64,000 nt of DNA from contig NZ_JBBHKA010000001.1 of assembly GCF_037572775.1 (NCBI RefSeq), forward strand, positions 1,674,001 to 1,738,000. Reading direction: 5' to 3'. Each line of letters begins with the position of its first letter. Within the stretch, counting starts at the first letter, position 1. This document shows positions 1 to 64,000 of the stretch, one piece after another. The position numbers and the translations under genes are program-made. Below the pieces are notes generated by a model. The model saw only the letters and a program-made list of their open reading frames with translations, had not been told where the DNA came from and made no database searches. The stretch comes from Ramlibacter sp. PS4R-6 (GTDB lineage: Bacteria; Pseudomonadota; Gammaproteobacteria; Burkholderiales; Burkholderiaceae_C).

Positions 1-1
1 C

Positions 2-346
2 ACGCAGATGTTCCGCACCGGCGGCGACACGACGGTGCGCGGCTACGGCTACCGCGAGATCGGCGTGGACCGCAACGGCATCGTCGCGCCGGGCCGCTAC
101 GAAGCGGTGGCCAGCATCGAATGGCAAAAGCCGATCCGCCGCGCCGGCGTGGAGACGAATTTCGAAGGCGTGACGTTCGTGGACACCGGCGCGGTGGCCG
201 ACCGCGTGCACAACCTGCGGCCCGTGTACGGCGCGGGCGTGGGCGTTCGCTACAAGAGCCCGCTGGGGCCGCTGGAGGGCGCGTTGGCGTACGGCTTCAA
301 GCCGAAGAAGTTGCGCCTGCACTTCAGCATCGGGATGACCTTCTGA
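2..346 (+). CDS. tamA: TamA, outer-membrane translocation and assembly barrel (3' end only)
   Basis: The last 114 codons of a BamA/TamA-type outer-membrane beta-barrel; the gene begins before the window. TamA is the outer-membrane partner of TamB in autotransporter assembly and lipid transport. Visible signs are a VRGYGYREIG segment, the conserved (V/I)RG(Y/F) barrel loop of Omp85 proteins, alternating polar/hydrophobic strands, and a C-terminal phenylalanine (SIGMTF), the usual barrel-end signature. Its TGA overlaps the ATG of the next gene (TGATG), and that gene is TamB, which supports TamA over BamA. The family assignment is firm and the exact paralogue is inferred from context. Confidence 0.85.
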   Translation, partial: TQMFRTGGDTTVRGYGYREIGVDRNGIVAPGRYEAVASIEWQKPIRRAGVETNFEGVTFVDTGAVADRVHNLRPVYGAGVGVRYKSPLGPLEGALAYGFKPKKLRLHFSIGMTF

Positions 347-3300
347 TGCGCGCGCTGAAGGTCATCGCCCTCGTCATCGCCACGCTGCTCGTCGTGCTGG
401 TGCTCACCGCCATCGGCCTGTGGTGGTGGGCGGGCACGCAGTCGTCGCTGGACTGGACGCTGGCGCGCATCGCTGAATCGCAGACCATCCAGGCCGAAGG
501 CGTGGAAGGTTCGCTGCGCACGGGGCTGAAGGCCAAGCGCATCGCGTGGGAGAAGGACGGCCTGAAGGTCGAGGCCTTCGACGCCGAGCTGGCCTGGCAG
601 CCCCTGGCCATTGCGCGCACCACGGTGCTGCTGAATCGCCTGCACGCCGCGCGCCTGCGCATCGAGGACAAGAGCCCGCCGAAACCGAAGGTCATCCCCG
701 TGTCGCTCGCCTTGCCCGTGCGCGTGGAAGTGGACGACGTGCGCGTGGGCAAGCTCGAATACGTGACGGGCACGCAGTCGGTCGAAGCAACCGACATCGC
801 GGGCGCGTACAGCTACGACGCCGGCCGGCACAACGTGAAGCTCGCCGGCCTGAAGTGGATGCAGGGCGAGTTCTCCGGCGAAGGCTCGGTGGTGGCGATC
901 GGCCGCATGCCGGTGGAGGCCAAGCTGCAAGGCAAGTTCGCGGCGGCCGTGCCGGGCTCGAAGGCAACCGCGCCGCTGGCCATCGGCGTGGCGGTGGAAG
1001 GGCCGCTGGCCGAGATGAAGGCGCGCGTGCAGCTGGAAGGCACGCCCAACACCGCGACGGCGGGCACCAGCGCAAAAGCCGCCCTGACCGTCATGCCGTG
1101 GCAGGCGCAGCCGGTGCCGCAGGTGCAGGCCGAGTTCCAGCGGCTCGACGCGGGCGCGCTGTGGGCGCAGGCGCCGATGACGCAGCTGTCGGGCAAGCTC
1201 GACGTGAAGCCCGCCGGCAAGGATGCGTGGGACGTGGTGGTCGATGCGACGAACGCCGCCGCGGGGCCGTGGGACCAGCGCAAGCTGCCCGTGGAAAAGG
1301 TGAACGCCGCGCTCCAGTGGCGCATGGCCGGCGTCGCCGACATCCGCCAGCTGCATGCGCGTGCCGGCGGCGGCACCGTGGACGCCAGCGGCCAGTGGCG
1401 CACCAGCGGCGCGTGGGCGATGGAAGGCAAGCTGGCGGGCGTGGACCCCGGCGCGCTGCACACCGCGATGGCGCACCTGCCGATCGCAGGTACCGCGCAA
1501 CTGAAAGGCGAGGGCGCGGTGGTCGACTTCAGCGTCGACCTCAAGTCCTCGGGCACGCCCAGGCAGAAGGACATCGCGCAGCTGGAGATCCGTTCGGCCG
1601 TCGCCAAGGGCCGCTGGAACGGCGAGACGCTGGCCCTGCCGACGCTGGACGTGCGCATGGCGAACGCCACCGTCGTCGCATCGGGCGACTTCACGCCGAA
1701 GACGAAGTCGGGCAGCGGCAAGGCGACCATCGAGGCGCCGGGCCTGAACGCGCGCGCCGAAGGCAAGGTTGCGCAGCGCAGCGGCGGCGGCACGATCGAC
1801 GTGCGCGCCAACGACCTGGCGCAGGCGCTGAAGTGGCTGGCGCGCTGGCCCGGCATCCCCGACGGCATCGGCGCGCAGGTGGCGGCGGGCCGAGGCACGG
1901 CGCGCATTGCGTGGCAAGGCGGCTGGGACGACCCCGTGGTGCAGGCGCGCATCGAAGCGCCGCAGGTCACGCTGGCCGGCCCCGACGCGTGGACCGTGCG
2001 CGACGCCACCGCGTCGGTGAACGGGCGCCTGGCCGATGCGCAGCTGCAGTTGCACGCGCGCGCGGAGCAGGCGCAGCGGCGCGTGGACGTCGACGTGGCC
2101 GGCCACGGCGGCCGCAAGGGCGAGCGCTGGCAAGGACAACTGGCGCAAATGAACGCGGTGTTCATCGACCCGAGCCTCGGGCCGAGCGCATGGGCCCTGG
2201 CGTTGCAACGTGCAGTCGACTGGCGCTGGGCTGCAGGCCGCTTCGAAGCGGGCGCGGGGCAGGCATCGCTGAAGTCGCCGCGCGCGAAAGACGCGCCGGC
2301 GCAACTGGCGTGGGAGCCGGTGCGTTTCGGCGGCGGCGAGCTGCAGACGGCGGGGCGCATCAGCGGGCTGCCGCTGGGGTGGATCGAACTCTTCGGCGGG
2401 CCGCAGCTGTCGGGCTCGGCCGTCACCGGGGACATGATGTTCGACGCGCAATGGGATGCGCGCCTGGGCGCCACGCCGCACATCCGCGCCTCGCTGGCGC
2501 GTGCCAGCGGCGATGTGACCGTGCTGGCCGAGAACGCCGAAGGCCGCAGCGTGCGCGTGCCGGCCGGCGTGCGCGAGGCGCGGATCGCCGTCGAGACCAG
2601 CGGCGACGCCGTCACCGCGACGCTGCGCTGGGACAGCGAGCACGGCGGCACGGCCGAAGGGCGCCTGGCCACACGCCTGTCGCGCGGCGGCGCCACCGGC
2701 TGGCAATGGCCCGACAACGCACCGCTGAACGGCCAGCTGCGCGCGCAGCTGCCGCGCATCGGCGTGTGGTCGCTGCTGGCGCCACCCGGCTGGCGCCTGC
2801 GCGGATCGCTGCAGGCCAACGTGAGCATCGCGGGCACCAAGGCCGACCCGCAGGCCAACGGCACGCTGGCGGCGGACGACCTGGCGCTGCGCTCGGTGGT
2901 GGACGGCATCGAGATGCAAGGCGGAAAACTGCGCGCCCACCTCGAAGGCCGGCGCGTGCTGCTCGACGAGTTCCTGCTGCACGGCAGCGGCCCGAACGGC
3001 GGCAGCTTGAATGCAAAGGGCGAGGGTGTGTGGACCGCCACCGGCCCGCAAGCCACCTTGACCGCCGAGCTGACGAAGCTGCGCGCCAGCATCCGCAGCG
3101 ACCGGCAGGTGACCGTGTCGGGCAACGTCACCGCGCGCAAGGACGCCAGCGGCACGGTGGTGAACGGCAAATTGCACATCGACCAGGCGCTGATCGTGCT
3201 GCCCGACCAGGCCGCGCCCAAGCTGGGCGACGACATCGTCGTGCGCAACGCCGCGGCGCCGATCACCAAGAAGGAAGCCAAGGCCGCCGAGGAAGCGGCG

Positions 3301-4014
3301 AAGAAGCCCGAGGACAAATTGCAGGTGGCCATCGACGTGGACATGGGCGACGACTTCCGCGTGCAAGGCATGGGCGTGGACACGCGGCTGCGCGGCACGG
3401 TGGCGCTGGCGGCGCAGTCGCTGGCCAACCCGCGCATCACCGGCGTGATCCGCGCGCGCGGCGGCGAGTACCGCGCCTACGGGCAGCGGCTGGACATCGA
3501 GCGCGGCATCATCCGATTCACCGGCGCGCCGGACAACCCGGCGCTGGACATCCTGGCCGTGCGGCCCAACATCACGCAGCGCGTGGGCGTGCAGGTGAGC
3601 GGCAACGCGCTGGCGCCCTTCGTGCGGCTGTATTCCGAGCCCGACCTTCCCGACGCCGAGAAGCTCGCATGGCTGGTGACGGGCCGGCCCGCGCCGGCCA
3701 CCGGCGCCGAATCGGCGCTGGTGCAACAGGCGGCGCTGGCGCTGCTGGCCAGCCGCTCGGGCGGCGGCAAGCAGGGCATCGCGGCGTCGCTGGGGCTGGA
3801 CGAGCTGTCGTTCCGCCGCGAAGGCAGCGAAGGCCCGTCGCTCACTTTGGGCAAGCGCTTCTCGCGCAACTTCTACGCGGCGTACGAGCGCAGCCTGTCG
3901 GGCGCCATCGGCACGCTGTACATCTTCTACGACGTCACGCGCAAGCTCACGCTGCGCGGGCAGGCGGGCGAGCGCACGGCGCTGGACCTGATCTACACCT
4001 TCGAGTTCGACTAG
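346..4014 (+). CDS. tamB: TamB, inner-membrane-anchored translocation/assembly module protein
   Basis: A 1222-residue AsmA-like/DUF490 protein. TamB spans the periplasm as a long beta-taco and works with TamA in outer-membrane protein assembly and glycerophospholipid transport. A single N-terminal membrane anchor is visible at about residues 4-28, followed by hundreds of residues of repetitive beta-strand sequence. The conserved TamB/DUF490 C-terminal domain covers roughly the last 350 residues and ends in YTFEFD. The ATG at 346 is chosen because it gives the signal anchor and overlaps the tamA stop, implying translational coupling. An upstream extension of the same frame lies inside tamA and is spurious. 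Length is normal for the family (about 1200-1400). Confidence 0.93.
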   Translation: MRALKVIALVIATLLVVLVLTAIGLWWWAGTQSSLDWTLARIAESQTIQAEGVEGSLRTGLKAKRIAWEKDGLKVEAFDAELAWQPLAIARTTVLLNRLHAARLRIEDKSPPKPKVIPVSLALPVRVEVDDVRVGKLEYVTGTQSVEATDIAGAYSYDAGRHNVKLAGLKWMQGEFSGEGSVVAIGRMPVEAKLQGKFAAAVPGSKATAPLAIGVAVEGPLAEMKARVQLEGTPNTATAGTSAKAALTVMPWQAQPVPQVQAEFQRLDAGALWAQAPMTQLSGKLDVKPAGKDAWDVVVDATNAAAGPWDQRKLPVEKVNAALQWRMAGVADIRQLHARAGGGTVDASGQWRTSGAWAMEGKLAGVDPGALHTAMAHLPIAGTAQLKGEGAVVDFSVDLKSSGTPRQKDIAQLEIRSAVAKGRWNGETLALPTLDVRMANATVVASGDFTPKTKSGSGKATIEAPGLNARAEGKVAQRSGGGTIDVRANDLAQALKWLARWPGIPDGIGAQVAAGRGTARIAWQGGWDDPVVQARIEAPQVTLAGPDAWTVRDATASVNGRLADAQLQLHARAEQAQRRVDVDVAGHGGRKGERWQGQLAQMNAVFIDPSLGPSAWALALQRAVDWRWAAGRFEAGAGQASLKSPRAKDAPAQLAWEPVRFGGGELQTAGRISGLPLGWIELFGGPQLSGSAVTGDMMFDAQWDARLGATPHIRASLARASGDVTVLAENAEGRSVRVPAGVREARIAVETSGDAVTATLRWDSEHGGTAEGRLATRLSRGGATGWQWPDNAPLNGQLRAQLPRIGVWSLLAPPGWRLRGSLQANVSIAGTKADPQANGTLAADDLALRSVVDGIEMQGGKLRAHLEGRRVLLDEFLLHGSGPNGGSLNAKGEGVWTATGPQATLTAELTKLRASIRSDRQVTVSGNVTARKDASGTVVNGKLHIDQALIVLPDQAAPKLGDDIVVRNAAAPITKKEAKAAEEAAKKPEDKLQVAIDVDMGDDFRVQGMGVDTRLRGTVALAAQSLANPRITGVIRARGGEYRAYGQRLDIERGIIRFTGAPDNPALDILAVRPNITQRVGVQVSGNALAPFVRLYSEPDLPDAEKLAWLVTGRPAPATGAESALVQQAALALLASRSGGGKQGIAASLGLDELSFRREGSEGPSLTLGKRFSRNFYAAYERSLSGAIGTLYIFYDVTRKLTLRGQAGERTALDLIYTFEFD

Positions 4015-4832
4015 AGTGCGCGCAGCGCGGCCAGCAGGTGCTGGCGGTACTCGGGGAAGGCGTGGATGTCGTTGTGCGCGGCGCCGGGCACCTTCACCAG
4101 CTGCGCATTCGGCAACACGGAAGCCAGCCGCTCGCTGTGGCGCAGCGGGATCAGCTCGTCGCGGTCGCCGTGGTACAGCACGATGGGCCCGTGGATGCCG
4201 GACGCGCGCCGCGCCGTCTCCAGCGGGTAGCGCAGCATCGCCGCGGGCACGAAGGGATAGATCTCCGACGCCAGCTCGCGGATGCTGCTGTACGGCGTGA
4301 CGAGCACCGTGAGGTCCGCAGGCCGGCCCTGCGCGGTGAGATCGGACGACAACTGCGCCGCCAGCGCGGTGCCGAGCGAGCGGCCGTAGATGACGACCTT
4401 CTTGCCGGCGAAGCGCGGGCCCAGCTGCTTCCACACCGCGGCCACGTCGGCGAGCAGCTGCTCCTCGCTTTCGATGCGGCCGGTGCTCTTGCCGTAGCCG
4501 CGGTAGTCGGGCATGACCAGGTCGAAGTTGGCCTCGCGGTAGAACGCCGTGTTGGTGAACCAGCCCGCCAGGTTGCCCGCGTTGCCGTGCAGGAAGAACA
4601 CCACGCCCTTCGGGTTGGGCAGCTGCAGGTGCAGCACCGACAGCCGCGCGCCGGGCACTTCCACGGTGAGCTCGTGCACGTCGGGCTCGGCGGCCAGCTT
4701 GTAGTCGGCCGCCAGCGGCGACGGGTAGAACAGCAGCTTTTCCTGCTGCGACCAGAGCAGCGCGAAGAAGCCCGCGGCGGCGACGGTGGCGAGGGCGAGG
4801 AACACGAGGAGCAAGCGAAGGGTGCGGTTCAT
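4011..4832 (-). CDS. Membrane-anchored alpha/beta hydrolase (BEM46/ABHD13-like)
   Basis: A 273-residue serine hydrolase of the alpha/beta fold. An N-terminal hydrophobic anchor (residues 6-27) suggests a periplasmic or membrane location. The oxyanion HGNAGN motif is at 82-87, the nucleophile elbow GRSLG places Ser152, GDRDE (about 222-226) supplies the acid, and AAHND supplies His253, so the triad looks intact. The family acts on unknown small esters or lipids. It runs convergently into tamB with a 4-nt overlap of stops. Its start overlaps the stop of the upstream gene (ATGA), so the two form an operon. Substrate cannot be told from sequence. Confidence 0.85.
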   Translation of the reverse strand: MNRTLRLLLVFLALATVAAAGFFALLWSQQEKLLFYPSPLAADYKLAAEPDVHELTVEVPGARLSVLHLQLPNPKGVVFFLHGNAGNLAGWFTNTAFYREANFDLVMPDYRGYGKSTGRIESEEQLLADVAAVWKQLGPRFAGKKVVIYGRSLGTALAAQLSSDLTAQGRPADLTVLVTPYSSIRELASEIYPFVPAAMLRYPLETARRASGIHGPIVLYHGDRDELIPLRHSERLASVLPNAQLVKVPGAAHNDIHAFPEYRQHLLAALRAL

Positions 4833-5338
4833 GCGCGGCTGCCGCCCGAGCGCGGGTTGACCGAGCCGCCCAGCACCGTGCGATCCAGCCAGGTGCGGAA
4901 CTTGAGCGAAGGCGTGTCGGTGGATTTCTGCAGGAACTCGGCCAGCGCGTCGGCGCGGATGCGAAAGCCGTCGAAGCCCTCGACCGCGCCCGAGCGCTCG
5001 CCGAATTGCTTGAGCAGCACTTCGTCGCGCGGCAGGCCCGGCACGACCTTGCGCACGTGCGACGTGAGCAGCCAGCGCGCGTCGTCGTCGTCCTCGGCGA
5101 TGTCGATGCGCGTGCCGCGGTGCGACCAGTAGCGGCCCTGCACGTCGGCCAGCGCCGCGGCCTTGCCCTGGTAGTTCATCTCGGCGATGAAGTCGATGAT
5201 GGGCCGCGCCGCGAGCGCCGCGAACACGGGCGCGGCGAACACGATCGCGACGCCGATGTGCATGGCGCGCGTCAGGCCCCAGGCGACCAGCACCGCCGCC
5301 ACCAGGGCGCCGGCGATCTGCAGGAGGATCTTGGCCAC
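4829..5338 (-). CDS. Conserved membrane-anchored hypothetical protein
   Basis: A 169-residue protein with an N-terminal hydrophobic stretch (about residues 3-40, probably two short membrane segments), then a soluble acidic domain with DVQGRYW and DEVLLKQFG. I do not recognise a named family. A GTG at 5338 is chosen as start because it gives VAKILLQIAG at the head of the membrane segment; upstream codons in the frame run over the MaoC promoter and coding region. It is translationally coupled to the hydrolase downstream by an ATGA overlap, so the two may act together at the inner membrane. Function unknown. Confidence 0.6.
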   Translation of the reverse strand: MAKILLQIAGALVAAVLVAWGLTRAMHIGVAIVFAAPVFAALAARPIIDFIAEMNYQGKAAALADVQGRYWSHRGTRIDIAEDDDDARWLLTSHVRKVVPGLPRDEVLLKQFGERSGAVEGFDGFRIRADALAEFLQKSTDTPSLKFRTWLDRTVLGGSVNPRSGGSRA

Positions 5339-5417
5339 GGGCGCATTCTGGCAGCGCGGGGGTGACGGCTCAACGCCGTTGGTCCACACTGGCGGCGTTG
5401 CGAGCGAGGAGGTGCCG

Positions 5418-5855
5418 ATGGAGTACTTCGAAGACCTCGAGGTGGGCGTGGCCCACACGGTGGGCGAGTTCGAGCTGCGCGAGGAGGACATCATCCGCTT
5501 CGCCAGCGAATGGGACCCGCAGCCTTTCCACGTGGACCCGGAAGCCGCGCGCCGCACGCCGATGGGCGGCATCACTGCGTCGGCGTGCCACATCATGGCC
5601 GTGGCGGCCTGGCTGATGCGCTACCAGAAGCCCCTGGCCGTGATCGCCGCCGCGCGCCACGAGTTCGACCTGCTGAACCCCGCGCGGCCCGGGGACCGCA
5701 TCTCCAAGACCTCCACGTGCCTGGAGAAGCGGCCGTCGAAATCGAAACCCGACCGCGGCATCGCGATCTTCGATTCGCTGCTGAAGACGCAGGCGGGGAC
5801 GGAGATTGCGCGGTTGCGGTCGACGATCGTGGTGGCGCGCCGGGGGCAGGGGTAG
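5418..5855 (+). CDS. MaoC-like (R)-hydratase family protein
   Basis: A 145-residue hot-dog-fold protein. MaoC hydratases hydrate trans-2-enoyl-CoA in fatty-acid or PHA metabolism. The hydratase-2 signature is visible as WDPQPFHVDPEAAR, with catalytic Asp33 and His38. Start at 5418 follows a GCGAGGAGGT ribosome-binding site; the longer frame upstream overlaps the divergent gene and is not used. It is the last chromosomal gene before the integron cassette array. The length is typical of single-domain family members. Acyl chain specificity is not visible. Confidence 0.85.
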   Translation: MEYFEDLEVGVAHTVGEFELREEDIIRFASEWDPQPFHVDPEAARRTPMGGITASACHIMAVAAWLMRYQKPLAVIAAARHEFDLLNPARPGDRISKTSTCLEKRPSKSKPDRGIAIFDSLLKTQAGTEIARLRSTIVVARRGQG

Positions 5856-5903
5856 GCTTGGCATACCGCGATCGGCGAGGAAGGTCGCCCGAGGGGCATG
5901 CAC

Positions 5904-5912
5904 TGATATAAA
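5904..5912 (+). promoter_or_regulatory. Possible extended -10 promoter reading into the cassette array
   Basis: The sequence TGATATAAA gives a TATAAA -10 hexamer at 5907-5912 preceded by the TG of an extended -10. No good -35 is visible 17 bp upstream. It lies between the MaoC stop and the first cassette junction (5991) and points into the array, where an integron Pc promoter would be expected to act. Assigned only by pattern. Confidence 0.3.
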
Positions 5913-5990
5913 AGAGGTACGGAAGCGCAAAGGGGGACGTGATGGACCGCAGGGCGAGCTGTTGTTCCGCAGGTTTGCGGGCTATATCCC

Positions 5991-5997
5991 GTTAGGC
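5991..5997 (+). other. Left cassette junction, core site GTTAGGC
   Basis: First recombination core (G^TTAGGC) of the array. No complementary R'' box (YAAC type) is visible in the preceding 130 bp, so this is either an attI-like site or the right end of an attC whose left half has decayed. The bases just upstream contain a small inverted repeat (CCGCA ... TTGCGG, about 5968-5981). Confidence 0.6.
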
Positions 5998-6004
5998 AGC
6001 ATCG

Positions 6005-6340
6005 ATGCACTACCTCCAGGCGACGCTGGCTTTTGTGGCGAGTTATTTCGTCACCGTCAAGGCGGTCACGTGGATTCTCCAGTGGCTGGTTGCAATTTGG
6101 GCCCAAGCGAAACCTGGCAAAGACGGCACTCGTAGCATCGCTGCAGTCGTCGCGGTCATGTTCGTGTCACCGGGACCTTGGGTGGTCGCGGTCTTGGTGG
6201 GATTGGCAGCCCATTTCCGAGACGCCTGGTGGGCGGTATGGGCCGCATGCGGATCCGTCGCGGGGCTGGTCTTCTTGGCAGGCGTTACCGCGTATGTGAT
6301 GCAACGCCAGAAGCGGAGGCAAGGTGAACATGCTGCCTGA
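6005..6340 (+). CDS. Cassette 1: small membrane hypothetical protein
   Basis: A 111-residue protein with about three hydrophobic helices (roughly residues 5-30, 44-66 and 72-95) and a basic tail (QRQKRRQ). No family is recognised. The ATG lies 8 nt after the cassette junction, and the TGA sits inside the R'' box (GCCTGAC) of the following attC, the compact arrangement typical of integron cassettes. There is no good ribosome-binding site, also common in cassettes. The function is unknown and the inner-membrane location is inferred. Confidence 0.65.
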   Translation: MHYLQATLAFVASYFVTVKAVTWILQWLVAIWAQAKPGKDGTRSIAAVVAVMFVSPGPWVVAVLVGLAAHFRDAWWAVWAACGSVAGLVFLAGVTAYVMQRQKRRQGEHAA

Positions 6341-6424
6341 CCAGGCATTCGACACGGACGCCCAAGGACGCGCACGCCTGCGGCGCTCGGGATTCCTTGG
6401 CCGCCGGTCACTTCTACGTTAGAC
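6335..6424 (+). other. attC site of cassette 1
   Basis: A 90-bp recombination site from R'' GCCTGAC (6335-6341) to R' GTTAGAC (6418-6424). R'' differs by one base from the perfect complement of the cassette start. The interior contains CGGACGCCCAAGG, shared nearly exactly with the attC of cassette 4, and ends GCCGGTCACTTCTAC before the core. Confidence 0.8.
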
Positions 6425-6453
6425 CGCATACTCCGACACTGAGGGCTACGTCG

Positions 6454-6888
6454 ATGGACACCGCCAAATTGCTCGGAGTACTGGAGGTCTACTTTGAGGC
6501 CTTCGCTGAGCACGATCCAATCCGCCGCGGTGAACTGCTCGCTCAGTGCCTTACGCCGGATTGCGCAATCTGGGGTCACAGCGAGGTTTACGCCGGGTAT
6601 GTGGCGATCTCAGGGAAGATCGCGGGCTTCCACAGAAACTACCCAGATTGTCGGTTCGTGTTGGCGAGTGGGCTCATGACGTTCGAGAACATCGTGCGCT
6701 CCGCAAACGCAATCGTCCGGCGAGATGGTTCAGTGGTAGTGCGCGGCGAGACGGTGTCGGAGATCGCACCGGACGGCCGCCTATGTCGCATCGTGCCCCT
6801 CTGGGAGACGAGCCTGCCACCGCTTCCGGAATCCTGGCCGGCGCACCTGGCCGCGCAGCCCATGCCCAAAGGTTCCGATGCGCCCTAA
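6454..6888 (+). CDS. Cassette 2: SnoaL/NTF2-like domain protein
   Basis: A 144-residue protein with the look of a SnoaL-like (nuclear transport factor 2 fold) domain: an N-terminal helix (LLGVLEVYFEAFAEHD), then CLTPDCAIWG and GYVAISGKIAGFHRNYPDCRF, followed by beta strands. The fold hosts small enzymes such as isomerases, hydrolases and polyketide cyclases. The start at 6454 is 35 nt inside the cassette; an upstream ATG at 6397 lies inside the previous attC and is rejected. The stop TAA is embedded in the R'' box. Activity is unknown. Confidence 0.7.
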   Translation: MDTAKLLGVLEVYFEAFAEHDPIRRGELLAQCLTPDCAIWGHSEVYAGYVAISGKIAGFHRNYPDCRFVLASGLMTFENIVRSANAIVRRDGSVVVRGETVSEIAPDGRLCRIVPLWETSLPPLPESWPAHLAAQPMPKGSDAP

Positions 6889-6960
6889 CCTCTACATCGA
6901 GCGGACGGTCTCCGGCAGGCTTCGCCCGCCTCCAACCGCCGCTCATGTCGAACGTTAGAC
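6883..6960 (+). other. attC site of cassette 2
   Basis: A 78-bp site from R'' CCCTAAC (6883-6889) to R' GTTAGAC (6954-6960). The central imperfect inverted repeat is GGCAGGC-ttcg-CCCGCC. It has the ATCGAGCGGAC and CTCATGTCGAAC flanks shared with the attC sites of cassettes 3 and 5. R'' shows two mismatches to the cassette start. Confidence 0.85.
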
Positions 6961-7018
6961 GTCATCATTACCACGGATGCGGCAGCCCAGTGAGTCCGTC
7001 TGCAGAGAGGTTTCTCCC

Positions 7019-7915
7019 ATGACTGAGCTCGAACGATTGGAAGCAATGCTTCGTGCGCGGCCCACTTCCCTCTCCAATGAGCAACGTCGGGAAGCTTACG
7101 AAGCCCAGGGGGACCGCTTCCCGCTGGCGGGGGACGTTGCTGTCGAACAGGTGGACGCATACGGTGTAAGCGCTGAGTGGACGTCAACGCCGGATGCGAG
7201 TTCCGACAAAGTCATCCTGTATCTACACGGCGGAGGGTACGTCTGGGGCTCGCTCAAGAGCCACCGGCACCTCGTGAGCGAGGTGGGCCGCGCAGCGGCG
7301 ATGCGAACGCTCGCGCTCGACTACAGGCTCGCTCCCGAGTTTCCGTTCCCGCATGCACTTGACGACGCGGTTTGCGGGTACAGATTCGTGGCGGATTCCG
7401 GCTTCCGGGCCGATCAGGTCGCTGTCGTCGGCGATAGCGCGGGGGCTGGCCTGGCTGCGGCCTTACTCGTGCGTCTGAAGGAACTGGGCATGCAACAGCC
7501 AGCTTGCGCGCTTCTGTTCTCACCTTGGGTGGATATGCGAGCGACGTCGGAAAGTTACAACGTCAACGCCAAGCGAGATCCGGTCCTTAGCCGCGACATC
7601 ATGCAGTTCCTGGCCGAGCAGTACCTTGGAGAGCGGCCGAGAGAGACCCCCCTCGCGTCACCCGTCTTCGCCGATCTCAGCGGCATCGCGCCGCTCATCA
7701 TCTTCGTGGGCGCGACGGAATGCTTGCTGGATGATGCGATCGCGCTTACTCGCGCCGCGGGCTTGGCTGACGTGAGCGTGCATCTCGAGGTCTGGCCTAC
7801 GATGTTTCACATTTGGCCGACCTACCACCAGCTGCTCGCGGAGGGCAGGCGAGCTGTTGCCAGGGCCGGGTGGCTCCTGCGCGAGGCGATGGAGCGCGAG
7901 CGAGATGCCGTCTAA
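7019..7915 (+). CDS. Cassette 3: HSL-family alpha/beta hydrolase (esterase)
   Basis: A 298-residue hormone-sensitive-lipase family esterase. The oxyanion motif YLHGGGYVWG, nucleophile GDSAGAG, acid in VGATECLLDDA and histidine in MFHIWP are all visible, so the enzyme should be active on short acyl esters. Start at 7019 (MTELERLEAML) is preferred over an in-frame ATG at 6977 that lies at the cassette edge. The TAA stop falls within the R'' box GTCTAAC of its attC. At 1025 bp it is the largest cassette. Codon use is less GC-extreme than the host genes, consistent with transfer. Substrate unknown. Confidence 0.85.
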   Translation: MTELERLEAMLRARPTSLSNEQRREAYEAQGDRFPLAGDVAVEQVDAYGVSAEWTSTPDASSDKVILYLHGGGYVWGSLKSHRHLVSEVGRAAAMRTLALDYRLAPEFPFPHALDDAVCGYRFVADSGFRADQVAVVGDSAGAGLAAALLVRLKELGMQQPACALLFSPWVDMRATSESYNVNAKRDPVLSRDIMQFLAEQYLGERPRETPLASPVFADLSGIAPLIIFVGATECLLDDAIALTRAAGLADVSVHLEVWPTMFHIWPTYHQLLAEGRRAVARAGWLLREAMERERDAV

Positions 7916-7985
7916 CCCCCATCGAGCGGACAGCCACAAGCGGGCCTCGCCTGCTTGTGGGTGCTGCTCATTTCGAACGTTAGGT
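7910..7985 (+). other. attC site of cassette 3
   Basis: A 76-bp site with R'' GTCTAAC (7910-7916) and R' GTTAGGT (7979-7985). R'' is the exact complement of this cassette's own start (GTTAGAC). The central stem is CCACAAGCGGG-cctcg-CCTGCTTGTGG (about 7934-7960), an 11-bp arm pair with one mismatch. It is the clearest attC of the array. Confidence 0.92.
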
Positions 7986-8022
7986 GGCAAAATTTGCGCA
8001 GCGCCCTCTCCGAGGAGTCGAC

Positions 8023-8358
8023 ATGCATAGCGATCGCTTTGTGAATCTGAAAGAGGCATTGAAGTCCCTGTCAACGGACCCTGCGACAGCGAACGATCCG
8101 ATTAAGCGCTCCTTCATTTTTGACGGAGAGAAGGTCACTGCGAACGTTTCGATCCTCTCGGATACTGGAGATGCCATTCACATCCGGGTTGGGGACGAGG
8201 TGCGGCGCGTAGGTGCGGGGGACCTTATCTTTATCCCGCAGGCCACCGTGCACGGGCCAATCATTGACAGCGGGCCGATCGCCCTGCTCTCAATCTTTGC
8301 ACCATTCTTTGATCGGAACCTCAAGAACATCGTGTGGTCGCGAGATGGCTTCGTCTGA
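8023..8358 (+). CDS. Cassette 4: single-domain cupin protein
   Basis: A 111-residue small beta-barrel protein with cupin features: IHIRVGDEVRRVGAGDLIFIPQATVHGP has the G-D-hydrophobic-P-x-x-x-x-H pattern of cupin motif 2 (cupin residue spacing approximate). Cupins range from metal-dependent enzymes to sensors. Start at 8023 follows CGAGGAG and is preferred over a GTG at 7984 within the junction itself. Its base composition is noticeably less GC-rich than the flanking chromosome. Function unknown. Confidence 0.75.
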   Translation: MHSDRFVNLKEALKSLSTDPATANDPIKRSFIFDGEKVTANVSILSDTGDAIHIRVGDEVRRVGAGDLIFIPQATVHGPIIDSGPIALLSIFAPFFDRNLKNIVWSRDGFV

Positions 8359-8391
8359 TTGTTCGGGCCAGTTTGCATGCTCGCCGGTGCC

Positions 8392-8484
8392 ACCTAACAA
8401 GTTGTTCGACGCGGACGCCCAAGGGCGTTCGCGCGGCAAGGCGCGCTTCTATTCCTCGCGCGCCGGTCAACTCCGACGTTAGGC
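8392..8484 (+). other. attC site of cassette 4
   Basis: A 93-bp site from R'' ACCTAAC (8392-8398), the exact complement of its cassette start GTTAGGT, to R' GTTAGGC (8478-8484). It is the longest attC here and shares the interior CGGACGCCCAAGGGCG-type block with the attC of cassette 1. Confidence 0.9.
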
Positions 8485-8499
8485 AGCACATCACCAGCC

Positions 8500-8904
8500 A
8501 TGTCCCTACGTACCCTCAAATCCCTCACCGCTGTTCTTGGAGCGGTGCCGGTACTCACCGGCTTGGCGACCATGCTTGGCGTCCACGACCCCATCTATTC
8601 GAGCTTGCGCCTTCCTGAGAACGCGCTGCTGGACAGCAACCTTCGGTTCTTTGGTGGCGTATGGCTCGGCCTGGGCGTTGCGGTCTACTGGCTCATACCG
8701 CGTCTCGAAACTCAAGTGGCGCTGTTCAGGGCGGTGTGGGTCATGATCTTCCTCGGAGGCATTGGCCGCCTACTGTCCATGCTGCTTGTCGGAGCACCCC
8801 CACTTCCGTTCGTGCTCTTCACCGTCTTGGAAGTGCTTGGCGCACCGGCCTTCATCGCGTGGCACGCAAGGCTTGTGCGCCCCTCTGCTGAAGTGTCGGT
8901 GTGA
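8500..8904 (+). CDS. Cassette 5: DUF4345-type membrane protein
   Basis: A 134-residue protein with about four hydrophobic helices. It carries DSNLRFFGGVWLGLG and MIFLGGIGRLLSM, which resemble the conserved blocks of DUF4345 small membrane proteins (recognition from memory, not searched). Start at 8500 lies 22 nt inside the cassette and no alternative gives a better membrane topology. Unlike the other cassettes, the stop is about 40 bp before the R'' box. Inner-membrane location is inferred; no biochemical role is known. Confidence 0.75.
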   Translation: MSLRTLKSLTAVLGAVPVLTGLATMLGVHDPIYSSLRLPENALLDSNLRFFGGVWLGLGVAVYWLIPRLETQVALFRAVWVMIFLGGIGRLLSMLLVGAPPLPFVLFTVLEVLGAPAFIAWHARLVRPSAEVSV

Positions 8905-8944
8905 GGTCCGAGCTGCCCTCATCCTTGCTGGCCGAGGCGGCGCT

Positions 8945-9022
8945 GCCTAACTGTTCCATCGAGGGGGGATGCAACATCAGGCTTCGCCTGCTGTTGCATG
9001 GCCCTCATGTCAAACGTTAGGC
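8945..9022 (+). other. attC site of cassette 5
   Basis: A 78-bp site from R'' GCCTAAC (8945-8951) to R' GTTAGGC (9016-9022), perfectly complementary to each other and to the cassette start. The central stem is ATGCAACATCAGG-cttcg-CCTGCTGTTGCAT, with one mismatch in 13 bp. Confidence 0.92.
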
Positions 9023-9035
9023 GATAAAGAGGCGC

Positions 9036-9593
9036 ATGCAACTCGTGTCACCGTCACTCGAGTATCTGGGGAGCTACGTCGCTGCCTTGGAACGCGGCTG
9101 GTCGGCTGACAATCTTCGGGGTGAAGTCGCCGCCCGCGAGGAGCTGGCGAAGATCAATGCCGACGCCTCGGCATTCCTCAGTTCCCTGGTCGACCCGGAG
9201 GCGAAGGGGCCACCGGTCACGCTTCCGGACGGATCGAAGGTGGAGCGCCTTCCTTCCTTTCGGCGATGGATCTGGGATGGGGAGTTCTGCGGGAGCATCG
9301 GGCTTCGCTGGAAAGCAGGCTCGACATCCCTGCCGCCGTACTCCCTGGGCCACATTGGCTACGCTGTCGTGCCATGGAAGCGGGGATTGGGGTATGCCAC
9401 TCGCGCGTTGCAGGTGATGTTGCCCGAAGCGAAGGCAATCGGCCTGCCTTTTGTGGAGATCACCACCGACCCGGACAACCTGCCGTCGCAGAAAGTGATC
9501 CAAGCCAACGGCGGGTTTCTCGTCGAGCGCTTCACGAAGCCGCCGCAGTACGGCGGTGTCCCCGGCTTGCGCTTTCGGATTGCGCTCGAATGA
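9036..9593 (+). CDS. Cassette 6: GNAT-family N-acetyltransferase
   Basis: A 185-residue acetyltransferase. The acetyl-CoA-binding region is visible as HIGYAVVPWKRGLGYATRALQVML (motif A, with R/Q-x-x-G-x-G/A replaced by KRGLGYA), followed by EITTDPDNLPSQKVIQANGGFLVE (motif B with the conserved N-x-x-S-x-x-x-x-x-x-x-G-F). It resembles YjdJ/ribosomal-type acetyltransferases often found as cassette cargo. Start 9036 is 19 nt into the cassette. The acceptor substrate is unknown; such genes may modify small molecules or antibiotics, which the sequence does not show. Confidence 0.85.
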   Translation: MQLVSPSLEYLGSYVAALERGWSADNLRGEVAAREELAKINADASAFLSSLVDPEAKGPPVTLPDGSKVERLPSFRRWIWDGEFCGSIGLRWKAGSTSLPPYSLGHIGYAVVPWKRGLGYATRALQVMLPEAKAIGLPFVEITTDPDNLPSQKVIQANGGFLVERFTKPPQYGGVPGLRFRIALE

Positions 9594-9645
9594 CCCGCGT
9601 GCAGCGCTCCGCATTCCCCGGCTGCCGGTCCACTCTACGGTAGCC
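9590..9645 (+). other. Degenerate attC at the right end of the array
   Basis: After the cassette 6 stop the sequence GCTGCCGGTCCACTCTACGGTAGCC closely resembles the right end of the cassette 1 attC (GCCGGTCACTTCTACGTTAGACC), but the core reads GGTAGCC (9639-9645) instead of GTTRRRY. Only GAATGACC-like remnants occur at the R'' position. It looks like a decayed or partly deleted attC that now closes the array. Confidence 0.5.
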
Positions 9646-9662
9646 AGATCGCAGGACAGTCG

Positions 9663-10004
9663 ATGACCAAGTACCTGATCTCCTTCCCCGCACCGGCGAT
9701 GAACGTCCCCCCTGAGGACTTTGCCGCCGTTGGCGAAGCCGCGCGCGCGGTCGTCCTCGAGGCAAAGGCCGCGGGTGTCTACGTGTTCGGCGGCGGGATC
9801 AACGACGGGGCCGCGCCGGTGATGGTCGCCGGCGACGGTACGGTCACGAAAGGAACCTACCCGCAGACCCGCGAGTTCGATGGCGGCCTTTGCATCCTGG
9901 AGCTCCCGTCGCGCGAAGCTGCCGTCCATTGGGCGGCGAAGCTCGCCCAGGCCTGCCGCTGCTCGCAGGAACTGCGGGAGTTCCACTACGACCCCGACAG
10001 CTGA
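9663..10004 (+). CDS. YciI-family (YCII-related) protein
   Basis: A 113-residue dimeric alpha-beta barrel protein of the YCII-related family: MTKYLISFPAP opening, TKGTYPQTREFDGGLCILELPSREAA central strands, and a helix AAKLAQACRC. Related proteins in Proteobacteria sit beside ECF sigma factors and are mostly of unknown function. Start 9663 follows GCAGGACAG. It is 18 bp beyond the degenerate attC, so it could be a former cassette or the first host gene after the array; no second attC follows it. Confidence 0.75.
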   Translation: MTKYLISFPAPAMNVPPEDFAAVGEAARAVVLEAKAAGVYVFGGGINDGAAPVMVAGDGTVTKGTYPQTREFDGGLCILELPSREAAVHWAAKLAQACRCSQELREFHYDPDS

Positions 10005-10119
10005 CCAGCGCGAGGCTGTTGTTCGGCCTGTTTCATGAGAGCGCCACGCCTTCGGGCGAAGTGACGAGAATGGACCCTCCCAGGCCCCACAATTCCTCGA
10101 CCCTCCTGAAAGGAAAGCC

Positions 10120-10398
10120 ATGAGAACGATCATCGCAGGCATCGCACTGCTTCTTGCCCTTGTGCCCGCCGCGCGTGCCGCAGAAGAGTCCGTTGGCGAC
10201 AAGGCACGTGAAGCGAAAGCAGAGGCCGTGCAAACCAAGCGCGAGGCAGGAAAGGAAGTGCGCCAAGCCGGTCGCGACGTCAAGAAAACCGGTCGCAAGG
10301 TCCGGCAGGCGGTCATCACTCGTTGTGCGGACGGTCGCCATACGGCCAAGGGTGCATCGGGTTGCGCGGGTCATGGCGGAGTGGCTGACCCCAAGTGA
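10120..10398 (+). CDS. Small secreted Ala/Lys/Arg-rich hypothetical protein
   Basis: A 92-residue protein with a clear Sec signal peptide (residues 1-20, ending ARA-A). A charged helical segment follows, built of repeated (A/G)xEVRQAGRDVKK-type units, and then a C-terminal part with two cysteines (RCADG ... GCAGH). It is probably periplasmic. The helical Lys/Arg/Ala pattern resembles histone H1-like or LEA-like repeats by composition only. It has an AAGGAAAG ribosome-binding site. No recognised family; function unknown. Confidence 0.65.
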   Translation: MRTIIAGIALLLALVPAARAAEESVGDKAREAKAEAVQTKREAGKEVRQAGRDVKKTGRKVRQAVITRCADGRHTAKGASGCAGHGGVADPK

Positions 10399-10418
10399 GT
10401 CATGCAGTCGCAGCGCCC

Positions 10419-10778
10419 ATGACCACAACACTTGCCTGGCTCCTCTTCGCACTCGGGGTGGGGCACATCGTGTATGCCTTCGCCAAGTTTCGCGTCCCCC
10501 TGCTCGAAGGCCTATCCGCGGGCGTGGTGGGCCAGTTCGGCTCCCCGGAGGTCCGGCGGACAGCTTTCTGGTTCACGATGTTCGGGCCGTTGCTGATGCT
10601 CTCCGGACAAGTTGCCCTGCACGCGGCCCATGCCGGCGACCTCGGGCTCTTTCGCCTCGTCGGCGCGTACCTGCTCGCCATTTCGGTCGTGGGCGTGGTC
10701 GCGCTTCCCAAATCTCCCTTCGTGGTGGGCCTGCTGATCTCGTCGTCGATCGTCGCGGCCAGCTATGGCTTCATCTGA
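10419..10778 (+). CDS. Four-helix membrane hypothetical protein (DUF6463-like)
   Basis: A 119-residue membrane protein with four predicted helices (about 3-24, 42-65, 72-90 and 95-117). The first helix contains GVGHIVYAF, reminiscent of DUF6463 proteins, but this is recognition from memory. An in-frame GTG at 10395 overlaps the preceding stop; the ATG at 10419 (MTTTLAWLLFALG) gives the cleaner membrane start and is chosen. Role unknown. Confidence 0.6.
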   Translation: MTTTLAWLLFALGVGHIVYAFAKFRVPLLEGLSAGVVGQFGSPEVRRTAFWFTMFGPLLMLSGQVALHAAHAGDLGLFRLVGAYLLAISVVGVVALPKSPFVVGLLISSSIVAASYGFI

Positions 10779-10796
10779 GCATCTGAGCGCACGCGC

Positions 10797-11249
10797 ATGA
10801 CGGTCAAGCGCATGGACAACATCGGCATCGTGGTCGAGAACCTCGACGCCGCCATCGCGTTCTTCACCGAACTGGGCCTGTCGCTCGAAGGGCGCGCCCC
10901 GATCGAAGGCGCCTGGGCGGACGGCGTCACCGGGCTGAAGAACATGCGTGTCGAGATCGCCATGATGCGCACGCCGGACGGTCACTCGCGGCTGGAGCTG
11001 TCGCGCTTCCTCGCGCCGCCGGTGGCCGCCGACCACCGCAACGCGCCGGTGAACGCGCTCGGCTACCTTCGCGTCATGTTCACGGTCAGCGACATCGACG
11101 ACACGCTCGTGCGGCTGCGCAAGCGCGGCGCAACGCTGGTTGGCGAAGTGGTCGATTACCAGGACGTCTACCGTCTCTGCTACATCCGCGGCCCGGAAGG
11201 CATCCTCATCGGGCTTGCGCAGGAACTGGCGCAGCGAAGCGCCCCTTGA
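10797..11249 (+). CDS. VOC (glyoxalase/bleomycin-resistance fold) family protein
   Basis: A 150-residue vicinal-oxygen-chelate protein with two beta-alpha-beta-beta-beta modules. The first strand is RMDNIGIVVENLDAAIAFFTELGL, and the second half contains YLRVMFTVSDIDDTLVRLRKRGATLVGEV and CYIRGPEGILIGLAQ. Metal-ligand positions are not all obvious by eye (the usual first-strand His is Asn in DNIGI), so catalytic competence is uncertain. The family includes lyases, dioxygenases and resistance proteins. It is followed closely by DUF1653. Confidence 0.85.
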   Translation: MTVKRMDNIGIVVENLDAAIAFFTELGLSLEGRAPIEGAWADGVTGLKNMRVEIAMMRTPDGHSRLELSRFLAPPVAADHRNAPVNALGYLRVMFTVSDIDDTLVRLRKRGATLVGEVVDYQDVYRLCYIRGPEGILIGLAQELAQRSAP

Positions 11250-11254
11250 ATCCT

Positions 11255-11485
11255 ATGAGCGACCTCCCGCCCCTGCCCGAAACCCCGCCCGGCCGCTACC
11301 GCCACTACAAGGGCGGCGAATACGAGGTGATCGGCGCGGCGCGCCACAGCGAGACGCTGGAGCCGCTGGTCGTCTATCGCCCGCTGTACAACGCCTCGGG
11401 CCTGTGGGTGCGGCCGCACGGCATGTTTTTCGGGAAGGTCGAAGTGGCGGGACAATGGCTGCCCCGCTTCACCCGCATCGACTGA
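11255..11485 (+). CDS. DUF1653 domain protein
   Basis: A 76-residue protein made almost entirely of the DUF1653 motif: GRYRHYKGGEYEVIGAARHSETLEPLVVYRPLY, then WVRPHGMFFGKVE and LPRF. The family is widespread and uncharacterised. The ATG at 11255 is chosen over a TTG at 11246. The gene lies 5 bp after the VOC gene and 9 bp before the next VOC gene, so all three are probably cotranscribed. Confidence 0.85.
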   Translation: MSDLPPLPETPPGRYRHYKGGEYEVIGAARHSETLEPLVVYRPLYNASGLWVRPHGMFFGKVEVAGQWLPRFTRID

Positions 11486-11494
11486 AACCGCCGC

Positions 11495-11872
11495 ATGTTC
11501 GACCACGTCAAGTTCGGTGTCACCGACTTCGCCGCCAGCAAGGCGTTCTACATCCGCGCGCTCGCGCCGCTCGGCGCCGCCGTCGTCGCGGAGGGCGAGC
11601 CCACCTACGGCATCGAGCTGTGCCAGCCGGGCGGCACGGTGTCGTTGTGCCTGTTCCAGACCGAAGAGAAGCCGGCGCACCTGCACATTGCCTTCCAGGC
11701 CCCCACGCGCGCGCAGGTCGATGCCTTCTATCGCGCGGCGCTGGAAGCAGGCGCCCGGGACAATGGGGCGCCGGGCCTGCGCCCGAAGTACCACGCCAAC
11801 TACTATGCGGCTTTCGTCATCGGCCCTGACGGGCACAACCTCGAAGCGGTTTGCCACGCACCGGGCGCCTGA
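11495..11872 (+). CDS. VOC family protein, glyoxalase-like
   Basis: A 125-residue single-module VOC protein. MFDHVKFGVTDFAASKAFYIRALAPLG provides the first strand with His4, HLHIAFQAPTRAQVDAFY gives the middle metal ligand (HIAF), and YAAFVIGPDGHNLEAVCH gives the C-terminal glutamate (NLEAV). With ligands retained it could be a metal-dependent enzyme, but the substrate cannot be predicted. The stop is one base before the next ATG. Confidence 0.85.
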   Translation: MFDHVKFGVTDFAASKAFYIRALAPLGAAVVAEGEPTYGIELCQPGGTVSLCLFQTEEKPAHLHIAFQAPTRAQVDAFYRAALEAGARDNGAPGLRPKYHANYYAAFVIGPDGHNLEAVCHAPGA

Positions 11873-11873
11873 C

Positions 11874-12320
11874 ATGCAAAAGCTCTTCGCATTCCTTGCT
11901 GCTCTCGCCTGCACGGCGGTGCTCGCCGCTGCACCCGTGCCGACGATCGTCGTCGATGCCGGCCACAACCAGGTCGTCCAGCGCGAAGGCGCGCAGGCGC
12001 AGGGCTACGTCGTCGCGCCCGCGGCATCGCTGCGGCTCGATGCGCGCAAATTCGACTTCACCCACGCGGGCTACCCCAACCTCAAGCCCGACGCCGTGCA
12101 CGTCGTGATCAAGGAGCGCCAGTACTTCGCGCCATGGCCGAAGTCCGGGCTGCTGGAGTTGTCCAGGGACACTCTCGCCGCCGTGAACGACGGGCCGGCG
12201 TTCGACGGCTTCCGCGCGGGCGACTCGGTCGAGATCGGCATCGGCAAGAAGGACGTCGACCACGCCAAGCGCTCGATCTCCTTCAAGGTTCAGTGGGCTG
12301 CGGGCGTCACGGTCAAGTAA
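11874..12320 (+). CDS. Periplasmic hypothetical protein
   Basis: A 148-residue protein with a Sec signal peptide (MQKLFAFLAALACTAVLAAA). The mature part is beta-rich, with DARKFDFTHAGYPNLKPDAVHVVIKERQY in its centre and IGKKDVDHAKRSISFKVQW near the end. No family is recognised. It starts 1 nt after the upstream VOC stop, so it is in the same operon. A soluble exported role is inferred from the signal peptide only. Confidence 0.6.
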   Translation: MQKLFAFLAALACTAVLAAAPVPTIVVDAGHNQVVQREGAQAQGYVVAPAASLRLDARKFDFTHAGYPNLKPDAVHVVIKERQYFAPWPKSGLLELSRDTLAAVNDGPAFDGFRAGDSVEIGIGKKDVDHAKRSISFKVQWAAGVTVK

Positions 12321-12326
12321 ACAGCG

Positions 12327-13028
12327 ATGGCTTCGCAAACCCCCATCGTCCTCGTCCCCGGCCTGTTGTGCGCCGCCGAGCTGTTTGCGCCGCAGGTCCC
12401 CGCGCTCTGGCCTCACGGCCCGGTGCACATCGCATCGACGCTGCAGGGCGACACGATCGCCGAAATTGCTTCCGCCATCCTGGCTTCGGCGCCACCGCGC
12501 TTCGCGCTCGCGGGGCTGTCGATGGGCGGCTACATCAGCATGGAAATCATGCGGCAGGCGCCGGCGCGCGTGACGAAGCTCGCGCTGCTCGATACCTCGG
12601 CCCGGCCCGACACGCCGGAGCAATCTGAATTCCGCCGTACGCTCATCGCGCGCACGAAGGCAGGCGAGTTCGAAGCGGTGTTCGAACAGACCCTGGGCGC
12701 CTTCCTGCGCCCCGCGGTCTGGAACGACCCGCAGCTTCAGCAGGTGTGGCGCCGCATGGCGCTGACGACGGGCGCCGATGCCTACTGCAGGCACCTCGAG
12801 GCGATCATCGCCCGCATCGATTCGCGTCCCAGCCTCGCCCGCGTCGCCGTGCCGACGCTCGTCGTGGTCGGCGAGCTGGATCCGTTGACGCCGCCCGAGC
12901 GCGCACGCGAAATCGCGGGGCTGATTGCCGGTGCACGGCTCGTCGAGGTTCCGCAGTGCGGCCATGGGTCGACACTGGACCAGCCCGGGGTCGTCACGCG
13001 GGAATTGGTGCAATGGCTGGAGCAATAA
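12327..13028 (+). CDS. Alpha/beta hydrolase (compact, 3-oxoadipate-enol-lactonase-like)
   Basis: A 233-residue cytosolic alpha/beta hydrolase. The nucleophile elbow is AGLSMGGY, the acid is in VVGELDPLTPP and the histidine in PQCGHGS, so the triad is complete. The opening IVLVPGLLCAAELFAPQ is typical of the small lactonase/esterase subgroup. It starts 6 bp after the previous gene. The true substrate is unknown. Confidence 0.85.
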   Translation: MASQTPIVLVPGLLCAAELFAPQVPALWPHGPVHIASTLQGDTIAEIASAILASAPPRFALAGLSMGGYISMEIMRQAPARVTKLALLDTSARPDTPEQSEFRRTLIARTKAGEFEAVFEQTLGAFLRPAVWNDPQLQQVWRRMALTTGADAYCRHLEAIIARIDSRPSLARVAVPTLVVVGELDPLTPPERAREIAGLIAGARLVEVPQCGHGSTLDQPGVVTRELVQWLEQ

Positions 13029-13053
13029 TCGCGGCTGCCCCGGAGACTCACTC

Positions 13054-13551
13054 GTGCGAAAACTCGTTACAGCCCTGTTTTTCTTCCTGGCCGCCCTGCA
13101 GGCCCAAGCCGCGCCGGCCACCGCCGAATCCATCGAACGCCTGCTCGTCGCCTCCAACGTCGAAGCCACGATGGATTCCTTCTACGTGGCGATGGAACAG
13201 ATCATGCGGCAGTCCATGCAGCAGGCCGTCGGCCAGCAAAGGCTGACGCCCGAGCAGCAGCGGGTGATGGACTCGCTGCCGCCGAAGTTCATGAAGCTGA
13301 TGAAGGACGAGTACGGCTGGGCGTCGATGAAGCCGGATTTCGTGCGCATCTACCAGGAGACCTTCGAGCAGGAAGAGGTCGAGGCGATGATCGCCTTCTA
13401 CCAGTCGCCAGCGGGCCGCTCGCTGCTGGCCAAGATGCCGCTCATCATCCAGCGCTCCGCGGCGCTCAGCCAGCAGCGGATGGTCACGCTGATGCCGCGC
13501 ATGACGAGGATGCTGGAAGACGCCATCCGCGAGGCGGCGCAAGCCCGCTAG
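13054..13551 (+). CDS. DUF2059 domain-containing exported protein
   Basis: A 165-residue secreted protein: signal peptide (VRKLVTALFFFLAALQAQAA) followed by an all-helical DUF2059 domain with RIYQETFEQEEVEAMIAFYQSPAGRSLLAKMP, the characteristic family block. Function of DUF2059 is unknown; proteins are periplasmic. A GTG at 13054 preceded by CCGGAG is chosen because it starts the signal peptide. The gene lies 25 bp after the hydrolase. Confidence 0.8.
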   Translation: MRKLVTALFFFLAALQAQAAPATAESIERLLVASNVEATMDSFYVAMEQIMRQSMQQAVGQQRLTPEQQRVMDSLPPKFMKLMKDEYGWASMKPDFVRIYQETFEQEEVEAMIAFYQSPAGRSLLAKMPLIIQRSAALSQQRMVTLMPRMTRMLEDAIREAAQAR

Positions 13552-13564
13552 CCGGCCGCCTGCC

Positions 13565-13834
13565 ATGAAGCGCGCCGCCACCACCGTCGTCGTCCTCGCC
13601 GCGCTCTTGGCGCTGGCCTTCGTGCTGAACCCGTCGCCCGAGCGCCACCGCCAGAAGATCAAGGACACGATCGCGCAGCGCAGCCCGATCGCCGGCGCGC
13701 TGGGCCTCGGTTCGCTGGCGGCTTTCGCGTCCAGCTACCACTCGCTGGGCGTCGCCTCGTACACCACCGCGGGCGAGCGCACGCTGTCCTGGGGCGCGTT
13801 CGGCATGGTGTTCGTCGCCGACCAGGGGAAGTGA
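13565..13834 (+). CDS. Small membrane-anchored hypothetical protein
   Basis: An 89-residue protein with an N-terminal hydrophobic anchor or signal (MKRAATTVVVLAALLALAFVL), a basic HRQKIKD segment and a C-terminal part ending WGAFGMVFVAD. It vaguely resembles DUF4359 proteins, but I cannot confirm this. It lies 13 bp after the DUF2059 gene and 4 bp before an SRPBCC gene, so it is in the same transcription unit. Confidence 0.55.
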   Translation: MKRAATTVVVLAALLALAFVLNPSPERHRQKIKDTIAQRSPIAGALGLGSLAAFASSYHSLGVASYTTAGERTLSWGAFGMVFVADQGK

Positions 13835-13838
13835 TCGC

Positions 13839-14291
13839 ATGGCCGCCACCGCCGATCGCGAATGCGTCCACTCCCGGCTGATTGACGCGCCGCCCGCGCG
13901 CGTGTTCAAGGCCATTGCCGACCCGACGCACCTCACGCGCTGGTTCGGGCCCGCGGGTTTCAGCAGCACCTTCCATGAGTTCGACTTCCGCCCCGGCGGC
14001 CTGTGGCGCGTGGACCTGCACGGCCCCGACGGCAAGGACTACCCGAACGAGTACGTCTTCCTCGACGTCGTCGAGCCGCAGCGCGTGGTGATCGAGCACC
14101 TGTCGCCCGACGGCGGCCACCACTTCCTGCTGACGATCACGCTGGCGCGCGAAGGCGAGGGCACGCGCGTGGGCTGGCGGCAGGTGTTCGACACGGCGGA
14201 GCATCGCGACAAGGTCGCGGCGTTCGTGCTGCCCGCCAACGAGCAGAACCTCGACCGCCTCCAGGCCGAGGTGCACAACGTGCAGCCATGA
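13839..14291 (+). CDS. SRPBCC (AHSA1-type START-like) protein
   Basis: A 150-residue START/Bet v1-fold protein. SRLIDAPPARVFKAIADPTHLTRWFGPAGF is the standard AHSA1-family opening, followed by FDFRPGGLWRVDLHGPDG and a C-terminal helix. These bind hydrophobic ligands or act as stress-linked proteins in bacteria. Its stop overlaps the next start (ATGA). Ligand unknown. Confidence 0.85.
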   Translation: MAATADRECVHSRLIDAPPARVFKAIADPTHLTRWFGPAGFSSTFHEFDFRPGGLWRVDLHGPDGKDYPNEYVFLDVVEPQRVVIEHLSPDGGHHFLLTITLAREGEGTRVGWRQVFDTAEHRDKVAAFVLPANEQNLDRLQAEVHNVQP

Positions 14292-14593
14292 AGGACGAGG
14301 ACCGCCGCGCCGCGATCGTCATGTCGCTGCTCGGCGCCGTCGGTTTCGGCGCGGCGGGCGTCTACGCCCTGTGGAACCACTCGATCACCTTCCCGACCAA
14401 GGGCAGCGGCCTGCAGACCGGCACCGGCACGTCGGCCGACATCATGGGCTGGGTGCTGCTGGCCGCCAGCGCCGCGATGCTCGCGCATTTCGCGATGGCC
14501 GTGCGCCCCGGCAAGGTCGGCGGCTGGTGGGCCGTCTCACTGATGCTTACTTGGGCGATTGCCGCCGCCGTATATTTCGCTGCGCGCCGATGA
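14288..14593 (+). CDS. Three-helix membrane hypothetical protein
   Basis: A 101-residue membrane protein with helices near residues 10-28, 54-72 and 79-97 and a periplasmic-type loop rich in Gly/Thr (TKGSGLQTGTGTSAD). No family is recognised. It overlaps both neighbours by the ATGA arrangement, so its translation is coupled to the SRPBCC gene upstream and the reductase-like gene downstream. Confidence 0.6.
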   Translation: MKDEDRRAAIVMSLLGAVGFGAAGVYALWNHSITFPTKGSGLQTGTGTSADIMGWVLLAASAAMLAHFAMAVRPGKVGGWWAVSLMLTWAIAAAVYFAARR

Positions 14594-15153
14594 AGACCCA
14601 GTACTACACCGCCTGCACGCTCGACGGCTTCATCGCCACCGAGGACGATTCGCTCGAATGGCTGTTCCCGCTCGGCGACCTCAACGAAACCAGCTACCCG
14701 CAGTTCATCACCGGCGTCGGTGCGCTGGCCATGGGCTCGGCCACCTACGAGTGGATGCTGCGCCACGTGGTGCGCCTGCACACGGCGCAGCCGGGCCAGT
14801 GGCCGTACACGCAGCCCACCTGGGTGTTCTCCGGCCGCGTGCTCAAGCCCGTGCCGGGTGCGGACATCCGCTTCGTGCGCGGGGACGTGCGGCCGGTGCA
14901 CGCGCAGATGCAGGCAGCGGCGCAAGGCAGGAACATCTGGCTCGTGGGTGGCGGCGACCTGGTGGGCCAGTTCCACGACGCCGGCCTGCTCGACGAAATC
15001 ATCGCGCAGGTGGGCTCCGTCACCTTGGGCAAGGGCAAGCCGCTGCTGCCGCGGCGAATCGCTGGCGCCGACGCGCTCCAGCTCGTCTCCGCCACGCGCG
15101 TGGGGCCGGGCTTCGCCGAGCTGCGCTACGAAGTGCCGCGGAAGGCGCCGTGA
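14590..15153 (+). CDS. Dihydrofolate reductase-like (RibD C-terminal) protein
   Basis: A 187-residue protein of the DHFR-fold RibD-C family: MKTQYYTACTLDGFIATEDDSLEWL opening, MGSATYEWML for the cofactor-contact helix, TWVFSGRVL, and IWLVGGGDLVGQFHDAGLLDEI for the NADPH-binding GGG loop. Family members reduce deaminated pyrimidines or other unknown substrates; it is not the housekeeping FolA. Its start overlaps the previous stop (ATGA) and its stop overlaps the next GTG (GTGA). Confidence 0.85.
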   Translation: MKTQYYTACTLDGFIATEDDSLEWLFPLGDLNETSYPQFITGVGALAMGSATYEWMLRHVVRLHTAQPGQWPYTQPTWVFSGRVLKPVPGADIRFVRGDVRPVHAQMQAAAQGRNIWLVGGGDLVGQFHDAGLLDEIIAQVGSVTLGKGKPLLPRRIAGADALQLVSATRVGPGFAELRYEVPRKAP

Positions 15154-16028
15154 CCGTCCGCGACGCCACGCCGCGCGACTTCGACGCGATCGTGCGGCTC
15201 AACCTCGAGTCCGAGCACTTCATGAGCCGCATGACGCGCGAGCGGCTGGACGTGCTGGCATCGCAAGCCGCCTACCTGCGCGTGGCGGAAGTCGACGGCG
15301 AGGTCGCGGCTTTCCTGCTGGCCTTCGCGCCCGGTTCGGCCTACGACAGCGAGAACTACCGCTGGTTCGCGGCGCGCTACGCCGATTTCGTCTACATCGA
15401 CCGCATCGCGGTGGACGAGCGGCATCGCGGCCGGCGGCTGGGCGCACTGCTGTACGAGGACCTGTTCGCTTTCGCGCGGTCTCGGGGCAGCGCGCGCGTG
15501 GTGTGCGAATTCGATGTCGACCCGCCCAACCCCGTCTCCGCGCGCTTCCACGCCCGCTTCGGCTTCCGCGAGGTGGGCTCGCAGCGCGTGAGCTATGCTG
15601 ACAAGCGCGTCTCGATGCAGGAGTCACCCATGCACCCACCCGCCATCGCCCGCTGGCACGAACTGCTGGCCACCCGCAACGTCCGCGGCCTCGCGGACCT
15701 CATCGCGCCCGACTGCGTCTTCCACTCGCCGGTGGTGCACACGCCGCAGGCGGGCAAGGCCAAGACCTGCATGTACCTGGGCGCCGCCTTTGAGGTCTTC
15801 TACAACCCGACTTTCCGCTACGTGCGAGAGGTCGTGGGCCCGCGCGACGCGGTGCTCGAGTTCGAGCTGACCGTGGACGGCACCTACGTCAACGGCGTGG
15901 ACATGATCCGCTGGAACGAGGCGGGGCAGGTCGTCGACTTCAAGGTGCTGCTGCGCCCGCTGCAGGGCGTGAACGTCATCCACCAGAAGATGGCGGCGAT
16001 GCTGCAGGCGCAGGCCCAGCAGCAATAA
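15150..16028 (+). CDS. GNAT acetyltransferase fused in frame to a SnoaL/NTF2-like domain
   Basis: One uninterrupted 292-codon frame. Residues 1-155 are a GNAT acetyltransferase: VYIDRIAVDERHRGRRLGALLYEDLFAFAR is the acetyl-CoA motif and NPVSARFHARFGFREVG is motif B. Where relatives I recall end (RVSMQ), there is no stop here; the frame continues through ESPMHPPAIARWHELLA into a 132-residue NTF2-like domain. The GTG at 15150 overlaps the upstream stop. An internal ATG at 15630 behind CAGGAG could also start the second domain alone. This could be a genuine fusion, a lost stop or two genes. Confidence 0.65.
   Translation: MTVRDATPRDFDAIVRLNLESEHFMSRMTRERLDVLASQAAYLRVAEVDGEVAAFLLAFAPGSAYDSENYRWFAARYADFVYIDRIAVDERHRGRRLGALLYEDLFAFARSRGSARVVCEFDVDPPNPVSARFHARFGFREVGSQRVSYADKRVSMQESPMHPPAIARWHELLATRNVRGLADLIAPDCVFHSPVVHTPQAGKAKTCMYLGAAFEVFYNPTFRYVREVVGPRDAVLEFELTVDGTYVNGVDMIRWNEAGQVVDFKVLLRPLQGVNVIHQKMAAMLQAQAQQQ
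15630..16028 (+). CDS. SnoaL/NTF2-like protein (alternative internal start within the fused frame)
   Basis: If translated separately, this is a 132-residue NTF2-fold protein: HELLATRNVRGLADLIAPDCVFHSPVVHTPQ, then YLGAAFEVFY and FELTVDGTYVNGVDMIRWNEAGQVVDFKVLLRP. That is the typical complete length and layout of stand-alone nuclear-transport-factor-2 family proteins. A GCAGGAG motif is spaced 7-8 nt before this ATG, which strongly suggests that independent initiation happens. The upstream GNAT frame reads into it without a stop. Confidence 0.5.
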   Translation: MHPPAIARWHELLATRNVRGLADLIAPDCVFHSPVVHTPQAGKAKTCMYLGAAFEVFYNPTFRYVREVVGPRDAVLEFELTVDGTYVNGVDMIRWNEAGQVVDFKVLLRPLQGVNVIHQKMAAMLQAQAQQQ

Positions 16029-16036
16029 TCCGCGCC

Positions 16037-16309
16037 ATGGAACCTTCCCAAGCCAAGCCCGAAGCCGCGCCCGCCGACAAACCGCCGCTGCCCGACCGCC
16101 TCTCGGTCGACCCGCGCAGCCCGCACCACGTCGCCGCGATCTTCGAGCACGACGTCGGCATCCGCTTCAACGGCAAGGAGCGCCACGACGTCGAGGAGTA
16201 CTGCATCAGCGAAGGCTGGATCCGCGTGCCCGCCGGCAAGACGCTCGACCGCCACGGCAAGCCGCTCCTGATCAAGATCAAGGGGCAGGTCGAGGCCTTC
16301 TACACCTAG
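16037..16309 (+). CDS. DUF3297 family protein
   Basis: A 90-residue protein with a Pro/Ala-rich N-terminus (about 20 residues) followed by the DUF3297 block: PDRLSVDPRSPHHVAAIFEHDVGIRFNGKER, then EYCISEGWIRV and LIKIKGQVEAFY. The family is uncharacterised and widely conserved in Proteobacteria. It lies 8 bp after the NTF2-like gene and ends the tight gene run. Confidence 0.85.
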   Translation: MEPSQAKPEAAPADKPPLPDRLSVDPRSPHHVAAIFEHDVGIRFNGKERHDVEEYCISEGWIRVPAGKTLDRHGKPLLIKIKGQVEAFYT

Positions 16310-16431
16310 CGTCTTTACAGCACGCCAGCTCATCCGTTGTGAACTTTCCGGCACATGTGTCGGGGCGCGTGCACGCCTTTTTGGGGCGGAGCCGCTAGAC
16401 TGTGTGAAATTGTGAGATTCGCGACGATTCC

Positions 16432-16938
16432 ATGATCGGCCTTCGCAAACTGCTGCAGCGCGACCCTCCGGTGGAAAGCCCGGAGACCGAGGTCGACGCG
16501 TCCGGTCATTCCGCGGACGAGATCCAGACCGAGTACCGCTCCATCATCCTCGACCAGCTCGTCCGTGGCGGCGTCGCGCCCAACTGCGTCGAACTGGAAG
16601 TGCGCCCCTCCGGCCGGCTGAAGGACGGCCGCACCAGCTTCGTCGGCATGCTGCGCCTGGTGCACTGGGAGCGCTCGTCGGCCGTGCGCCTGCTGCTCGG
16701 CCTGCCCATCCTCGAAAGCCGCGTGCGCCGCATGATCCGCGGCAGCTGGCTGCGCGAAGTCAGCCAGTTCGGCGGCGTGTGGCTGCACGCGTCGGGCCAG
16801 CTGCAGGACTCGCGCGCGATGGAAGACCTGCGCATGCTCGTGCTCGACATCGAAAAGCGCGAGCACGATTCGCACCCGCCGTCGGGCTCGTCGGTGTGGA
16901 CCGTGCCCACCGACCTCGGCTCGCTGCCCGACCGCTGA
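16432..16938 (+). CDS. Conserved hypothetical protein
   Basis: A 168-residue soluble protein without signal or membrane segments. It contains EYRSIILDQLVRGGVAP, CVELEVRPSGRLKDGRTSFVGMLRLVHWER and a C-terminal acidic helix MEDLRMLVLDIEKREHD. I do not recognise a family. It stands apart with 122 bp of upstream spacer and 80 bp downstream, so it probably has its own promoter. Function unknown. Confidence 0.6.
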   Translation: MIGLRKLLQRDPPVESPETEVDASGHSADEIQTEYRSIILDQLVRGGVAPNCVELEVRPSGRLKDGRTSFVGMLRLVHWERSSAVRLLLGLPILESRVRRMIRGSWLREVSQFGGVWLHASGQLQDSRAMEDLRMLVLDIEKREHDSHPPSGSSVWTVPTDLGSLPDR

Positions 16939-17018
16939 GCTGCCCCCTGTAGGACGCCGCCGGATTTGCCCGGCAACGGCCCCCGCGCGCCATACGGCCG
17001 AGGCATCATGGCTCGCGT

Positions 17019-17852
17019 ATGGAGAGCTCGCACCCCACCGCGCGCGCCGAGGCGCGCGACCTCGACTCGATCAACCGCCGCACCTGGGCGCAACGGGAGA
17101 CCGTGCGCCTGTACGAGAAACTGCAAGGCTGGACGGACTCCGGCGAGCGCGTGGCGCTCGACTTCGTCGCCGATGCAGCGCGCGGCGAAGCCATCCTCGA
17201 CATGGGCGTGGGCGCGGGCCGCACCACGCAGTTCCTGCAGCCCCTGAGCCAGAACTACACCGCCATCGACTACACGGGCGAGATGGTGCAGGCCTTCCGC
17301 AAGCTGCACCCGGGCATCCGTTGCGAGCAGATGGACGCGCGCGACCTGTCGGCCTTCCACGACGAGCAGTTCGGGCTGGTGGTGTTCTCGTTCAACGGCA
17401 TCGACGCCGTGGACATCCCGGGCCGCATGAAGGTGCTGCGCGAGGTGTACCGCGTGCTGCGGCCGGGCGGGCGCTTCTTCTTCTCGGCGCACAACCACGA
17501 AGGGCCGGGCCGCGGTGAGCAGCCGCAGTTGCACATCCCCTTCACCTGGAACCCGCTCAAGCTGGGTTGGCGCAGCTTCAAGTCCATCCGCGCGCTGCCG
17601 CGCTCGCTCATGAACCACCGCAAGCTGCGCACGATGAACGAGTCGCACGAGGGCTGGTCGATCATGAACGCCGGCGCGCACGATTTCGGCATCGTCGTGA
17701 TGTACACGACGTTCACCGAGACGAAGCGCCAGCTGCGCGAGGTGGGCTTCGAGGTGGAGGCCGTCTTCGACAGCTCGCGCGGCCAGAAGGTGGAAGACGG
17801 CGCGGACACCCGCGACGCCTTCTGGTTCCACTACATCGCGCGCAAGCCCTAG
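17019..17852 (+). CDS. Class I SAM-dependent methyltransferase
   Basis: A 277-residue methyltransferase. Motif I is AILDMGVGAGRTTQFL (about residues 57-72). YTAIDYTGEMVQAF gives the acidic residue for the ribose, FGLVVFSFNGID is motif IV-like, and LREVYRVLRPGGRFFFSAHN is the post-motif III region. The substrate is unknown; the fold matches small-molecule methyltransferases. Its stop overlaps the stop of the convergent molybdoenzyme gene by 3 nt. Confidence 0.88.
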   Translation: MESSHPTARAEARDLDSINRRTWAQRETVRLYEKLQGWTDSGERVALDFVADAARGEAILDMGVGAGRTTQFLQPLSQNYTAIDYTGEMVQAFRKLHPGIRCEQMDARDLSAFHDEQFGLVVFSFNGIDAVDIPGRMKVLREVYRVLRPGGRFFFSAHNHEGPGRGEQPQLHIPFTWNPLKLGWRSFKSIRALPRSLMNHRKLRTMNESHEGWSIMNAGAHDFGIVVMYTTFTETKRQLREVGFEVEAVFDSSRGQKVEDGADTRDAFWFHYIARKP

Positions 17853-20038
17853 GCCAGCAAGGCCCTCAGTTTCTGCCGTGTGAACGGCACTTCGCGCGCG
17901 CGCACGCCCGTTGCGTCGAAGAGCGCATTGCCCAGCGCCGCCGGCACGGCCGACGCCGCGGCCTCGCCGGCGCCCAGCGGCGGCTGGTCCAGGCGCTGGA
18001 TCAGGTCCACGTCGATGCGCGGCACTTCCGTGAAGCGCAGGATGGGGTAGTCGGCCCAGGTCACGTTGGTCACGCGCGAGCGGTCGAATTGCGTCTCCTC
18101 GAGCAGCGTGCGCGACAGCGTCTGCAGGATGTTGCCCTCCACCTGCGCGCGCACGGCGTCGGGGTTGATCATCAGGCCGCAGTCGTGGGCGCAGGCCACG
18201 CGCGCCACGCGCAGCTCACCGCTGGCGCGGTCCACCTGCACCTCCATGCCCACGGCCACGAAGGTCTCGTTGTGCTTGTAGTGCATGTAGGCCATGCCGC
18301 GTCCGGTGGCGATGCGGCGATTCACCGTGCGGCCGGGTGAGGGGCGCGGCTGCCATTGCATCAGTTTCGCCAGGCGCTCGATCACTTCACGGCCGCGCGG
18401 GTTCTCCAGCGCCTGCAGGCGGAAGGCGATCGGGTCCATCTTCGCTTCGGCGGCGAGTTCGTCGGTGAAGCTCTCCACCGCGAAGCCGTTGCCCACCTTG
18501 CCCGGTGCGCGGATGTTCGACGGCCGCAGCGGCGCGGGGCCGAGCCAGTGCACGTCGACCTTGATCGCGCCGGTGCCATAGGGCGGGTCGCCGTTCTGCG
18601 ACACCAGGCCCACGGCCTGGCCCTGCGGCTGCTTCAGGCCCGCGGCCAGCGGCGAGACGAGCGGGATCCACTCGAGGTTGGCGGTGGCGCGCGGCAGCCA
18701 CATGTCGGTATGCCACGCGTCGATGCGGCCCTGCGGCGTCAGCGTGGCCTCGAAGGCCAGCAGCTGCGGCGGGCCTTTCGGGTCCCAGCCCAGTTCTTCC
18801 TCGCGGCTCCACTGCACGCGCACCGGCGCGCCGGCGGCCTTGGACAGCATGGCCGCTTCGGCCGTCGCGTCGTCGTGGCCGTTGGTGCCGTAGCAGCCGG
18901 CGCCATCGGCGTAGATGACACGCACCTTGTCGCGCGGCATGTCGAGGACGGCGGCGCAGGCATTGACCAGGCGGTGCGTGGCCTGCGACGCCGACCAGAT
19001 CGTCGCGCCTTCGGGCTTGACGTCGGCAACGGCGCATGACGGCCCCATGGAGGCGTGCGACTGGATCGGCCAGAAATAGGTGGCGCTGACCTTCTGCGCG
19101 CCCGCCATCGCGGCGATGCGGGCGGCGTCGCCCTTGTTCACGATCGTCTCTTCCGCGACGAAGGGGCCTCGCCTGGCCCAGTCTGCGACATCGCTGCTGC
19201 CGATCAGCGGTGCGCTGTCGCTCCATTGCACCTTGAGTTCGCGCTGGGCGCGGATGGCGGCCCACTCGTCGGGGCTGAGCACCGCGACGAAGTCGTTCAT
19301 GCGCACGACGCGCACGCCGGGCAGCTTGCCCACCGATGCTTCGTCGACACCCACCACCTTCGCGCCGACCGCCGGCGGCCGCACGATGCGCGCGTGCAGC
19401 ATGCCGGGCAGCTTCACGTCGTGCACGTACTCGAAGCGCCCCGTCACCTTGGCGGGGATGTCGGGGCGCGGCAGCGGCTGGCCAACGAACTTGTATTGCG
19501 CCGGCTTCTTCAGCGGCGCCTTGGGATTCATCTTCAGGTTCAGCGGGCCGGCGCTGGCCAATTCTCCGACCGTGACGCGCGTGCCGTCGCTTGCGCTCAC
19601 CACGCCGTCTTCCAGCGTCAACGCGTCGGCGGGTTTCTTCAGGCGGTCGGCGGCCAGTGCAACGAGGCCTTCGCGCATCGTCGCCGCGGCCTGCCGCAGC
19701 TCGACGCCGCCGCGCATCACGCCGGTGCTGCCGGCGGTGGGGCCCTGGTTGGGCGTGAGGCCCGTGTCGCCCTCGATGAGTTCGATGCGGTGCATCGGCG
19801 TGCCCAGTTCCTCGCCCACCATCTGGCGCATCGCCACGCGGTGGCCGGTGCCCAGGTCGACCTTGCCGGAGAACACGGTGACCGTGCCGTCGCGGCCGAA
19901 GGCGATGAAGGAATCGGCCTGGTCCAGCGGCATCGCGCGGCGCACGGCGGCCGATGCGCCTTGCGCGAAGGCGGGCAGCCCGGTCATCGAGAAGCCGACG
20001 ACGGCGGCGCTGGCCTTGAGCAGTTCGCGGCGGTCCAT
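17849..20038 (-). CDS. Xanthine-dehydrogenase-family molybdopterin-binding large subunit (isoquinoline 1-oxidoreductase beta-like)
   Basis: A 729-residue molybdenum hydroxylase large subunit. The N-terminus carries a Tat signal (MDRRELLKASAAVVGFSM ... AFAQG), so it is exported folded with its cofactor. Family features include VFSGKVDLGTGHRVAMRQMVGEELG, RFEYVHDVKLPGMLHARIVR, RAPGKVGNGFAVESFTDELA and the C-terminal QPPLGAGEAAASAVPAALGNA, whose GAGE glutamate is the catalytic base in the family. It hydroxylates N-heteroaromatics or oxidises aldehydes; the substrate is not visible. It is coupled to the small iron-sulphur subunit by an ATGA overlap. No cytochrome subunit or CoxF-type maturation gene adjoins. 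Confidence 0.9.
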   Translation of the reverse strand: MDRRELLKASAAVVGFSMTGLPAFAQGASAAVRRAMPLDQADSFIAFGRDGTVTVFSGKVDLGTGHRVAMRQMVGEELGTPMHRIELIEGDTGLTPNQGPTAGSTGVMRGGVELRQAAATMREGLVALAADRLKKPADALTLEDGVVSASDGTRVTVGELASAGPLNLKMNPKAPLKKPAQYKFVGQPLPRPDIPAKVTGRFEYVHDVKLPGMLHARIVRPPAVGAKVVGVDEASVGKLPGVRVVRMNDFVAVLSPDEWAAIRAQRELKVQWSDSAPLIGSSDVADWARRGPFVAEETIVNKGDAARIAAMAGAQKVSATYFWPIQSHASMGPSCAVADVKPEGATIWSASQATHRLVNACAAVLDMPRDKVRVIYADGAGCYGTNGHDDATAEAAMLSKAAGAPVRVQWSREEELGWDPKGPPQLLAFEATLTPQGRIDAWHTDMWLPRATANLEWIPLVSPLAAGLKQPQGQAVGLVSQNGDPPYGTGAIKVDVHWLGPAPLRPSNIRAPGKVGNGFAVESFTDELAAEAKMDPIAFRLQALENPRGREVIERLAKLMQWQPRPSPGRTVNRRIATGRGMAYMHYKHNETFVAVGMEVQVDRASGELRVARVACAHDCGLMINPDAVRAQVEGNILQTLSRTLLEETQFDRSRVTNVTWADYPILRFTEVPRIDVDLIQRLDQPPLGAGEAAASAVPAALGNALFDATGVRAREVPFTRQKLRALLA

Positions 20039-20508
20039 CACGTGCTCCCGCCGCGCGCAGCGCGTTCGACGGCCTTGAGCACGCGGTCGTGCGAGCCGCA
20101 GCGGCACAGGTTGCCCGCGAGCGCGGCCTGCGCCTGCTCGCGCGTGGGCTTGGGGTTGGCCCGCAGCAGCGCGACGCTGGTCATCACCATGCCGTTGGTG
20201 CAATAGCCGCACTGCGCCGCCTGTTCGGCGATGAAGGCGGCCTGCACGGGATGAGGCTTCTCGGGCGAGCCCAGGCCTTCGGCGGTGACGATGGTGCGGC
20301 CCGCGGCGTCGGCGAGCTTCACCAGGCACGAGCGCGTGGCCTTGCCGTCCATGAGCACCGTGCACGCGCCGCACTGGCCGTGGCCGCAGCCGAACTTGGC
20401 GGCATGCAGTCCCAGGTCGTTGCGCAGGGCGTAGAGGACGGGCATGTCGCCGTCCCAGGCATCGACGGCGCGCGGGGCGCCGTTCACGGTCAGCGAGTAC
20501 TGCGGCAT
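20038..20508 (-). CDS. (2Fe-2S)-binding small subunit of molybdenum hydroxylase (isoquinoline 1-oxidoreductase alpha-like)
   Basis: A 156-residue two-cluster ferredoxin subunit. The N-terminal plant-type [2Fe-2S] ligands are Cys41, Cys46, Cys49 and Cys61 (CGHGQCGACT ... C), and the C-terminal helical cluster ligands are Cys100, Cys103, Cys135 and Cys137 (CGYC ... CRC). It passes electrons from the molybdenum centre of the large subunit encoded directly downstream. It has no own Tat signal and probably rides out with the partner. All eight cysteines are present. Confidence 0.93.
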   Translation of the reverse strand: MPQYSLTVNGAPRAVDAWDGDMPVLYALRNDLGLHAAKFGCGHGQCGACTVLMDGKATRSCLVKLADAAGRTIVTAEGLGSPEKPHPVQAAFIAEQAAQCGYCTNGMVMTSVALLRANPKPTREQAQAALAGNLCRCGSHDRVLKAVERAARGGST

Positions 20509-20546
20509 GGCTGGCTCCGGCTGCTTCAGGCCGCGCCAGCTTAAAG

Positions 20547-22677
<2,131 letters not shown>

Positions 22678-22766
22678 CGAGGACTCCTTGGCTGTTGAAT
22701 TCATGCCCAAATTTTAGGCAAAACGGCTGGGCTTCGCCGCCTTGCGCGGGTAAAGCGACCGTAAAG

Positions 22767-23120
22767 TCAGGCCAACCGCTCCTGCCACTGGGCCGCGTCG
22801 AACCCGACAGTGGTGAACTTCCGGTTCCATTCGACGACCGGACGCTTGATCACGCTGACGTTTTCCTGCATCAGGCGCTTGGCCGATGTGGCATCCGTCA
22901 CACCGGCTTGCACCTGCGGCGACAGCTTGCGCCAGGTCGTACCGTTGCGATTGACCAACTTTTCCCACCCCAGTTCCGAAATCCAGCGATCCAGCAGGGC
23001 CGGGGGCACGCCCTGTTTCTTGAAGTCGTGGAACGCGTGCTCGACGCCGCGTTCGGCCAGCCAGGCGCGCGCCTTCTTCACCGTGTCGCAGTTGGGGATG
23101 CCATAGACGGTCAGGGCCAT
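22767..23120 (-). CDS. ArsC-family reductase-like protein (YffB/Spx group)
   Basis: A 117-residue thioredoxin-fold protein of the ArsC/Spx family. YGIPNCDTVKKARAWL holds the single active-site-position Cys11, as in YffB rather than in true glutaredoxin-coupled ArsC. VNRNGTTWRKL and VSVIKRPVVEWN (the conserved R-P with arsenate-type loop) are present. YffB-type proteins are glutathione-dependent reductases of unknown substrate. It is divergent from folC with 24 bp between starts. It is not the arsenic-operon ArsC, which is at 47599. Confidence 0.88.
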   Translation of the reverse strand: MALTVYGIPNCDTVKKARAWLAERGVEHAFHDFKKQGVPPALLDRWISELGWEKLVNRNGTTWRKLSPQVQAGVTDATSAKRLMQENVSVIKRPVVEWNRKFTTVGFDAAQWQERLA

Positions 23121-23144
23121 CGCCCCATCTTAGACAATCGCGGC

Positions 23145-24428
23145 ATGAAGACACTGGACGAGTGGCTGGCGTACTGCGAGCGCATCCACCCGAAAACCAT
23201 CGAACTGGGCCTGGACCGCGTGCGCGCCGTCGCGGGCCGCATGCAACTGCGCTTCGACTGCCCGGTGATCACCGTGGCGGGCACCAACGGCAAGGGCTCG
23301 ACCTGCGCGATGCTCGAGGCGATCCTGGGGCAGGCCGGCTTCCGGACGGGCGTGTACACGTCGCCGCACCTGGTGCACTTCGAGGAGCGCTGCCGCATCC
23401 ACGGCGAGATCGTGACCGCCGATGCGCTGGTGCCGCACTTCGAGCGCGTGGAAGCGGCGCGCGAAGGCACGTCGCTCACGTACTTCGAGTTCACGACGCT
23501 CGCGATCATGAGCCTGATGGCGCAGTCGCCACTGGACGTCGCGATCCTCGAAGTGGGCCTGGGCGGGCGGCTGGATGCCGTGAACATCGTCGATGCCGAC
23601 TGCGTGGTGATCACCAGCATCGACCTGGACCACATGGAGTTCCTGGGGCCCGACCGCGAGAGCATCGGCCGCGAGAAGGCCGGCGTGATGCGCACGGGCC
23701 GCCCGGCGGTGGTGAGCGACCCCGTGCCGCCGCAAAGCGTGGTGGACCACGCCCGCGAGATCGGCGCCGACCTGTGGCTGTTCGGGCGCGACTTCAACTT
23801 CCAGGGCGACCCGCAGCAATGGTCGTGGGCGGGGCGCGGGCGGCGTTACGCGGGCGTGGCGTACCCCGCGCTGCGCGGCGCCAACCAGCTGGTCAACGCG
23901 TCGGGGGTGCTGGCGGCGCTGGAAGCGATCCGCACGACATTGCCCGTGACGGCGCAGGCCGTGCGCAACGGCCTGTCGATGGTGGAACTGCCGGGGCGCT
24001 TCCAGATCGTGCCCGGCCAGCCCGCGCTGGTGCTGGACGTGGCGCACAACCCGCATTCGGCCGCGGCGCTGGCGGCCAACCTCGACGCGATGGGCTTCTA
24101 CCCGCAGACCCACGCGGTGTTCGGCGCGATGGCCGACAAGGACCTGGCGCCCATGCTGCAGAAGCTGGGGCCGATCGTGGACCGCTGGTACTTCACCGAC
24201 CTGCCGACGCCGCGCGCGCAGGCGGCCGTGAAGCTGCAGGAGCAATGGCAGGGCCTGGAAACGCGGCGCGACGTGCGCGCCAGCACCCACAGCAACCCGA
24301 AGGACGCCTTCGAAGCGGCGCTGGCCGCCGCAAACCCCGCTGATAGAATCGTCGTGTTCGGATCGTTCTACACCGTGGGTGGCGTGCTGAAGGACGGAAT
24401 CCCCCGGCTCGGCGCAAAACACGTGTAG
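23145..24428 (+). CDS. folC: Bifunctional dihydrofolate synthase / folylpolyglutamate synthase
   Basis: A 427-residue Mur-ligase-family enzyme adding glutamate to dihydropteroate and folates. The P-loop is VAGTNGKGST (residues 44-53). TSIDLDHMEFLGPDRESIGREKAG is the folate-site and metal-binding block. LVLDVAHNPHSAAALAANL and VFGAMADKDL are the C-terminal domain signatures. The first 12 codons (MKTLDEWLAYCE) match the usual opening. It leads the folC - SPOR - cvpA - purF - metZ set found in Burkholderiales. Length is normal. Confidence 0.95.
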   Translation: MKTLDEWLAYCERIHPKTIELGLDRVRAVAGRMQLRFDCPVITVAGTNGKGSTCAMLEAILGQAGFRTGVYTSPHLVHFEERCRIHGEIVTADALVPHFERVEAAREGTSLTYFEFTTLAIMSLMAQSPLDVAILEVGLGGRLDAVNIVDADCVVITSIDLDHMEFLGPDRESIGREKAGVMRTGRPAVVSDPVPPQSVVDHAREIGADLWLFGRDFNFQGDPQQWSWAGRGRRYAGVAYPALRGANQLVNASGVLAALEAIRTTLPVTAQAVRNGLSMVELPGRFQIVPGQPALVLDVAHNPHSAAALAANLDAMGFYPQTHAVFGAMADKDLAPMLQKLGPIVDRWYFTDLPTPRAQAAVKLQEQWQGLETRRDVRASTHSNPKDAFEAALAAANPADRIVVFGSFYTVGGVLKDGIPRLGAKHV

Positions 24429-24438
24429 CCCACGCACC

Positions 24439-25149
24439 ATGGCCTTCTTCCAATCGCGCAAGGGTGGCGACGACACCGGAGCCACCGCCCGGCAGCCCGA
24501 GAGCATCGAGGCCATGCGCAAGCGCGCGAAGCACCGCCTCATCGGCGCGTGCGTGCTGGTCCTCATCGGCGTCGTCGGCTTCCCGCTGCTGTTCGACACG
24601 CAGCCGCGCCCGATCTCGGTCGACATCCCCATCGAGATCCCGGACCGCAAGAAGGTCAAGCCGCTCACCGTGCCCGCGGCGCCGGTGACGCAGTCGGCGC
24701 CCGCCGCGCAGCCGCCCTCGGCCGCTGGCGCCGTCACGCAGGCACCCGTCACCGCGCCGGCCCCGCCGCCTGCGCCCGTTGCGAGCGTCGCCAAGGCCGA
24801 GCCCGCACCCGCGCCCAAGCCCGAACCGAAACAGGAAGCCAAGGCGCCGGCCGACGACGGCACCAAGGCCGCCGCGCTGCTCGAAGGCAAGCCGGTCGCC
24901 AGCACCCCCGTGATTTCCGAAGGCCGCTACGTCGTGCAGGTGGGCGCCTTTTCCGACGTGACCAAGGCGCGCGAGACGCGGCTGAAGCTGGAGCATGCGG
25001 GCCTGAAGACCTACACGCAGGTGGTCGAGACCAAGGACGGCAAGCGCATCCGCGTGCGGCTGGGGCCGTTCGCGACCAAGGCCGACGCCGAGAAGGCCGC
25101 CGAGCGGGTGAAGGGGCTGGATTTGCAGCCGGCCGTCCTCACCTTGTGA
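24439..25149 (+). CDS. SPOR-domain cell-division protein (DedD-like)
   Basis: A 236-residue bitopic protein. A short cytoplasmic head is followed by one membrane helix (about 34-53), a long Pro/Ala-rich periplasmic linker and a C-terminal SPOR domain: [28 protein letters not shown], then [28 protein letters not shown] domains bind denuded peptidoglycan glycans at the septum, so a role in division like that of DedD is inferred. It is coupled to cvpA (TGATG overlap), as in E. coli and in Burkholderiales. Confidence 0.9.
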
Positions 25150-25637
25150 TGGCGGCGCTGGACTGGGTCTTCGTCGCCATCCTGGCCGCGTCGCTGCTGC
25201 TCGGCGCGTGGCGCGGGCTGGTGTACGAGGTGCTGTCGGTGGTGAGCTGGGTGGCCGCTTTCCTGCTGGCGCAATTGTTCGCGCCGGACGTGGCCACGCT
25301 GCTGCCGATGGGGCAGGCGCCGCAGGTGGCGCGCTACGCGGCGGCGTTCGTGCTGGTGTTCATCCTCGTGGTGATCGCGGGCGGGCTGCTGGCGTGGCTG
25401 GTGAAGAAGGCCGTGGAGGCCGTGGGCCTGCGGCCGGTGGACCGGGTGCTGGGCGCCGGGTTCGGCGTGTTGCGCGGTGTGTTGCTCTTGATGGCGATCG
25501 CGATCGTGGTGAACATGACGCCGTTCAAGCGCGCGGACTGGTGGGAAGAATCGAAGGCCGCGGAGATCTCGACCTCCGCGGTGAAGCAGTTGAAGCCGGT
25601 ACTGCCCGAGAGGTTCGGCCAGTACCTACCGGGGTAA
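25149..25637 (+). CDS. cvpA: CvpA family membrane protein
   Basis: A 162-residue inner-membrane protein with four hydrophobic helices (about 4-22, 27-47, 63-84 and 106-125). The [30 protein letters not shown] start and [19 protein letters not shown] are the family signatures. CvpA was first linked to colicin V production and is often encoded before purF, as here (6 bp spacing). Its molecular role remains poorly defined. Confidence 0.92.
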
Positions 25638-25642
25638 ATGCC

Positions 25643-27151
25643 ATGTGCGGAATCGTCGGCGTCGTCAGTCATGCGCCCGTCAACCAGCTGATCTACGACG
25701 CGCTGCTGCTCCTGCAGCATCGCGGCCAGGACGCGGCCGGCATCGTCACGCAGCTGGAACGCAAGTTCTTCATGCACAAGGCCAAGGGCATGGTGCGCGA
25801 CGTCTTCCGCACGCGCAACATGCGCGGCCTGCCGGGCGACGCCGGCCTGGGCCAGGTGCGCTACCCCACGGCGGGCAATGCCTACAGCGAGGAGGAGGCG
25901 CAGCCCTTCTACGTGAACGCGCCGTTCGGCATCGTCCTCGTGCACAACGGCAACCTGACGAACGCGCAGGCGCTGAAGGCGGAGCTGTTCACCACCGACC
26001 ACCGCCACATCAACACCGAGAGCGACTCGGAGGTGCTGCTGAACGTCTTCGCGCACGAGCTCGAGAAGACCACGCGCGGCATCAAGCTCACGCCCGAGGA
26101 CGTCTTCAAGGCCGTGGCGCAGGTGCACAAGCGCGTGCGCGGTTCGTATGCGGTGATCGCGATGATCTCGGGCCACGGCGTGCTGGCCTTCCGCGACCCG
26201 TACGGCATCCGCCCGCTGTCGCTGGGCCGCGGCAAGGACGGCACCGTGATGGTGGCCAGCGAGTCGGTCACGCTGGAAGGCACGGGGCATGCCTTCGAGC
26301 GGCATGTGCAGCCGGGCGAGGCGGTGTTCATCGACCTGAAGGGCAACGTCCACGCGAGGCAGTGCGCGGACAACCCCAAGCTCTTCCCGTGCATCTTCGA
26401 GTTCGTGTACCTCGCGCGTCCCGACTCGGTGATGGACGGCATCTCGGTGTACCAGGCGCGCCTGAACCTCGGCGAGACGCTGGCCAAGCGCGTGATCTCC
26501 ACGCTGCCGCCCAACGAGATCGACGTGATCATCCCGATCCCCGAGTCCAGCCGCCCCAGCGCGATGGAATGCGCGAAGCTGCTGGGCATCCCCTACCGCG
26601 AAGGCTTCGTGAAGAACCGCTACGTGGGCCGCACCTTCATCATGCCGGGGCAGGGCGTACGCAAGAAGTCGGTGCGCCAGAAGCTCAACGTGATCTCCAG
26701 CGAGTTCAAGGGCCGCAACGTGATGCTGGTCGATGACTCCATCGTGCGCGGCACGACGAGCCGCGAGATCGTGCAGATGGCGCGCGAGGCCGGCGCCAAG
26801 AAGGTGTACCTGGCCAGCGCCGCGCCGCCGGTGCGGTTCCCGAACGTCTATGGCATCGACATGCCGACGGCAACGGAGCTCGTCGCGCACGGCCGCACCA
26901 TCGACGAGATCCGCGAGATCATCGGCTGCGACGCGCTGATCTACCAGGACGTCGAAGGCATGAAGCGCGCGATCGGTTCGCTCAACCCGAAGCTGGATGG
27001 CTTCGATGCGTCGTGCTTCGACGGCGTGTACGTCACCGGCGACATCAACCCCGACGACATCGCGCGCATCAACGAGGCGCGCGTCGGCCAGGAAGACCCG
27101 CTGGAAGAAAGCGCGTCGCGCCTGGCTTTGCCCAACGCCGAGGAAGCCTGA
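25643..27151 (+). CDS. purF: Amidophosphoribosyltransferase
   Basis: A 502-residue enzyme catalysing the first committed purine step (PRPP plus glutamine to phosphoribosylamine). It starts MCGIVGVV, exposing Cys2 as glutaminase nucleophile after Met removal. [10 protein letters not shown] and HNGNLTN form the class II glutaminase site, and [15 protein letters not shown] (about 359-373) is the PRPP loop. The length and C-terminus are typical of the proteobacterial type. It is transcribed with cvpA upstream and metZ one base downstream. Confidence 0.96.
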
Positions 27152-27152
27152 C

Positions 27153-28364
27153 TTGAAGAAAAAGGAACTGCCGCCCGGCCTGCACCGCGACACGCTCGCG
27201 GTGCGCGCGGCCCTGGAGCCGTCGCAGTACGGCGAGAACTCGGAAGCGCTGTTCCTCACGAGCGGCTTCATCCAGCCCGACTCGGAGACGATGGCGCACC
27301 GCTTCGCCAACCCGCTGGAGGGCTACACCTACGGCCGCACGTCGAACCCGACGGTCTCCAGCTTCGAGCAGCGGCTGGCCGCGCTCGAAGGCACCGAGGC
27401 CGCGATCGGCGCGTCCACCGGCATGGGCGCGATCCTGATGCTGTGCATGGCGCTGCTCAAGTCGGGCGACCACGTCATCTGCTCGCGCTCGGTGTTCGGC
27501 TCCACGCTGAATTTGATCGGCAGGGAGTTCGGCAAGTTCGGCGTGGAGAGCACCTTCGTCTCGCAGACCGACGTCAACGAATGGAAGAAGGCCGTCAAGC
27601 CGAACACGAAGCTGCTGTTCGCCGAGACGCCGACCAACCCGCTGACCGACGTGTGCGACATCCAGGCGCTGGCCGACCTCGCGCACAACGCCGGCGCGCT
27701 GCTGGTCGTGGACAACTGCTTCTGCACGCCGGCGCTGCAACGGCCGATCGAATTCGGCGCCGACCTGATCATCCATTCCGGCACCAAGCACCTGGACGGC
27801 CAGGGCCGCGTGATGGCCGGCGCGATCTGCGGCACGGCGAAGCTGGTGAACGAGGTCTTCGGCCCGATGGTGCGCACGGCGGGCATGACGCTCGCGCCCT
27901 TCAACGCCTGGGTGTGCCTGAAGGGCCTGGAGACGCTGGGCATCCGCATGGAGGCGCAAAGCCGCCACTCGCTCGAGCTCGCGAAGTGGCTCGAGTCGCA
28001 CCCGTCGGTGGCGCGCGTGTACTACCCGGGCCTGAAGTCGCACGGCCAGCACGAGCTGGCGATGAAACAGCAGTCGGGCAGCGGCGCCGCCGTCGTTTCG
28101 TTCGATGTGGCCGGCAAAACGCCGGAAGAGCGCCGCAAAAACGCATTCCACGTGATCGATTCGACGCAAGTGGTGAGCATTGCGACGAACCTGGGCGACG
28201 TGAAGACGATCGTCACGCACCCGGCGACCACGTCGCACGGTCGCCTGACCGAAGAGCAGCGGCAGGCCGCCGGCATCGGGCAAGGGCTGATCCGGATAGC
28301 CGTGGGCCTGGAGCACGTGGAAGATGTGAAAGCGGACCTGTCCCGCGGCCTCGACACCCTCTAG
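27153..28364 (+). CDS. metZ: O-succinylhomoserine sulfhydrylase
   Basis: A 403-residue PLP enzyme of the Cys/Met-metabolism family, forming homocysteine from O-succinylhomoserine and sulphide. YTYGRTSNPTVSSFEQRLAALEGTE binds cofactor phosphate. AETPTNPLTDVCDI and LIIHSGTKHLDGQGRVMAGAI place the Schiff-base lysine near residue 212. A TTG at 27153 after GAGGAAGCC is the likely start (LKKKELPPGLHRDTLAVRAA). No ATG lies between it and the conserved RDTLAVR, and the purF stop is adjacent. It belongs to the purF operon. Confidence 0.93.
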   Translation: MKKKELPPGLHRDTLAVRAALEPSQYGENSEALFLTSGFIQPDSETMAHRFANPLEGYTYGRTSNPTVSSFEQRLAALEGTEAAIGASTGMGAILMLCMALLKSGDHVICSRSVFGSTLNLIGREFGKFGVESTFVSQTDVNEWKKAVKPNTKLLFAETPTNPLTDVCDIQALADLAHNAGALLVVDNCFCTPALQRPIEFGADLIIHSGTKHLDGQGRVMAGAICGTAKLVNEVFGPMVRTAGMTLAPFNAWVCLKGLETLGIRMEAQSRHSLELAKWLESHPSVARVYYPGLKSHGQHELAMKQQSGSGAAVVSFDVAGKTPEERRKNAFHVIDSTQVVSIATNLGDVKTIVTHPATTSHGRLTEEQRQAAGIGQGLIRIAVGLEHVEDVKADLSRGLDTL

Positions 28365-28371
28365 CTTTCTC

Positions 28372-29214
28372 ATGATCTCCCGGCGCGCCGTCGTTTCACT
28401 CTTCGGCGCATGTGCCCTCCCGGCATTCGGCGCCGTTCCCCACGCTGTTTCGGTCCCCGCGCAAGGCGCAACGCTGCCCATGCTCGACTTCGGCGGCCGC
28501 CCGGTCGTCGAGGTGACGATCAACGGCAAGGGCCCGTTCAAATTGATCGTCGACACCGGCGCTTCGGTGACGGTGCTGGACACGTCGCTCGCGGCCGACC
28601 TCGGGCTGGCCGGCACGGACGTCGAGGTCGACGAACTGCGCATCGGCCCCGTGGTGCTGGCCAAGCTCGATGTCTTCGTCGCGCCCATCGCGCGGATCAT
28701 GCGCGGCGACGACATCCCGCGCGGCGTGCTGAGCGCATCGGCCTTCCACGGCCACCTGGTCACGTTCGATTACCCCGCGCGCAAGTTCTTCCTGCAGCGC
28801 GGCGCGCTGCCGCCGGCGGAAAGCCGCACGGTGTTCTCGTACAAGGGCGACGACCTGCCGTCGGTGCCGGTGATGGTGGCCGGCAAGGAAATCTCCGTGC
28901 ACCTGGACACGGGTGCGCCTTACGCGCTCGCGCTGCCCACGCGCTACCTGAAGGAGCTGCCGCTGGCCGGCGAGCCGGTGCGCAAGGGCACGGCACGCAC
29001 GCATGCCGGCGAGCTGCCGATCTTCGAAGCCACCGTGGTGGGCGACGTGACGCTGGGCGAGTTCAAGCTGCCGGTGCGCGTCCTGCGCTTTACCGACGTC
29101 GTGCCCGACCCGCACGCCCGGCCGCGCGGCCAGGTCGGCGGCGAGGCGCTGAAGGATTTCATCCTGACGCTCGATGCGTCCAACGAACGCCTGCGACTGG
29201 CGAGGTCCGCATGA
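28372..29214 (+). CDS. Exported aspartyl protease-like (retropepsin-fold) protein
   Basis: A 280-residue protein with an RR-containing signal-like N-terminus (MISRRAVVSLFGACALPAFG). Two retropepsin-like motifs are visible: LIVDTGASVTVLD with Asp61, and VHLDTGAPYALALP with Asp180. The two halves give the duplicated arrangement of a one-chain aspartic protease, so catalysis is plausible. It is periplasmic by inference. The stop overlaps the next ATG (ATGA). Biological substrate unknown. Confidence 0.8.
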   Translation: MISRRAVVSLFGACALPAFGAVPHAVSVPAQGATLPMLDFGGRPVVEVTINGKGPFKLIVDTGASVTVLDTSLAADLGLAGTDVEVDELRIGPVVLAKLDVFVAPIARIMRGDDIPRGVLSASAFHGHLVTFDYPARKFFLQRGALPPAESRTVFSYKGDDLPSVPVMVAGKEISVHLDTGAPYALALPTRYLKELPLAGEPVRKGTARTHAGELPIFEATVVGDVTLGEFKLPVRVLRFTDVVPDPHARPRGQVGGEALKDFILTLDASNERLRLARSA

Positions 29215-30242
29215 AGAAACTGCTGGCTGTCCTCTTGCTGGCCTGCGCCATGGCGTACGCGCAGGTGCCGGTCGACGTGAAGAAGGCCGAGATCGCGCCG
29301 GGCATCTGGCAGTTCACGGTGGCGGCCGACGGCTACGTGGAGAACCTGAATTCCGTGGCCATCATCGACGACAGCGGCGTGCTGGTCTTCGACACCACCA
29401 CGCGGCCGTCGACGGCGCGAATCATCCTGGCGGAGATCCGCAAGATCACGAACAAGCCGGTGCGCTACGTCGTCAATTCGCACTGGCACCCGGACCACTG
29501 GTCGGGCAACGAGGTGTTCGCGGCCGCCTTCCCGGGGCTGGAGATCATCGCCACCGAGCAGGAGCGCAACCTCATGCTCAACATGACGCCGATCTGGGCG
29601 AAGAACCTGCCGCCGCAGATCGAGGCGATGACGAAGGCGTTGGCGGACAACAAGGAGCTCACGCCGCAGAAGCGCGCAACGGAGGAGCTGGAGCTGCAGC
29701 GCTCGCGCGAGATGGTGGCGGAGCTGGTCGCGACCAAGCGCGTGTACCCCACGCTGACGTACACGGACCAGCTCACCATCCACCGCGGCACGCGCGAATT
29801 CCGCTTCATGAGCGTGACGGGCGACGCCGTGGGGACCACGGTGCTCTACCTGCCGCGCGAGAAGATCCTCATCACCGGCGACGCCGTGAGCCACCCGCTG
29901 CCCTACTACACGCCGCCGCTGTCGGAGCATGCGAAGTCGATCCGCGCGCTGGCGCGCCTGGACGTGGACATCATCGTGCCCGGCCACGGCCCGGCCTTCC
30001 GCGACAAGAACTACATGAACCTGGAGGCCGACCTGTTCGAGGCGGCGGTCAAGCGCGTGACGCGTGCGTTGCGCGAAGGCGCGGTGTCGATCGACGAGGT
30101 GCAGGCGGCGGTGAGCCTGGACGACTTCAAGGACCGCTTCACGCGCGGCAACGAGGAAGCTGCGACGAATTTCCCGACGGTGGCGAAAGGCCTGGTCCGC
30201 AAGGCCTACATCGAAGCCCGCGACAACCGCGAGATTCGCTGA
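29211..30242 (+). CDS. Exported MBL-fold metallo-hydrolase
   Basis: A 343-residue secreted metallo-beta-lactamase-fold protein. A signal peptide (MKKLLAVLLLACAMAYA) is followed by IWQFTVAADGYVENLNSVAIIDDSGVLVFD and the metal motif NSHWHPDHWSGN (about residues 88-99). ILITGDAVSH supplies the bridging Asp, and IIVPGHGPAF supplies the last His. All metal ligands appear present. It resembles the quinoprotein-relay/SoxH-like group, with function unknown. It is coupled to the protease-like gene upstream. Confidence 0.87.
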   Translation: MKKLLAVLLLACAMAYAQVPVDVKKAEIAPGIWQFTVAADGYVENLNSVAIIDDSGVLVFDTTTRPSTARIILAEIRKITNKPVRYVVNSHWHPDHWSGNEVFAAAFPGLEIIATEQERNLMLNMTPIWAKNLPPQIEAMTKALADNKELTPQKRATEELELQRSREMVAELVATKRVYPTLTYTDQLTIHRGTREFRFMSVTGDAVGTTVLYLPREKILITGDAVSHPLPYYTPPLSEHAKSIRALARLDVDIIVPGHGPAFRDKNYMNLEADLFEAAVKRVTRALREGAVSIDEVQAAVSLDDFKDRFTRGNEEAATNFPTVAKGLVRKAYIEARDNREIR

Positions 30243-30362
30243 TCAGGGCCAGGTGCTGACGGCCGCCGCCGCCGCGGCGCACACGCTCAAGCCCAGCGAG
30301 CTCGTCACCAGGCAGAAGAGCAGTTCGCGGACCCAGGCGGTGGGGAACAGGCGGTACAGCAT
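30243..30362 (-). CDS. Possible 39-residue single-helix membrane peptide
   Basis: A short frame reading MLYRLFPTAWVRELLFCLV ... CAAAAAAVSTWP. It would encode one hydrophobic helix with an amphipathic basic head. It occupies the gap between two convergent genes and ends just past the metallo-hydrolase stop. No clear ribosome-binding site is seen, and no family is known. It may be a genuine micro-protein or chance. Confidence 0.3.
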   Translation of the reverse strand: MLYRLFPTAWVRELLFCLVTSSLGLSVCAAAAAAVSTWP

Positions 30363-30420
30363 GGCCTAAGTGTGCCAACGCACATTTGGCTCGGCTGTAG
30401 GAACGCGCTGAGCTCGTGCG

Positions 30421-31308
30421 TCAGCCGCGCGCCTCGCGCACGATCTCGTCGACCATCGCGCGCGCCGCTACCGACAGCGCCTTGCCCTTGCGGCGCGCCA
30501 GCAGGATCGGCCGGCGCAGGGCGGCATCGCGCACCGGCACGTTGGCCAGGCCCGCGCGCTGGAAGTGGAAGAGCGTGAGCTCGGGCACCACGCTCACGCC
30601 CAGGCCTTGCGCGACCAGCGCGGCCACCGTGGCGAGGTGCTCGACCTCCAGCGCGCCCGTGCGCGCCGCCACGCCCGCCGCTTCCAGATGCTGGCGCACG
30701 CTGCTGCTGCGCGCCAGATGCACGATCTCCTCGCCCTCGAGCTGCGAGAGCGCGATGGACTTCTTCGCCGCCAGCGGATGCTTGCGCGGGCACACCAGGT
30801 GGAAGCGCTCGCTGCGCAGCTCGGTCACGTCGAACTCGCGCAGGTCGCCGCCGGCCGTGATGGCGATGTCGACCCGGCCTTCGCGCAGGAGGCCCAGGCC
30901 GCCGCCGGCCAGCGCGTCGAAGAGCTCGATGCGGATGTTGGGGTGGGCGGCGCGGTAACGGGCGATCACCTGCGGCATCCAGACCGCGGCGACCGAGGGC
31001 AGGGCGGCGATCGCGACCTTGCCGACGCGGCGCGTCGCCAGCTCGTTCAGGTGCGCCAGCGCATGCTGCAGGTCGCTCTGGATGCGCCGCACCTCATCCG
31101 CGAACACCTCGCCCTCGGGCGTGAGTGCCACGTGGCGGGTCGAGCGCTCGAACAGCGCCACGCCCGCCACCTGCTCGATGCGCGCGATCTTCTGGCTGAA
31201 GGCGCTCTGCGACAGGTTGCAGCGCTCGGCCGCTCGGGTGAAGTGCTGCGCCTGCGCGAGCGCCAGGAAGGCCTCGAGGTCGCGGGCCGAGAGATTGATC
31301 GATGCCAT
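30421..31308 (-). CDS. LysR-family transcriptional regulator
   Basis: A 295-residue LysR regulator. The winged-helix DNA-binding region is LEAFLALAQAQHFTRAAERCNLSQSAFSQKIARIEQ (about residues 11-46), and a periplasmic-binding-like effector domain follows. It is divergent from the AtuA-like/Bug-receptor operon with 60 bp between starts, the classic LysR layout, so it probably controls that operon in response to its substrate. Length is standard. Confidence 0.92.
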   Translation of the reverse strand: MASINLSARDLEAFLALAQAQHFTRAAERCNLSQSAFSQKIARIEQVAGVALFERSTRHVALTPEGEVFADEVRRIQSDLQHALAHLNELATRRVGKVAIAALPSVAAVWMPQVIARYRAAHPNIRIELFDALAGGGLGLLREGRVDIAITAGGDLREFDVTELRSERFHLVCPRKHPLAAKKSIALSQLEGEEIVHLARSSSVRQHLEAAGVAARTGALEVEHLATVAALVAQGLGVSVVPELTLFHFQRAGLANVPVRDAALRRPILLARRKGKALSVAARAMVDEIVREARG

Positions 31309-31368
31309 GGATGAAACGATCCGATCTTTCCATTGTACGGATTGGCACCGCGGCCCTAACCTCGGCGC

Positions 31369-32697
31369 ATGGCTTCACTCCTTCGCATCGGCTGCGGCGC
31401 CGGCTTCTCCGGCGACCGGTGGGACGCCGCCGTGCCCGTCGTGAAGACGCTGCGCGCGCTGGGCGGCCCGGCCGTGCTCATGTTCGAGACGCTGGCCGAG
31501 CGCACGCTGGCGCTGGCCCAGCTCAAGCGCAGGCAGGACCCGGACTCGGGCTGGGAACCGTCGCTGGAGCGCTTCGTCGCGCCGGTGCTGCGCGACTGTG
31601 TGGAAGGCGGCATTCCCATCGTCGGGAATTTCGGCGCGGCCAACCCTGTGGGCGCCGCGCGTCGCATCCAGCAGCTCGCTGCTTCGCTCGGCCTGCCGCC
31701 GCTGAAGATCGCTGTCATCCATGGCGACGACCTCTTCGCGGCCCTTCCTGCCCAGCGCATGGAAGAGCTGTCGCACGGCAAGGCGCTGGTGAGCGCCAAC
31801 GTGTACCTGGGCGCGCGCGAGATCGCGGATGCGCTGAAGGCGGGCGCGCAAGTGGTGGTGACCGGCCGCGTCGCCGACCCGGCGCTGGCGCTCGGCCCCC
31901 TGCTCGCGCACTTCGGCTGGGCCGAGGACGACTGGGACCTTCTCGCGTGCGGCACCATGGCCGGCCACCTGCTGGAGTGCGGCGCGCAGGTGACGGGCGG
32001 CTACTTCGCCGACCCCGGCGTGAAGGACGTGCCCGACGTGGCGAACGCCGGCTTCCCGATCGTCGAGATGGAAGCCGGCGGCACGTTCGTCGTGACGAAG
32101 GCTGCGGGCACCGGCGGCTGCGTGGACCGGCGAACGGTCATCGAACAGCTGCTCTACGAAATCCACGACCCGGCCGCTTACCTCACGCCCGACGTCGTCG
32201 CCGACATCGGCGAAGCGGAGGTGACCCAGGTCGGCGAGAACCGCGTTCGCGTCAGCGGTGTGCGCGGGCACGCCCGCCCGCTCACGCTCAAGGCCACGCT
32301 CTGCTACGAAGGCGGCTGGCTCGCGGAAGGCGAGATCTCCTATGCAGGCCCCAATGCGACGGCGCGCGCGAAGCTCGCGGCCGACATCGTGCGCGAGCGC
32401 GTCAAGCGCCCGCTGCGCGCCGACCTGATCGGCGTGACCAGCGTGTTGGCCGACGACGCCGGCCAGTGGTGGCAAGGCCTGGGGCTCGCGGCGCGCGACG
32501 ACGTGCGCCTGCGCATCGCCGCGGCCTGCGCCACGAAGGACGAAGCTGAATCAATTGCCCGCGAAGTGCTGGCCCTCTATTGCTGCGGCCCGGCCGGCGG
32601 CGGCGGCGTGCGCACCGCGGTCACGCCGCGCCTGTCCAGCGACTCCTGCTTCGTGCCGCGTGAGTGGCTGCAACCCGGCTGGAGCTTTGCCGCGTGA
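31369..32697 (+). CDS. Acyclic terpene utilisation AtuA-like (DUF1446) protein
   Basis: A 442-residue protein of the AtuA/DUF1446 family. MASLLRIGCGAGFSGDRWDAAVPVV is the family opening; NFGAANPVGAARRIQ, VYLGAREIADALKAGAQVVVTGRVADPALALGPLL and CGTMAGHLLECGAQVTGGYFAD follow. AtuA was defined in citronellol/geraniol catabolism in Pseudomonas, but many homologues serve unknown catabolic routes. It is coupled to the next gene, which in other organisms is the C-terminal part of the same protein. The pathway is not deducible here. Confidence 0.88.
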   Translation: MASLLRIGCGAGFSGDRWDAAVPVVKTLRALGGPAVLMFETLAERTLALAQLKRRQDPDSGWEPSLERFVAPVLRDCVEGGIPIVGNFGAANPVGAARRIQQLAASLGLPPLKIAVIHGDDLFAALPAQRMEELSHGKALVSANVYLGAREIADALKAGAQVVVTGRVADPALALGPLLAHFGWAEDDWDLLACGTMAGHLLECGAQVTGGYFADPGVKDVPDVANAGFPIVEMEAGGTFVVTKAAGTGGCVDRRTVIEQLLYEIHDPAAYLTPDVVADIGEAEVTQVGENRVRVSGVRGHARPLTLKATLCYEGGWLAEGEISYAGPNATARAKLAADIVRERVKRPLRADLIGVTSVLADDAGQWWQGLGLAARDDVRLRIAAACATKDEAESIAREVLALYCCGPAGGGGVRTAVTPRLSSDSCFVPREWLQPGWSFAA

Positions 32698-33020
32698 AAA
32701 CCGTCCTGCTCCATGCACTGGCCCATGCACGCACCGGCGACAAGGGCAACCGCTCGTCGATCAGCGTCATCGCCTATGACCCGAAGGACTGGGACACGCT
32801 GGTCGCACAGGTCACCGAACAACGCGTCGCGCAACTCTTCGCGTACCGCAAACCGACCGCCGTGAAACGCTACCTGCTGCCGAAACTGCACGCCATGAAT
32901 TTCGTGCTGGACGACGTCCTCGACGGCGGCGTCAACGGCTCCCTGAACCTCGACAGCCACGGCAAGACCTTGTCGGGGCTTCTGCTTTCGCTTCCCATCG
33001 AACTGGAGACAACGTCATGA
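32694..33020 (+). CDS. AtuA-like C-terminal ferredoxin-fold domain protein
   Basis: A 108-residue protein matching the small AtuA-like ferredoxin-fold domain: [27 protein letters not shown] is the signature, then [44 protein letters not shown]. In several bacteria this domain is fused to DUF1446; here it is a separate GTG-start gene overlapping the upstream stop (GTGA). The two products are likely subunits of one complex. Confidence 0.87.
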
Positions 33021-33970
33021 ACCGACGCCACCTGCTCGCGGCGATCCTCGCTGCGGCGCCCATCGCGGCCTTCGCCGATTACCCGGAAAAGCCCATCACC
33101 TTCATCGTGCCCTTCGCGGCCGGCAGCGCGACCGACCAGCTCGCGCGGGCCCTCGGCACCGCGGTCACCGCCGAAGCGAAGCAGCCGGTCGTCGTCGACA
33201 ACAAGCCCGGCGCCAACGCGTTCATCGGCGCGCAGGCCGCGGCGAAGGCGCCCAAGGACGGCTACACCGTCTTCATCACGACGAACACCACGCACGCGGC
33301 CAACGAACACCTGTTCAAGAAGCTGCCCTACGACCCGGTGAAGGATTTCGAGCCGGTCGCGATGCTGTCGAAGGGCGGGCAGATCCTGGTCGTGAACAAC
33401 AACCTGCCCGTGAACAACGTGCAGGACCTGGTCAAGCTCGCGAAATCCAAGCCCGGCAAGCTCTCGTTCGGCTACGGCAGCTCGTCGTCGCGCATCGCCG
33501 GCGAGATGTTCAAGCAGATGACGGGCACCTACATCGTGAGCATCCCCTACCGCAGCAACCCGCCCGCGGTGACCGACCTGATCGGCGGCACCATCGACAT
33601 GATGATCACCGACATGGCCACCGGGCTGCCGCAGGTGAAGGGCGGCAAGGTGAAGGCGCTGGGAGTCTCGACGGCAAAGCGCATCCCGCTGGCGCCGGAG
33701 ATCCCGACGATCGCCGAAGCGGGCGTGAAGGGCTACGAGATCAGCTTCTGGTTTGCCGCGTACGTTCCCGCGGGCACGCCGGCGCCGGTCGTCGCGAGAC
33801 TGAACGACATCCTCGCCAAGGCGAACCGCAGCGCCGCCGTCACGAACTTCTACGCGCAAAGCGGCTTCGAAGCGCTGGGCGGCACGCCGGAAGACCTGCG
33901 CAAGTTCCAGACGGCCGAGTCCGAGAAGTGGCGCAAGATCATCGCGGGCGCGGGCATCGAGAAGGAATAG
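33017..33970 (+). CDS. Bug-family tripartite tricarboxylate transporter receptor
   Basis: A 317-residue periplasmic solute-binding protein of the Bug (TctC) family, hugely expanded in Burkholderiales. It has a signal peptide ([20 protein letters not shown]), [52 protein letters not shown] and the C-terminal [19 protein letters not shown]. It captures a carboxylate for a TctAB-type or orphan system; no TctAB genes adjoin. ATGA overlap with the AtuA-like small gene links substrate capture with the catabolic operon. Confidence 0.92.
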
Positions 33971-33996
33971 CGCCGGCCTGCGAAAATGGGCGGGTC

Positions 33997-35379
33997 ATGA
34001 CCACCCGCACCCGCTTCGCCCCGTCGCCGACGGGGTTCATCCACCTCGGCAACATCCGTTCGGCCCTGTACCCGTGGGCGTTCGCGCGCGCCACGGGCGG
34101 CGCCTTCATCCTGCGCATCGAGGACACCGACGTCGAACGCTCCTCGCAGGAGGCGGTGGAAGTCATCCTTGAAGGGATGAAGTGGCTCGGCCTGGACCAC
34201 GACGAGGGCCCGTACTTCCAGATGCAGCGCATGGACCGCTACAAGCAGGTCCTGGCCGAGATGAAGGACAAGGGCTTGGTGTACCCCTGCTACATGAGCG
34301 TCGAGGAGCTCGACAAATTGCGCGAGCGCCAGATGGCCGCCAAGGAAAAGCCGCGCTACGACGGCACGTGGCGGCCCGAGCCCGGCAAGCAATTGCCCCC
34401 GGTGCCCGAGGGCGTGAAGCCCGTGCTGCGCTTTCGCAACCCGATCGGCGGCGTGGTGGCGTGGGACGACAAGGTCAAGGGCCGCATCGAGATCAGCAAC
34501 GACGAACTGGACGACCTGGTGATCGCGCGGCCGGACGGCACGCCCACGTACAACTTCTGCGTCGTGGTCGACGACATCGACATGAAGATCACGCACGTGA
34601 TCCGCGGCGACGACCATGTGAACAACACGCCGCGCCAGATCAACATCTTCCGCGCGTTGGGCGTGGAACCGCCCGTGTACGCGCACCTGCCCACGGTGCT
34701 GAACGAGCAGGGCGAGAAGATGAGCAAGCGCCAGGGGGCCAAGGCCGTCACCTGGTATCGCGACGAAGGCTTCCTGGCCGACGGCGTGGTGAACTACCTG
34801 GCGCGCCTGGGCTGGTCGCACGGCGACGACGAGATCTTCACGCGCGAGCAGTTCATCCAGTGGTTCAACCTGGACCACCTGGGCAAGAGCGCCGCGCAGT
34901 ACGACGAAGCCAAGCTGCGCTGGGTGAACGCGCAGCACATGAAGATGACCAGCGATGCGCAGCTGGCCGTGTTCGTCGAGCGCGAGCTGAAGAAGCGCGG
35001 CGTCAAGCCCGATGCGCGCCTGGCCGGCATCTGCGGCCTGTTCAAGGACCGCTGCGACACGCTGCTGGTGCTGGCGGACTGGGCGCAGAAGTTCTACGGC
35101 GACGTGAAGCCCGATGCGGAGGAGGTCGCGAAGCACGTGACCGAACCGGTGAAGCCCGCGATCTCCATGCTGGCGCGCATGCTGGCCGAATGCCCGTGGA
35201 CGAAGGAAGACATTTCCGCGGCGATCAAGGAAGTCCTGCGCGCCACGGGCCTGAAAATGCCCCAGCTGGCGATGCCGGTGCGTGTGCTGGTGCTGGGCAC
35301 CGCGCAGACGCCGTCGCTGGACGCGGTGCTGGCGCTCTCGGAGAGGGACGCGGTGGTCGCCCGGCTCAAGGGTGGCTGA
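33997..35379 (+). CDS. gltX: Glutamyl-tRNA synthetase
   Basis: A 460-residue class I aminoacyl-tRNA synthetase. The HIGH-equivalent is [40 protein letters not shown] follows, and the KMSKS-equivalent is [10 protein letters not shown] (about residues 238-247). The C-terminal helical anticodon-binding domain follows. It sits directly upstream of three tRNA genes, one of them its own substrate tRNA-Glu. Length and start are standard. Confidence 0.96.
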
Positions 35380-35389
35380 ATTTTCTGGC

Positions 35390-35395
35390 TATAAT
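35390..35395 (+). promoter_or_regulatory. Probable -10 element of the tRNA operon
   Basis: A consensus TATAAT lies 20 bp before tRNA-Ala, followed by a GC-rich stretch (CACGGGCTC) of the discriminator type seen at stringently controlled stable-RNA promoters. No convincing -35 is visible, though TG occurs two bases upstream. It falls 11 bp after the gltX stop. Confidence 0.5.
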
Positions 35396-35414
35396 CACGG
35401 GCTCGACACCTGAC

Positions 35415-35490
<76 letters not shown>

Positions 35491-35535
35491 AGATGGCGTC
35501 GAGGATCAAAGTTAGGAAGTTTTCGTCCAGGTTTT

Positions 35536-35611
35536 GACCCTATCGTCTAGAGGCCTAGGACATCACCCTTTCACGGTGAGTACCGGGGTTCGAATCCCCG
35601 TAGGGTCGCCA
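35536..35611 (+). tRNA. tRNA-Glu (anticodon TTC)
   Basis: A 76-nt tRNA with acceptor GACCCTA / TAGGGTC, anticodon loop CTTTCAC (anticodon TTC), T-arm GGGGTTCGAATCCCC and encoded CCA. It lies 45 nt after tRNA-Ala and is the substrate of the GltX encoded upstream. Confidence 0.95.
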
Positions 35612-35656
35612 GTTTTGCAGCACTGATCGCGCATGCGATGAACGTTGCACTACCTT

Positions 35657-35733
35657 GGAGTGGTAGTTCAGTTGGTTAGAATACCGGCCTGTCACGCCGG
35701 GGGTCGCGGGTTCGAGTCCCGTCCACTCCGCCA
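35657..35733 (+). tRNA. tRNA-Asp (anticodon GTC), island attachment site
   Basis: A 77-nt tRNA with acceptor GGAGTGG / CCACTCC, anticodon loop CTGTCAC (anticodon GTC), T-arm GCGGGTTCGAGTCCCGT and encoded CCA. Its 3' 48 nt are duplicated at 37964-38011, marking it as the insertion point of a small genomic island that rebuilt the intact tRNA. Confidence 0.96.
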
Positions 35734-35735
35734 AA
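35686..35735 (+). repeat. Left 50-bp direct repeat (attL core), within tRNA-Asp
   Basis: Identical over 50 bp to 37964-38013, running from GGCCTGTCACG (anticodon stem-loop) through the CCA end and the following AA. Sequence diverges on both sides of both copies. The core starts in the anticodon arm, a common crossover position for tRNA-targeting tyrosine integrases. Confidence 0.92.
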
Positions 35736-35748
35736 TTTTTCGAGAATT

Positions 35749-35790
35749 CAACGGGTTACAGTCGACAGGCTGTAGCCCGTTGTCCTTTTT
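35749..35790 (+). terminator. Rho-independent terminator after tRNA-Asp
   Basis: A 13-bp stem CAACGGGTTACAG / CTGTAGCCCGTTG (35749-35761 with 35770-35782, one G-T pair) with an 8-nt loop is followed by TCCTTTTT. It lies 15 bp beyond the tRNA-Asp end, inside the island, and so was probably brought in by it. Confidence 0.85.
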
Positions 35791-35820
35791 GGAATGTGAA
35801 TCGCGAAATTTGGAATCACG
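35791..35820 (+). repeat. Left-end subterminal repeats of the island
   Basis: GGAATGTGAATCGCGA (35791-35806) and TTTGGAATCACG (35809-35820) have near copies near the right end: GGAATTGTGAATCGTGA (37915-37931) and TTTGGAATTGGCG (37858-37870), in the same orientation. They may be integrase arm-type or accessory-factor binding sites. Confidence 0.35.
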
Positions 35821-35932
35821 CTGCCGGTTTTGCGCGCTTCTCAGGAGAGGGACTTCGTGTTCCCGGGAGTTGCCACTGCTCCGGTCGGTTCGTCGCAAGC
35901 GCCGACCTGCGCCGTGGACAACTGCGTAGACC

Positions 35933-36436
35933 CTAGCGACCGATCGTCGTGAGAAGTGTGTCGATCACGACGATGTTGCCGCGCGCCTTGTCCACGGCTT
36001 CCCGGGTCACGATCCTCTCTACGATCTTTTTGTTATGGGCGGGACCGCCGAACTCTTTTTCGAATCGCTTCTTATGCTCAGCGGTTGAACACTCTTTATG
36101 GAGACCCACAAGCCGAAGCAACATGCATTCCAGACATGGTTCGACTGCAATCAACACGATCCCTGCCTTCTCACCCCGTGCGCGGACGTCATCGTTCCAG
36201 TCTGTGTCGGTGTCAAAAAACGCCGCAGCAACATCGAAGGCGCCATTGGCGCGCTGATATCGGATGGCGTGGTCTACGACGTTCCCGGCACCCTTGCCAC
36301 CGGCAGATTGAACCCTGACGTTGCATCCCTTCCTGTCGGCCGTATAAAGCTCACGAATCCGCTTCAGGAAAATCTCTTCGGCGTCACCTTCTCCCATAAG
36401 GAGTGCCGTGGGCCTAACGATTCTCGCCTGCGCCAT
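35933..36436 (-). CDS. TOPRIM/RloB-like putative nuclease, partner of AAA ATPase
   Basis: A 167-residue protein with TOPRIM-like features. PTALLMGEGDAEEIFLKRIREL carries a glutamate (Glu16) after a hydrophobic strand, AAAFFDTDTDWNDD gives a D-x-D pair (Asp75, Asp77), and VEPCLECMLLRL resembles the N-P-C-x-E-x-W-L-L block of RloB (PF13707) proteins. In AbiL and RloAB pairs this component is the presumed effector. Its start overlaps the ATPase stop (ATGA), so it is translated after the ATPase. It is slightly shorter than usual RloB proteins (about 200). The assignment is from motif pattern only, and nuclease activity is an inference. Confidence 0.65.
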   Translation of the reverse strand: MAQARIVRPTALLMGEGDAEEIFLKRIRELYTADRKGCNVRVQSAGGKGAGNVVDHAIRYQRANGAFDVAAAFFDTDTDWNDDVRARGEKAGIVLIAVEPCLECMLLRLVGLHKECSTAEHKKRFEKEFGGPAHNKKIVERIVTREAVDKARGNIVVIDTLLTTIGR

Positions 36437-37617
36437 CAGAGTATCGGCACTGCGCCAAGCGCGCCGGCCATGTACTTGGCGCGGAGGTTGTCATCGGAGC
36501 GAAGACCTTCGATCGTGTCTCCTCGAAAACCGACGCTCTCACCTTCAACCTTCTCGAAGAAATGCACCTGTGATTTTTCGACCATCGTGAGCACTTCTGG
36601 CATGTGGCAAGTAAATAGCAATTGAGCGTTCTTTGGATTACTCACGGTCGATGCGAACATTCCCAAGATTGGTTCCAGCATATGTGGGTGCAAGTCGCCG
36701 TCTAGTTCATCGATCACGGCCAGCCCTCCAGTCTCGAGTATCGGCAAGAGTTTGGAGAGAAGAACAATCGCACCTTGTGTGCCCGCGGATTCCTGATGAA
36801 GCAACACGACCCCGGATTTGCCTTCGCGGGCAACATGCGTTACTAGCCCAAGCCAGAATTTTTCATCTCCCGGCATCTCTAGGGACTGAAATTTGACCCC
36901 GTTAATCCCCAAGTCCCACCCTTTCACCAAGTTGGTCATTGCGGTTGCGGCCGCCGGGTGACCTGCAAAGTATTCGGCAGCATCAGTGATGCCCGACACG
37001 TCAGAGCGATCGCGGCCGAAGGAATTGATATTCGTGTTCAGTTTGAGGCGACTTGTAAGGGCCAACGCGAGCGGGACGTTGTACTGTGCTGCAGTAGCAA
37101 GCAACGAGGCGTTGGGGCGGACTTTCTCGGCTTCTGTTTGTGCCAAGCCAAATCCGTCTTGGTGGACGACATACGCGTCGTCTGAAGCAGGGCTTCTTTC
37201 AAAAACCATTACGAATGGGCCGTTCGTACGCGCTTTCCTATGCAACGACTCGCGCAGAACTCGTTTCTTCGTCGCTGTCAGTTCATAGCGCCAGAGAACA
37301 CCGTCGGCATCTTCCCCAATAACTTCGAATTGGCTTGGATCGGAAACGTGGGCAAAGTGCGGCGTAAACGGCAGCTCCTGGTCCGGTTTGTAGTGGAACG
37401 AGTCCTTCACAAACGAGGTAACGAAAACGAGAGCTTTGAGGGCCGCCGTTTTACCAGCAGCATTCGCCCCCATGAAGGCACTAATCAAATTCAGCCGATC
37501 CCCAGAGCGCCCAGTGGTCTGGAACTTCTTTTCGTAGCCTCGGTGCGAAGTGACTAGAGAAACTTCGCACTTTTCAGCAAACGAATAGAGGTTCGTGAAT
37601 GAGTATGAGTGGAGCAT
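36436..37617 (-). CDS. AAA/ABC-type ATPase of a putative defence pair (AbiLi/RloA-like)
   Basis: A 393-residue ATPase of the AAA_15/AAA_21 (OLD/RloA-like) class. MLHSYSFTNLYSFAEKCEVSL is the usual beta-strand opening. Walker A is GANAAGKT (50-57), the ABC-like signature is ESAGTQ (276-281), Walker B is LAVIDELD with Asp303/Glu304, and a switch His338 lies in LLFTCHMPE. These head domains usually lack a long coiled coil in this subgroup, as here. Start 37617 is preferred because it opens this motif; an upstream ATG at 37794 would add 59 residues of non-conserved sequence. It heads a two-gene operon with the TOPRIM-like gene. Confidence 0.8.
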   Translation of the reverse strand: MLHSYSFTNLYSFAEKCEVSLVTSHRGYEKKFQTTGRSGDRLNLISAFMGANAAGKTAALKALVFVTSFVKDSFHYKPDQELPFTPHFAHVSDPSQFEVIGEDADGVLWRYELTATKKRVLRESLHRKARTNGPFVMVFERSPASDDAYVVHQDGFGLAQTEAEKVRPNASLLATAAQYNVPLALALTSRLKLNTNINSFGRDRSDVSGITDAAEYFAGHPAAATAMTNLVKGWDLGINGVKFQSLEMPGDEKFWLGLVTHVAREGKSGVVLLHQESAGTQGAIVLLSKLLPILETGGLAVIDELDGDLHPHMLEPILGMFASTVSNPKNAQLLFTCHMPEVLTMVEKSQVHFFEKVEGESVGFRGDTIEGLRSDDNLRAKYMAGALGAVPIL

Positions 37618-37963
37618 GGAACCTATCTTGTGGGGCAATTCCCTTTTGCAACCCCATTTTGCCCTCAAAATCTCCGCATTGGAACAAAAAACTCGGTTAA
37701 TCGTGTTAGTGTGTGCTGACATTGTGCGGGGCGTCGTCGCGAGCTCTGGCGGTGACTGGACGGGAACGGGCCAGCGGTCGGAGTCAAAGGCCACTTTCGT
37801 AGTACCCCAAACAACCAGCTGTTGAGCAGCAGGCCAGCCGAAACGCCGGTATGCAGCTTTGGAATTGGCGTAAATGCGCTAGCAGCCACGAGGGAGCGCA
37901 ATGAACCGATCTTCGGAATTGTGAATCGTGACTTCACCCGCACCGGTGCTTGCATCTAGCGCG

Positions 37964-38013
37964 GGCCTGTCACGCCGGGGGTCGCGGGTTCGAGTCCCGT
38001 CCACTCCGCCAAA
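37964..38013 (+). repeat. Right 50-bp direct repeat (attR), tRNA-Asp 3' fragment
   Basis: Exact copy of 35686-35735: the tRNA-Asp anticodon arm 3' part, T-arm, acceptor 3' strand and CCA. The 5' half of a tRNA is absent (preceded by TGCATCTAGCGC), so this is a remnant and not a functional tRNA. Confidence 0.92.
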
Positions 38014-38019
38014 GGATTG

Positions 38020-38055
38020 AAGCCCTTGCTATCGAATCGGTAGCAAGGGCTTTTT
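38020..38055 (+). terminator. Rho-independent terminator, original end of the tRNA operon
   Basis: A perfect 12-bp stem AAGCCCTTGCTA / TAGCAAGGGCTT (38020-38031 with 38041-38052) is followed by TTTTT. It sits 7 bp after the attR tRNA fragment, so it was probably the native terminator of gltX-tRNA transcription before the island inserted. Confidence 0.9.
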
Positions 38056-38202
38056 GTTGGGGCACGCGCGCCCGCCACGCTGTGTCTGCACGGGACGACA
38101 TCCCCGCGGGCATTTGCGCGCCGCCTTGCGGCCTCGTCTCCTAAGCGCGCAAGCGCACCGCGTGCTTAGTCTTCGCTCTTCGTCATCAAGGAGATCGAAC
38201 GA

Positions 38203-38703
38203 ATGAACAAGGACAACAATTCCACGGGCAAGAAGGCCGCCGGCACCGGTGTCGGCGCGGCCACGGGCGCGGCGCTCGGTGGCGTCGCAGGCGGCGCGAC
38301 CGCTGGTGCACTCGCGGGTGGCGTGACGGGCCCGGTGGGCGCGGCGATCGGCGCCGTGGTCGGTGCCGTCGCGGGCGCCGTCATCGGCAAGAAGACGGCG
38401 GACCCCGCCATCGAGGACTCGTACTGGCGCGAGAACCATGCGAGCCGCCCGTACGCCCGCCAGGACGTGGGCTTCGACCACTACCAGCCGGCGTACCGCG
38501 CCGGCGTGGAGTCGTACAACCGCAATCCGGAGCGCTCGTTCGACGACGTCGAGCCGGAAATGGGCCGCGACTGGAGCCGCGCACGCGGCAACTCGTCGCT
38601 GGAATGGGAACATGCCCGCCCCGCGGCGCGCGATGCCTGGGAGCGTGTGAGCAACGCCGCCGAGCGCGCGATCCCCGGCGATTCGGACAAGGACGGGCGT
38701 TAA
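38203..38703 (+). CDS. Glycine-zipper hypothetical protein
   Basis: A 166-residue protein. A short polar head precedes a long Gly/Ala zipper (about residues 13-62: repeated G-x3-G, as in GVGAATGAALGGVAGG) that would form one or two packed membrane helices. A charged soluble tail contains FDHYQPAYRAGVESYNRNPERSFDDVE and WEHARPAARDAWERV. No signal peptide is seen. The tail resembles proteins found in Burkholderiales stress loci. It has an AAGGAG ribosome-binding site and its own terminator at 38728. Confidence 0.75.
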   Translation: MNKDNNSTGKKAAGTGVGAATGAALGGVAGGATAGALAGGVTGPVGAAIGAVVGAVAGAVIGKKTADPAIEDSYWRENHASRPYARQDVGFDHYQPAYRAGVESYNRNPERSFDDVEPEMGRDWSRARGNSSLEWEHARPAARDAWERVSNAAERAIPGDSDKDGR

Positions 38704-38727
38704 GCCGGCCTGGCGGTCACGCGAACG

Positions 38728-38758
38728 AGGGCTCCTGCGCAGGCAGGGGCCCTTTTTT
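38728..38758 (+). terminator. Rho-independent terminator after the glycine-zipper gene
   Basis: An 11-bp stem AGGGCTCCTGC / GCAGGGGCCCT (one G-T pair) with loop GCAG and a TTTTTT tail. It ends exactly at the stop of the convergent alcohol dehydrogenase gene. Confidence 0.85.
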
Positions 38759-39810
38759 CATGCCCGCGCCAACGAGGCGTTGTCGATCACGAACCGGTAC
38801 TTCACGTCGCCCTTGAGCATGCGTTCGTAGGCGGCGTTGATCTGGTCGGCACGCACCATCTCGATGTCCGCGACGATGCGGTGCTGCGCGCAGAAGTCCA
38901 GCATCTCCTGCGTTTCGCGAATGCCGCCGATCAGCGAGCCGGCGAGGGAGCGCCGCTTCATGATCAGGTTGAACACGCCGGGAGACGGGTGGGGCGTGGC
39001 GGGTGCGCCGACGAGCGTCATCGTCCCGTCGCGCTTGAGCAGCGACAGGAAGGGGTCGAGGTTGTGGGGCGCGGCCACCGTGTTCAGGATGAAGTCGAAG
39101 CTCTTCGCATGTTTCGCCATTTCGTCGCGGTTGCGGGAGACGACGACCTCGTGCGCGCCCAGCGCCTTGGCGTCCTTGCGTTTCGACTCCGAGGTGGTGA
39201 ACGCGACGACGTTCGCGCCCATCGCGTGCGCGATCTTGATGCCCATGTGGCCAAGGCCGCCGATGCCGACCACGCCGACCTTCCTGCCCAGCCCCGCCTC
39301 CCAGTGGCGCAGCGGCGAGTAGGTCGTGATGCCGGCGCACAGCAAGGGCGCAACGGCGGCCAGCTGTTCTTCGGGATGGCGGATGCGCAGCACGTAGCGC
39401 TCGCGCACCACGATCTTCTGCGAGTAGCCACCGAGCGTCCAGCCCGGCTCGTCGGGCGTCGGCGAGTTGTAGGTGCCGACCATGCCGTCGCAATAGTTTT
39501 CCAGGCCGTCTTCGCAGTCGGGGCAGCGCTTGCAGCTGTCGACGATGCAGCCGACGCCCACGAGGTCGCCCACCTTGTGGCTGGCCACGTGCGCGCCCAC
39601 GGCCGACACGCGCCCCACGATCTCGTGGCCCGGCACGCACGGGAACTGCGTGCCCGCCCACTCGGCGCGGACCGTGTGCAGGTCCGAATGGCAGATGCCG
39701 CAGAACGCGATGTCGATCTGGACGTCGTGCGGCCCCGGCGCGCGGCGGGAAATCTTCAGGGCTTCGAGCGCTTTGTCGGCGGCGTAGGCGCCGTAGGCTT
39801 GGACTTGCAT
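38758..39810 (-). CDS. Zinc-dependent NAD(P) alcohol dehydrogenase (YahK/CAD type)
   Basis: A 350-residue medium-chain dehydrogenase of the cinnamyl-alcohol-dehydrogenase group. The catalytic zinc site is FCGICHSDLH with PGHEIVGRV, and structural zinc cysteines lie in CKRCPDCEDGLENYC. The Rossmann motif is GVVGIGGLGHMGIK, and FDFILNTVAAPHNLDPFLSLLKRDG is typical. It reduces aldehydes with NADPH in relatives. Start 39810 (MQVQAYGAYAA) gives the standard length; a longer frame upstream lacks conservation. Confidence 0.92.
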   Translation of the reverse strand: MQVQAYGAYAADKALEALKISRRAPGPHDVQIDIAFCGICHSDLHTVRAEWAGTQFPCVPGHEIVGRVSAVGAHVASHKVGDLVGVGCIVDSCKRCPDCEDGLENYCDGMVGTYNSPTPDEPGWTLGGYSQKIVVRERYVLRIRHPEEQLAAVAPLLCAGITTYSPLRHWEAGLGRKVGVVGIGGLGHMGIKIAHAMGANVVAFTTSESKRKDAKALGAHEVVVSRNRDEMAKHAKSFDFILNTVAAPHNLDPFLSLLKRDGTMTLVGAPATPHPSPGVFNLIMKRRSLAGSLIGGIRETQEMLDFCAQHRIVADIEMVRADQINAAYERMLKGDVKYRFVIDNASLARA

Positions 39811-39908
39811 CGACGCATTGTGGGCCGGAACCCACTGCCGAGCACCGGGGTCCGGGAACGCGGCGTACAGTCGTGACGTCAATGGCTCCACACCCAAGGA
39901 GATCCCGC

Positions 39909-40271
39909 ATGGATGCGCAAACAATGCTTCGAACCGCCGTCGTCCTGCTGCTCGTCACCGCCGCCGGCGGCCTGCTGATGGCCGGCATGCGGTTCAGCGG
40001 GCATCCGCGGCCCCCGCACTGGCTGGCCATGCTGCACGGGCTGCTGGCAGGAAGCGGCCTGACGCTGCTCCTGTATGCCGCCTTCACCGCGGGCTTGCCG
40101 GGCTCGGGCTGGCTGGGCCTGGCGCTGCTGGCCGGCGCAGCGCTCGGCGGTGTGGTGCTGAACCTGGGCTACCACATGAAGGACGTGCCCTTGCCGATCT
40201 GGTTCGTGCTCGTTCACGCCGGGATTGCGGTTGTGGGCCTGGGGGTGCTGGCCGTCTCCGTCTGGAAGTAG
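39909..40271 (+). CDS. Four-helix membrane hypothetical protein
   Basis: A 120-residue membrane protein with four hydrophobic helices (about 8-27, 38-60, 65-85 and 97-117) and few charges; HMKDVPLPIWFVLVHAGIAV lies before the last helix. No family is recognised. Start 39909 follows AAGGAGATCC. It is divergent from the alcohol dehydrogenase and 24 bp ahead of the flavoprotein. Function unknown. Confidence 0.65.
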   Translation: MDAQTMLRTAVVLLLVTAAGGLLMAGMRFSGHPRPPHWLAMLHGLLAGSGLTLLLYAAFTAGLPGSGWLGLALLAGAALGGVVLNLGYHMKDVPLPIWFVLVHAGIAVVGLGVLAVSVWK

Positions 40272-40295
40272 CGCCGCCGGCGAGACAATCGCCGG

Positions 40296-41549
40296 GTGAC
40301 GTCCATCCCCTTGCGAGCCGCCGTCGTCGGCGGCGGCCCCGCCGGCCTGATGGCGGCCGAGATGCTGGCCCGGCATGGCGTGGCCGTCGACCTGTTCGAC
40401 GCCATGCCGTCGGTGGGCCGCAAGTTCCTGCTGGCCGGGCGCGGGGGCTTGAACCTCACGCATTCCGACGATCCACCGAAGTTCATCGCGCATTACGGTG
40501 ACCGCAGCAGTGCCCTGCGCGATGCGGTGAGCGCGTTCGGCGGTGACGAGATCCGCCGCTGGTCTGCCGATTTGGGCGTCGAGACTTTCGTCGGCACTTC
40601 GGGGCGTGTGTTTCCCAAGGACATGAAGGCCGCGCCGCTATTGCGTGCGTGGCTGCATCGGCTCCGCGCGGCGGGCGTGCGGTTTCACACGCGGCATCGG
40701 TGGCAAGGGTGGGACGCCGACGGCGGGCTTGTCTTCGACACGCCTGTGGGGCGCGTCTCGCACGCGGCGACGGCAACGGTGCTGGCACTGGGCGGCGCCA
40801 GCTGGCCGCGGCTGGGTTCCGACGGCGCGTGGGTGCCGCTGCTGGCCGCGCGCGGCGTGGCCATCGCACCGCTGCGGCCCGCGAACTGCGGCTTCGACGT
40901 GGCCCCGACCCGCGAGGGTGGCGCCGGATGGAGCGACCACTTGCGCCAGCGCTTCGCGGGCCAGCCCGTCAAGCCGGTGGCTGCGCGGCTGGCAACACAG
41001 GGGCCGCTGGAGGGTACGCAAGGCGAGTTTGTGCTGACCGAGACCGGCATCGAGGGCAGCCTGGTGTATGCGCATGCGGCGGCACTGCGCGACGAGATCG
41101 CGGCGCAGGGGCACGCGACGTGGCTCATCGACCTGTTGCCGCAGCACAGCCCGCAGCAGGTGCTGGCCGAAACGCAGCGCCCGCGAGGGCCGCGCAGCCT
41201 GTCCACGCACCTCAAGAGCCGGCTCGGGATCGCGGGCCTGAAGATGGCGTTGCTGCACGAGGTGCTGTCGCCGCAGCAGCTCCATGATCCCGCACAACTG
41301 GCCGCTGCGCTGAAGGCGCTGCCGCTGGTGCTGGCCAGGCCCCGGCCCGTCGACGAAGCGATCAGCACGGCGGGCGGCGTGCGCTTCGACGCGCTGGACG
41401 CCAACGGCATGCTGCGCGAAGTGCCCGGCGTGTTCTGCGCCGGGGAAATGCTCGACTGGGAGGCGCCCACGGGCGGCTACCTGCTGACCGCATGCTTCGC
41501 CACGGGCCGTGTCGCGGGGGAGGGTGCGGCGAAGTGGTTGCGGCAGTAG
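40296..41549 (+). CDS. HI0933/TIGR03862-type FAD flavoprotein
   Basis: A 417-residue NAD(P)/FAD-dependent oxidoreductase-like protein of the YhiN/HI0933 family. The Rossmann dinucleotide motif is AAVVGGGPAGLMAAEMLARHG (about 8-28). GRKFLLAGRGGLNLTHSD is the family-specific loop, and GVFCAGEMLDWEAPTGGYLLTACFATG near the C-terminus binds FAD. Biochemical role is unknown; relatives have been linked to tRNA or other hydroxylation only loosely. A GTG start gives the motif 10 residues in. Confidence 0.88.
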   Translation: MTSIPLRAAVVGGGPAGLMAAEMLARHGVAVDLFDAMPSVGRKFLLAGRGGLNLTHSDDPPKFIAHYGDRSSALRDAVSAFGGDEIRRWSADLGVETFVGTSGRVFPKDMKAAPLLRAWLHRLRAAGVRFHTRHRWQGWDADGGLVFDTPVGRVSHAATATVLALGGASWPRLGSDGAWVPLLAARGVAIAPLRPANCGFDVAPTREGGAGWSDHLRQRFAGQPVKPVAARLATQGPLEGTQGEFVLTETGIEGSLVYAHAAALRDEIAAQGHATWLIDLLPQHSPQQVLAETQRPRGPRSLSTHLKSRLGIAGLKMALLHEVLSPQQLHDPAQLAAALKALPLVLARPRPVDEAISTAGGVRFDALDANGMLREVPGVFCAGEMLDWEAPTGGYLLTACFATGRVAGEGAAKWLRQ

Positions 41550-41558
41550 GATGACCCC

Positions 41559-42101
41559 ATGAGCGCACGCATCCCACCCGCCACGCCGCCCTTCGACCCC
41601 GAAGTCGCCGCAACCATAGACCGCGTGATGCGGGGGCAGCCGCCCTTGCACCTGTTCGCGACGATGGCGCGCGACCCGCGCCTGGCAAGGAAGTTCTTCG
41701 CGGGCGGCCTGCTGGACAAGGGGCACCTCACCGTCCGCCAGCGCGAGATCGTCATCGACCGCACCACGGCGCTGTGCGGCGCCGAATACGAGTGGGGCGT
41801 GCACATCGCCGGCTTCGCGCAGAAAGCGGAGCTGACGGCGGAGCAAGTGCGATCCACCGTGCACGGCACTGCGGAAGACGCGTGCTGGTCCGACGAAGAC
41901 CGCCTGCTCGTGCGCCTGTGCGACGCGCTGCACAAGGACTGCGACGTCGACGACGACCTCTGGAAGGCCCTGCGCGCGACGTTCAGCGAGAACGCGATCG
42001 TGGAGCTGCTGATGCTCGCGGGGTTCTACCGCACGGTGAGCTACCTCACGAACGCGCTGCGCATCCCGCTCGAAAGCTACGGGGCGCGCTTCCCGAAATA
42101 A
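41559..42101 (+). CDS. Carboxymuconolactone decarboxylase (AhpD-like) family protein
   Basis: A 180-residue helical protein of the CMD/AhpD superfamily. LTVRQREIVIDRTTALCGAEYEWGVHIAGF is the core helix pair, with a single Cys where AhpD has CxxC (C-G-A-E), so a redox-active disulphide is not present. It is closer to the decarboxylase-like branch. It lies 9 bp after the flavoprotein gene and is probably cotranscribed. Substrate unknown. Confidence 0.82.
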   Translation: MSARIPPATPPFDPEVAATIDRVMRGQPPLHLFATMARDPRLARKFFAGGLLDKGHLTVRQREIVIDRTTALCGAEYEWGVHIAGFAQKAELTAEQVRSTVHGTAEDACWSDEDRLLVRLCDALHKDCDVDDDLWKALRATFSENAIVELLMLAGFYRTVSYLTNALRIPLESYGARFPK

Positions 42102-42133
42102 ACCGTCGTTTTCAACGCCCCCGAAAGGGTCGC

Positions 42134-42161
42134 TTGACATGCAGGTATTTACCTGCATAAT
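42134..42161 (+). promoter_or_regulatory. Promoter with internal ArsR-type operator palindrome
   Basis: A consensus -35 TTGACA (42134-42139), 16-bp spacer and -10 CATAAT (42156-42161). The spacer is filled by a 20-bp perfect palindrome ATGCAGGTATTTACCTGCAT (42139-42158). The ArsR-family gene starts 24 bp downstream, so binding of its product here would block RNA polymerase: autoregulation is inferred. Confidence 0.8.
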
Positions 42162-42184
42162 TCAACCCACGCACTCACACACGG

Positions 42185-42499
42185 ATGGACGCAGACAAGG
42201 TTTTCAAGGCACTGGGCGACCCCACGCGGCGCAAGCTGCTCGACGCGCTGTACGAGCGCAATGGCCAGACGCTGGGCGAGCTGTGCGAGGACGTGGACAT
42301 GGCCAGGCAGTCGGTCACCCAGCACCTGGGGCTCCTCGAAGAGGCCAACCTGGTCGCAACGGTGTGGCGCGGCCGCGAGAAGCTGCACTTCATCAACCCG
42401 GTGCCGCTGCACGAGGTCTACGAGCGGTGGGTGCGCAAATTCGAACGTCAGCGGCTAGGCCTGCTGCACGACCTGAAAAAGCAACTCGAAGGAGAGTAG
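42185..42499 (+). CDS. ArsR-family transcriptional regulator
   Basis: A 104-residue winged-helix repressor: KVFKALGDPTRRKLLDALYERNGQTLGELCEDVDMARQSVTQHLGLLEEANLV with recognition helix at about residues 40-56. The C-terminal FINPVPLHEVYERWVRKFE is the form common to ArsR regulators paired with SRPBCC genes. No metal-binding ELCVCDL motif is present, so it probably senses something other than arsenite. It heads an operon with the SRPBCC and GFA genes and lies behind a palindromic promoter. Confidence 0.9.
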   Translation: MDADKVFKALGDPTRRKLLDALYERNGQTLGELCEDVDMARQSVTQHLGLLEEANLVATVWRGREKLHFINPVPLHEVYERWVRKFERQRLGLLHDLKKQLEGE

Positions 42500-42501
42500 C
42501 G

Positions 42502-42984
42502 ATGACGCAAGAGAGAACGAGCTTCGTTTACGTGACCTACATCCGCTCCACGCCCCAGAAGGTGTTCGCCGCCATCACGCAGCCCGAGATCGCGCGCCAG
42601 TACTGGGGCCACGAGAACGTGTCCGACTGGAAGCCCGGCTCGAAGTGGGAGCACGTGCGCGCCAACGGCGAGCGCAGCGTCGGCGTGGTCGGCAAGGTGG
42701 TGGAAGTCACGCCGCCTTCGCGCCTGGTCATCACGTGGGCCAGCCCGTCGCAGGCCGACGACCCTGCGGCCTACAGCCGGGTGAGCTTCGACATAGCCGA
42801 ATACGACGGCATGGTGAAGCTGACCGTCACCCACGACGAACTCCAGCCCGATAGCGCCATGGCCAAGGGCATCACGCGCGGCTGGCCGATCGTCCTCTCC
42901 AGCCTGAAGTCGCTGCTGGAAACGGGGCAGGGTATCGACGTCTTTGCGCAGCCCAGGTCGGGCGCCGTGGAGCGCTGCTCATGA
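42502..42984 (+). CDS. SRPBCC (AHSA1-type) protein of ArsR operon
   Basis: A 160-residue START-like protein: VYVTYIRSTPQKVFAAITQPEIARQYWGHENVSDWKPGSKWEH is the AHSA1 domain opening, and LTVTHDEL and GWPIVLSSLKSLLETG are conserved C-terminal blocks. ArsR-SRPBCC pairs are widespread, and the SRPBCC protein may bind the inducing ligand, although this is not established. It is 2 nt after the regulator and overlaps the GFA gene (ATGA). Confidence 0.88.
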   Translation: MTQERTSFVYVTYIRSTPQKVFAAITQPEIARQYWGHENVSDWKPGSKWEHVRANGERSVGVVGKVVEVTPPSRLVITWASPSQADDPAAYSRVSFDIAEYDGMVKLTVTHDELQPDSAMAKGITRGWPIVLSSLKSLLETGQGIDVFAQPRSGAVERCS

Positions 42985-43394
42985 CGCAGCCGTACACGGG
43001 CGGTTGCGCGTGTGGTGCGGTGCGCTATTCGACGCGGCACGCCCCCATCTTCCAGAACCATTGCCAGTGCCGTGACTGCCAACGCCGCAGCGGCACCGGG
43101 CACGGCTCGTGGCTGACGTTCCCGGCGCGCGCCCAGATGGAGATCACCGGCGAAGCCTCGCACTGGGACGTGGCGGCCGACAGCGGCAACGTGAAGACGC
43201 ACGCCTTCTGCCCCAGGTGCGGAACGCCCGTCTACTTGCGGTTTGCGGCGATGCCGGACCTGATCGCGGTGGCAGCGACCAGCCTGGACGAGCCGGGCCG
43301 CTTTGCGCCACACGCGCTGACGTACCGATCGCGCGGGTTGGCGTGGGACCGCATCGATCCCTCGCTGCAAGCATTCGACAGGATGCCCGGGTAG
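42981..43394 (+). CDS. GFA-family (glutathione-dependent formaldehyde-activating-like) protein
   Basis: A 137-residue zinc-binding protein of the Mss4-like/GFA fold. The zinc cysteines are GGCACGAVRY, NHCQCRDCQRRSG and FCPRCGTPVY. This family was named for Gfa of Paracoccus, but most members have no shown activity. It is the third gene of the ArsR operon, coupled by ATGA overlap, so its expression should follow the palindromic operator. Confidence 0.88.
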   Translation: MTQPYTGGCACGAVRYSTRHAPIFQNHCQCRDCQRRSGTGHGSWLTFPARAQMEITGEASHWDVAADSGNVKTHAFCPRCGTPVYLRFAAMPDLIAVAATSLDEPGRFAPHALTYRSRGLAWDRIDPSLQAFDRMPG

Positions 43395-43405
43395 CGCCGG
43401 GGGGA

Positions 43406-43807
43406 CTACTCCGTGTCCAGCTTGCGCCGTCCGGCCTTCACCTCCGAGCGGATCGCCTTGCCCTGCAGGCGGCGCTGCTTCGAGCCATAGGTGGGCTTGG
43501 TCGGCCGCCGCACCAGCTGCACGTGCGACGCGTCGTCGACGATTTCCTGCAGGCGCGCCAGCGCAGCCGCCTTGTTCTGCTCCTGGCTGCGTGCCGCCTG
43601 GGCCTTGATGACGAGCACACCCTCCTTCGTGACGCGCCGGCCTGGCAAGGCGAGCAACTTGTCCTTGACGGCCTGCGGCAGCGAAGACGCGCGGATGTCG
43701 AAGCGCAGGTGCACGGCGCTGGACACCTTGTTGACGTTCTGCCCGCCTGGCCCCTGGGCGCGCATGGCGGTGAACTCGACTTCGTCCTCGGGGACCACGG
43801 GCGGCAT
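43406..43807 (-). CDS. arfB: Alternative ribosome-rescue factor ArfB (peptidyl-tRNA hydrolase)
   Basis: A 133-residue class I release-factor-like protein. The catalytic GGQ lies in MRAQGPGGQNVNKVSSAVHLRF (about residues 15-36), and the basic tail KPTYGSKQRRLQGKAIRSEVKAGRRK enters the empty mRNA channel. It hydrolyses peptidyl-tRNA on ribosomes stalled without a stop codon. Length is typical (about 140), and there is no codon-recognition domain, distinguishing it from RF1/RF2. Confidence 0.93.
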   Translation of the reverse strand: MPPVVPEDEVEFTAMRAQGPGGQNVNKVSSAVHLRFDIRASSLPQAVKDKLLALPGRRVTKEGVLVIKAQAARSQEQNKAAALARLQEIVDDASHVQLVRRPTKPTYGSKQRRLQGKAIRSEVKAGRRKLDTE

Positions 43808-43824
43808 GGACGTACCATAACCTC

Positions 43825-44100
43825 ATGTGCCGCAACATCAAGACCCTCTTCAACTTCGAGCCGCCGGCGACCGAGCTGGAGATCCGCGACGCGTCGCTGC
43901 AGTTCGTGCGCAAGCTCAGTGGCTTCAACGTGCCGTCGAAAGCCAACGAAGAGGCTTTCGAGCGGGCGATCGAGGAGATCGCCGCTTCGGCGCGCACGCT
44001 GATCCGTTCGCTGGTGACCAGTGCCGAGCCACGCACGCGCGAGGCTGAGGCTGCCAAGGCGCGCGAGCGATCCATCGCGCGCTTCGGCGAGAGGCGATGA
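43825..44100 (+). CDS. DUF2277 family protein
   Basis: A 91-residue protein that is wholly a DUF2277 domain: MCRNIKTLFNFEPPATELEIRDASLQFVRKLSGFNVPS and FERAIEEIA. The family is often annotated as a helical protein of unknown function, with an invariant M-C-R-N-I-x-x-L start. It diverges from arfB with 17 bp between starts. Confidence 0.9.
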   Translation: MCRNIKTLFNFEPPATELEIRDASLQFVRKLSGFNVPSKANEEAFERAIEEIAASARTLIRSLVTSAEPRTREAEAAKARERSIARFGERR

Positions 44101-44167
44101 TCGGCTTGCGCCTACAGCCGACCTGCGCTGCCAGGGGTACTTTGGTGGAAAGACCAAGGAGACCCTC

Positions 44168-44608
44168 ATGGCCCAGGACGCCATTGCCCTGCTGGAATCC
44201 GACCACCAGCGCCTCGAAAACCTCGTGAAGGAATTCAAGTCCGCCAGCGGCGACCGCGCTGCCAAGCTGGCGCTGGCGCAGATCATCTGCGCCGAGCTCA
44301 CCTTGCACACGATGGTCGAGGAAGAAATCTTCTACCCGGCATTCGCGAAGGCGACGGGCAATGAAGAGATGGTCGAGCACGCGCTGAAGGAACACCAGCA
44401 CGTGAAGGACCTCATCGCCAAGGTGCCCGAGGCCGAGAACCTCGAGGGCGCGATCGAAGCGATCTGGCACCACGTGCAGCACCACGTGGAAGAAGAGCGC
44501 CGGGAGATGTTCGCGAAGGCGAAGGCCAGCGGGATGGAACTGGCCACCGTGGGCGGGCGCATCCAGGTGCGCCGCGCCGAGGTGGCGGCTGCCATTCAGG
44601 AAGCCTGA
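44168..44608 (+). CDS. Hemerythrin domain protein
   Basis: A 146-residue four-helix hemerythrin-like protein. The di-iron ligands are visible as ESDHQRLENL, LHTMVEEEIFYP, HALKEHQHV and HHVQHHVEEERREMF. Bacterial single-domain hemerythrins bind O2 or NO or protect from oxidative damage. It has no signal peptide, so it is cytosolic. The start follows AAGGAGACCC. It overlaps the convergent gene by 13 nt. Confidence 0.9.
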   Translation: MAQDAIALLESDHQRLENLVKEFKSASGDRAAKLALAQIICAELTLHTMVEEEIFYPAFAKATGNEEMVEHALKEHQHVKDLIAKVPEAENLEGAIEAIWHHVQHHVEEERREMFAKAKASGMELATVGGRIQVRRAEVAAAIQEA

Positions 44609-44892
44609 AGCAGCGCGGCGATGGCCGCAAGGTGCTCGGGCTTGAGCGCCTGCGGCTTCACTTCGTCCTCCGCGGCGGTCTCGTCCTCGTGCCCCTGGAT
44701 GGCGGCGCGCATCTCTTCCTCGCTGGCCCACGTGATGGTCTCGCCGCGCGGGCACAGGTGGCGCATCGTGTGGTACCAGTAGTAGCCGTCCACGCCGCCG
44801 AACAGCTTGTCGATGCCGGCCAGGTCGTTGGGCTTGATGCCGCGCTTTTGCAGGACGTCGTCGAGGACGGGGTGGGAGAGGATGTACGGCAT
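44596..44892 (-). CDS. Conserved hypothetical protein
   Basis: A 98-residue soluble protein with MPYILSHPVLDDVLQKRGIKPNDLAGIDKLF and an aromatic core YYWYHTMRHLCPRGETITWASEEEM, ending in an acidic, Ala/Leu helical tail. No recognised family. Start 44892 is chosen over an upstream ATG at 44931 because it opens the compact folded part. Function unknown. Confidence 0.6.
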   Translation of the reverse strand: MPYILSHPVLDDVLQKRGIKPNDLAGIDKLFGGVDGYYWYHTMRHLCPRGETITWASEEEMRAAIQGHEDETAAEDEVKPQALKPEHLAAIAALLQAS

Positions 44893-44934
44893 GGGCAAGG
44901 ATTCTATTTGCGCCGTTCGGGCATCGCCCAAAGC

Positions 44935-45180
44935 TTACCCTCCCGCGCACCCCTGGGGCTTGAGCACCCGCTCGGTCGACGCCGGGTACTTCTGCAATTT
45001 CGCCGCGGGCCGGCGCGGCCGCCGCACCAGTTCGCCGCCGCAGTTCGGGCAGGTGCCTTTCAGGCGCCGCGTCGCGCAGTCCTCGCAGAAAGTGCACTCG
45101 AAGGTGCAGATCATCGCGTCCGCGGCGTCGGGCGGAAGGTCCTTGTCGCAGCACTCGCAGTTGGGCCTGAGTTGGAGCAT
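44935..45180 (-). CDS. DUF1272 zinc-ribbon-like protein
   Basis: An 81-residue Cys-rich protein. LRPNCECCDKDLPPDAADAMICTFECTFCEDCA and CPNCGGELVRRP give a DUF1272 pattern with several C-x2-C pairs, likely binding zinc. A Pro/Lys-rich tail follows. The family is small, conserved and uncharacterised. It is encoded just upstream of (43 bp from) the 98-residue hypothetical gene on the same strand. Confidence 0.85.
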   Translation of the reverse strand: MLQLRPNCECCDKDLPPDAADAMICTFECTFCEDCATRRLKGTCPNCGGELVRRPRRPAAKLQKYPASTERVLKPQGCAGG

Positions 45181-45254
45181 GCGTAGACAGTAGCGGGCCC
45201 GCGCGCGGCGCGCAAGGCCGGATCCGGACAAGCAGCAGGCGCTCCGCGCCGGCG

Positions 45255-45908
45255 CTAGACGAAAGGCGGCGCCAGCCCCTCGTTCGCCAGCACGCGCTGC
45301 ACGGCGGTCCGCGCCAGCATGCGCTGCAGGTACGGGCCGAGGTGCGGGTAGTCGCGGGCACGGCGCTCGTTGGCGAAGTTGCGCGTCCAGCGGCACATGG
45401 TGAAGACGTACGCGTCCAGCGCGCCGAACTCCGGCCCCATGAACCACGGGCCGCCATGGCCCGCAAGGTGTGCATCCAGCTGCGCCAGCATGCCGGCCAC
45501 CTTGCCTTCGGCGACGCGCCGCAGCGCGGCGGCCGCGGCTTCGTCGCCTTCGGCCACCCAGCGGTCCGGGTAGAAGTAGACGATCAGCGTCGTCTGCAGC
45601 GTGTTCGTCAACCACATCAGCCATTTGTAGAAGTGCGCGCGCTCGTCGGTGCCCACCGCGGGCGCCAGGCGCGCCACCGGGTGCCGGTCGCACAGGTGCA
45701 GCGCGATCGCCGCCGTCTCGTACAGCGTGAGTGCGCCGTCCTGCAGCACCGGCAACAGGCCGTTCGGGTTCAGGCGCAGGTACTCGGGGCGTTTGTGCGC
45801 GCACGTGGTGCGGTCGACGAGCACGCGCTCGTAGGGCACGCCCAGTTCCTCCAGGAGGATGTGGGGCACCATGGCAGCGGTGCTGGGGTAGTAGTGCAGC
45901 TGGATCAT
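45255..45908 (-). CDS. Glutathione S-transferase
   Basis: A 217-residue GST. The N-terminal thioredoxin-fold domain is MIQLHYYPSTAAMVPHILLEELGVPYE with Ser at the active-site position, and NGLLPVLQDGALTLYETAAIALHLCDR is the glutathione-binding loop. The C-terminal helical domain includes GPEFGALDAYVFTMCRW. It conjugates or reduces electrophiles; substrate class unknown. Start 45908 opens the canonical first strand. Confidence 0.9.
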   Translation of the reverse strand: MIQLHYYPSTAAMVPHILLEELGVPYERVLVDRTTCAHKRPEYLRLNPNGLLPVLQDGALTLYETAAIALHLCDRHPVARLAPAVGTDERAHFYKWLMWLTNTLQTTLIVYFYPDRWVAEGDEAAAAALRRVAEGKVAGMLAQLDAHLAGHGGPWFMGPEFGALDAYVFTMCRWTRNFANERRARDYPHLGPYLQRMLARTAVQRVLANEGLAPPFV

Positions 45909-46042
45909 CGACCCGAATGTAATTCGTCGCCGTCCCCAATGGATGAGCCCGTAAGCCACGGATGACGCGCAGCGGTCGCGCCATCCTGCGCGGCACCGCC
46001 GCGGCAACGGGCATTCTCTGGGCCTGGCTTCGGAGCAAACCC

Positions 46043-46369
46043 ATGTCGCTTTCCATGCAGTCGATCCACGAAGTTGCCAAGAAGCGCACACGGCGCGCCC
46101 GGGCCAACGTCGAACGCGCCGAGGCGCAGCTCAAGTCGGCCAACGAGACGCTGGAAAAGGCGATCCCGCAGGGTGACACCGAGCAGATCGAAGTGGCCCA
46201 CATCGAAACGAAGCAGGCCGAGGAAGCTGTGTCCAAAGCCACGGGCGACCTGCAGGTCGTCGAGACCCTGCTGGAGCTGGAAGTGGCCAAGGCGGACGGC
46301 CCGCACGAAGCCAACGGCGAGGGCCTGAAGAGCCTCGTCAGGCTGTTGAACCGCGAACGCAAGACTTGA
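46043..46369 (+). CDS. Coiled-coil hypothetical protein
   Basis: A 108-residue almost entirely helical, charged protein (TRRARANVERAEAQLKSANETLEKA and the following heptad-like segments), probably a coiled coil. Start 46043 follows CGGAG; an upstream in-frame ATG at 45962 overlaps the GST leader and lacks a ribosome-binding site. No family. Function unknown. Confidence 0.55.
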   Translation: MSLSMQSIHEVAKKRTRRARANVERAEAQLKSANETLEKAIPQGDTEQIEVAHIETKQAEEAVSKATGDLQVVETLLELEVAKADGPHEANGEGLKSLVRLLNRERKT

Positions 46370-46396
46370 CGCCCAGCCCGGGCATCCCGCCCGGGC

Positions 46397-46429
46397 TTGA
46401 CGTCGTTCCATAATTCGATTAAATTCGAA
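46397..46429 (+). promoter_or_regulatory. Promoter/operator of the arsenic operon
   Basis: A -35-like TTGACG (46397-46402) is spaced 16 bp from TTAAAT (46419-46424). An inverted repeat TTCGA-ttaaat-TCGAA (46414-46429) straddles the -10 and ends 2 nt before the arsR ATG. Transcription would start at or next to the ATG, so arsR may be translated from a nearly leaderless mRNA; no ribosome-binding site is visible. Confidence 0.5.
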
Positions 46430-46431
46430 AT

Positions 46432-46755
46432 ATGGAAGAACAAGACGTCGTCAAGTCCCTCGCCGCGCTGGCCCAGCCGATCCGGCTGCAGGTGTTCCGC
46501 TCGCTGGTGGTCGCCGGCACCGACGGCGCCACCCCGGGCGTGCTGGCCGAACTGCTGTCGCTGCCCGCCAGCAGCCTGTCGTTCCACCTGAAGGAGCTGG
46601 CCAACGCCGGCCTCGTCACGCAGGAGCGCATCAGCCGCAACCTCGTCTACCGCGTGGCGTTCGACCGCATGAACGGCCTGCTCGCCTACCTCACCGAAAA
46701 CTGCTGCCAGGGACAAGGGTGCCTGGTGGAGTCCACCGCCTGCAACAACTGCTGA
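46432..46755 (+). CDS. arsR: ArsR-family arsenic-responsive regulator
   Basis: A 107-residue winged-helix repressor: KSLAALAQPIRLQVFRSLVVAG, then LLSLPASSLSFHLKELANAGLVTQERISRN as helix-turn-helix and wing. The C-terminal cysteines CCQGQGCLVESTACNNC can supply arsenite ligands, the ArsR subtype with C-terminal thiols. It leads arsI, an unknown gene and arsC, so it is very likely the arsenic sensor of that operon. Confidence 0.9.
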   Translation: MEEQDVVKSLAALAQPIRLQVFRSLVVAGTDGATPGVLAELLSLPASSLSFHLKELANAGLVTQERISRNLVYRVAFDRMNGLLAYLTENCCQGQGCLVESTACNNC

Positions 46756-46769
46756 ACCAGGAGACCGCC

Positions 46770-47246
46770 ATGAAGCGCTTCCATGTGCACGTGCACGTCG
46801 ACGACCTCGCGAAGAACATCGCCTTCTATTCGGCGATGTTCGACGCCCAACCGGCCAAGGTCGAGGCCGACTACGCCAAGTGGATGCTGGAGGACCCGCG
46901 CATCAACTTCGCCATCTCCAGCCGCGGCCGCAAGACCGGCGTGGGCCACCTGGGCATCCAGGTGGACAGCGAGGAAGAACTCGTCACGCTGAAGGACCAG
47001 GCCCAGAAGGCCGACCTGTCGCTCTTCGACGAAGGCAAGACCGCGTGCTGCTACGCGCGCAGCGACAAGTACTGGATCACCGATCCGCAGGGCGTGGCGT
47101 GGGAGCAGTTCCACACGCTGGGCGACATCCCGGTGTTCAACGGCGAACAGCCCGCCTCGTGCGGCAGCGGCGCGGGCAGCTCGTGCTGCGCCGAGGAGCC
47201 GGCCGCGAAGGCCGCGCCCGCCAAGGCCAGGGCCTGCTGCGCCTGA
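46770..47246 (+). CDS. arsI: ArsI-type C-As lyase (VOC family, CadI/ArsI)
   Basis: A 158-residue VOC-fold protein of the ArsI/CadI family, which splits the C-As bond of trivalent organoarsenicals to release arsenite. The metal ligands match His5 (RFHVHVHV), His60 (VGHLGIQV) and Glu112 (WEQFH). Cys93-Cys94 (TACCYARSDKYWITDP) correspond to the arsenic-binding vicinal thiols of characterised ArsI. A thiol-rich tail (CGSGAGSSCC, then CCA) follows. It lies 14 bp after arsR. Confidence 0.87.
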   Translation: MKRFHVHVHVDDLAKNIAFYSAMFDAQPAKVEADYAKWMLEDPRINFAISSRGRKTGVGHLGIQVDSEEELVTLKDQAQKADLSLFDEGKTACCYARSDKYWITDPQGVAWEQFHTLGDIPVFNGEQPASCGSGAGSSCCAEEPAAKAAPAKARACCA

Positions 47247-47257
47247 AGGAGCCGACG

Positions 47258-47602
47258 ATGAGAAGCTGGTATCCCGGTTACCTGCCGCTCGCGGCGGGCG
47301 GCACCGTCTCGCTGGAGCCGCGCGATTGCGGCGTCCTGAAGGTCGGGCGCGGCAAGCTCTCCGTTGCCGACCGCCTGCTCGGCCCCGGCGAGGAATTGAA
47401 CCTGTGGCGCGGCGAAGCGGTGCAGGTCGTCAACGTGGCCCACAGGACCACGGCGTTCTTCGCATGGGACGCGTGTCCGCAGCAGCCGACTTTGCGGCAG
47501 CGGGCCCGCCGCGCGCTCGCGCGCCTGGGCCGCTTCGTCAAAGGAAACCGGCACGCGCAGCTGGCCTCCTGCGGCAGCGGCTCGTGGTGCGTGCGCGCTT
47601 GA
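47258..47602 (+). CDS. Arsenic-operon hypothetical protein (DUF2917-like)
   Basis: A 114-residue small beta-rich protein. YLPLAAGGTVSLEPRDCGVLKVGRGKLSVAD resembles DUF2917 proteins in pattern only. It ends with a basic helix RQRARRALARLGRFVKGNRH and a cysteine pair CGSGSWC. It starts 11 bp after arsI and its stop overlaps the arsC start (TTGA), so it is part of the operon. The pair of cysteines could bind arsenite, but this is speculation. Function unknown. Confidence 0.6.
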   Translation: MRSWYPGYLPLAAGGTVSLEPRDCGVLKVGRGKLSVADRLLGPGEELNLWRGEAVQVVNVAHRTTAFFAWDACPQQPTLRQRARRALARLGRFVKGNRHAQLASCGSGSWCVRA

Positions 47603-48099
47603 ACGTCCTGTTCCTCTGCACGCACAACTCGGCCCGCAGCATCCTGGCCGAAGCCACGCTGAACCACATCGGGCAGGGCCGCTTCCGGGCATTCTCCGCG
47701 GGCAGCAGCCCGCGCGAGAACCAGCAGCCCAACCCGCTCGCGCTGCAAGTGTTGCGCGAGGCCGGCATCAGCACCGACGGGGCGCGCAGCAAGAACTGGG
47801 ACGAGTTCGCCGCGCCCGGCGCGCCGCACATGGACCTGGTCATCACGGTGTGCGACAACGCGGCGGGCGAGGTGTGCCCCATCTGGCCCGGGCATCCGGC
47901 AACCGCGCATTGGGGCTACCCCGACCCATCGGAAGTGCAGGGCACGCCGGACGAGAGGCTGCATGCGTTTCGCACCACGCTGCTCGCCATCAAGGGCCGG
48001 CTCGAGCAGCTCGTGAGCTTGCCGCCGGCGAAGCTCGGCGCACTGGCGCTGCAGCAGGCCGCCCGCGAGCTTTCAGCAGGCCGCGCCGCGGGGCGTTGA
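47599..48099 (+). CDS. arsC: Low-molecular-weight phosphatase-type arsenate reductase
   Basis: A 166-residue protein of the thioredoxin-linked (LMW-PTPase) ArsC class. The catalytic loop is VLFLCTHNSARS with nucleophilic Cys near residue 7. The aspartate general acid is in GYPDPSE, and VCDNAAGEVCPIWPG carries the relay cysteines. It reduces arsenate to arsenite. Start may be the TTG at 47599 overlapping the upstream stop or a GTG at 47587. No ArsB or Acr3 efflux gene follows. Confidence 0.9.
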   Translation: MNVLFLCTHNSARSILAEATLNHIGQGRFRAFSAGSSPRENQQPNPLALQVLREAGISTDGARSKNWDEFAAPGAPHMDLVITVCDNAAGEVCPIWPGHPATAHWGYPDPSEVQGTPDERLHAFRTTLLAIKGRLEQLVSLPPAKLGALALQQAARELSAGRAAGR

Positions 48100-48160
48100 C
48101 TTCGCGGCGACGCGCGCCACAATCGGCCCCCACAAGCCTTCAAGGCAGGGGGAGGAAGCG

Positions 48161-49201
48161 ATGCTGGTGTTCACCAATCGCACGGTCGAGGGCGGCGCGT
48201 TCTCCGCGGCCTTCGCACCGGGCGGCGAGCGGATCGCCGCCGCGCAGGTCAAGCCGTCCGGCGGCGGCTGGAAGCTGTCCGACGTCGACGACGACATCGA
48301 CGAGAAGGACGCGCTCGACCGGCTGCTGCCCCTGTTCAGGGGCGACAAGCCGCTGCTGCTGTACGTGCACGGCAACAACAACACACCCGAGGCCTGCTTC
48401 GGCCGCCTGGCCGAACTCGAGGACCTGTACGGCTCGCGCGTCGAGGTGGTCGGCTTCTCGTGGCCTTCCGAAGGTTTCCTGTCGGACGGCTCGGCGCTGC
48501 CCGGGCTGTCGAAGAAGGGGGCGGGCGACGAGACCAGCCTGAAGGACGTCGACGAGGCGAACCGCACGGAAGGCGCCATCGCCTCCAAGATCCGCCGCTA
48601 CCACCAGGCGCAGACCAACGGCAAGGATTCCATCGACGCTTTCGCGCGGACGATGCGCCTGCTGGGGACGGCGCGGCTGCATGCCAACGCGCAGCCCTAC
48701 TCGATGGCGATCCACTCGCTGGGCAACCACATGTTCCAGTACTCGCTGCAGGTGGCCGGCGCGACGGAATCCGCGGGGACGGCGCACAACATCGTCATGC
48801 TCGCGCCCTGCGTGCGCGCCGCGTCGCACGCCGACTGGGTCACGCGCTTCCGCCCCAAGGGCCGCACCTACATCACCTACAACCAGGGCGACACGGTCCT
48901 GTTCGGCGCGTACATCGCCGACGGCGAGCAGATGAAGCTGGGCATGGACCCCGGCGCGGAGCTGGTGCGCTGGGAAGGCGTGCGCTACATCAGCTTCACC
49001 AACGCCGCGAACGGCGCCGGCGGCCACGGGTACTTCGTGAAGAACGTGAAGGGCAAGAAGAAGGAGCTGTTCAGGCGCATCTTCGGCTCGCAACGCGACT
49101 TCGAGCTCGCGGAGGAGCCGCGCGTGGTCTACCCGGTGGGCTGCGACGCGGATGGCTCCGTGTGCTACATGAACGCGCCGGACAAGCCCGATGCCGGCTG
49201 A
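48161..49201 (+). CDS. Alpha/beta hydrolase (DUF900-like)
   Basis: A 346-residue hydrolase-fold protein. LLLYVHGNNNTPEACFGRLAEL is an oxyanion region typical of DUF900/esterase relatives. YSMAIHSLGNHMFQ has the nucleophile elbow H-S-L-G-N. A C-terminal GGHGYFVKNV histidine could close the triad. No signal peptide is seen. The start codon overlaps no neighbour; the next gene begins 11 bp inside its 3' end. Substrate unknown. Confidence 0.72.
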   Translation: MLVFTNRTVEGGAFSAAFAPGGERIAAAQVKPSGGGWKLSDVDDDIDEKDALDRLLPLFRGDKPLLLYVHGNNNTPEACFGRLAELEDLYGSRVEVVGFSWPSEGFLSDGSALPGLSKKGAGDETSLKDVDEANRTEGAIASKIRRYHQAQTNGKDSIDAFARTMRLLGTARLHANAQPYSMAIHSLGNHMFQYSLQVAGATESAGTAHNIVMLAPCVRAASHADWVTRFRPKGRTYITYNQGDTVLFGAYIADGEQMKLGMDPGAELVRWEGVRYISFTNAANGAGGHGYFVKNVKGKKKELFRRIFGSQRDFELAEEPRVVYPVGCDADGSVCYMNAPDKPDAG

Positions 49202-49613
49202 AGCGCTCACGGTCGGGGGCGCCACCACGTGCGAAGTCGACGCACGCGAGCCCTGGAACGCCACGGGCGTGCTCGTCGAGCAAGGTGGTGTCTACGAAGT
49301 GACCGTGCTCGAGGTCACGGACTGGCGGGACAACACCGTGAAGGCCGACCCGCAGGAAGGCTGGACCGGGCCGGTGGCCAAGGTGCTCGGCTTTGCGTGC
49401 CGGGCGCTGGCCCGCGACCCCAGGTCGCCGATGTACGCACTGGTGGCGGCGCGCGGGCGCGAGGGCAAGCAGTTCACCTTCGTCGGGCGCCACGGCACCG
49501 TGACGGGTTCCTCCGCGCAGCCCGTGGAATTGCTGCTCTTCGCGAACGACTGGGCCGGGAAATACGACAACAACCACGGGCGCCTGAAGGCCGCGATCAA
49601 GCGGATCGCGTAG
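49191..49613 (+). CDS. Hypothetical beta-sandwich (PA-IL lectin-like) protein
   Basis: A 140-residue protein with CEVDAREPWNATGVLVEQGGVYEVTVLEVTDWRDNT, which resembles the small calcium/galactose-binding PA-IL (LecA-like) fold in layout (W-N-x-T-G at the start of a strand). LLLFANDWAGKYDNNHGRLKAAIKRI at the end is also lectin-like. The resemblance is by eye only and the calcium ligands are not all identified. It overlaps the hydrolase gene by 11 nt, suggesting coupled translation. Confidence 0.55.
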   Translation: MPAEALTVGGATTCEVDAREPWNATGVLVEQGGVYEVTVLEVTDWRDNTVKADPQEGWTGPVAKVLGFACRALARDPRSPMYALVAARGREGKQFTFVGRHGTVTGSSAQPVELLLFANDWAGKYDNNHGRLKAAIKRIA

Positions 49614-49614
49614 T

Positions 49615-50475
49615 TCAGCCGATCCGGCCTTCGGCGCGCAGCTGCTCGCCGATCCGCGCAATCCGCGCTTCGCCTTCCGCCAGCGCCTGCGCGCTCGTGT
49701 GCACGGAGTAGTAGCCCAGCACCAGCGGGTACGGGTGCTTCACCGCCGAGGCCACGGCGAAGCCCGCGTCGGTCTCCGCGATGAAGTCGATGGGTGCGTC
49801 GCATTCGGCGAACACCGCCAGCGTCTTCTCGAGCGGCTCGCCGCTCGCGTGCACCACGCCGTCGAACGCGTAGGCCCAGGCCACCGTGTGCCCCGGCGTC
49901 GGGGTGAAGGTCCAGCGCTGGCCCTTCTTCAGCTCGACGTACAGGTACGTCGCCGAGCCGGGCGCGGCGATCGGGCTGAACGCGCCGCCGTAGCGACCGA
50001 GCAGCACGCGGGCGGGGCCCACGCGCGGCACTTCATTCGGCGCGATGTATTGCGCATGCGGCTGTGCGTTCTCGAAGCGCGGCGGCATCGCCACCCACAG
50101 CTGCAGCCCGCGGCCGCGCGCCGTGCCGGTCATGCGGCCGGTGTGCCACGCGCCGCCCGAGGCGCGCATCCATTCCACGCCGCCGGCGGGCAGCACGCCC
50201 TGGCCGCCGATCGTGTCTTCGTACGCGAGCTCGCCTTCGAGCAGGAACGTGAGCGTGGCGATGCCCGAGTGCGGGTGCATCCCGAACATCGGCGCATTGG
50301 ACGGGTCGACCTCGAAGCGGTCGAGGAAGACGAAGGGCTTGATGGACTCGCCGATGTCCGACGGGCTCACCAGCCGCACGACGGGGCCGTGCGCGCGGCC
50401 GCGCGTGCGCTGCGTGATCGGGCGCTGGATGTCCTCGAGGATGCGCTCCTCGCGGGCGGTGGCAGCGGCGTTCAT
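49615..50475 (-). CDS. Pirin family protein
   Basis: A 286-residue bicupin. RAHGPVVRLVSPSDIGESIKPFVFLDRFEV and FGMHPHSGIATLTFLLEGELAYEDTIGGQGVLPAGGVEWM give the N-terminal metal-binding cupin (histidines and glutamate present). Pirins include a quercetin dioxygenase activity in E. coli YhhW and regulators. It forms an operon with the DoxX gene upstream (ATGA overlap). A LysR-type regulator gene lies farther upstream on the same strand (51014). Confidence 0.9.
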   Translation of the reverse strand: MNAAATAREERILEDIQRPITQRTRGRAHGPVVRLVSPSDIGESIKPFVFLDRFEVDPSNAPMFGMHPHSGIATLTFLLEGELAYEDTIGGQGVLPAGGVEWMRASGGAWHTGRMTGTARGRGLQLWVAMPPRFENAQPHAQYIAPNEVPRVGPARVLLGRYGGAFSPIAAPGSATYLYVELKKGQRWTFTPTPGHTVAWAYAFDGVVHASGEPLEKTLAVFAECDAPIDFIAETDAGFAVASAVKHPYPLVLGYYSVHTSAQALAEGEARIARIGEQLRAEGRIG

Positions 50476-50891
50476 GCGCGGGCCAGCGCCGGGGACGCGC
50501 TGCGGTTGTCGATGCTGAACCAGCCGGGGCCGAAGGCCGCGACCTGCAGCAGGCCGCCGGTGATGGCGACGTTCTTCATGAACATGATGAACTGCAGCTG
50601 GTCCGACAGCTGGTTGTGGAACAGCGCGGCGGCGGCCAGCGTGAACGCGCCCAGCACCAGCGCCGCGAGGCGCGTGCGGTAGCCGGCGAGCAGCATGGCG
50701 CCGCCCACCACTTCGACCAGCACGGCGATGGCGTAGCCGGCCTGGGGGAAGGGCGCGCCGGACGAAGCGATGTAGGCCTGCGTGCCCGCCGGGTCGGCGA
50801 GCTTGGCCACGCCGCTCAGGAGGAAGAGCGAAGCGAGGAGGAGGCGGCCGGCGAAGGGGGCTGCGCCGGGCAGTTGCGAAGAGCGTGTCAT
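50472..50891 (-). CDS. DoxX family membrane protein
   Basis: A 139-residue four-helix membrane protein of the DoxX/SURF4 family. APFAGRLLLASLFLLSGVAKLADPAGTQAYIA is the opening, then AVLVEVVGGAMLLAGYRTR and FHNQLSDQLQFIMFMKNVAITGGLLQV. DoxX-pirin pairs are common and may respond to oxidative or quinone stress, but the role is unproven. Start 50891 is chosen over an upstream ATG at 50942 with a polar 17-residue extension. Confidence 0.88.
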   Translation of the reverse strand: MTRSSQLPGAAPFAGRLLLASLFLLSGVAKLADPAGTQAYIASSGAPFPQAGYAIAVLVEVVGGAMLLAGYRTRLAALVLGAFTLAAAALFHNQLSDQLQFIMFMKNVAITGGLLQVAAFGPGWFSIDNRSASPALARA

Positions 50892-51013
50892 GGGGAGTCC
50901 TGTTCCATCGGGTTGGCGATGGATTGAATATAGGCAGGACAATCACCCGGAAAAAGAGGTCCAGGCGCGACACGGCGTTCTGCTGGCAGGACAATCCCGC
51001 GCCGCGAACGGGC

Positions 51014-51919
51014 TCAGAAGGTCGGCAGCTTCCCGAACAGCTCCGCCGCCCAGTCGACGAACGCCCGCGTCTTGGCGCTGAGGTGCCGGTTGGGCGGGTA
51101 CACCACGTGCAGCGGAATCGGCGGGTGCTTCCACTCGGGCAGCACCTCCACCAGCTCGCCGCTGGCGATGAAAGGCGCGGCGGCGAAACGCGCCGTCTGC
51201 GAGATGCCCAGCCCGGCCTGCACGCCCGCGAGGTGCGAGTTGCTTTCGTTGACTGCGATGCGGCGCTTGGCGACGAACTCGATGCGTTCGCCGCCTCGCT
51301 CGAAGATCTCGGGGTAGAGCTGGCCGGTGCGCGGCGAGATGTACGCGATCATCATGTGGCCGTTTTCCAGCTCCTGCGGGTGCTGCGGCATGCCGTGCTG
51401 TGCGATGTAGGCCTTCGAGGCGACGGTGACGAGCTCGAGGTTGGCGATGCGGCGCGCCACCAGCGACTGTTCCGTGATCTCGCCGCCGCGGATCACGCAA
51501 TCGACGTTCTCGCCGACCAGGTCCACCGGCCGGTCGCCCACGCCCAGCTCCAGCTGGATGTCGGGGTACCTGGCGAAGAAGGTGGGCAGCGCCGGGATCA
51601 CCACCAGGCGCGCGAGCATCGCGCCCACGTCGACGCGCAGCCGCCCGCTGGGGTTGGCCCGCGCGTTGGTCATGCTCGCCTCGATGTCGTCGATGTCGTT
51701 GAGCACGCGCGACGTGCGTTCGTAATAGGCGGCGCCTTCGGGCGTGACCGTGACGCGGCGCGTCGTGCGATTGAGCAAGCGCACCTTCAGCCGTTCTTCC
51801 AGGCGCTGGACCAGCTTGGTCACCGAGCCCTTGGGCAGGCCCAGCGACGCCGAGGCCTTGGTGAAGCTGCCGGCTTCCACCACCCGGGCGAACACGCGCA
51901 TCGATTGGATCTGGTCCAT
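51014..51919 (-). CDS. LysR-family transcriptional regulator
   Basis: A 301-residue LysR regulator: MDQIQSMRVFARVVEAGSFTKASASLGLPKGSVTKLVQRLEERLKVRLLNRTTR is the winged-helix domain, followed by the effector domain. It belongs to the CrgA-like subgroup of regulators often near oxidoreductases and drug-efflux genes. Start 51919 matches the family. It lies 123 bp upstream of doxX on the same strand and diverges from the hydrolase-like gene with 84 bp between starts; either could be its target. Confidence 0.92.
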   Translation of the reverse strand: MDQIQSMRVFARVVEAGSFTKASASLGLPKGSVTKLVQRLEERLKVRLLNRTTRRVTVTPEGAAYYERTSRVLNDIDDIEASMTNARANPSGRLRVDVGAMLARLVVIPALPTFFARYPDIQLELGVGDRPVDLVGENVDCVIRGGEITEQSLVARRIANLELVTVASKAYIAQHGMPQHPQELENGHMMIAYISPRTGQLYPEIFERGGERIEFVAKRRIAVNESNSHLAGVQAGLGISQTARFAAAPFIASGELVEVLPEWKHPPIPLHVVYPPNRHLSAKTRAFVDWAAELFGKLPTF

Positions 51920-52003
51920 GGGCGGGATTGTTATGCGGACGGAAACAAAGAACTGGCAGTTAGCACCTTTATCCGCATGCCGCGAGTGCCTATATTCGCT
52001 CCC

Positions 52004-52825
52004 ATGTCGAATCCCGTCCTTGCCTTTGCCGACACCTCCATCGAGGTGAAAGGCCGCGCGCTGCGTGTGCGCGTCTATGGCAAGCGCCGTGCCGGTGCGG
52101 CGGTTCCGCTCGTGGTGCATTTCCACGGCGGTGCGTTCGTGGACGGCGACCTGGAAAGCGGCGAGTGCATGGCGCAGCTGCTGGTGGAGGCGGGCGCGAA
52201 CGTGGTGTCCGTCGCCTATCCGCTGGCACCCGAACACCGCTTCCCGGATGCCGTCGAAGCGGGTTACGCCGCGCTGGAGTGGACCTACAAGAACCGCGCG
52301 AAGCTCGCAGGCACCGGCGCGCCGGTCTACCTCGCCGGCGACGAAGCCGGTGGCAACCTCGCCGCTGCGATCGCGCTCGTCGCACGCGACCGTGCGCATC
52401 CGCCGCTGGCCGGCCAGATCCTCGTGGCGCCGATGCTCGACCCGTGCGTGGGCACCGCGTCGCTGCGCGAGTCCATGCCATGCGACACCACCGGCTGCAA
52501 GTGGGCCGAAGGCTGGCAACAGTATTTGCGCGGCCCGATGGACGCCGAGCATCCGTATGCCGTGCCGGGCAAGGCGACGCGCCTGGCGGGCCTGCCGCCT
52601 GCGCTCGTGCTCACCGGCTGCGACGACCCGATGCGCGACGAAGCGATGCAGTACGCCGACAGGCTTCGCGCCGCGGGCATCGAGGTGACCGGCGAGGTGC
52701 TGCGCAGCCAGACCGACTGGCCCGAGTCGCTGGCCGAGCGCAACCCCGACGAATGTCCCTGCGCGAGCGAGGTGCGCGAGCACCTGCGCGCGTTCTTCCA
52801 GCCCGCGCTGGCGCCCAGCGGCTGA
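52004..52825 (+). CDS. HSL-type alpha/beta hydrolase-fold protein lacking the catalytic serine
   Basis: A 273-residue protein of the hormone-sensitive-lipase fold. HFHGGAFVDGDLESGE is the HGG oxyanion motif. VSVAYPLAPEHRFPDAVEAGYAALEW is typical. However the elbow reads AGDEAGGN, where the catalytic Ser of GDSAGG is replaced by Glu. The distal HGF histidine block is also absent (VLRSQTDWPESLAER). The protein may be a non-enzymatic relative. It is 121 bp ahead of the efflux operon and divergent from a LysR gene. Confidence 0.75.
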   Translation: MSNPVLAFADTSIEVKGRALRVRVYGKRRAGAAVPLVVHFHGGAFVDGDLESGECMAQLLVEAGANVVSVAYPLAPEHRFPDAVEAGYAALEWTYKNRAKLAGTGAPVYLAGDEAGGNLAAAIALVARDRAHPPLAGQILVAPMLDPCVGTASLRESMPCDTTGCKWAEGWQQYLRGPMDAEHPYAVPGKATRLAGLPPALVLTGCDDPMRDEAMQYADRLRAAGIEVTGEVLRSQTDWPESLAERNPDECPCASEVREHLRAFFQPALAPSG

Positions 52826-52864
52826 CACGCCGGCGACACGTCGCCGAAACCCCTTGTCTTGACC

Positions 52865-52879
52865 TTGACATCGTGTCAA
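52865..52879 (+). promoter_or_regulatory. Palindromic operator candidate before the RND efflux operon
   Basis: TTGACA-tcg-TGTCAA is a perfect 6+3+6 inverted repeat, preceded by TTGACC (52859), 67 bp before the adaptor gene start. It resembles a dyad operator for a TetR- or LysR-like repressor. No matching -10 was found at the right distance. Confidence 0.35.
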
Positions 52880-52946
52880 CCCGGAGAGTCCGGGCGACGC
52901 GAAGGACGAACTCATCCCGGAATCCCGAACCTGTAAGGAAGAAACC

Positions 52947-54167
52947 ATGACCACCGAAAACAACAACAAGCTCTCCCGCGACCGGCGCCTGTGGGCCTCG
53001 GTCGGCGTGCTGACCACCGTCACCGCCATCGCCTCCGCCGTGGTGGCGCTCGCCGGGCCCAGGGCGCAAGCCAACGCGGGCGAGGCGCCGCCGGCGGTGC
53101 CCGTCTCCGTCGCGGCGGTGAGCGAATCCGACGTGAGCCTGTGGGACGAGTTCTCCGGCCGCCTCGAGGCGGTGGAGCGCGTCGAGGTGCGTTCGCGCGT
53201 CGCGGGCCAGGTGCAGTCGGTGCATTTCCGCGAAGGCATGCTGGTGGGCAAGGGCGACTTGCTGATCACGATCGACCCCGCGCCCTATGCCGCCGAAGTC
53301 ACGCGCGCCGAGGCACAGGTCGCGGCCGCGCAGGCGCGCTCCACGCATGCGCAGAGCGACCATGCGCGCGCGCAGCGCCTGGCGGAAGACAAGGCCATCT
53401 CGCAGCGCGAATACGAAGACCGCCTGAACGCCATGCGCGAGGCCGACGCCAACCTGCGCGCGGCGCAGGCGCAGCTGGAACAGTCGCGCCTGAACCTGGG
53501 CTACACGCAGGTGCGCGCGCCCATCGCGGGCCGCATCGGCAAGATCGAGATCACCGCCGGCAACCTCGTGGCCGCGGGCCCGGGCGCGCCGGTGCTGACG
53601 ACGCTGGTTTCGGTCAGTCCCATCTACGCCAGCTTCGACACCGACGAACAGGTCGTGGTCAAGGCGCTGGGCAACATGCGCGGCGGCGACAGCGCCCGAG
53701 CGGCCCTCGGGCGCATCCCCGTGCGCATGGGCACGTCCGCCAGCGACGACACGCCGATCGAAGGCCGGCTGCAGCTGATCGACAACCAGGTCGACGTGAA
53801 GAGCGGCACGATCCGCGTGCGCGCCACCTTCGACAACAAGGACGGCACGCTGATCCCCGGCCAGTTCGCGCGCATCCGCATGGGGCAGGCGCAGGCCACC
53901 CGCGCGCTGCTGGTGAACGAGCGCGCCGTCGGCACCGACCAGAACAAGAAGTTCGTGTGGGTCGTGGGCGCGGAAAACAAGGCCGAGTACCGCGAGGTCA
54001 CGCTGGGTTCCAGCGCCGATGGCCTGCGCATCGTCAAGTCGGGCCTCAAGCCCGGTGAGCGCATCGTCGTCAACGGCCTGCAGCGCGTGCGCCCCGGCGC
54101 CTTGCTGCAGCCGCAGGTCGTCGAGATGAATGCGCGTGCGGCCGCACCGGCGGCCAAATCGTCGTGA
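52947..54167 (+). CDS. RND efflux periplasmic adaptor (MFP) subunit
   Basis: A 406-residue membrane-fusion protein with an N-terminal inner-membrane anchor (about 17-37). RVEVRSRVAGQVQSVHFREGMLVGKGDLLITIDPAPYAAEV is the biotinyl-lipoyl barrel half, and a coiled-coil hairpin (about 90-170) and barrel domains LGYTQVRAPIAGRIGKIEITAGNLV follow. It joins the inner-membrane pump and outer-membrane channel encoded directly downstream. The AcrA/MexE-like family is clear; substrate is unknown. Confidence 0.93.
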   Translation: MTTENNNKLSRDRRLWASVGVLTTVTAIASAVVALAGPRAQANAGEAPPAVPVSVAAVSESDVSLWDEFSGRLEAVERVEVRSRVAGQVQSVHFREGMLVGKGDLLITIDPAPYAAEVTRAEAQVAAAQARSTHAQSDHARAQRLAEDKAISQREYEDRLNAMREADANLRAAQAQLEQSRLNLGYTQVRAPIAGRIGKIEITAGNLVAAGPGAPVLTTLVSVSPIYASFDTDEQVVVKALGNMRGGDSARAALGRIPVRMGTSASDDTPIEGRLQLIDNQVDVKSGTIRVRATFDNKDGTLIPGQFARIRMGQAQATRALLVNERAVGTDQNKKFVWVVGAENKAEYREVTLGSSADGLRIVKSGLKPGERIVVNGLQRVRPGALLQPQVVEMNARAAAPAAKSS

Positions 54168-54195
54168 TGCGCGGCGCAATCGTGAAAGAACAACA

Positions 54196-57100
54196 ATGAA
54201 TCTGTCGAAATTCTTCATCGACCGGCCGATCTTCGCCGGCGTGCTGTCGCTGCTCACGTTCCTGGCGGGCCTCATCGCCGTGGGCGGGCTGCCGATCTCG
54301 GAATACCCGGAGGTCGTGCCGCCCTCGATCGTGGTGCGCGCGAACTACCCCGGCGCCAACCCCAAGGTGATCGCCGAAACAGTGGCCACGCCGCTGGAAG
54401 AAGCGATCAACGGCGTCGAAGGCATGCTCTACATGAGCAGCCAGGCCACCACCGACGGCCTGATGACGCTGAACGTCACCTTCAAGCTGGGCACCGACCC
54501 CGACAAGGCGCAGCAGCTGGTGCAGAACCGCGTCGCGCAGGCCGAGGCGCGCCTGCCCGAGGAGGTGCGGCGGCTGGGCCTGTCGACCGTGAAGGCCTCC
54601 ACCGACATCACGATCGTGGTGCACCTGCTCTCGCCCAACAACCGCTACGACATGACGTACCTGCGCAACTATGCGTTGCTCAACGTCAAGGACCGGCTGG
54701 CGCGCGTGCCGGGCGTGGGCGACGTGCAGATCTTCGGCGCCGGCGACTACGCGATGCGCGTGTGGCTGGACCCGCAGAAGGTGGCGCAGCGCGGCCTGTC
54801 CGCCGGTGACGTCACGCGTGCGATCCGCGAACAGAACGTGCAAGCCGCCGCAGGCGTGGTCGGCGCTTCGCCGAACGCGAAGGACGTCGACCTGCAGCTG
54901 TCGATCAACGCGCAGGGCCGCCTGCAAAGCGAAGAGGAGTTCGGCGACATCATCGTCAAGTCGGCCTCGGACGGCGGCGTCACGCGCCTGCGCGACGTGG
55001 CCCGCATCGAGCTGGGCGCGGCCGGCTACTCGCTGCGTTCGCTCCTGGACAACAAGGAAGCCGTGGGCATCGGCGTCTTCGCCGCGCCCGGCTCCAACGC
55101 ACTGGCGATCTCCGACGGCGTGCGCGCCGCCATGAAGGACCTGAACGCCGCCATGCCCGAAGGCGTGCAGTACGACATCGTCTATGACCCGACGCAGTTC
55201 GTGCGCTCGTCGATCGAGTCGGTGGTGCACACGCTGCTCGAGGCGATCGCGCTCGTGGTGCTGGTCGTCATCCTGTTCCTGCAGACCTGGCGCGCGTCGA
55301 TCATCCCGCTCCTGGCCGTTCCCGTGTCCGTGGTCGGCACGTTTGCCGTGATGCACCTGTTCGGCTTCTCGATCAACGCGCTGAGCCTGTTCGGGCTGGT
55401 GCTGGCGATCGGCATCGTGGTCGACGATGCGATCGTGGTGGTGGAGAACGTCGAGCGCAACATCGAGGCGGGCCTGACGCCACGCGAGGCGACCTATCGC
55501 GCCATGCGCGAAGTGTCGGGCCCCATCATCGCGATCGCCCTGGTGCTGATCGCCGTGTTCGTGCCGCTGGCCTTCATCAGCGGCCTGACGGGCCAGTTCT
55601 ACCGGCAGTTCGCGCTGACCATCGCGATGTCCACGGTGATCTCGGCGGTGAATTCGCTGACGCTGTCGCCTGCGCTGGCCGCCATCCTGCTCAAGGGCCA
55701 CGACGAGCCCAAGGACGCGTTGACCCGCTGGATGGACCGCACCTTCGGCCGCTTCTTCGCCTGGTTCAACCGCATGTTCGGCCGTGCCGGCGTGGGCTAC
55801 ACGCAGGGTGTGACGCGCGCGGTGTCGCGCAAGGCGCTGATGCTGGGCGTCTACGCGGTGCTCGCGCTGGCGACGCTCGGCCTGTTCAAGCTGGTGCCCA
55901 GCGGCTTCGTGCCGGCGCAGGACAAGCAGTACCTGATCGGCTTCGCGCAGCTGCCCGACGGCGCCACGCTGGACCGCACCGAGGACGTGATCCGCCGCAT
56001 GAGCGACATCACGCTCAAGCAGCCGGGCATCGAGCACGCCGTGGCCTTCCCGGGCCTGTCGATCAACGGCTTCACCAACAGCTCCAACGCCGGCATCGTC
56101 TTTGCCACGCTCAAGCCCTTCGACGAGCGCAAGGGTGCGGAGCTGAGCGTCGGCGCCATCGCGCAGCAGCTGAACATGAAGTACGGCCAGATCCAGGACG
56201 CTTTCGTGATGATGTTCCCGCCGCCGCCCGTGCAGGGCCTGGGCACCACCGGCGGCTTCAAGCTGCAGCTGGAAGACCGCGGCTCGCTCGGCTACGAAGC
56301 GCTGGACGGCGCGCTCAAGGCCTTCATGGCCAAGGCCTACCAGACGCCCGAGCTCGCGGGCCTGTTCTCCAGCTTCCAGCTGAACGTGCCGCAGCTGTAC
56401 GCCAACATCGACCGCACCAAGGCGCGCCAGCTCGGCGTGCCGGTGACGGAAGTGTTCGACACGATGCAGACCTACCTGGGCAGCGTGTACGTGAACGACT
56501 TCAACAAGTTCGGCCGCACCTACTCCGTGCGCGTGCAGGCCGACGCGCCGTTCCGCGCGCGTGCCGACGACATCGGCCAGCTCAAGGTTCGCTCCAGCAC
56601 CGGCGAGATGGTGCCGCTGGCGGCGCTGATGACCGTGAACCCGAGCTTCGGCCCCGAGCGTGCGATGCGCTACAACGCCTACCTCTCGGCCGACATCAAT
56701 GGCGGCCCCGCGCCCGGCTTCTCGTCGGGCCAGGCCCAGGACGCGGTCAAGCGCATCGCCGCCGAAACCTTGCCCAAGGGCATCGCCTTCGAATGGACCG
56801 AGCTGACCTACCAGGAAATCCTGGCGGGCAACTCCGCGGTGTGGGTGTTCCCGCTGGCGATCCTGCTGGTGTTCCTGGTGCTGGCCGCGCAATACGAGAG
56901 CCTGACGCTGCCGCTGGCCATCGTGCTGATCGTGCCCATGGGCATCCTCGCGGCGATGACCGGTGTGTGGCTCTCGCGCGGCGACAACAACGTCTTCACG
57001 CAGATCGGGCTGATGGTCTTGGTGGGCTTGTCGGCGAAGAACGCGATCCTGATCGTGGAGTTCGCGCGCGAGCTGGAGTTCGCCGGCCGCGCGCCGGTCC

Positions 57101-57438
57101 AGGCGGCGATCGAAGCGGCCCGCCTGCGCCTGCGCCCGATCCTGATGACGTCGATGGCGTTCGTGATGGGCGTGCTGCCGCTGGTGCTGAGCACGGGTGC
57201 CGGCTCGGAGATGCGCCGCGCGATGGGCATCGCGGTGTTCTCCGGAATGATCGGCGTGACGGCCTTCGGCCTGTTCCTCACGCCGGTGTTCTACGTGGCG
57301 CTGCGCAAGCTCACCGGCAACCGCCCGCTCAAGCTGCACGGCGAAGTGCCGCACGCCGAAGCGTTCGCGCATCCCGATTTCGGCGGCGGCGCGAACGCGC
57401 GCCCCGTGGCCGCCGCGCCCCTGAAAGGCATCGAATGA
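54196..57438 (+). CDS. RND multidrug efflux permease (HAE1 family)
   Basis: A 1080-residue resistance-nodulation-division pump: MNLSKFFIDRPIFAGVLSLLTFLAGL is the first helix; GLSAGDVTRAIREQNVQAAAGVVG and AIGIVVDDAIVVVENVERNIEAGLTPREA contain the proton-relay Asp pair. RLRPILMTSMAFVMGVLPLVLSTGAGSEMRRAMGIAVF is the C-terminal signature helix region. Twelve transmembrane helices are expected. It is 28 bp after the adaptor gene and overlaps the channel gene (ATGATGA). Substrates may include drugs or solvents. Confidence 0.95.
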   Translation: MNLSKFFIDRPIFAGVLSLLTFLAGLIAVGGLPISEYPEVVPPSIVVRANYPGANPKVIAETVATPLEEAINGVEGMLYMSSQATTDGLMTLNVTFKLGTDPDKAQQLVQNRVAQAEARLPEEVRRLGLSTVKASTDITIVVHLLSPNNRYDMTYLRNYALLNVKDRLARVPGVGDVQIFGAGDYAMRVWLDPQKVAQRGLSAGDVTRAIREQNVQAAAGVVGASPNAKDVDLQLSINAQGRLQSEEEFGDIIVKSASDGGVTRLRDVARIELGAAGYSLRSLLDNKEAVGIGVFAAPGSNALAISDGVRAAMKDLNAAMPEGVQYDIVYDPTQFVRSSIESVVHTLLEAIALVVLVVILFLQTWRASIIPLLAVPVSVVGTFAVMHLFGFSINALSLFGLVLAIGIVVDDAIVVVENVERNIEAGLTPREATYRAMREVSGPIIAIALVLIAVFVPLAFISGLTGQFYRQFALTIAMSTVISAVNSLTLSPALAAILLKGHDEPKDALTRWMDRTFGRFFAWFNRMFGRAGVGYTQGVTRAVSRKALMLGVYAVLALATLGLFKLVPSGFVPAQDKQYLIGFAQLPDGATLDRTEDVIRRMSDITLKQPGIEHAVAFPGLSINGFTNSSNAGIVFATLKPFDERKGAELSVGAIAQQLNMKYGQIQDAFVMMFPPPPVQGLGTTGGFKLQLEDRGSLGYEALDGALKAFMAKAYQTPELAGLFSSFQLNVPQLYANIDRTKARQLGVPVTEVFDTMQTYLGSVYVNDFNKFGRTYSVRVQADAPFRARADDIGQLKVRSSTGEMVPLAALMTVNPSFGPERAMRYNAYLSADINGGPAPGFSSGQAQDAVKRIAAETLPKGIAFEWTELTYQEILAGNSAVWVFPLAILLVFLVLAAQYESLTLPLAIVLIVPMGILAAMTGVWLSRGDNNVFTQIGLMVLVGLSAKNAILIVEFARELEFAGRAPVQAAIEAARLRLRPILMTSMAFVMGVLPLVLSTGAGSEMRRAMGIAVFSGMIGVTAFGLFLTPVFYVALRKLTGNRPLKLHGEVPHAEAFAHPDFGGGANARPVAAAPLKGIE

Positions 57439-58832
57439 TGAACAAGAAACTGTTTGCCCCCACGCTGCTGCTTTCCGCGCTGGTGCTCGCGGGCTGCGCG
57501 TCGATCCCCGACGCGCCGGCGCAGCCGCCGGTGCCCGCGCAATTCCGCGAAAGCGCCGAACGTTGGCTCGCCTCCGCACCCGCCGAAGCGCAGGAGCGTG
57601 GCGCCTGGTGGAAGTCGTTCCAGGACCCGGTGCTCGACTCGCTGGTCGAGCGCGCGGGCTCGGCCAACACGACGATCCAGCAGGCCGCCGCGCGCCTGGC
57701 GCAGGCACGCGCGATTGCTCGCGACGTGGACGCCAACCGCTACCCGCAAGTCGGCATCGGCGCAGGCGCCGCGCGCCAGGCCGGCGCGAGCACGGCCAAC
57801 GGCATGACGCCGGCGACGATCACGACCGCCGGTGCGAGCCTGTCGTACGAAGTCGACCTGTTCGGCAAGCTGGCGAAGGCCAGCAACGCCGCTTCGCTCG
57901 ATGCGAAGTCGCGCGAGGCGCTGCTGCAAAGCACGCGGCTGCTGGTGCAATCGCAAACGGCGCAAACCTACCTCGCGCTGCGTGCCGTCGACGAAGACCG
58001 CGCGATCATGCGCGCGACGGTGCAGGCTTACGAGGGCACGCTGCGCCTGACGCAGCGGCGCCAGCAGGCCGGCGACATCGCCGAGCTGGACGTGGCCCGT
58101 GTCGAAACCGAACTCGCCTCGACGCAATCGGAAGCGCTGGCGCTCGACCGGCGCCGCGCCGAGCTGGAGCATGAACTCGCCGTCCTCGTCGGCGAGGCGG
58201 CCGCGCACTTCCAGCTGCCCGAGCGCGAATGGACCACGGCGCTGCCGCGCATCCCCGCGGGCGTGCCGGCGACCGTGCTGGCACGGCGCCCCGACGTGTC
58301 GGCCGCGCAATCGCAGATCCTCGCCGCGCAGGCGCGCGTGGGCGTGGCGCGGACCGCATGGCTGCCCGACATCTCGCTCACGGCGAACGGCGGTTACGCG
58401 TCGCCGGAACTGGGCGACCTGTTCAAGTGGTCCGCGCGCGCCTGGGGCGTGGGCGCGCTGCTGTCGCTGCCGATCTTCGACGGCGGGCGGCGCGAGGCTG
58501 GTATCCAGTCCGCCAACGCGCAGCTCGACGGTGCGGCCGCCGCTTACCGCGAGCAGGTGCTGGTGGCGTTCAAGGAGGTGGAGGACCAGCTGTCGGGCCT
58601 GCGGCTGCTGGACGAGCAGTCGCAGGTGCAGGCACGCGCCGTGTCGTCCGCGGCTCGCGCGACGCAGCTGTCGGAATCGCGTTACCGCAACGGCCTGGAC
58701 AGCCAGCTGGAGCTGCTGGATGCGCGCCGCAGCGAACTGCGCAACCGGCGCGCGGCCTTGCAGGTGAAAGCCAGCCAGTACCAGGCCACGGTGGGCCTGA
58801 TCCGCGCGCTGGGCGGCGGCTGGGGGGTGTGA
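57435..58832 (+). CDS. RND efflux outer-membrane lipoprotein channel (NodT/OprM-like)
   Basis: A 465-residue outer-membrane factor with a lipoprotein signal (LLLSALVLAGCAS, lipidated Cys at about residue 21). The NodT/OprM helical channel sequence follows: WWKSFQDPVLDSLVERAGSANTTIQQAAARLAQARA, SYEVDLFGKLAKASNAAS and ARRPDVSAAQSQILAAQARVGVARTAWLPDISLTANGGYASPELG. It completes the tripartite pump. Two in-frame ATGs (57435 and 57438) both work. Confidence 0.94.
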   Translation: MMNKKLFAPTLLLSALVLAGCASIPDAPAQPPVPAQFRESAERWLASAPAEAQERGAWWKSFQDPVLDSLVERAGSANTTIQQAAARLAQARAIARDVDANRYPQVGIGAGAARQAGASTANGMTPATITTAGASLSYEVDLFGKLAKASNAASLDAKSREALLQSTRLLVQSQTAQTYLALRAVDEDRAIMRATVQAYEGTLRLTQRRQQAGDIAELDVARVETELASTQSEALALDRRRAELEHELAVLVGEAAAHFQLPEREWTTALPRIPAGVPATVLARRPDVSAAQSQILAAQARVGVARTAWLPDISLTANGGYASPELGDLFKWSARAWGVGALLSLPIFDGGRREAGIQSANAQLDGAAAAYREQVLVAFKEVEDQLSGLRLLDEQSQVQARAVSSAARATQLSESRYRNGLDSQLELLDARRSELRNRRAALQVKASQYQATVGLIRALGGGWGV

Positions 58833-59042
58833 TCAGTGGACGGTGACCGCCTCCACGGCGGGCATCGCCAGCTCGCGGCCGACCATGGCGCGCGCGAACA
58901 GGTAGTTGTCGCGGGCTCTGTCGCCCAGGCCGTCCAGGTCCACGTGGCCCTGGGGGTCGCAGGGAAAGGCGAAACCGCGGCCGCTGTTGAACAGCGAGCG
59001 GTAGCAAAGCTGGAAGGAGTGGGCGGTGGGGGTGGGGGCCAT
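58833..59042 (-). CDS. Conserved small hypothetical protein
   Basis: A 69-residue soluble protein with LCYRSLFNSGRGFAFPCDPQGHVDLDGLGDRARDNYLFARAMVGRE, a block I recall as conserved in Betaproteobacteria but without a named family. It lies convergent to the efflux channel gene with no intervening base. Function unknown. Confidence 0.6.
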   Translation of the reverse strand: MAPTPTAHSFQLCYRSLFNSGRGFAFPCDPQGHVDLDGLGDRARDNYLFARAMVGRELAMPAVEAVTVH

Positions 59043-59231
59043 TTTTGCGTCTCCGGGCGCGGTGCGCCATGGCCGTATTTATCGTCGCCGCCGGGTGCGG
59101 ACCCTTAGGGCGCGTTCGCATCGGCCTTAGGGGGTTTGCCTAGGCTTCCCCTCCCGGCGCATACTGCGCCTGCCCCGCCCCAGGCGACGGGCGCGGCGTT
59201 CCCAACAACAGTCGCCGACGAGAGGACCAGC

Positions 59232-59726
59232 ATGGACAGGAGACATGTTCAGCGCGGCCTCGGCGCCCTTGCGTTGTTCGCGCTGAGTGCAGCCGCAATC
59301 GCCCAATCAGGTCTTACCTTCAAGAGCTCGTGCATGGGCGTGGGCGCCAGCCCGCCCGAAGCCCTCGCGGGGCGCGAGGGGCAGACGTTCTCGGTCGGGA
59401 ACTACGTCTGCAACGCCGAGAGCGGGCCGCTCGAGGGCGCCACCTTCACGGGCTCCAACATCTGGCACTGGAACAGCGGCAACGCCACCTTCGTGTCGGG
59501 CAACGGCGTCGCGCGCAAGCCCGGCGCGCAGGCGGTCTACGAGACCACCACCGGAAAGATGAAACTGCTCATGAACGGCAACCAGGTGGTCGGCTTCGAA
59601 GGCGAGGGCAAGGGCATCTACCGCGTCGCCACCGGCTCGGCCGCCGCGCTGGAAGGCAAGACCGTCAGCTACAAGTTCAAGTCCACCGGGCCCGGGCGGT
59701 TCGAGGTCGTGTCGACGGTCGACTGA
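59232..59726 (+). CDS. Exported hypothetical protein
   Basis: A 164-residue secreted protein with a signal peptide (MDRRHVQRGLGALALFALSAAAIAQ). A small beta-rich domain follows with two cysteines (SSCMGVG ... YVCNAESG) and repeated Gly/Asn strands (SGNATFVSGNGVARKPGAQAVYETTTGKMKLLMNGNQ). No family is recognised. The preceding 190 bp has no gene. Function unknown. Confidence 0.65.
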   Translation: MDRRHVQRGLGALALFALSAAAIAQSGLTFKSSCMGVGASPPEALAGREGQTFSVGNYVCNAESGPLEGATFTGSNIWHWNSGNATFVSGNGVARKPGAQAVYETTTGKMKLLMNGNQVVGFEGEGKGIYRVATGSAAALEGKTVSYKFKSTGPGRFEVVSTVD

Positions 59727-59735
59727 GGCGGTGCG

Positions 59736-60014
59736 TCAGTGGGTGCGGCAGGCGCGCAGGGTCTCGCGGCGCATCTCCTTGTCACCCTGCAGCGTCACCA
59801 CCTCGACCTCGCTGCATTCGACATCGAGCTTGCGCAGTTCCTTCGTGCGCACCACGTAGCCCTGCGGGTCGATGCCGTTGGACTCGCCGTAGATCAGCGC
59901 GAGCAGCACGACGCGGTCGCGGAACTGCTTCGCTTCCGGCGAGTCCAGCCATTCCGCGGCTAGCGCCGGCAGCGCCAGCGCGAGCGCGCTACCAAGGATC
60001 CACGAAGCGCGCAC
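59736..60014 (-). CDS. Exported hypothetical protein
   Basis: A 92-residue secreted protein: signal peptide (MRASWILGSALALALPALAA), then LIYGESNGIDPQGYVVRTKELRKLDVECSEVEVVTLQGDKEMRRETLRACRTH with two cysteines likely to form a disulphide. No family is recognised. It overlaps the 3' end of the carboxyltransferase gene by 26 nt on the same strand, so it is probably cotranscribed. Confidence 0.6.
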   Translation of the reverse strand: MRASWILGSALALALPALAAEWLDSPEAKQFRDRVVLLALIYGESNGIDPQGYVVRTKELRKLDVECSEVEVVTLQGDKEMRRETLRACRTH

Positions 60015-61791
60015 GCGCCTTCCTTTCGGCCTTTGCGGCCTGAAGGCCGCGCACCAGCCACGCGCGCGTCTCGGCAGGGTCGATCACCGCGTCGATCTCC
60101 AGCGTCTGCGCCATGTTCATGGCCTCGCCGTTCGCGTATTGCTGCGCGACGAGCTTGTCGAAGAGCGCATCGCGCTCGGCGCCGGCCCCGGCCGCATCGA
60201 GCTCCTTGCGGAAGCCCAGGCGCACCGCGCCTTCCAGCCCCATCGCACCGAACTCGCCCGTGGGCCACGCCACGGTGAACACGGGCGCGTCGAAGCCGCC
60301 CGCGGTCATCGCCTGCGCGCCCAGGCCGTAACCCTTGCGCGTGACGACGGCGAAGAAGGGCACCGACAGTTGCGCCGCCACCACGAACATGCGGCTGGCG
60401 TGGCGCACCTGCGCCTGCGCCTCGATGTCGGGGCCGACCATGTAGCCGGGCGTGTCGGTGAGCGACACCAGGGGCAGGCCGTGCGCGTCGCACAGCTGCA
60501 TGAAGCGCGCGGCCTTGTCGGCGCCCTCGGGGTCGATCGCGCCGCCCAGGTGCTGCGGGTCGTTGGCAAGCACGCCCACCGGGCGGCCTTCGATGCGCGC
60601 GAGGGCGGTGACCATGCCGCGCCCGAAGCCGCGGCGCAGCTCCAGCACCGAACCGGTGTCGAACAGGCCGTGCAGCACGTCGCGCATCTCGTAGACGCGC
60701 AGGCGGTTCTCGGGCACGGCGTTGCGCAGCAGCTCCTGCTGCGCGCAGGCCCAGCCGGCGATGGGGCCCTGGAAGTAGGAGAGGTAGCGCTTGGCGACGG
60801 CCACCGCTTCGGCCTCGTCCTTCACCAGCACGTCGATCACGCCGTTGCGCGATTGCACGTCGCTGGGCCCGACCTCCTCGGGCTTGAAGACGCCCAGGCC
60901 GCCGCCTTCGATCATCGCGGGCCCGCCCATGCCGATGTTGCTGGCCTGCGTGGCGATGATCACGTCGCAGCAGCCGAGGAGCGCGGCGTTGCCCGCGAAG
61001 CAGCGGCCGTGCACGATGCCGACGACGGGCACGCGGCCCGACAGTGCCGCGAACTGCGAGAAGGTGTGGTTGTTCAGGCCCGCGACCACCGGCATGTCGA
61101 CGTCGCCGGGCCGCCCGCCACCGCCTTCCGCGAACAGCACCAAGGGCAGCTTCAGCCGGTGCGCCAGCGCCAGCATGCGATCCTTCTTGTGGTGGTTGCG
61201 CATGCCTTGCGTGCCGGCGAGCACGGTGTAGTCATACGCCATCACCACGCAGCGCGAGGCCTCCGGCCCGAAGTCCTTCGCATTGACGGTCGCGATGCCC
61301 GTGACCAGGCCGTCCGCCGGCGTGTTGGCCACCAGGTCTTCCATCGAGCGGCGGCGCGACTGCGCGGCCACCGCCAGTGCTCCGTATTCGATGAAGCTGC
61401 CGGCGTCGCACAGGTCCGCGACGTTCTCGCGCGCGGTGCGGCCGCCTTGTGCGTGGCGCTTGGCGACGGCTTCCGTGCGGTTGGCGTCCAGCGTGAAGGC
61501 GTGGCGGTCGATGACGCGCTGCAGGTCGGGGCGGATGGCCGCGGGATCGTTCGCCGTCTTGCTCGCTTCCACGGCGCCGGCCGCAGCGGCGGGTTCCAGC
61601 AGCGCCAGCAGCGCGCCTTCCTCGACCATGTCGCCGGCGGCCACGCGCCACTCGCGCACGCGCGTGCCCTGCGGCAGCGGCACCACGTGCTCCATCTTCA
61701 TGGCCTCGAGGACGAGGGCGGGTTCCAGTTCGACGACGCGCGCCGCCATGGGGGCGCGGATTTCGCTGGACGAGGGCGGCTTGCGGGACAT
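59989..61791 (-). CDS. Acyl-CoA carboxylase carboxyltransferase fused to an N-terminal biotinyl domain
   Basis: A 600-residue fusion. Residues 1-68 hold a biotinyl-carrier segment with the biotin motif LEAMKMEHVV, then GDMVEEGALLALLEP. Residues 100-600 are a carboxyltransferase pair: VMAYDYTVLAGTQGMRNHHKKDRML, RCFAGNAALLGCCDVIIATQASNIGMGGPAMIEGGGLG and DTPGYMVGPDIEAQAQVRHASR are acyl-CoA carboxyltransferase motifs. It should act with a biotin carboxylase encoded elsewhere. The biotinyl domain is short: only about a dozen residues separate APMAARVVE from LVLEAMKMEH, about 12-15 fewer than normal. Overlap with the small exported-protein gene downstream is 26 nt. Confidence 0.8.
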   Translation of the reverse strand: MSRKPPSSSEIRAPMAARVVELEPALVLEAMKMEHVVPLPQGTRVREWRVAAGDMVEEGALLALLEPAAAAGAVEASKTANDPAAIRPDLQRVIDRHAFTLDANRTEAVAKRHAQGGRTARENVADLCDAGSFIEYGALAVAAQSRRRSMEDLVANTPADGLVTGIATVNAKDFGPEASRCVVMAYDYTVLAGTQGMRNHHKKDRMLALAHRLKLPLVLFAEGGGGRPGDVDMPVVAGLNNHTFSQFAALSGRVPVVGIVHGRCFAGNAALLGCCDVIIATQASNIGMGGPAMIEGGGLGVFKPEEVGPSDVQSRNGVIDVLVKDEAEAVAVAKRYLSYFQGPIAGWACAQQELLRNAVPENRLRVYEMRDVLHGLFDTGSVLELRRGFGRGMVTALARIEGRPVGVLANDPQHLGGAIDPEGADKAARFMQLCDAHGLPLVSLTDTPGYMVGPDIEAQAQVRHASRMFVVAAQLSVPFFAVVTRKGYGLGAQAMTAGGFDAPVFTVAWPTGEFGAMGLEGAVRLGFRKELDAAGAGAERDALFDKLVAQQYANGEAMNMAQTLEIDAVIDPAETRAWLVRGLQAAKAERKARARFVDPW

Positions 61792-61834
61792 AAGTCCCGC
61801 TATTTCAGCAGAAAGTGACGGCGCAACGCTGTCA

Positions 61835-61852
61835 CCCCGGCGCAGGCCGGGG
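61835..61852. repeat. GC-rich palindromic repeat unit
   Basis: CCCCGGC-gcag-GCCGGGG within the context GTCACCCCGGCGCAGGCCGG resembles the short dispersed palindromes (T-G-T-C-A-x-C-C-C-G-G-C) common in proteobacterial intergenic space. It lies between the convergently separated carboxyltransferase and polyketide synthase genes. It has no T-run, so it is a weak terminator at most. Confidence 0.5.
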
Positions 61853-61877
61853 CCCGGTGTCTTCTACGCAGTCACCT

Positions 61878-64000
61878 TCACGCGGGCCGCTGCGCGCCGA
61901 ACCCGATCGCCGAGGCGATGCTCGACATGATCGATGCGCGCGCCGGCTCGAGCGGCCGGTCCTTCAGCCCCAGCTCCACGCGCAGGCCTTCGATCAGCTC
62001 CGAGACACCCGGCTCGGACATCATCGAGAAGTGCGAACCGCCCACCTCGGTGACGCGGATGGCGCCGTGCACGTGCTGCTCCCAGCCCAGCGTGCGGCCG
62101 GCCGCGAGGTACTGCATCTCGGCCTCGGTGGCGCGGAACAGCACGACGTCGCCGTCGTAGGCCGCCGGCGTGTAGCGCGATTGCGCCTCGACGAAGTTGC
62201 GGAACAGGTGGTGCTCGACCAGTTCCGGCGGCAGCGGCTCGCCGCGTGCGAGGCGTTCGAGCGCCTGCGCGTATTCGTTGTCGCCCTGCTTGCCCTTGCG
62301 GCGGCGCTCGCGCCAGTCCATCACGAAGGCCCAGGACCAGTGCCGCGCCAGCCAGAGCTTCTTCCACGCCGGCACCGGCGTGCGCGCCGCGACCGGCGCC
62401 AGCGTGTCGATCATCGCCAGCAGCGTCACCTGCGCGCCGTCACGCTTGAGCTGCTGCGCCATCTCCAGCGCGATCACGCCGCCCGCGGAATACCCCGCCA
62501 ACTGGTACGGCCCACGCGGCTGCACCGTGCGGATCGCCTCGACGTACTGCCTCGCCATCTCCTCGACCGACTTCAGCGGCTGCAGGCGGCCGTCCACGCC
62601 TTGCGCCTGCAGGCCGTAGAAGGGCTGGTCCGCGCCGAGGCGGTCGGAGATGACCTTGAAGTTGAGCACGTTGCCGCCCGCGCCGTGCACGCAGAAGAGC
62701 GGCGCGCGCTCGGCGCTGCCCTTGCAGATGGCCACCAGCGGCGACCATGAGCGCGTGACCAGCGGGATCACGTTGGACTTGCGCGTGGGTTCCGCCGACG
62801 CCAGCGGGATGTTCGCGTGCTGTGCCACCAGCGCGGCCAGCGCGCCCAGCGTCGGCGCCTGGAACAGCGTGGCCAGCGGCAGGTCCACGCTGTATTGCTT
62901 GCGGATGCGCGCGAACAGGCGCACCGCAGCCAGCGAATGCCCGCCGAGCGCGAAGAAGTCGTCGTCGGGCGCCACGTCGTCCACGCCGAGCAGCTCGCGC
63001 CAGACGTCGGCCAGCAGGGCTTCGACCGGGTTGAGCGTGCTTGCCGATGCAGACGCGGAAGCCTTGGCGCGCGCCTGCGGCTTGGGCGTGGCTTGCGCGA
63101 GCACGCGCGCCAGCGCATCGAGGTCGATCGACGATACGACGAGGTCGCGCGCGCCGCCGCCGAGGATGCGTTCGAACAGGGCCGGCGCGTCCTCGCCGCG
63201 GATGCCGCAGGCGAGCATCAGGTCGGTCAGGCTCGCTTCGCGCTGCGCGGCGTGGCTGGACACGGCCTCCGGTTGCACGGGCCGCAGCGAGAAACCTTCG
63301 AAGGTCGCCAGCGGCTTGCCGGTTTCGGTCGACAGTGCGACGTCGAAGGTGGCGAGCCGTTCACCGGCGGCGCTGCGCAGCTTCACGGTGCTCGCGATGC
63401 GCGGCGGCAGCGGGGCGGCGATGCGGATGCGGTCGACCGACAGCGGCACGAAAAGCTGCCCGGCGCGCTTGTTGGCGTCCAGCAGGTGCAGGCCGAAGGT
63501 CGCGGCCATGTCGGTCAGCGCGGGGTGCACGGCCCAGGTGCGCACGTCGTCGTGGAAATTCGGCGCGAGCTCCAGGTGCGCCTGCGCGCGGCCCGTGCCC
63601 AGCTGCATGCGCGTGAGGTTGCGCCAGCGCTCGCCGAAGTCGACGGCGCCGTCCTGCGGGATCACGCCCGGCTGCCAGCCGGTGGCGGGCACGCTCGCGC
63701 CGTGCGCCAGCTCGCCGAGGAACACGGCGGTGGTGGCGTGCGCATGCTCCAGCCATTCGCCGCTGGTGGCGGCGCGGCTGCGCACGGTGAATTCGTACGC
63801 CGTGCCGGTGCGGCGCAACTCCGTTCGCACGACGCGCGTCTCGCCCGGCTCGAACACCATCGCCTCCTCGAAGGACAGCGAGCGGATCTCGACGGCGGCG
63901 CGCGGGTGCAGCGCCATCATCGCGGCGCGGGCGATCTCGATGTAGGCCGTGCCCGGCAGCACCGCGCGGCCGCCGACGCGGTGTTCGCGCAGCACCCACA
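61878..64000 (-). CDS. Type I polyketide synthase, 3' part: DH, carrier and thioesterase domains (runs off the window)
   Basis: The last 707 codons of a large assembly-line gene; the 5' part lies past the window end. The dehydratase domain begins with the H-x3-G-x4-P site HRVGGRAVLPGTAYIEIARA, with a second catalytic Asp in VHPALTDMAATFG. A carrier domain follows with DDDFFALGGHSLAAVRLFAR, the Ser being the phosphopantetheine site. The thioesterase has LAGYSAGGVIALEMAQQL (nucleophile Ser) and a histidine in VGGSHFSMM. The chain is released here, so this is the terminal module. The product is unknown. Confidence 0.87.
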   Translation of the reverse strand, partial: WVLREHRVGGRAVLPGTAYIEIARAAMMALHPRAAVEIRSLSFEEAMVFEPGETRVVRTELRRTGTAYEFTVRSRAATSGEWLEHAHATTAVFLGELAHGASVPATGWQPGVIPQDGAVDFGERWRNLTRMQLGTGRAQAHLELAPNFHDDVRTWAVHPALTDMAATFGLHLLDANKRAGQLFVPLSVDRIRIAAPLPPRIASTVKLRSAAGERLATFDVALSTETGKPLATFEGFSLRPVQPEAVSSHAAQREASLTDLMLACGIRGEDAPALFERILGGGARDLVVSSIDLDALARVLAQATPKPQARAKASASASASTLNPVEALLADVWRELLGVDDVAPDDDFFALGGHSLAAVRLFARIRKQYSVDLPLATLFQAPTLGALAALVAQHANIPLASAEPTRKSNVIPLVTRSWSPLVAICKGSAERAPLFCVHGAGGNVLNFKVISDRLGADQPFYGLQAQGVDGRLQPLKSVEEMARQYVEAIRTVQPRGPYQLAGYSAGGVIALEMAQQLKRDGAQVTLLAMIDTLAPVAARTPVPAWKKLWLARHWSWAFVMDWRERRRKGKQGDNEYAQALERLARGEPLPPELVEHHLFRNFVEAQSRYTPAAYDGDVVLFRATEAEMQYLAAGRTLGWEQHVHGAIRVTEVGGSHFSMMSEPGVSELIEGLRVELGLKDRPLEPARASIMSSIASAIGFGAQRPA

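What the first reader, a model, noticed from the sequence alone, without database searches (positions are those of the whole stretch)
35686..38013. Cargo-only 2.3-kb island at tRNA-Asp bounded by 50-bp direct repeats
Seen directly: a complete tRNA-Asp gene and, 2.2 kb later, an exact 50-bp copy of its 3' half; between them is a two-gene operon and no integrase. Known: integrases of the tyrosine family insert at tRNA 3' ends and duplicate the 3' part. Inferred: a non-autonomous element that depends on an integrase in trans, comparable to the smallest cargo islands reported at tRNA genes. Such minimal islands are rarely recognised because automated tools look for integrases.
Basis: partly seen in the sequence, partly recalled or inferred. 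Interest (0 to 1): 0.9.

Follow-up and report, generated by a model that had tools for sequence, protein, structure and literature searches.

The report
Integrase-stripped tRNA island carrying phage defence
A 2.3-kb piece of DNA beside an aspartate tRNA gene has the integration ends of a family of much larger inserted elements, some of them phages, but has lost their integrase and keeps only a predicted two-gene anti-phage system; a similar 1.8-kb element with toxin-antitoxin-like genes lies at the same site in another bacterium.

Summary
In detail: tRNA-Asp 35657-35733, an exact 50-bp copy of its 3' half at 37964-38013, two genes between, no integrase gene. The genes are AbiL-like (AbiLi ATPase, AbiLii/RloB-like). 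TTTGGAAT repeats lie at +35 to +79 after the tRNA and near -107 and -54 before the displaced copy; the window has them at +55/+76 and -108/-54. The relatives' integrase is predicted to fold like full-length lambda Int; 11 of 13 members have no match to Pfam's integrase model. Of it the window keeps eight codons and the stop. So this is an integrase-deleted derivative that still has its core and all four arm sites. No cognate integrase was found in the genome; movement in trans is possible but unproven, and relatives with broken integrases favour erosion in place. A second minimal element (1,757 bp, Gp49/HTH pair) lies at the same site in Pusillimonas minor. New variant of a known kind (cis-mobilizable element / decayed prophage).

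The parts
35657..35733 (+). tRNA-Asp (GTC), complete; its 3' half is the attL core
   Evidence: ARAGORN; only full-length match in the genome
35686..35735 (+). left copy of the 50-bp direct repeat (attL core), from the anticodon stem-loop to two bases past CCA
35749..35782 (+). terminator-like hairpin after the tRNA, in the stretch homologous to the left ends of G006 and G336
   Evidence: terminator-like sites in the region are not more frequent than in shuffles, 3 against 3.3
35788..35795 (+). left arm-type repeat L1 (TTTGGAAT), +55 from the tRNA end
35809..35816 (+). left arm-type repeat L2 (TTTGGAAT), +76
35816..35842 (-). remnant of the relatives' integrase gene: last eight codons (seven residues identical to G006) and stop
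   Evidence: too short to be significant as protein, E 9.5; supported by DNA homology of the whole left end
35933..36436 (-). abiLii-like / RloB-like gene, 167 aa
   Evidence: PADLOC AbiLii 43 bits; Pfam RloB 26.6 bits, under its 31.5-bit cut-off
36436..37617 (-). abiLi-like AAA_21 ATPase gene, 393 aa from this start (the mechanical ORF begins at 37794)
   Evidence: PADLOC AbiLi 208.5 bits, next AriA 82.1 bits; Pfam AAA_21 75.7 bits
37858..37865 (+). right arm-type repeat R1 (TTTGGAAT), -108 from the core
37912..37919 (+). right arm-type repeat R2 (TTCGGAAT, one change), -54 from the core
37964..38013 (+). displaced 50-bp copy of the tRNA 3' half (attR core)

Best explanation
An integrase-deleted derivative of a larger element, prophage or genomic island, of one integrase family. 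Such elements carry a lambda-like tyrosine integrase (predicted arm-binding N-terminal domain and catalytic domain). It recombines their attP with the anticodon-loop region of tRNA-Asp, restoring the tRNA on the left and leaving a copy of its 3' half on the right (shown by comparison; crossover place inferred from where the repeat begins). In this lineage deletions removed everything except the attachment apparatus (core, two left and two right arm sites), the last eight codons and stop of the integrase gene, and an AbiL-like operon (shown). The operon probably acts by abortive infection, the AbiLi ATPase sensing infection and setting AbiLii free as toxin (inferred from the family). The remnant is now stranded because no cognate integrase was found in the genome, but with both att sites kept it could in principle be excised or carried along by an incoming element of the same family (inferred). 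Whether it shrank before or after arrival is undecided; erosion in place is favoured.
For: Left end against G006: score 114, best of 1000 shuffles 26; against G336: 66, best 30. Arms: window +55/+76 and -108/-54; G336 +56/+77 and -107/-54; G017 +56/+75 and -107/-54. Of 16 IMG/VR loci, chosen for the -54 arm, 15 also have the arm at -106 or -107, and 9 have the integrase within about 3 kb after the core. Elements of 67.9, 50.7, 37.4, 39.5 and 41.4 kb are bounded by a complete tRNA and a partial copy. Controls: the motif follows tRNA-Asp in 5 of 48 genus loci, four of which keep integrase or part of it; it precedes 0 of 55 complete tRNA-Asp copies. All exact TTTGGAAT in the 64-kb window (3 of 3) lie at the element ends. 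Integrase model: full-length lambda Int is the best PDB match, E 4.4e-11.
Against: Apart from the arms the right end resembles relatives only weakly (26, 21 and 22; 1, 17 and 14 of 1000 shuffles reach the value). The motif is not more frequent in the window than chance: the case rests on position. What kind of parent it had is open: G336 and G074 have phage tail genes, but the 67.9-kb element of G017 shows hydantoinase, dehydrogenase and KfrA_N genes and no phage structural gene among the proteins sampled. No relative carries this AbiL pair: the closest AbiLi in 399 family genomes is 49% identical, and L034-L051 have no paired arms (2 of 18 have one lone copy). No genome of the same species was at hand, so no literal empty site was seen.
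Confidence: 0.88

Rival explanations
1. Erosion in place only: a full prophage or island integrated here and was whittled down, the defence genes surviving because they pay; the remnant never moved as a unit.
For: Broken integrases of the family at the same site in the same genus: G006 (only the C-terminal ~200 residues; stops follow up to the contig end), G025 (internal deletion), G056 (last 23 residues), window (eight codons). No cognate integrase found in the genome.
Against: Core 50 of 50 and arms 31 of 32 bases are intact although nothing should preserve them once the integrase is gone; recent erosion would explain this too.
Confidence: 0.6
2. MITE-like hitchhiker: the 2.3-kb unit arrived as such and is moved in trans by integrases of incoming elements of this family.
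For: Complete arm set and exact core without integrase; a second minimal element with other two-gene cargo at the same site (L181); where both ends lie on one contig sizes are 1.8 and 2.3 kb against 37.4-67.9 kb, n=7.
Against: Only two cases found; no close copy of AbiLi in 399 family genomes; integrase codons inside point to deletion; no integrase in the genome to move it.
Confidence: 0.25
3. Tandem tRNA duplication with later decay of the second gene.
For: Whole Ala-Glu-Asp or Glu-Asp blocks are duplicated in 7 genus loci.
Against: Those copies are whole genes 269-383 bp apart; here only the 3' half is copied, with arm repeats and DNA of other composition.
Confidence: 0.01
4. The repeat came with DNA acquired by homologous recombination and marks no integrase event.
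For: tRNA-Asp 3' halves are conserved, so homologous exchange is conceivable.
Against: Does not explain four arm repeats at family positions or the left-end homology.
Confidence: 0.03

Closest known systems
CIME, cis-mobilizable element (PMC5704250, passages seen)
   Same: Has lost integration and transfer genes and kept attL and attR; an incoming element may integrate beside it.
   Different: Defined there as decayed ICEs or IMEs; here two relatives with the same ends have phage tail genes and one is a metabolic island; only 2.3 kb; no accretion seen.
Grounded (defective) prophage (PMC6379469, passages seen; the general idea recalled)
   Same: Integrated element that lost its recombinase while other genes stay.
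   Different: All four arm sites and an exact core are still recognisable and only a two-gene operon is left; prophage parentage is not certain.
MITEs and CALINs as hitcher elements (PMC11389934, passages seen)
   Same: Non-autonomous; keep the sites of a recombinase encoded elsewhere; thought to arise by gene deletion.
   Different: MITEs have transposase ends and no genes, CALINs integron attC sites; here arm-type and core sites of a lambda-like integrase.
AbiL (abiLi/abiLii) abortive-infection system
   Same: Both components side by side.
   Different: RloB score under the Pfam cut-off; closest AbiLi 49% identical; activity untested. AriA of PARIS is the next PADLOC match for the ATPase (82.1 bits).

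Membership tests
Cis-mobilizable element (CIME) | retains attL and attR | tested here: met
   exact 50-bp repeats and arm sites
Cis-mobilizable element (CIME) | has lost integration and transfer genes | tested here: met
   two genes between the repeats, neither an integrase nor a transfer gene by Pfam and PADLOC
Cis-mobilizable element (CIME) | derived from an ICE or IME | tested here: inconclusive
   G336 and G074 have phage tail genes, G017 metabolic and KfrA_N genes; conjugation genes not searched for
Cis-mobilizable element (CIME) | mobilised in cis after accretion | not testable with these tools
   no tandem at this locus
Elements of this lambda-like integrase family at tRNA-Asp | core = 3' half of tRNA-Asp from the anticodon loop | tested here: met
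Elements of this lambda-like integrase family at tRNA-Asp | TTTGGAAT arms on both sides at family distances | tested here: met
   one arm has one change and R1 lies one base further out than in the relatives
Elements of this lambda-like integrase family at tRNA-Asp | integrase gene in the element | tested here: not met
   only eight codons and stop; hence a derivative, not an autonomous member
AbiL | AbiLi ATPase next to AbiLii | tested here: met
   PADLOC 208.5 and 43 bits
AbiL | abortive-infection phenotype | not testable with these tools
   needs an experiment
MITE | terminal inverted repeats of a transposase, no genes | tested here: not met
   direct repeats at the ends and two genes
Phage satellite (PICI or P4 type) | own integrase plus regulatory or packaging genes | tested here: not met
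   two genes only

The most novel reading that the evidence does not exclude
A class of minimal, integrase-less hitchers: complete lambda-type arm sets around two-gene defence or toxin-antitoxin cargo, moved in trans by the integrase of incoming phages or islands that use the same tRNA-Asp, so that a phage may deliver anti-phage genes. Finders that require an integrase cannot see them, and most of their would-be helper integrases escape the Pfam integrase model.
Probability: 0.22. Interest if true: 0.85.

Novelty: new variant of a known kind. Interest (0 to 1): 0.55.

Why it matters
It shows in sequence how an integrated element can be reduced to its attachment site and one useful operon, here a predicted defence system, and that such remnants can be recognised by arm-site geometry when no integrase gene is left. 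That gives a way to look for the origin of lone defence and toxin-antitoxin pairs, and makes it testable whether such remnants are dead or can still be moved. It also points to a tyrosine-integrase family that Pfam's PF00589 model mostly misses.

Tried and rejected
Synteny of the downstream glycine-zipper gene as a route to empty sites: none of 29 relative loci has tRNA-Asp within about 1.5 kb, although in G058 (L123) such a gene lies 1.9 kb after tRNA-Asp, in the opposite orientation. Tandem tRNA duplication: rejected on geometry. AbiL relatives as sister islands: 18 of 18 loci L034-L051 lack paired arms, and the three with a tRNA gene (L044, L045, L047) show no copy of its 3' end in the locus. 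Element DNA in plasmids: no match. AbiLi in IMG/VR: no confirmed relative. TTCGGAAT form of the right end in IMG/VR: 0 matches. Order-level search: 2 of 399 genomes, the window's and G683, which is the genome of L187 by its coordinates. L176 and L183 look like chance or masked matches and were not taken as family members. PF00589 alone cannot exclude a cognate integrase, since only 2 of 13 family members match it at E up to 1, with the C-terminal 189 residues of the G006 integrase, was relied on. An integrase fragment in the Pusillimonas element: best tblastn match E 0.009, so left as possible only.

Full report
What is there. The window holds gltX, then tRNA-Ala, -Glu and -Asp. The 3' half of tRNA-Asp with two bases beyond CCA recurs exactly 2,278 bp further on (50 of 50 bases). 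Between lie two minus-strand ORFs that share one base at 36436. PADLOC calls them AbiLi (208.5 bits; next AriA, 82.1) and AbiLii (43 bits); Pfam gives AAA_21 (75.7 bits, over the cut-off) and RloB (26.6, under it); NCBIfam has nothing over a cut-off. G+C is 54.7% against 68.2%. PF00589 finds two recombinases in the 3.84-Mb genome; from their ORFs and neighbours I take them for XerD and XerC, by recall.

The same site in relatives. The gltX-tRNA locus matched in 54 of 59 genus genomes, own genome included. I fetched regions and could orient 50 of 52 by their tRNA-Asp; no AbiL gene lies in what was fetched. What follows tRNA-Asp varies greatly. In G006 it resembles the window and runs into the 3' end of a minus-strand integrase gene; G017 and G025 have related integrases. 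The window keeps the last eight codons and stop, 35816-35842. As protein this is too short to be significant (E 9.5), but the DNA of the left end is clearly homologous (114; best of 1000 shuffles 26).

Larger relatives. G017 has a partial tRNA copy 67.9 kb away. A search for the right end (TTYGGAAT, 35-62 bases, tRNA half) hit 5 of 399 family genomes: the window's, G447, G336, G074, G416. G336, whose contig length is that of L173 (Hydrogenophaga pseudoflava), and G074 have elements of 50.7 and 37.4 kb. Scans gave 16 loci in genome contigs and 16 in IMG/VR; 9 of these 16 IMG/VR contigs are 35-51 kb, and in 9 of 16 loci the integrase follows the core within about 3 kb, as in an attP. Of ten proteins sampled, G336 showed tape-measure and baseplate families, G074 tape-measure-like and DarB-like ones, the two IMG/VR contigs an unknown and an RNA-binding family, and four had no match. 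The G017 element is different: the proteins sampled are hydantoinases, dehydrogenase, FAD oxidoreductase, FAA hydrolase, a histidine-kinase domain and KfrA_N, with no phage structural family. So the integrase family serves phages and at least one non-phage-like island, and the window's parent may have been either.

Attachment-site anatomy. TTTGGAAT repeats flank the core. After the tRNA end: window 55, 76; G336 56, 77; G006 56, 77; G017 56, 75; G416 57, 79; G074 35, 56; G447 one at 60; G025 and G056 one at 57; G020 one at 60. Before the core: window 108, 54; G336, G017 107, 54; G074, G447, G416 106, 54. The -54 arm was in the search pattern, so it is not independent except in G017; the outer arm is: it is at -106 or -107 in 15 of 16 IMG/VR loci, and GGAAT lies at -101 to -104 in 13 of 16 genome-contig loci (three of these loci are G336, G416 and G447 again). 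After the core, 11 of 16 IMG/VR loci have one or two arms and 5 have none. Controls: the motif follows tRNA-Asp in 5 of 48 genus loci (two more were too short), four of which keep integrase or part of it; it precedes 0 of 55 complete tRNA-Asp copies; a reversed motif follows in 1 of 48. The number of motif copies in the window is not above chance, and the sequence between the right arms is only weakly conserved.

The integrase. Thirteen distinct intact members share R216, K239, R320, H341 and Y351 (numbering of L171; their catalytic roles by recall). The AlphaFold2 model has mean pLDDT 81.1 and pTM 0.54 and begins with three strands and a helix; full-length lambda integrase is the best PDB match, E 4.4e-11. 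PF00589 matches 2 of 13 members at E up to 1 (best 9.2e-5), PHROG integrase family phrog_1 6 of 13, NCBIfam 0 of 2 tried. In named phages 17 records match, under 27% identical in the 12 rows shown. In the window's genome there are two matches, E 0.04 (overlapping the attR region) and 0.09.

A second minimal element. Pusillimonas minor YC-7-48 (L181) has the same tRNA cluster and a copy of the Asp 3' part 1,757 bp away, right arms at -105/-53, and a Gp49-family and an HTH_37 gene, which look like a toxin-antitoxin pair. No left arm matches the motif; its left end is instead homologous to the stretch just right of the L185 attR (89; best of 300 shuffles 27), which has TTCCAAA repeats, the motif inverted. 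An integrase fragment inside is only weakly indicated (E 0.009). Where both ends lie on one contig the sizes are 1.8, 2.3, 37.4, 39.5, 41.4, 50.7 and 67.9 kb, n=7; the other loci could not be sized.

How it came about. In the genus the integrase at this site is broken in G006 (C-terminal ~200 residues, then stops up to the contig end), G025 (internal deletion) and G056 (last 23 residues). This favours loss in place, as in a cis-mobilizable element or decayed prophage. On the other side the sites are intact (31 of 32 arm bases, 50 of 50 core bases), so an incoming integrase could still act on them. Recent erosion and arrival as a unit cannot be told apart here: the closest full-length match to the locus is 82% identical.

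Cargo. In passages seen of PMC3985639, AbiLii of Fusobacterium nucleatum was toxic in E. coli and the lactococcal AbiL genes were not. Sensing by AbiLi and toxicity of AbiLii are inferred here. No sigma-70-like promoter was found in 35600-38150 (0 against 1.2 in shuffles).

Literature. Searches on cis-mobilizable elements, integrase-less or non-autonomous islands, satellites, integrase in trans, prophage remnants and AbiL led to CIMEs, MITEs/CALINs and grounded prophages as the closest ideas (passages), and to tRNA fragments as known traces of integration (PMC9897764, passages). In those listings and passages I saw no minimal element like this described; most subscription papers are not in the library. 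TIGER/Islander would pass over both elements, by its integrase rule and, for the 1.76-kb one, its length rule.

Verdict. Observation confirmed; interpretation partly supported: made by an integrase and now without one, yes; moved in trans, unproven.

Noticed in passing
L181 (Pusillimonas minor YC-7-48), tRNA-Asp 4088-4164 and the 1.76 kb beside it: Second minimal integrase-less element at tRNA-Asp, with a Gp49/HTH_37 pair and conserved right arms.
   Followed up: yes
L172, L124 and L153 (G017): A 67.9-kb element with the same integrase family and arms carries metabolic and KfrA_N genes rather than phage genes in the parts sampled.
   Followed up: partly
L127 (G023, after tRNA-Asp) and L154 (G023 contig C94): Another island type seems to use the same tRNA-Asp 3' half, with TGTCCCC repeats near both ends.
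   Followed up: partly
L100, L105, L107, L108, L111, L113, L114 (G008, G001, G014, G007, G016, G004, G039): Whole Ala-Glu-Asp (in G007 Glu-Asp) tRNA blocks duplicated in tandem.
   Followed up: no
alignment A1 (13 integrases): Tyrosine-integrase family mostly missed by Pfam PF00589 (2 of 13 match at E up to 1), although its model resembles full-length lambda Int.
   Followed up: partly
L185 (Alcaligenaceae bacterium CGII-64), right of its attR: The stretch outside the 41-kb element is homologous to the left end of the Pusillimonas mini-element and holds integrase- and toxin-like fragments: perhaps the scar of a tandem element.
   Followed up: partly
L147 (G056) and L138 (G020), just after tRNA-Asp: Arm motif with only 23 integrase residues (G056) or none found (G020): possible scars of lost elements.
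   Followed up: partly
L164:4086-12284 (G074 element): 2,732-aa ORF with similarity to DarB-like antirestriction proteins among its matches.
   Followed up: no
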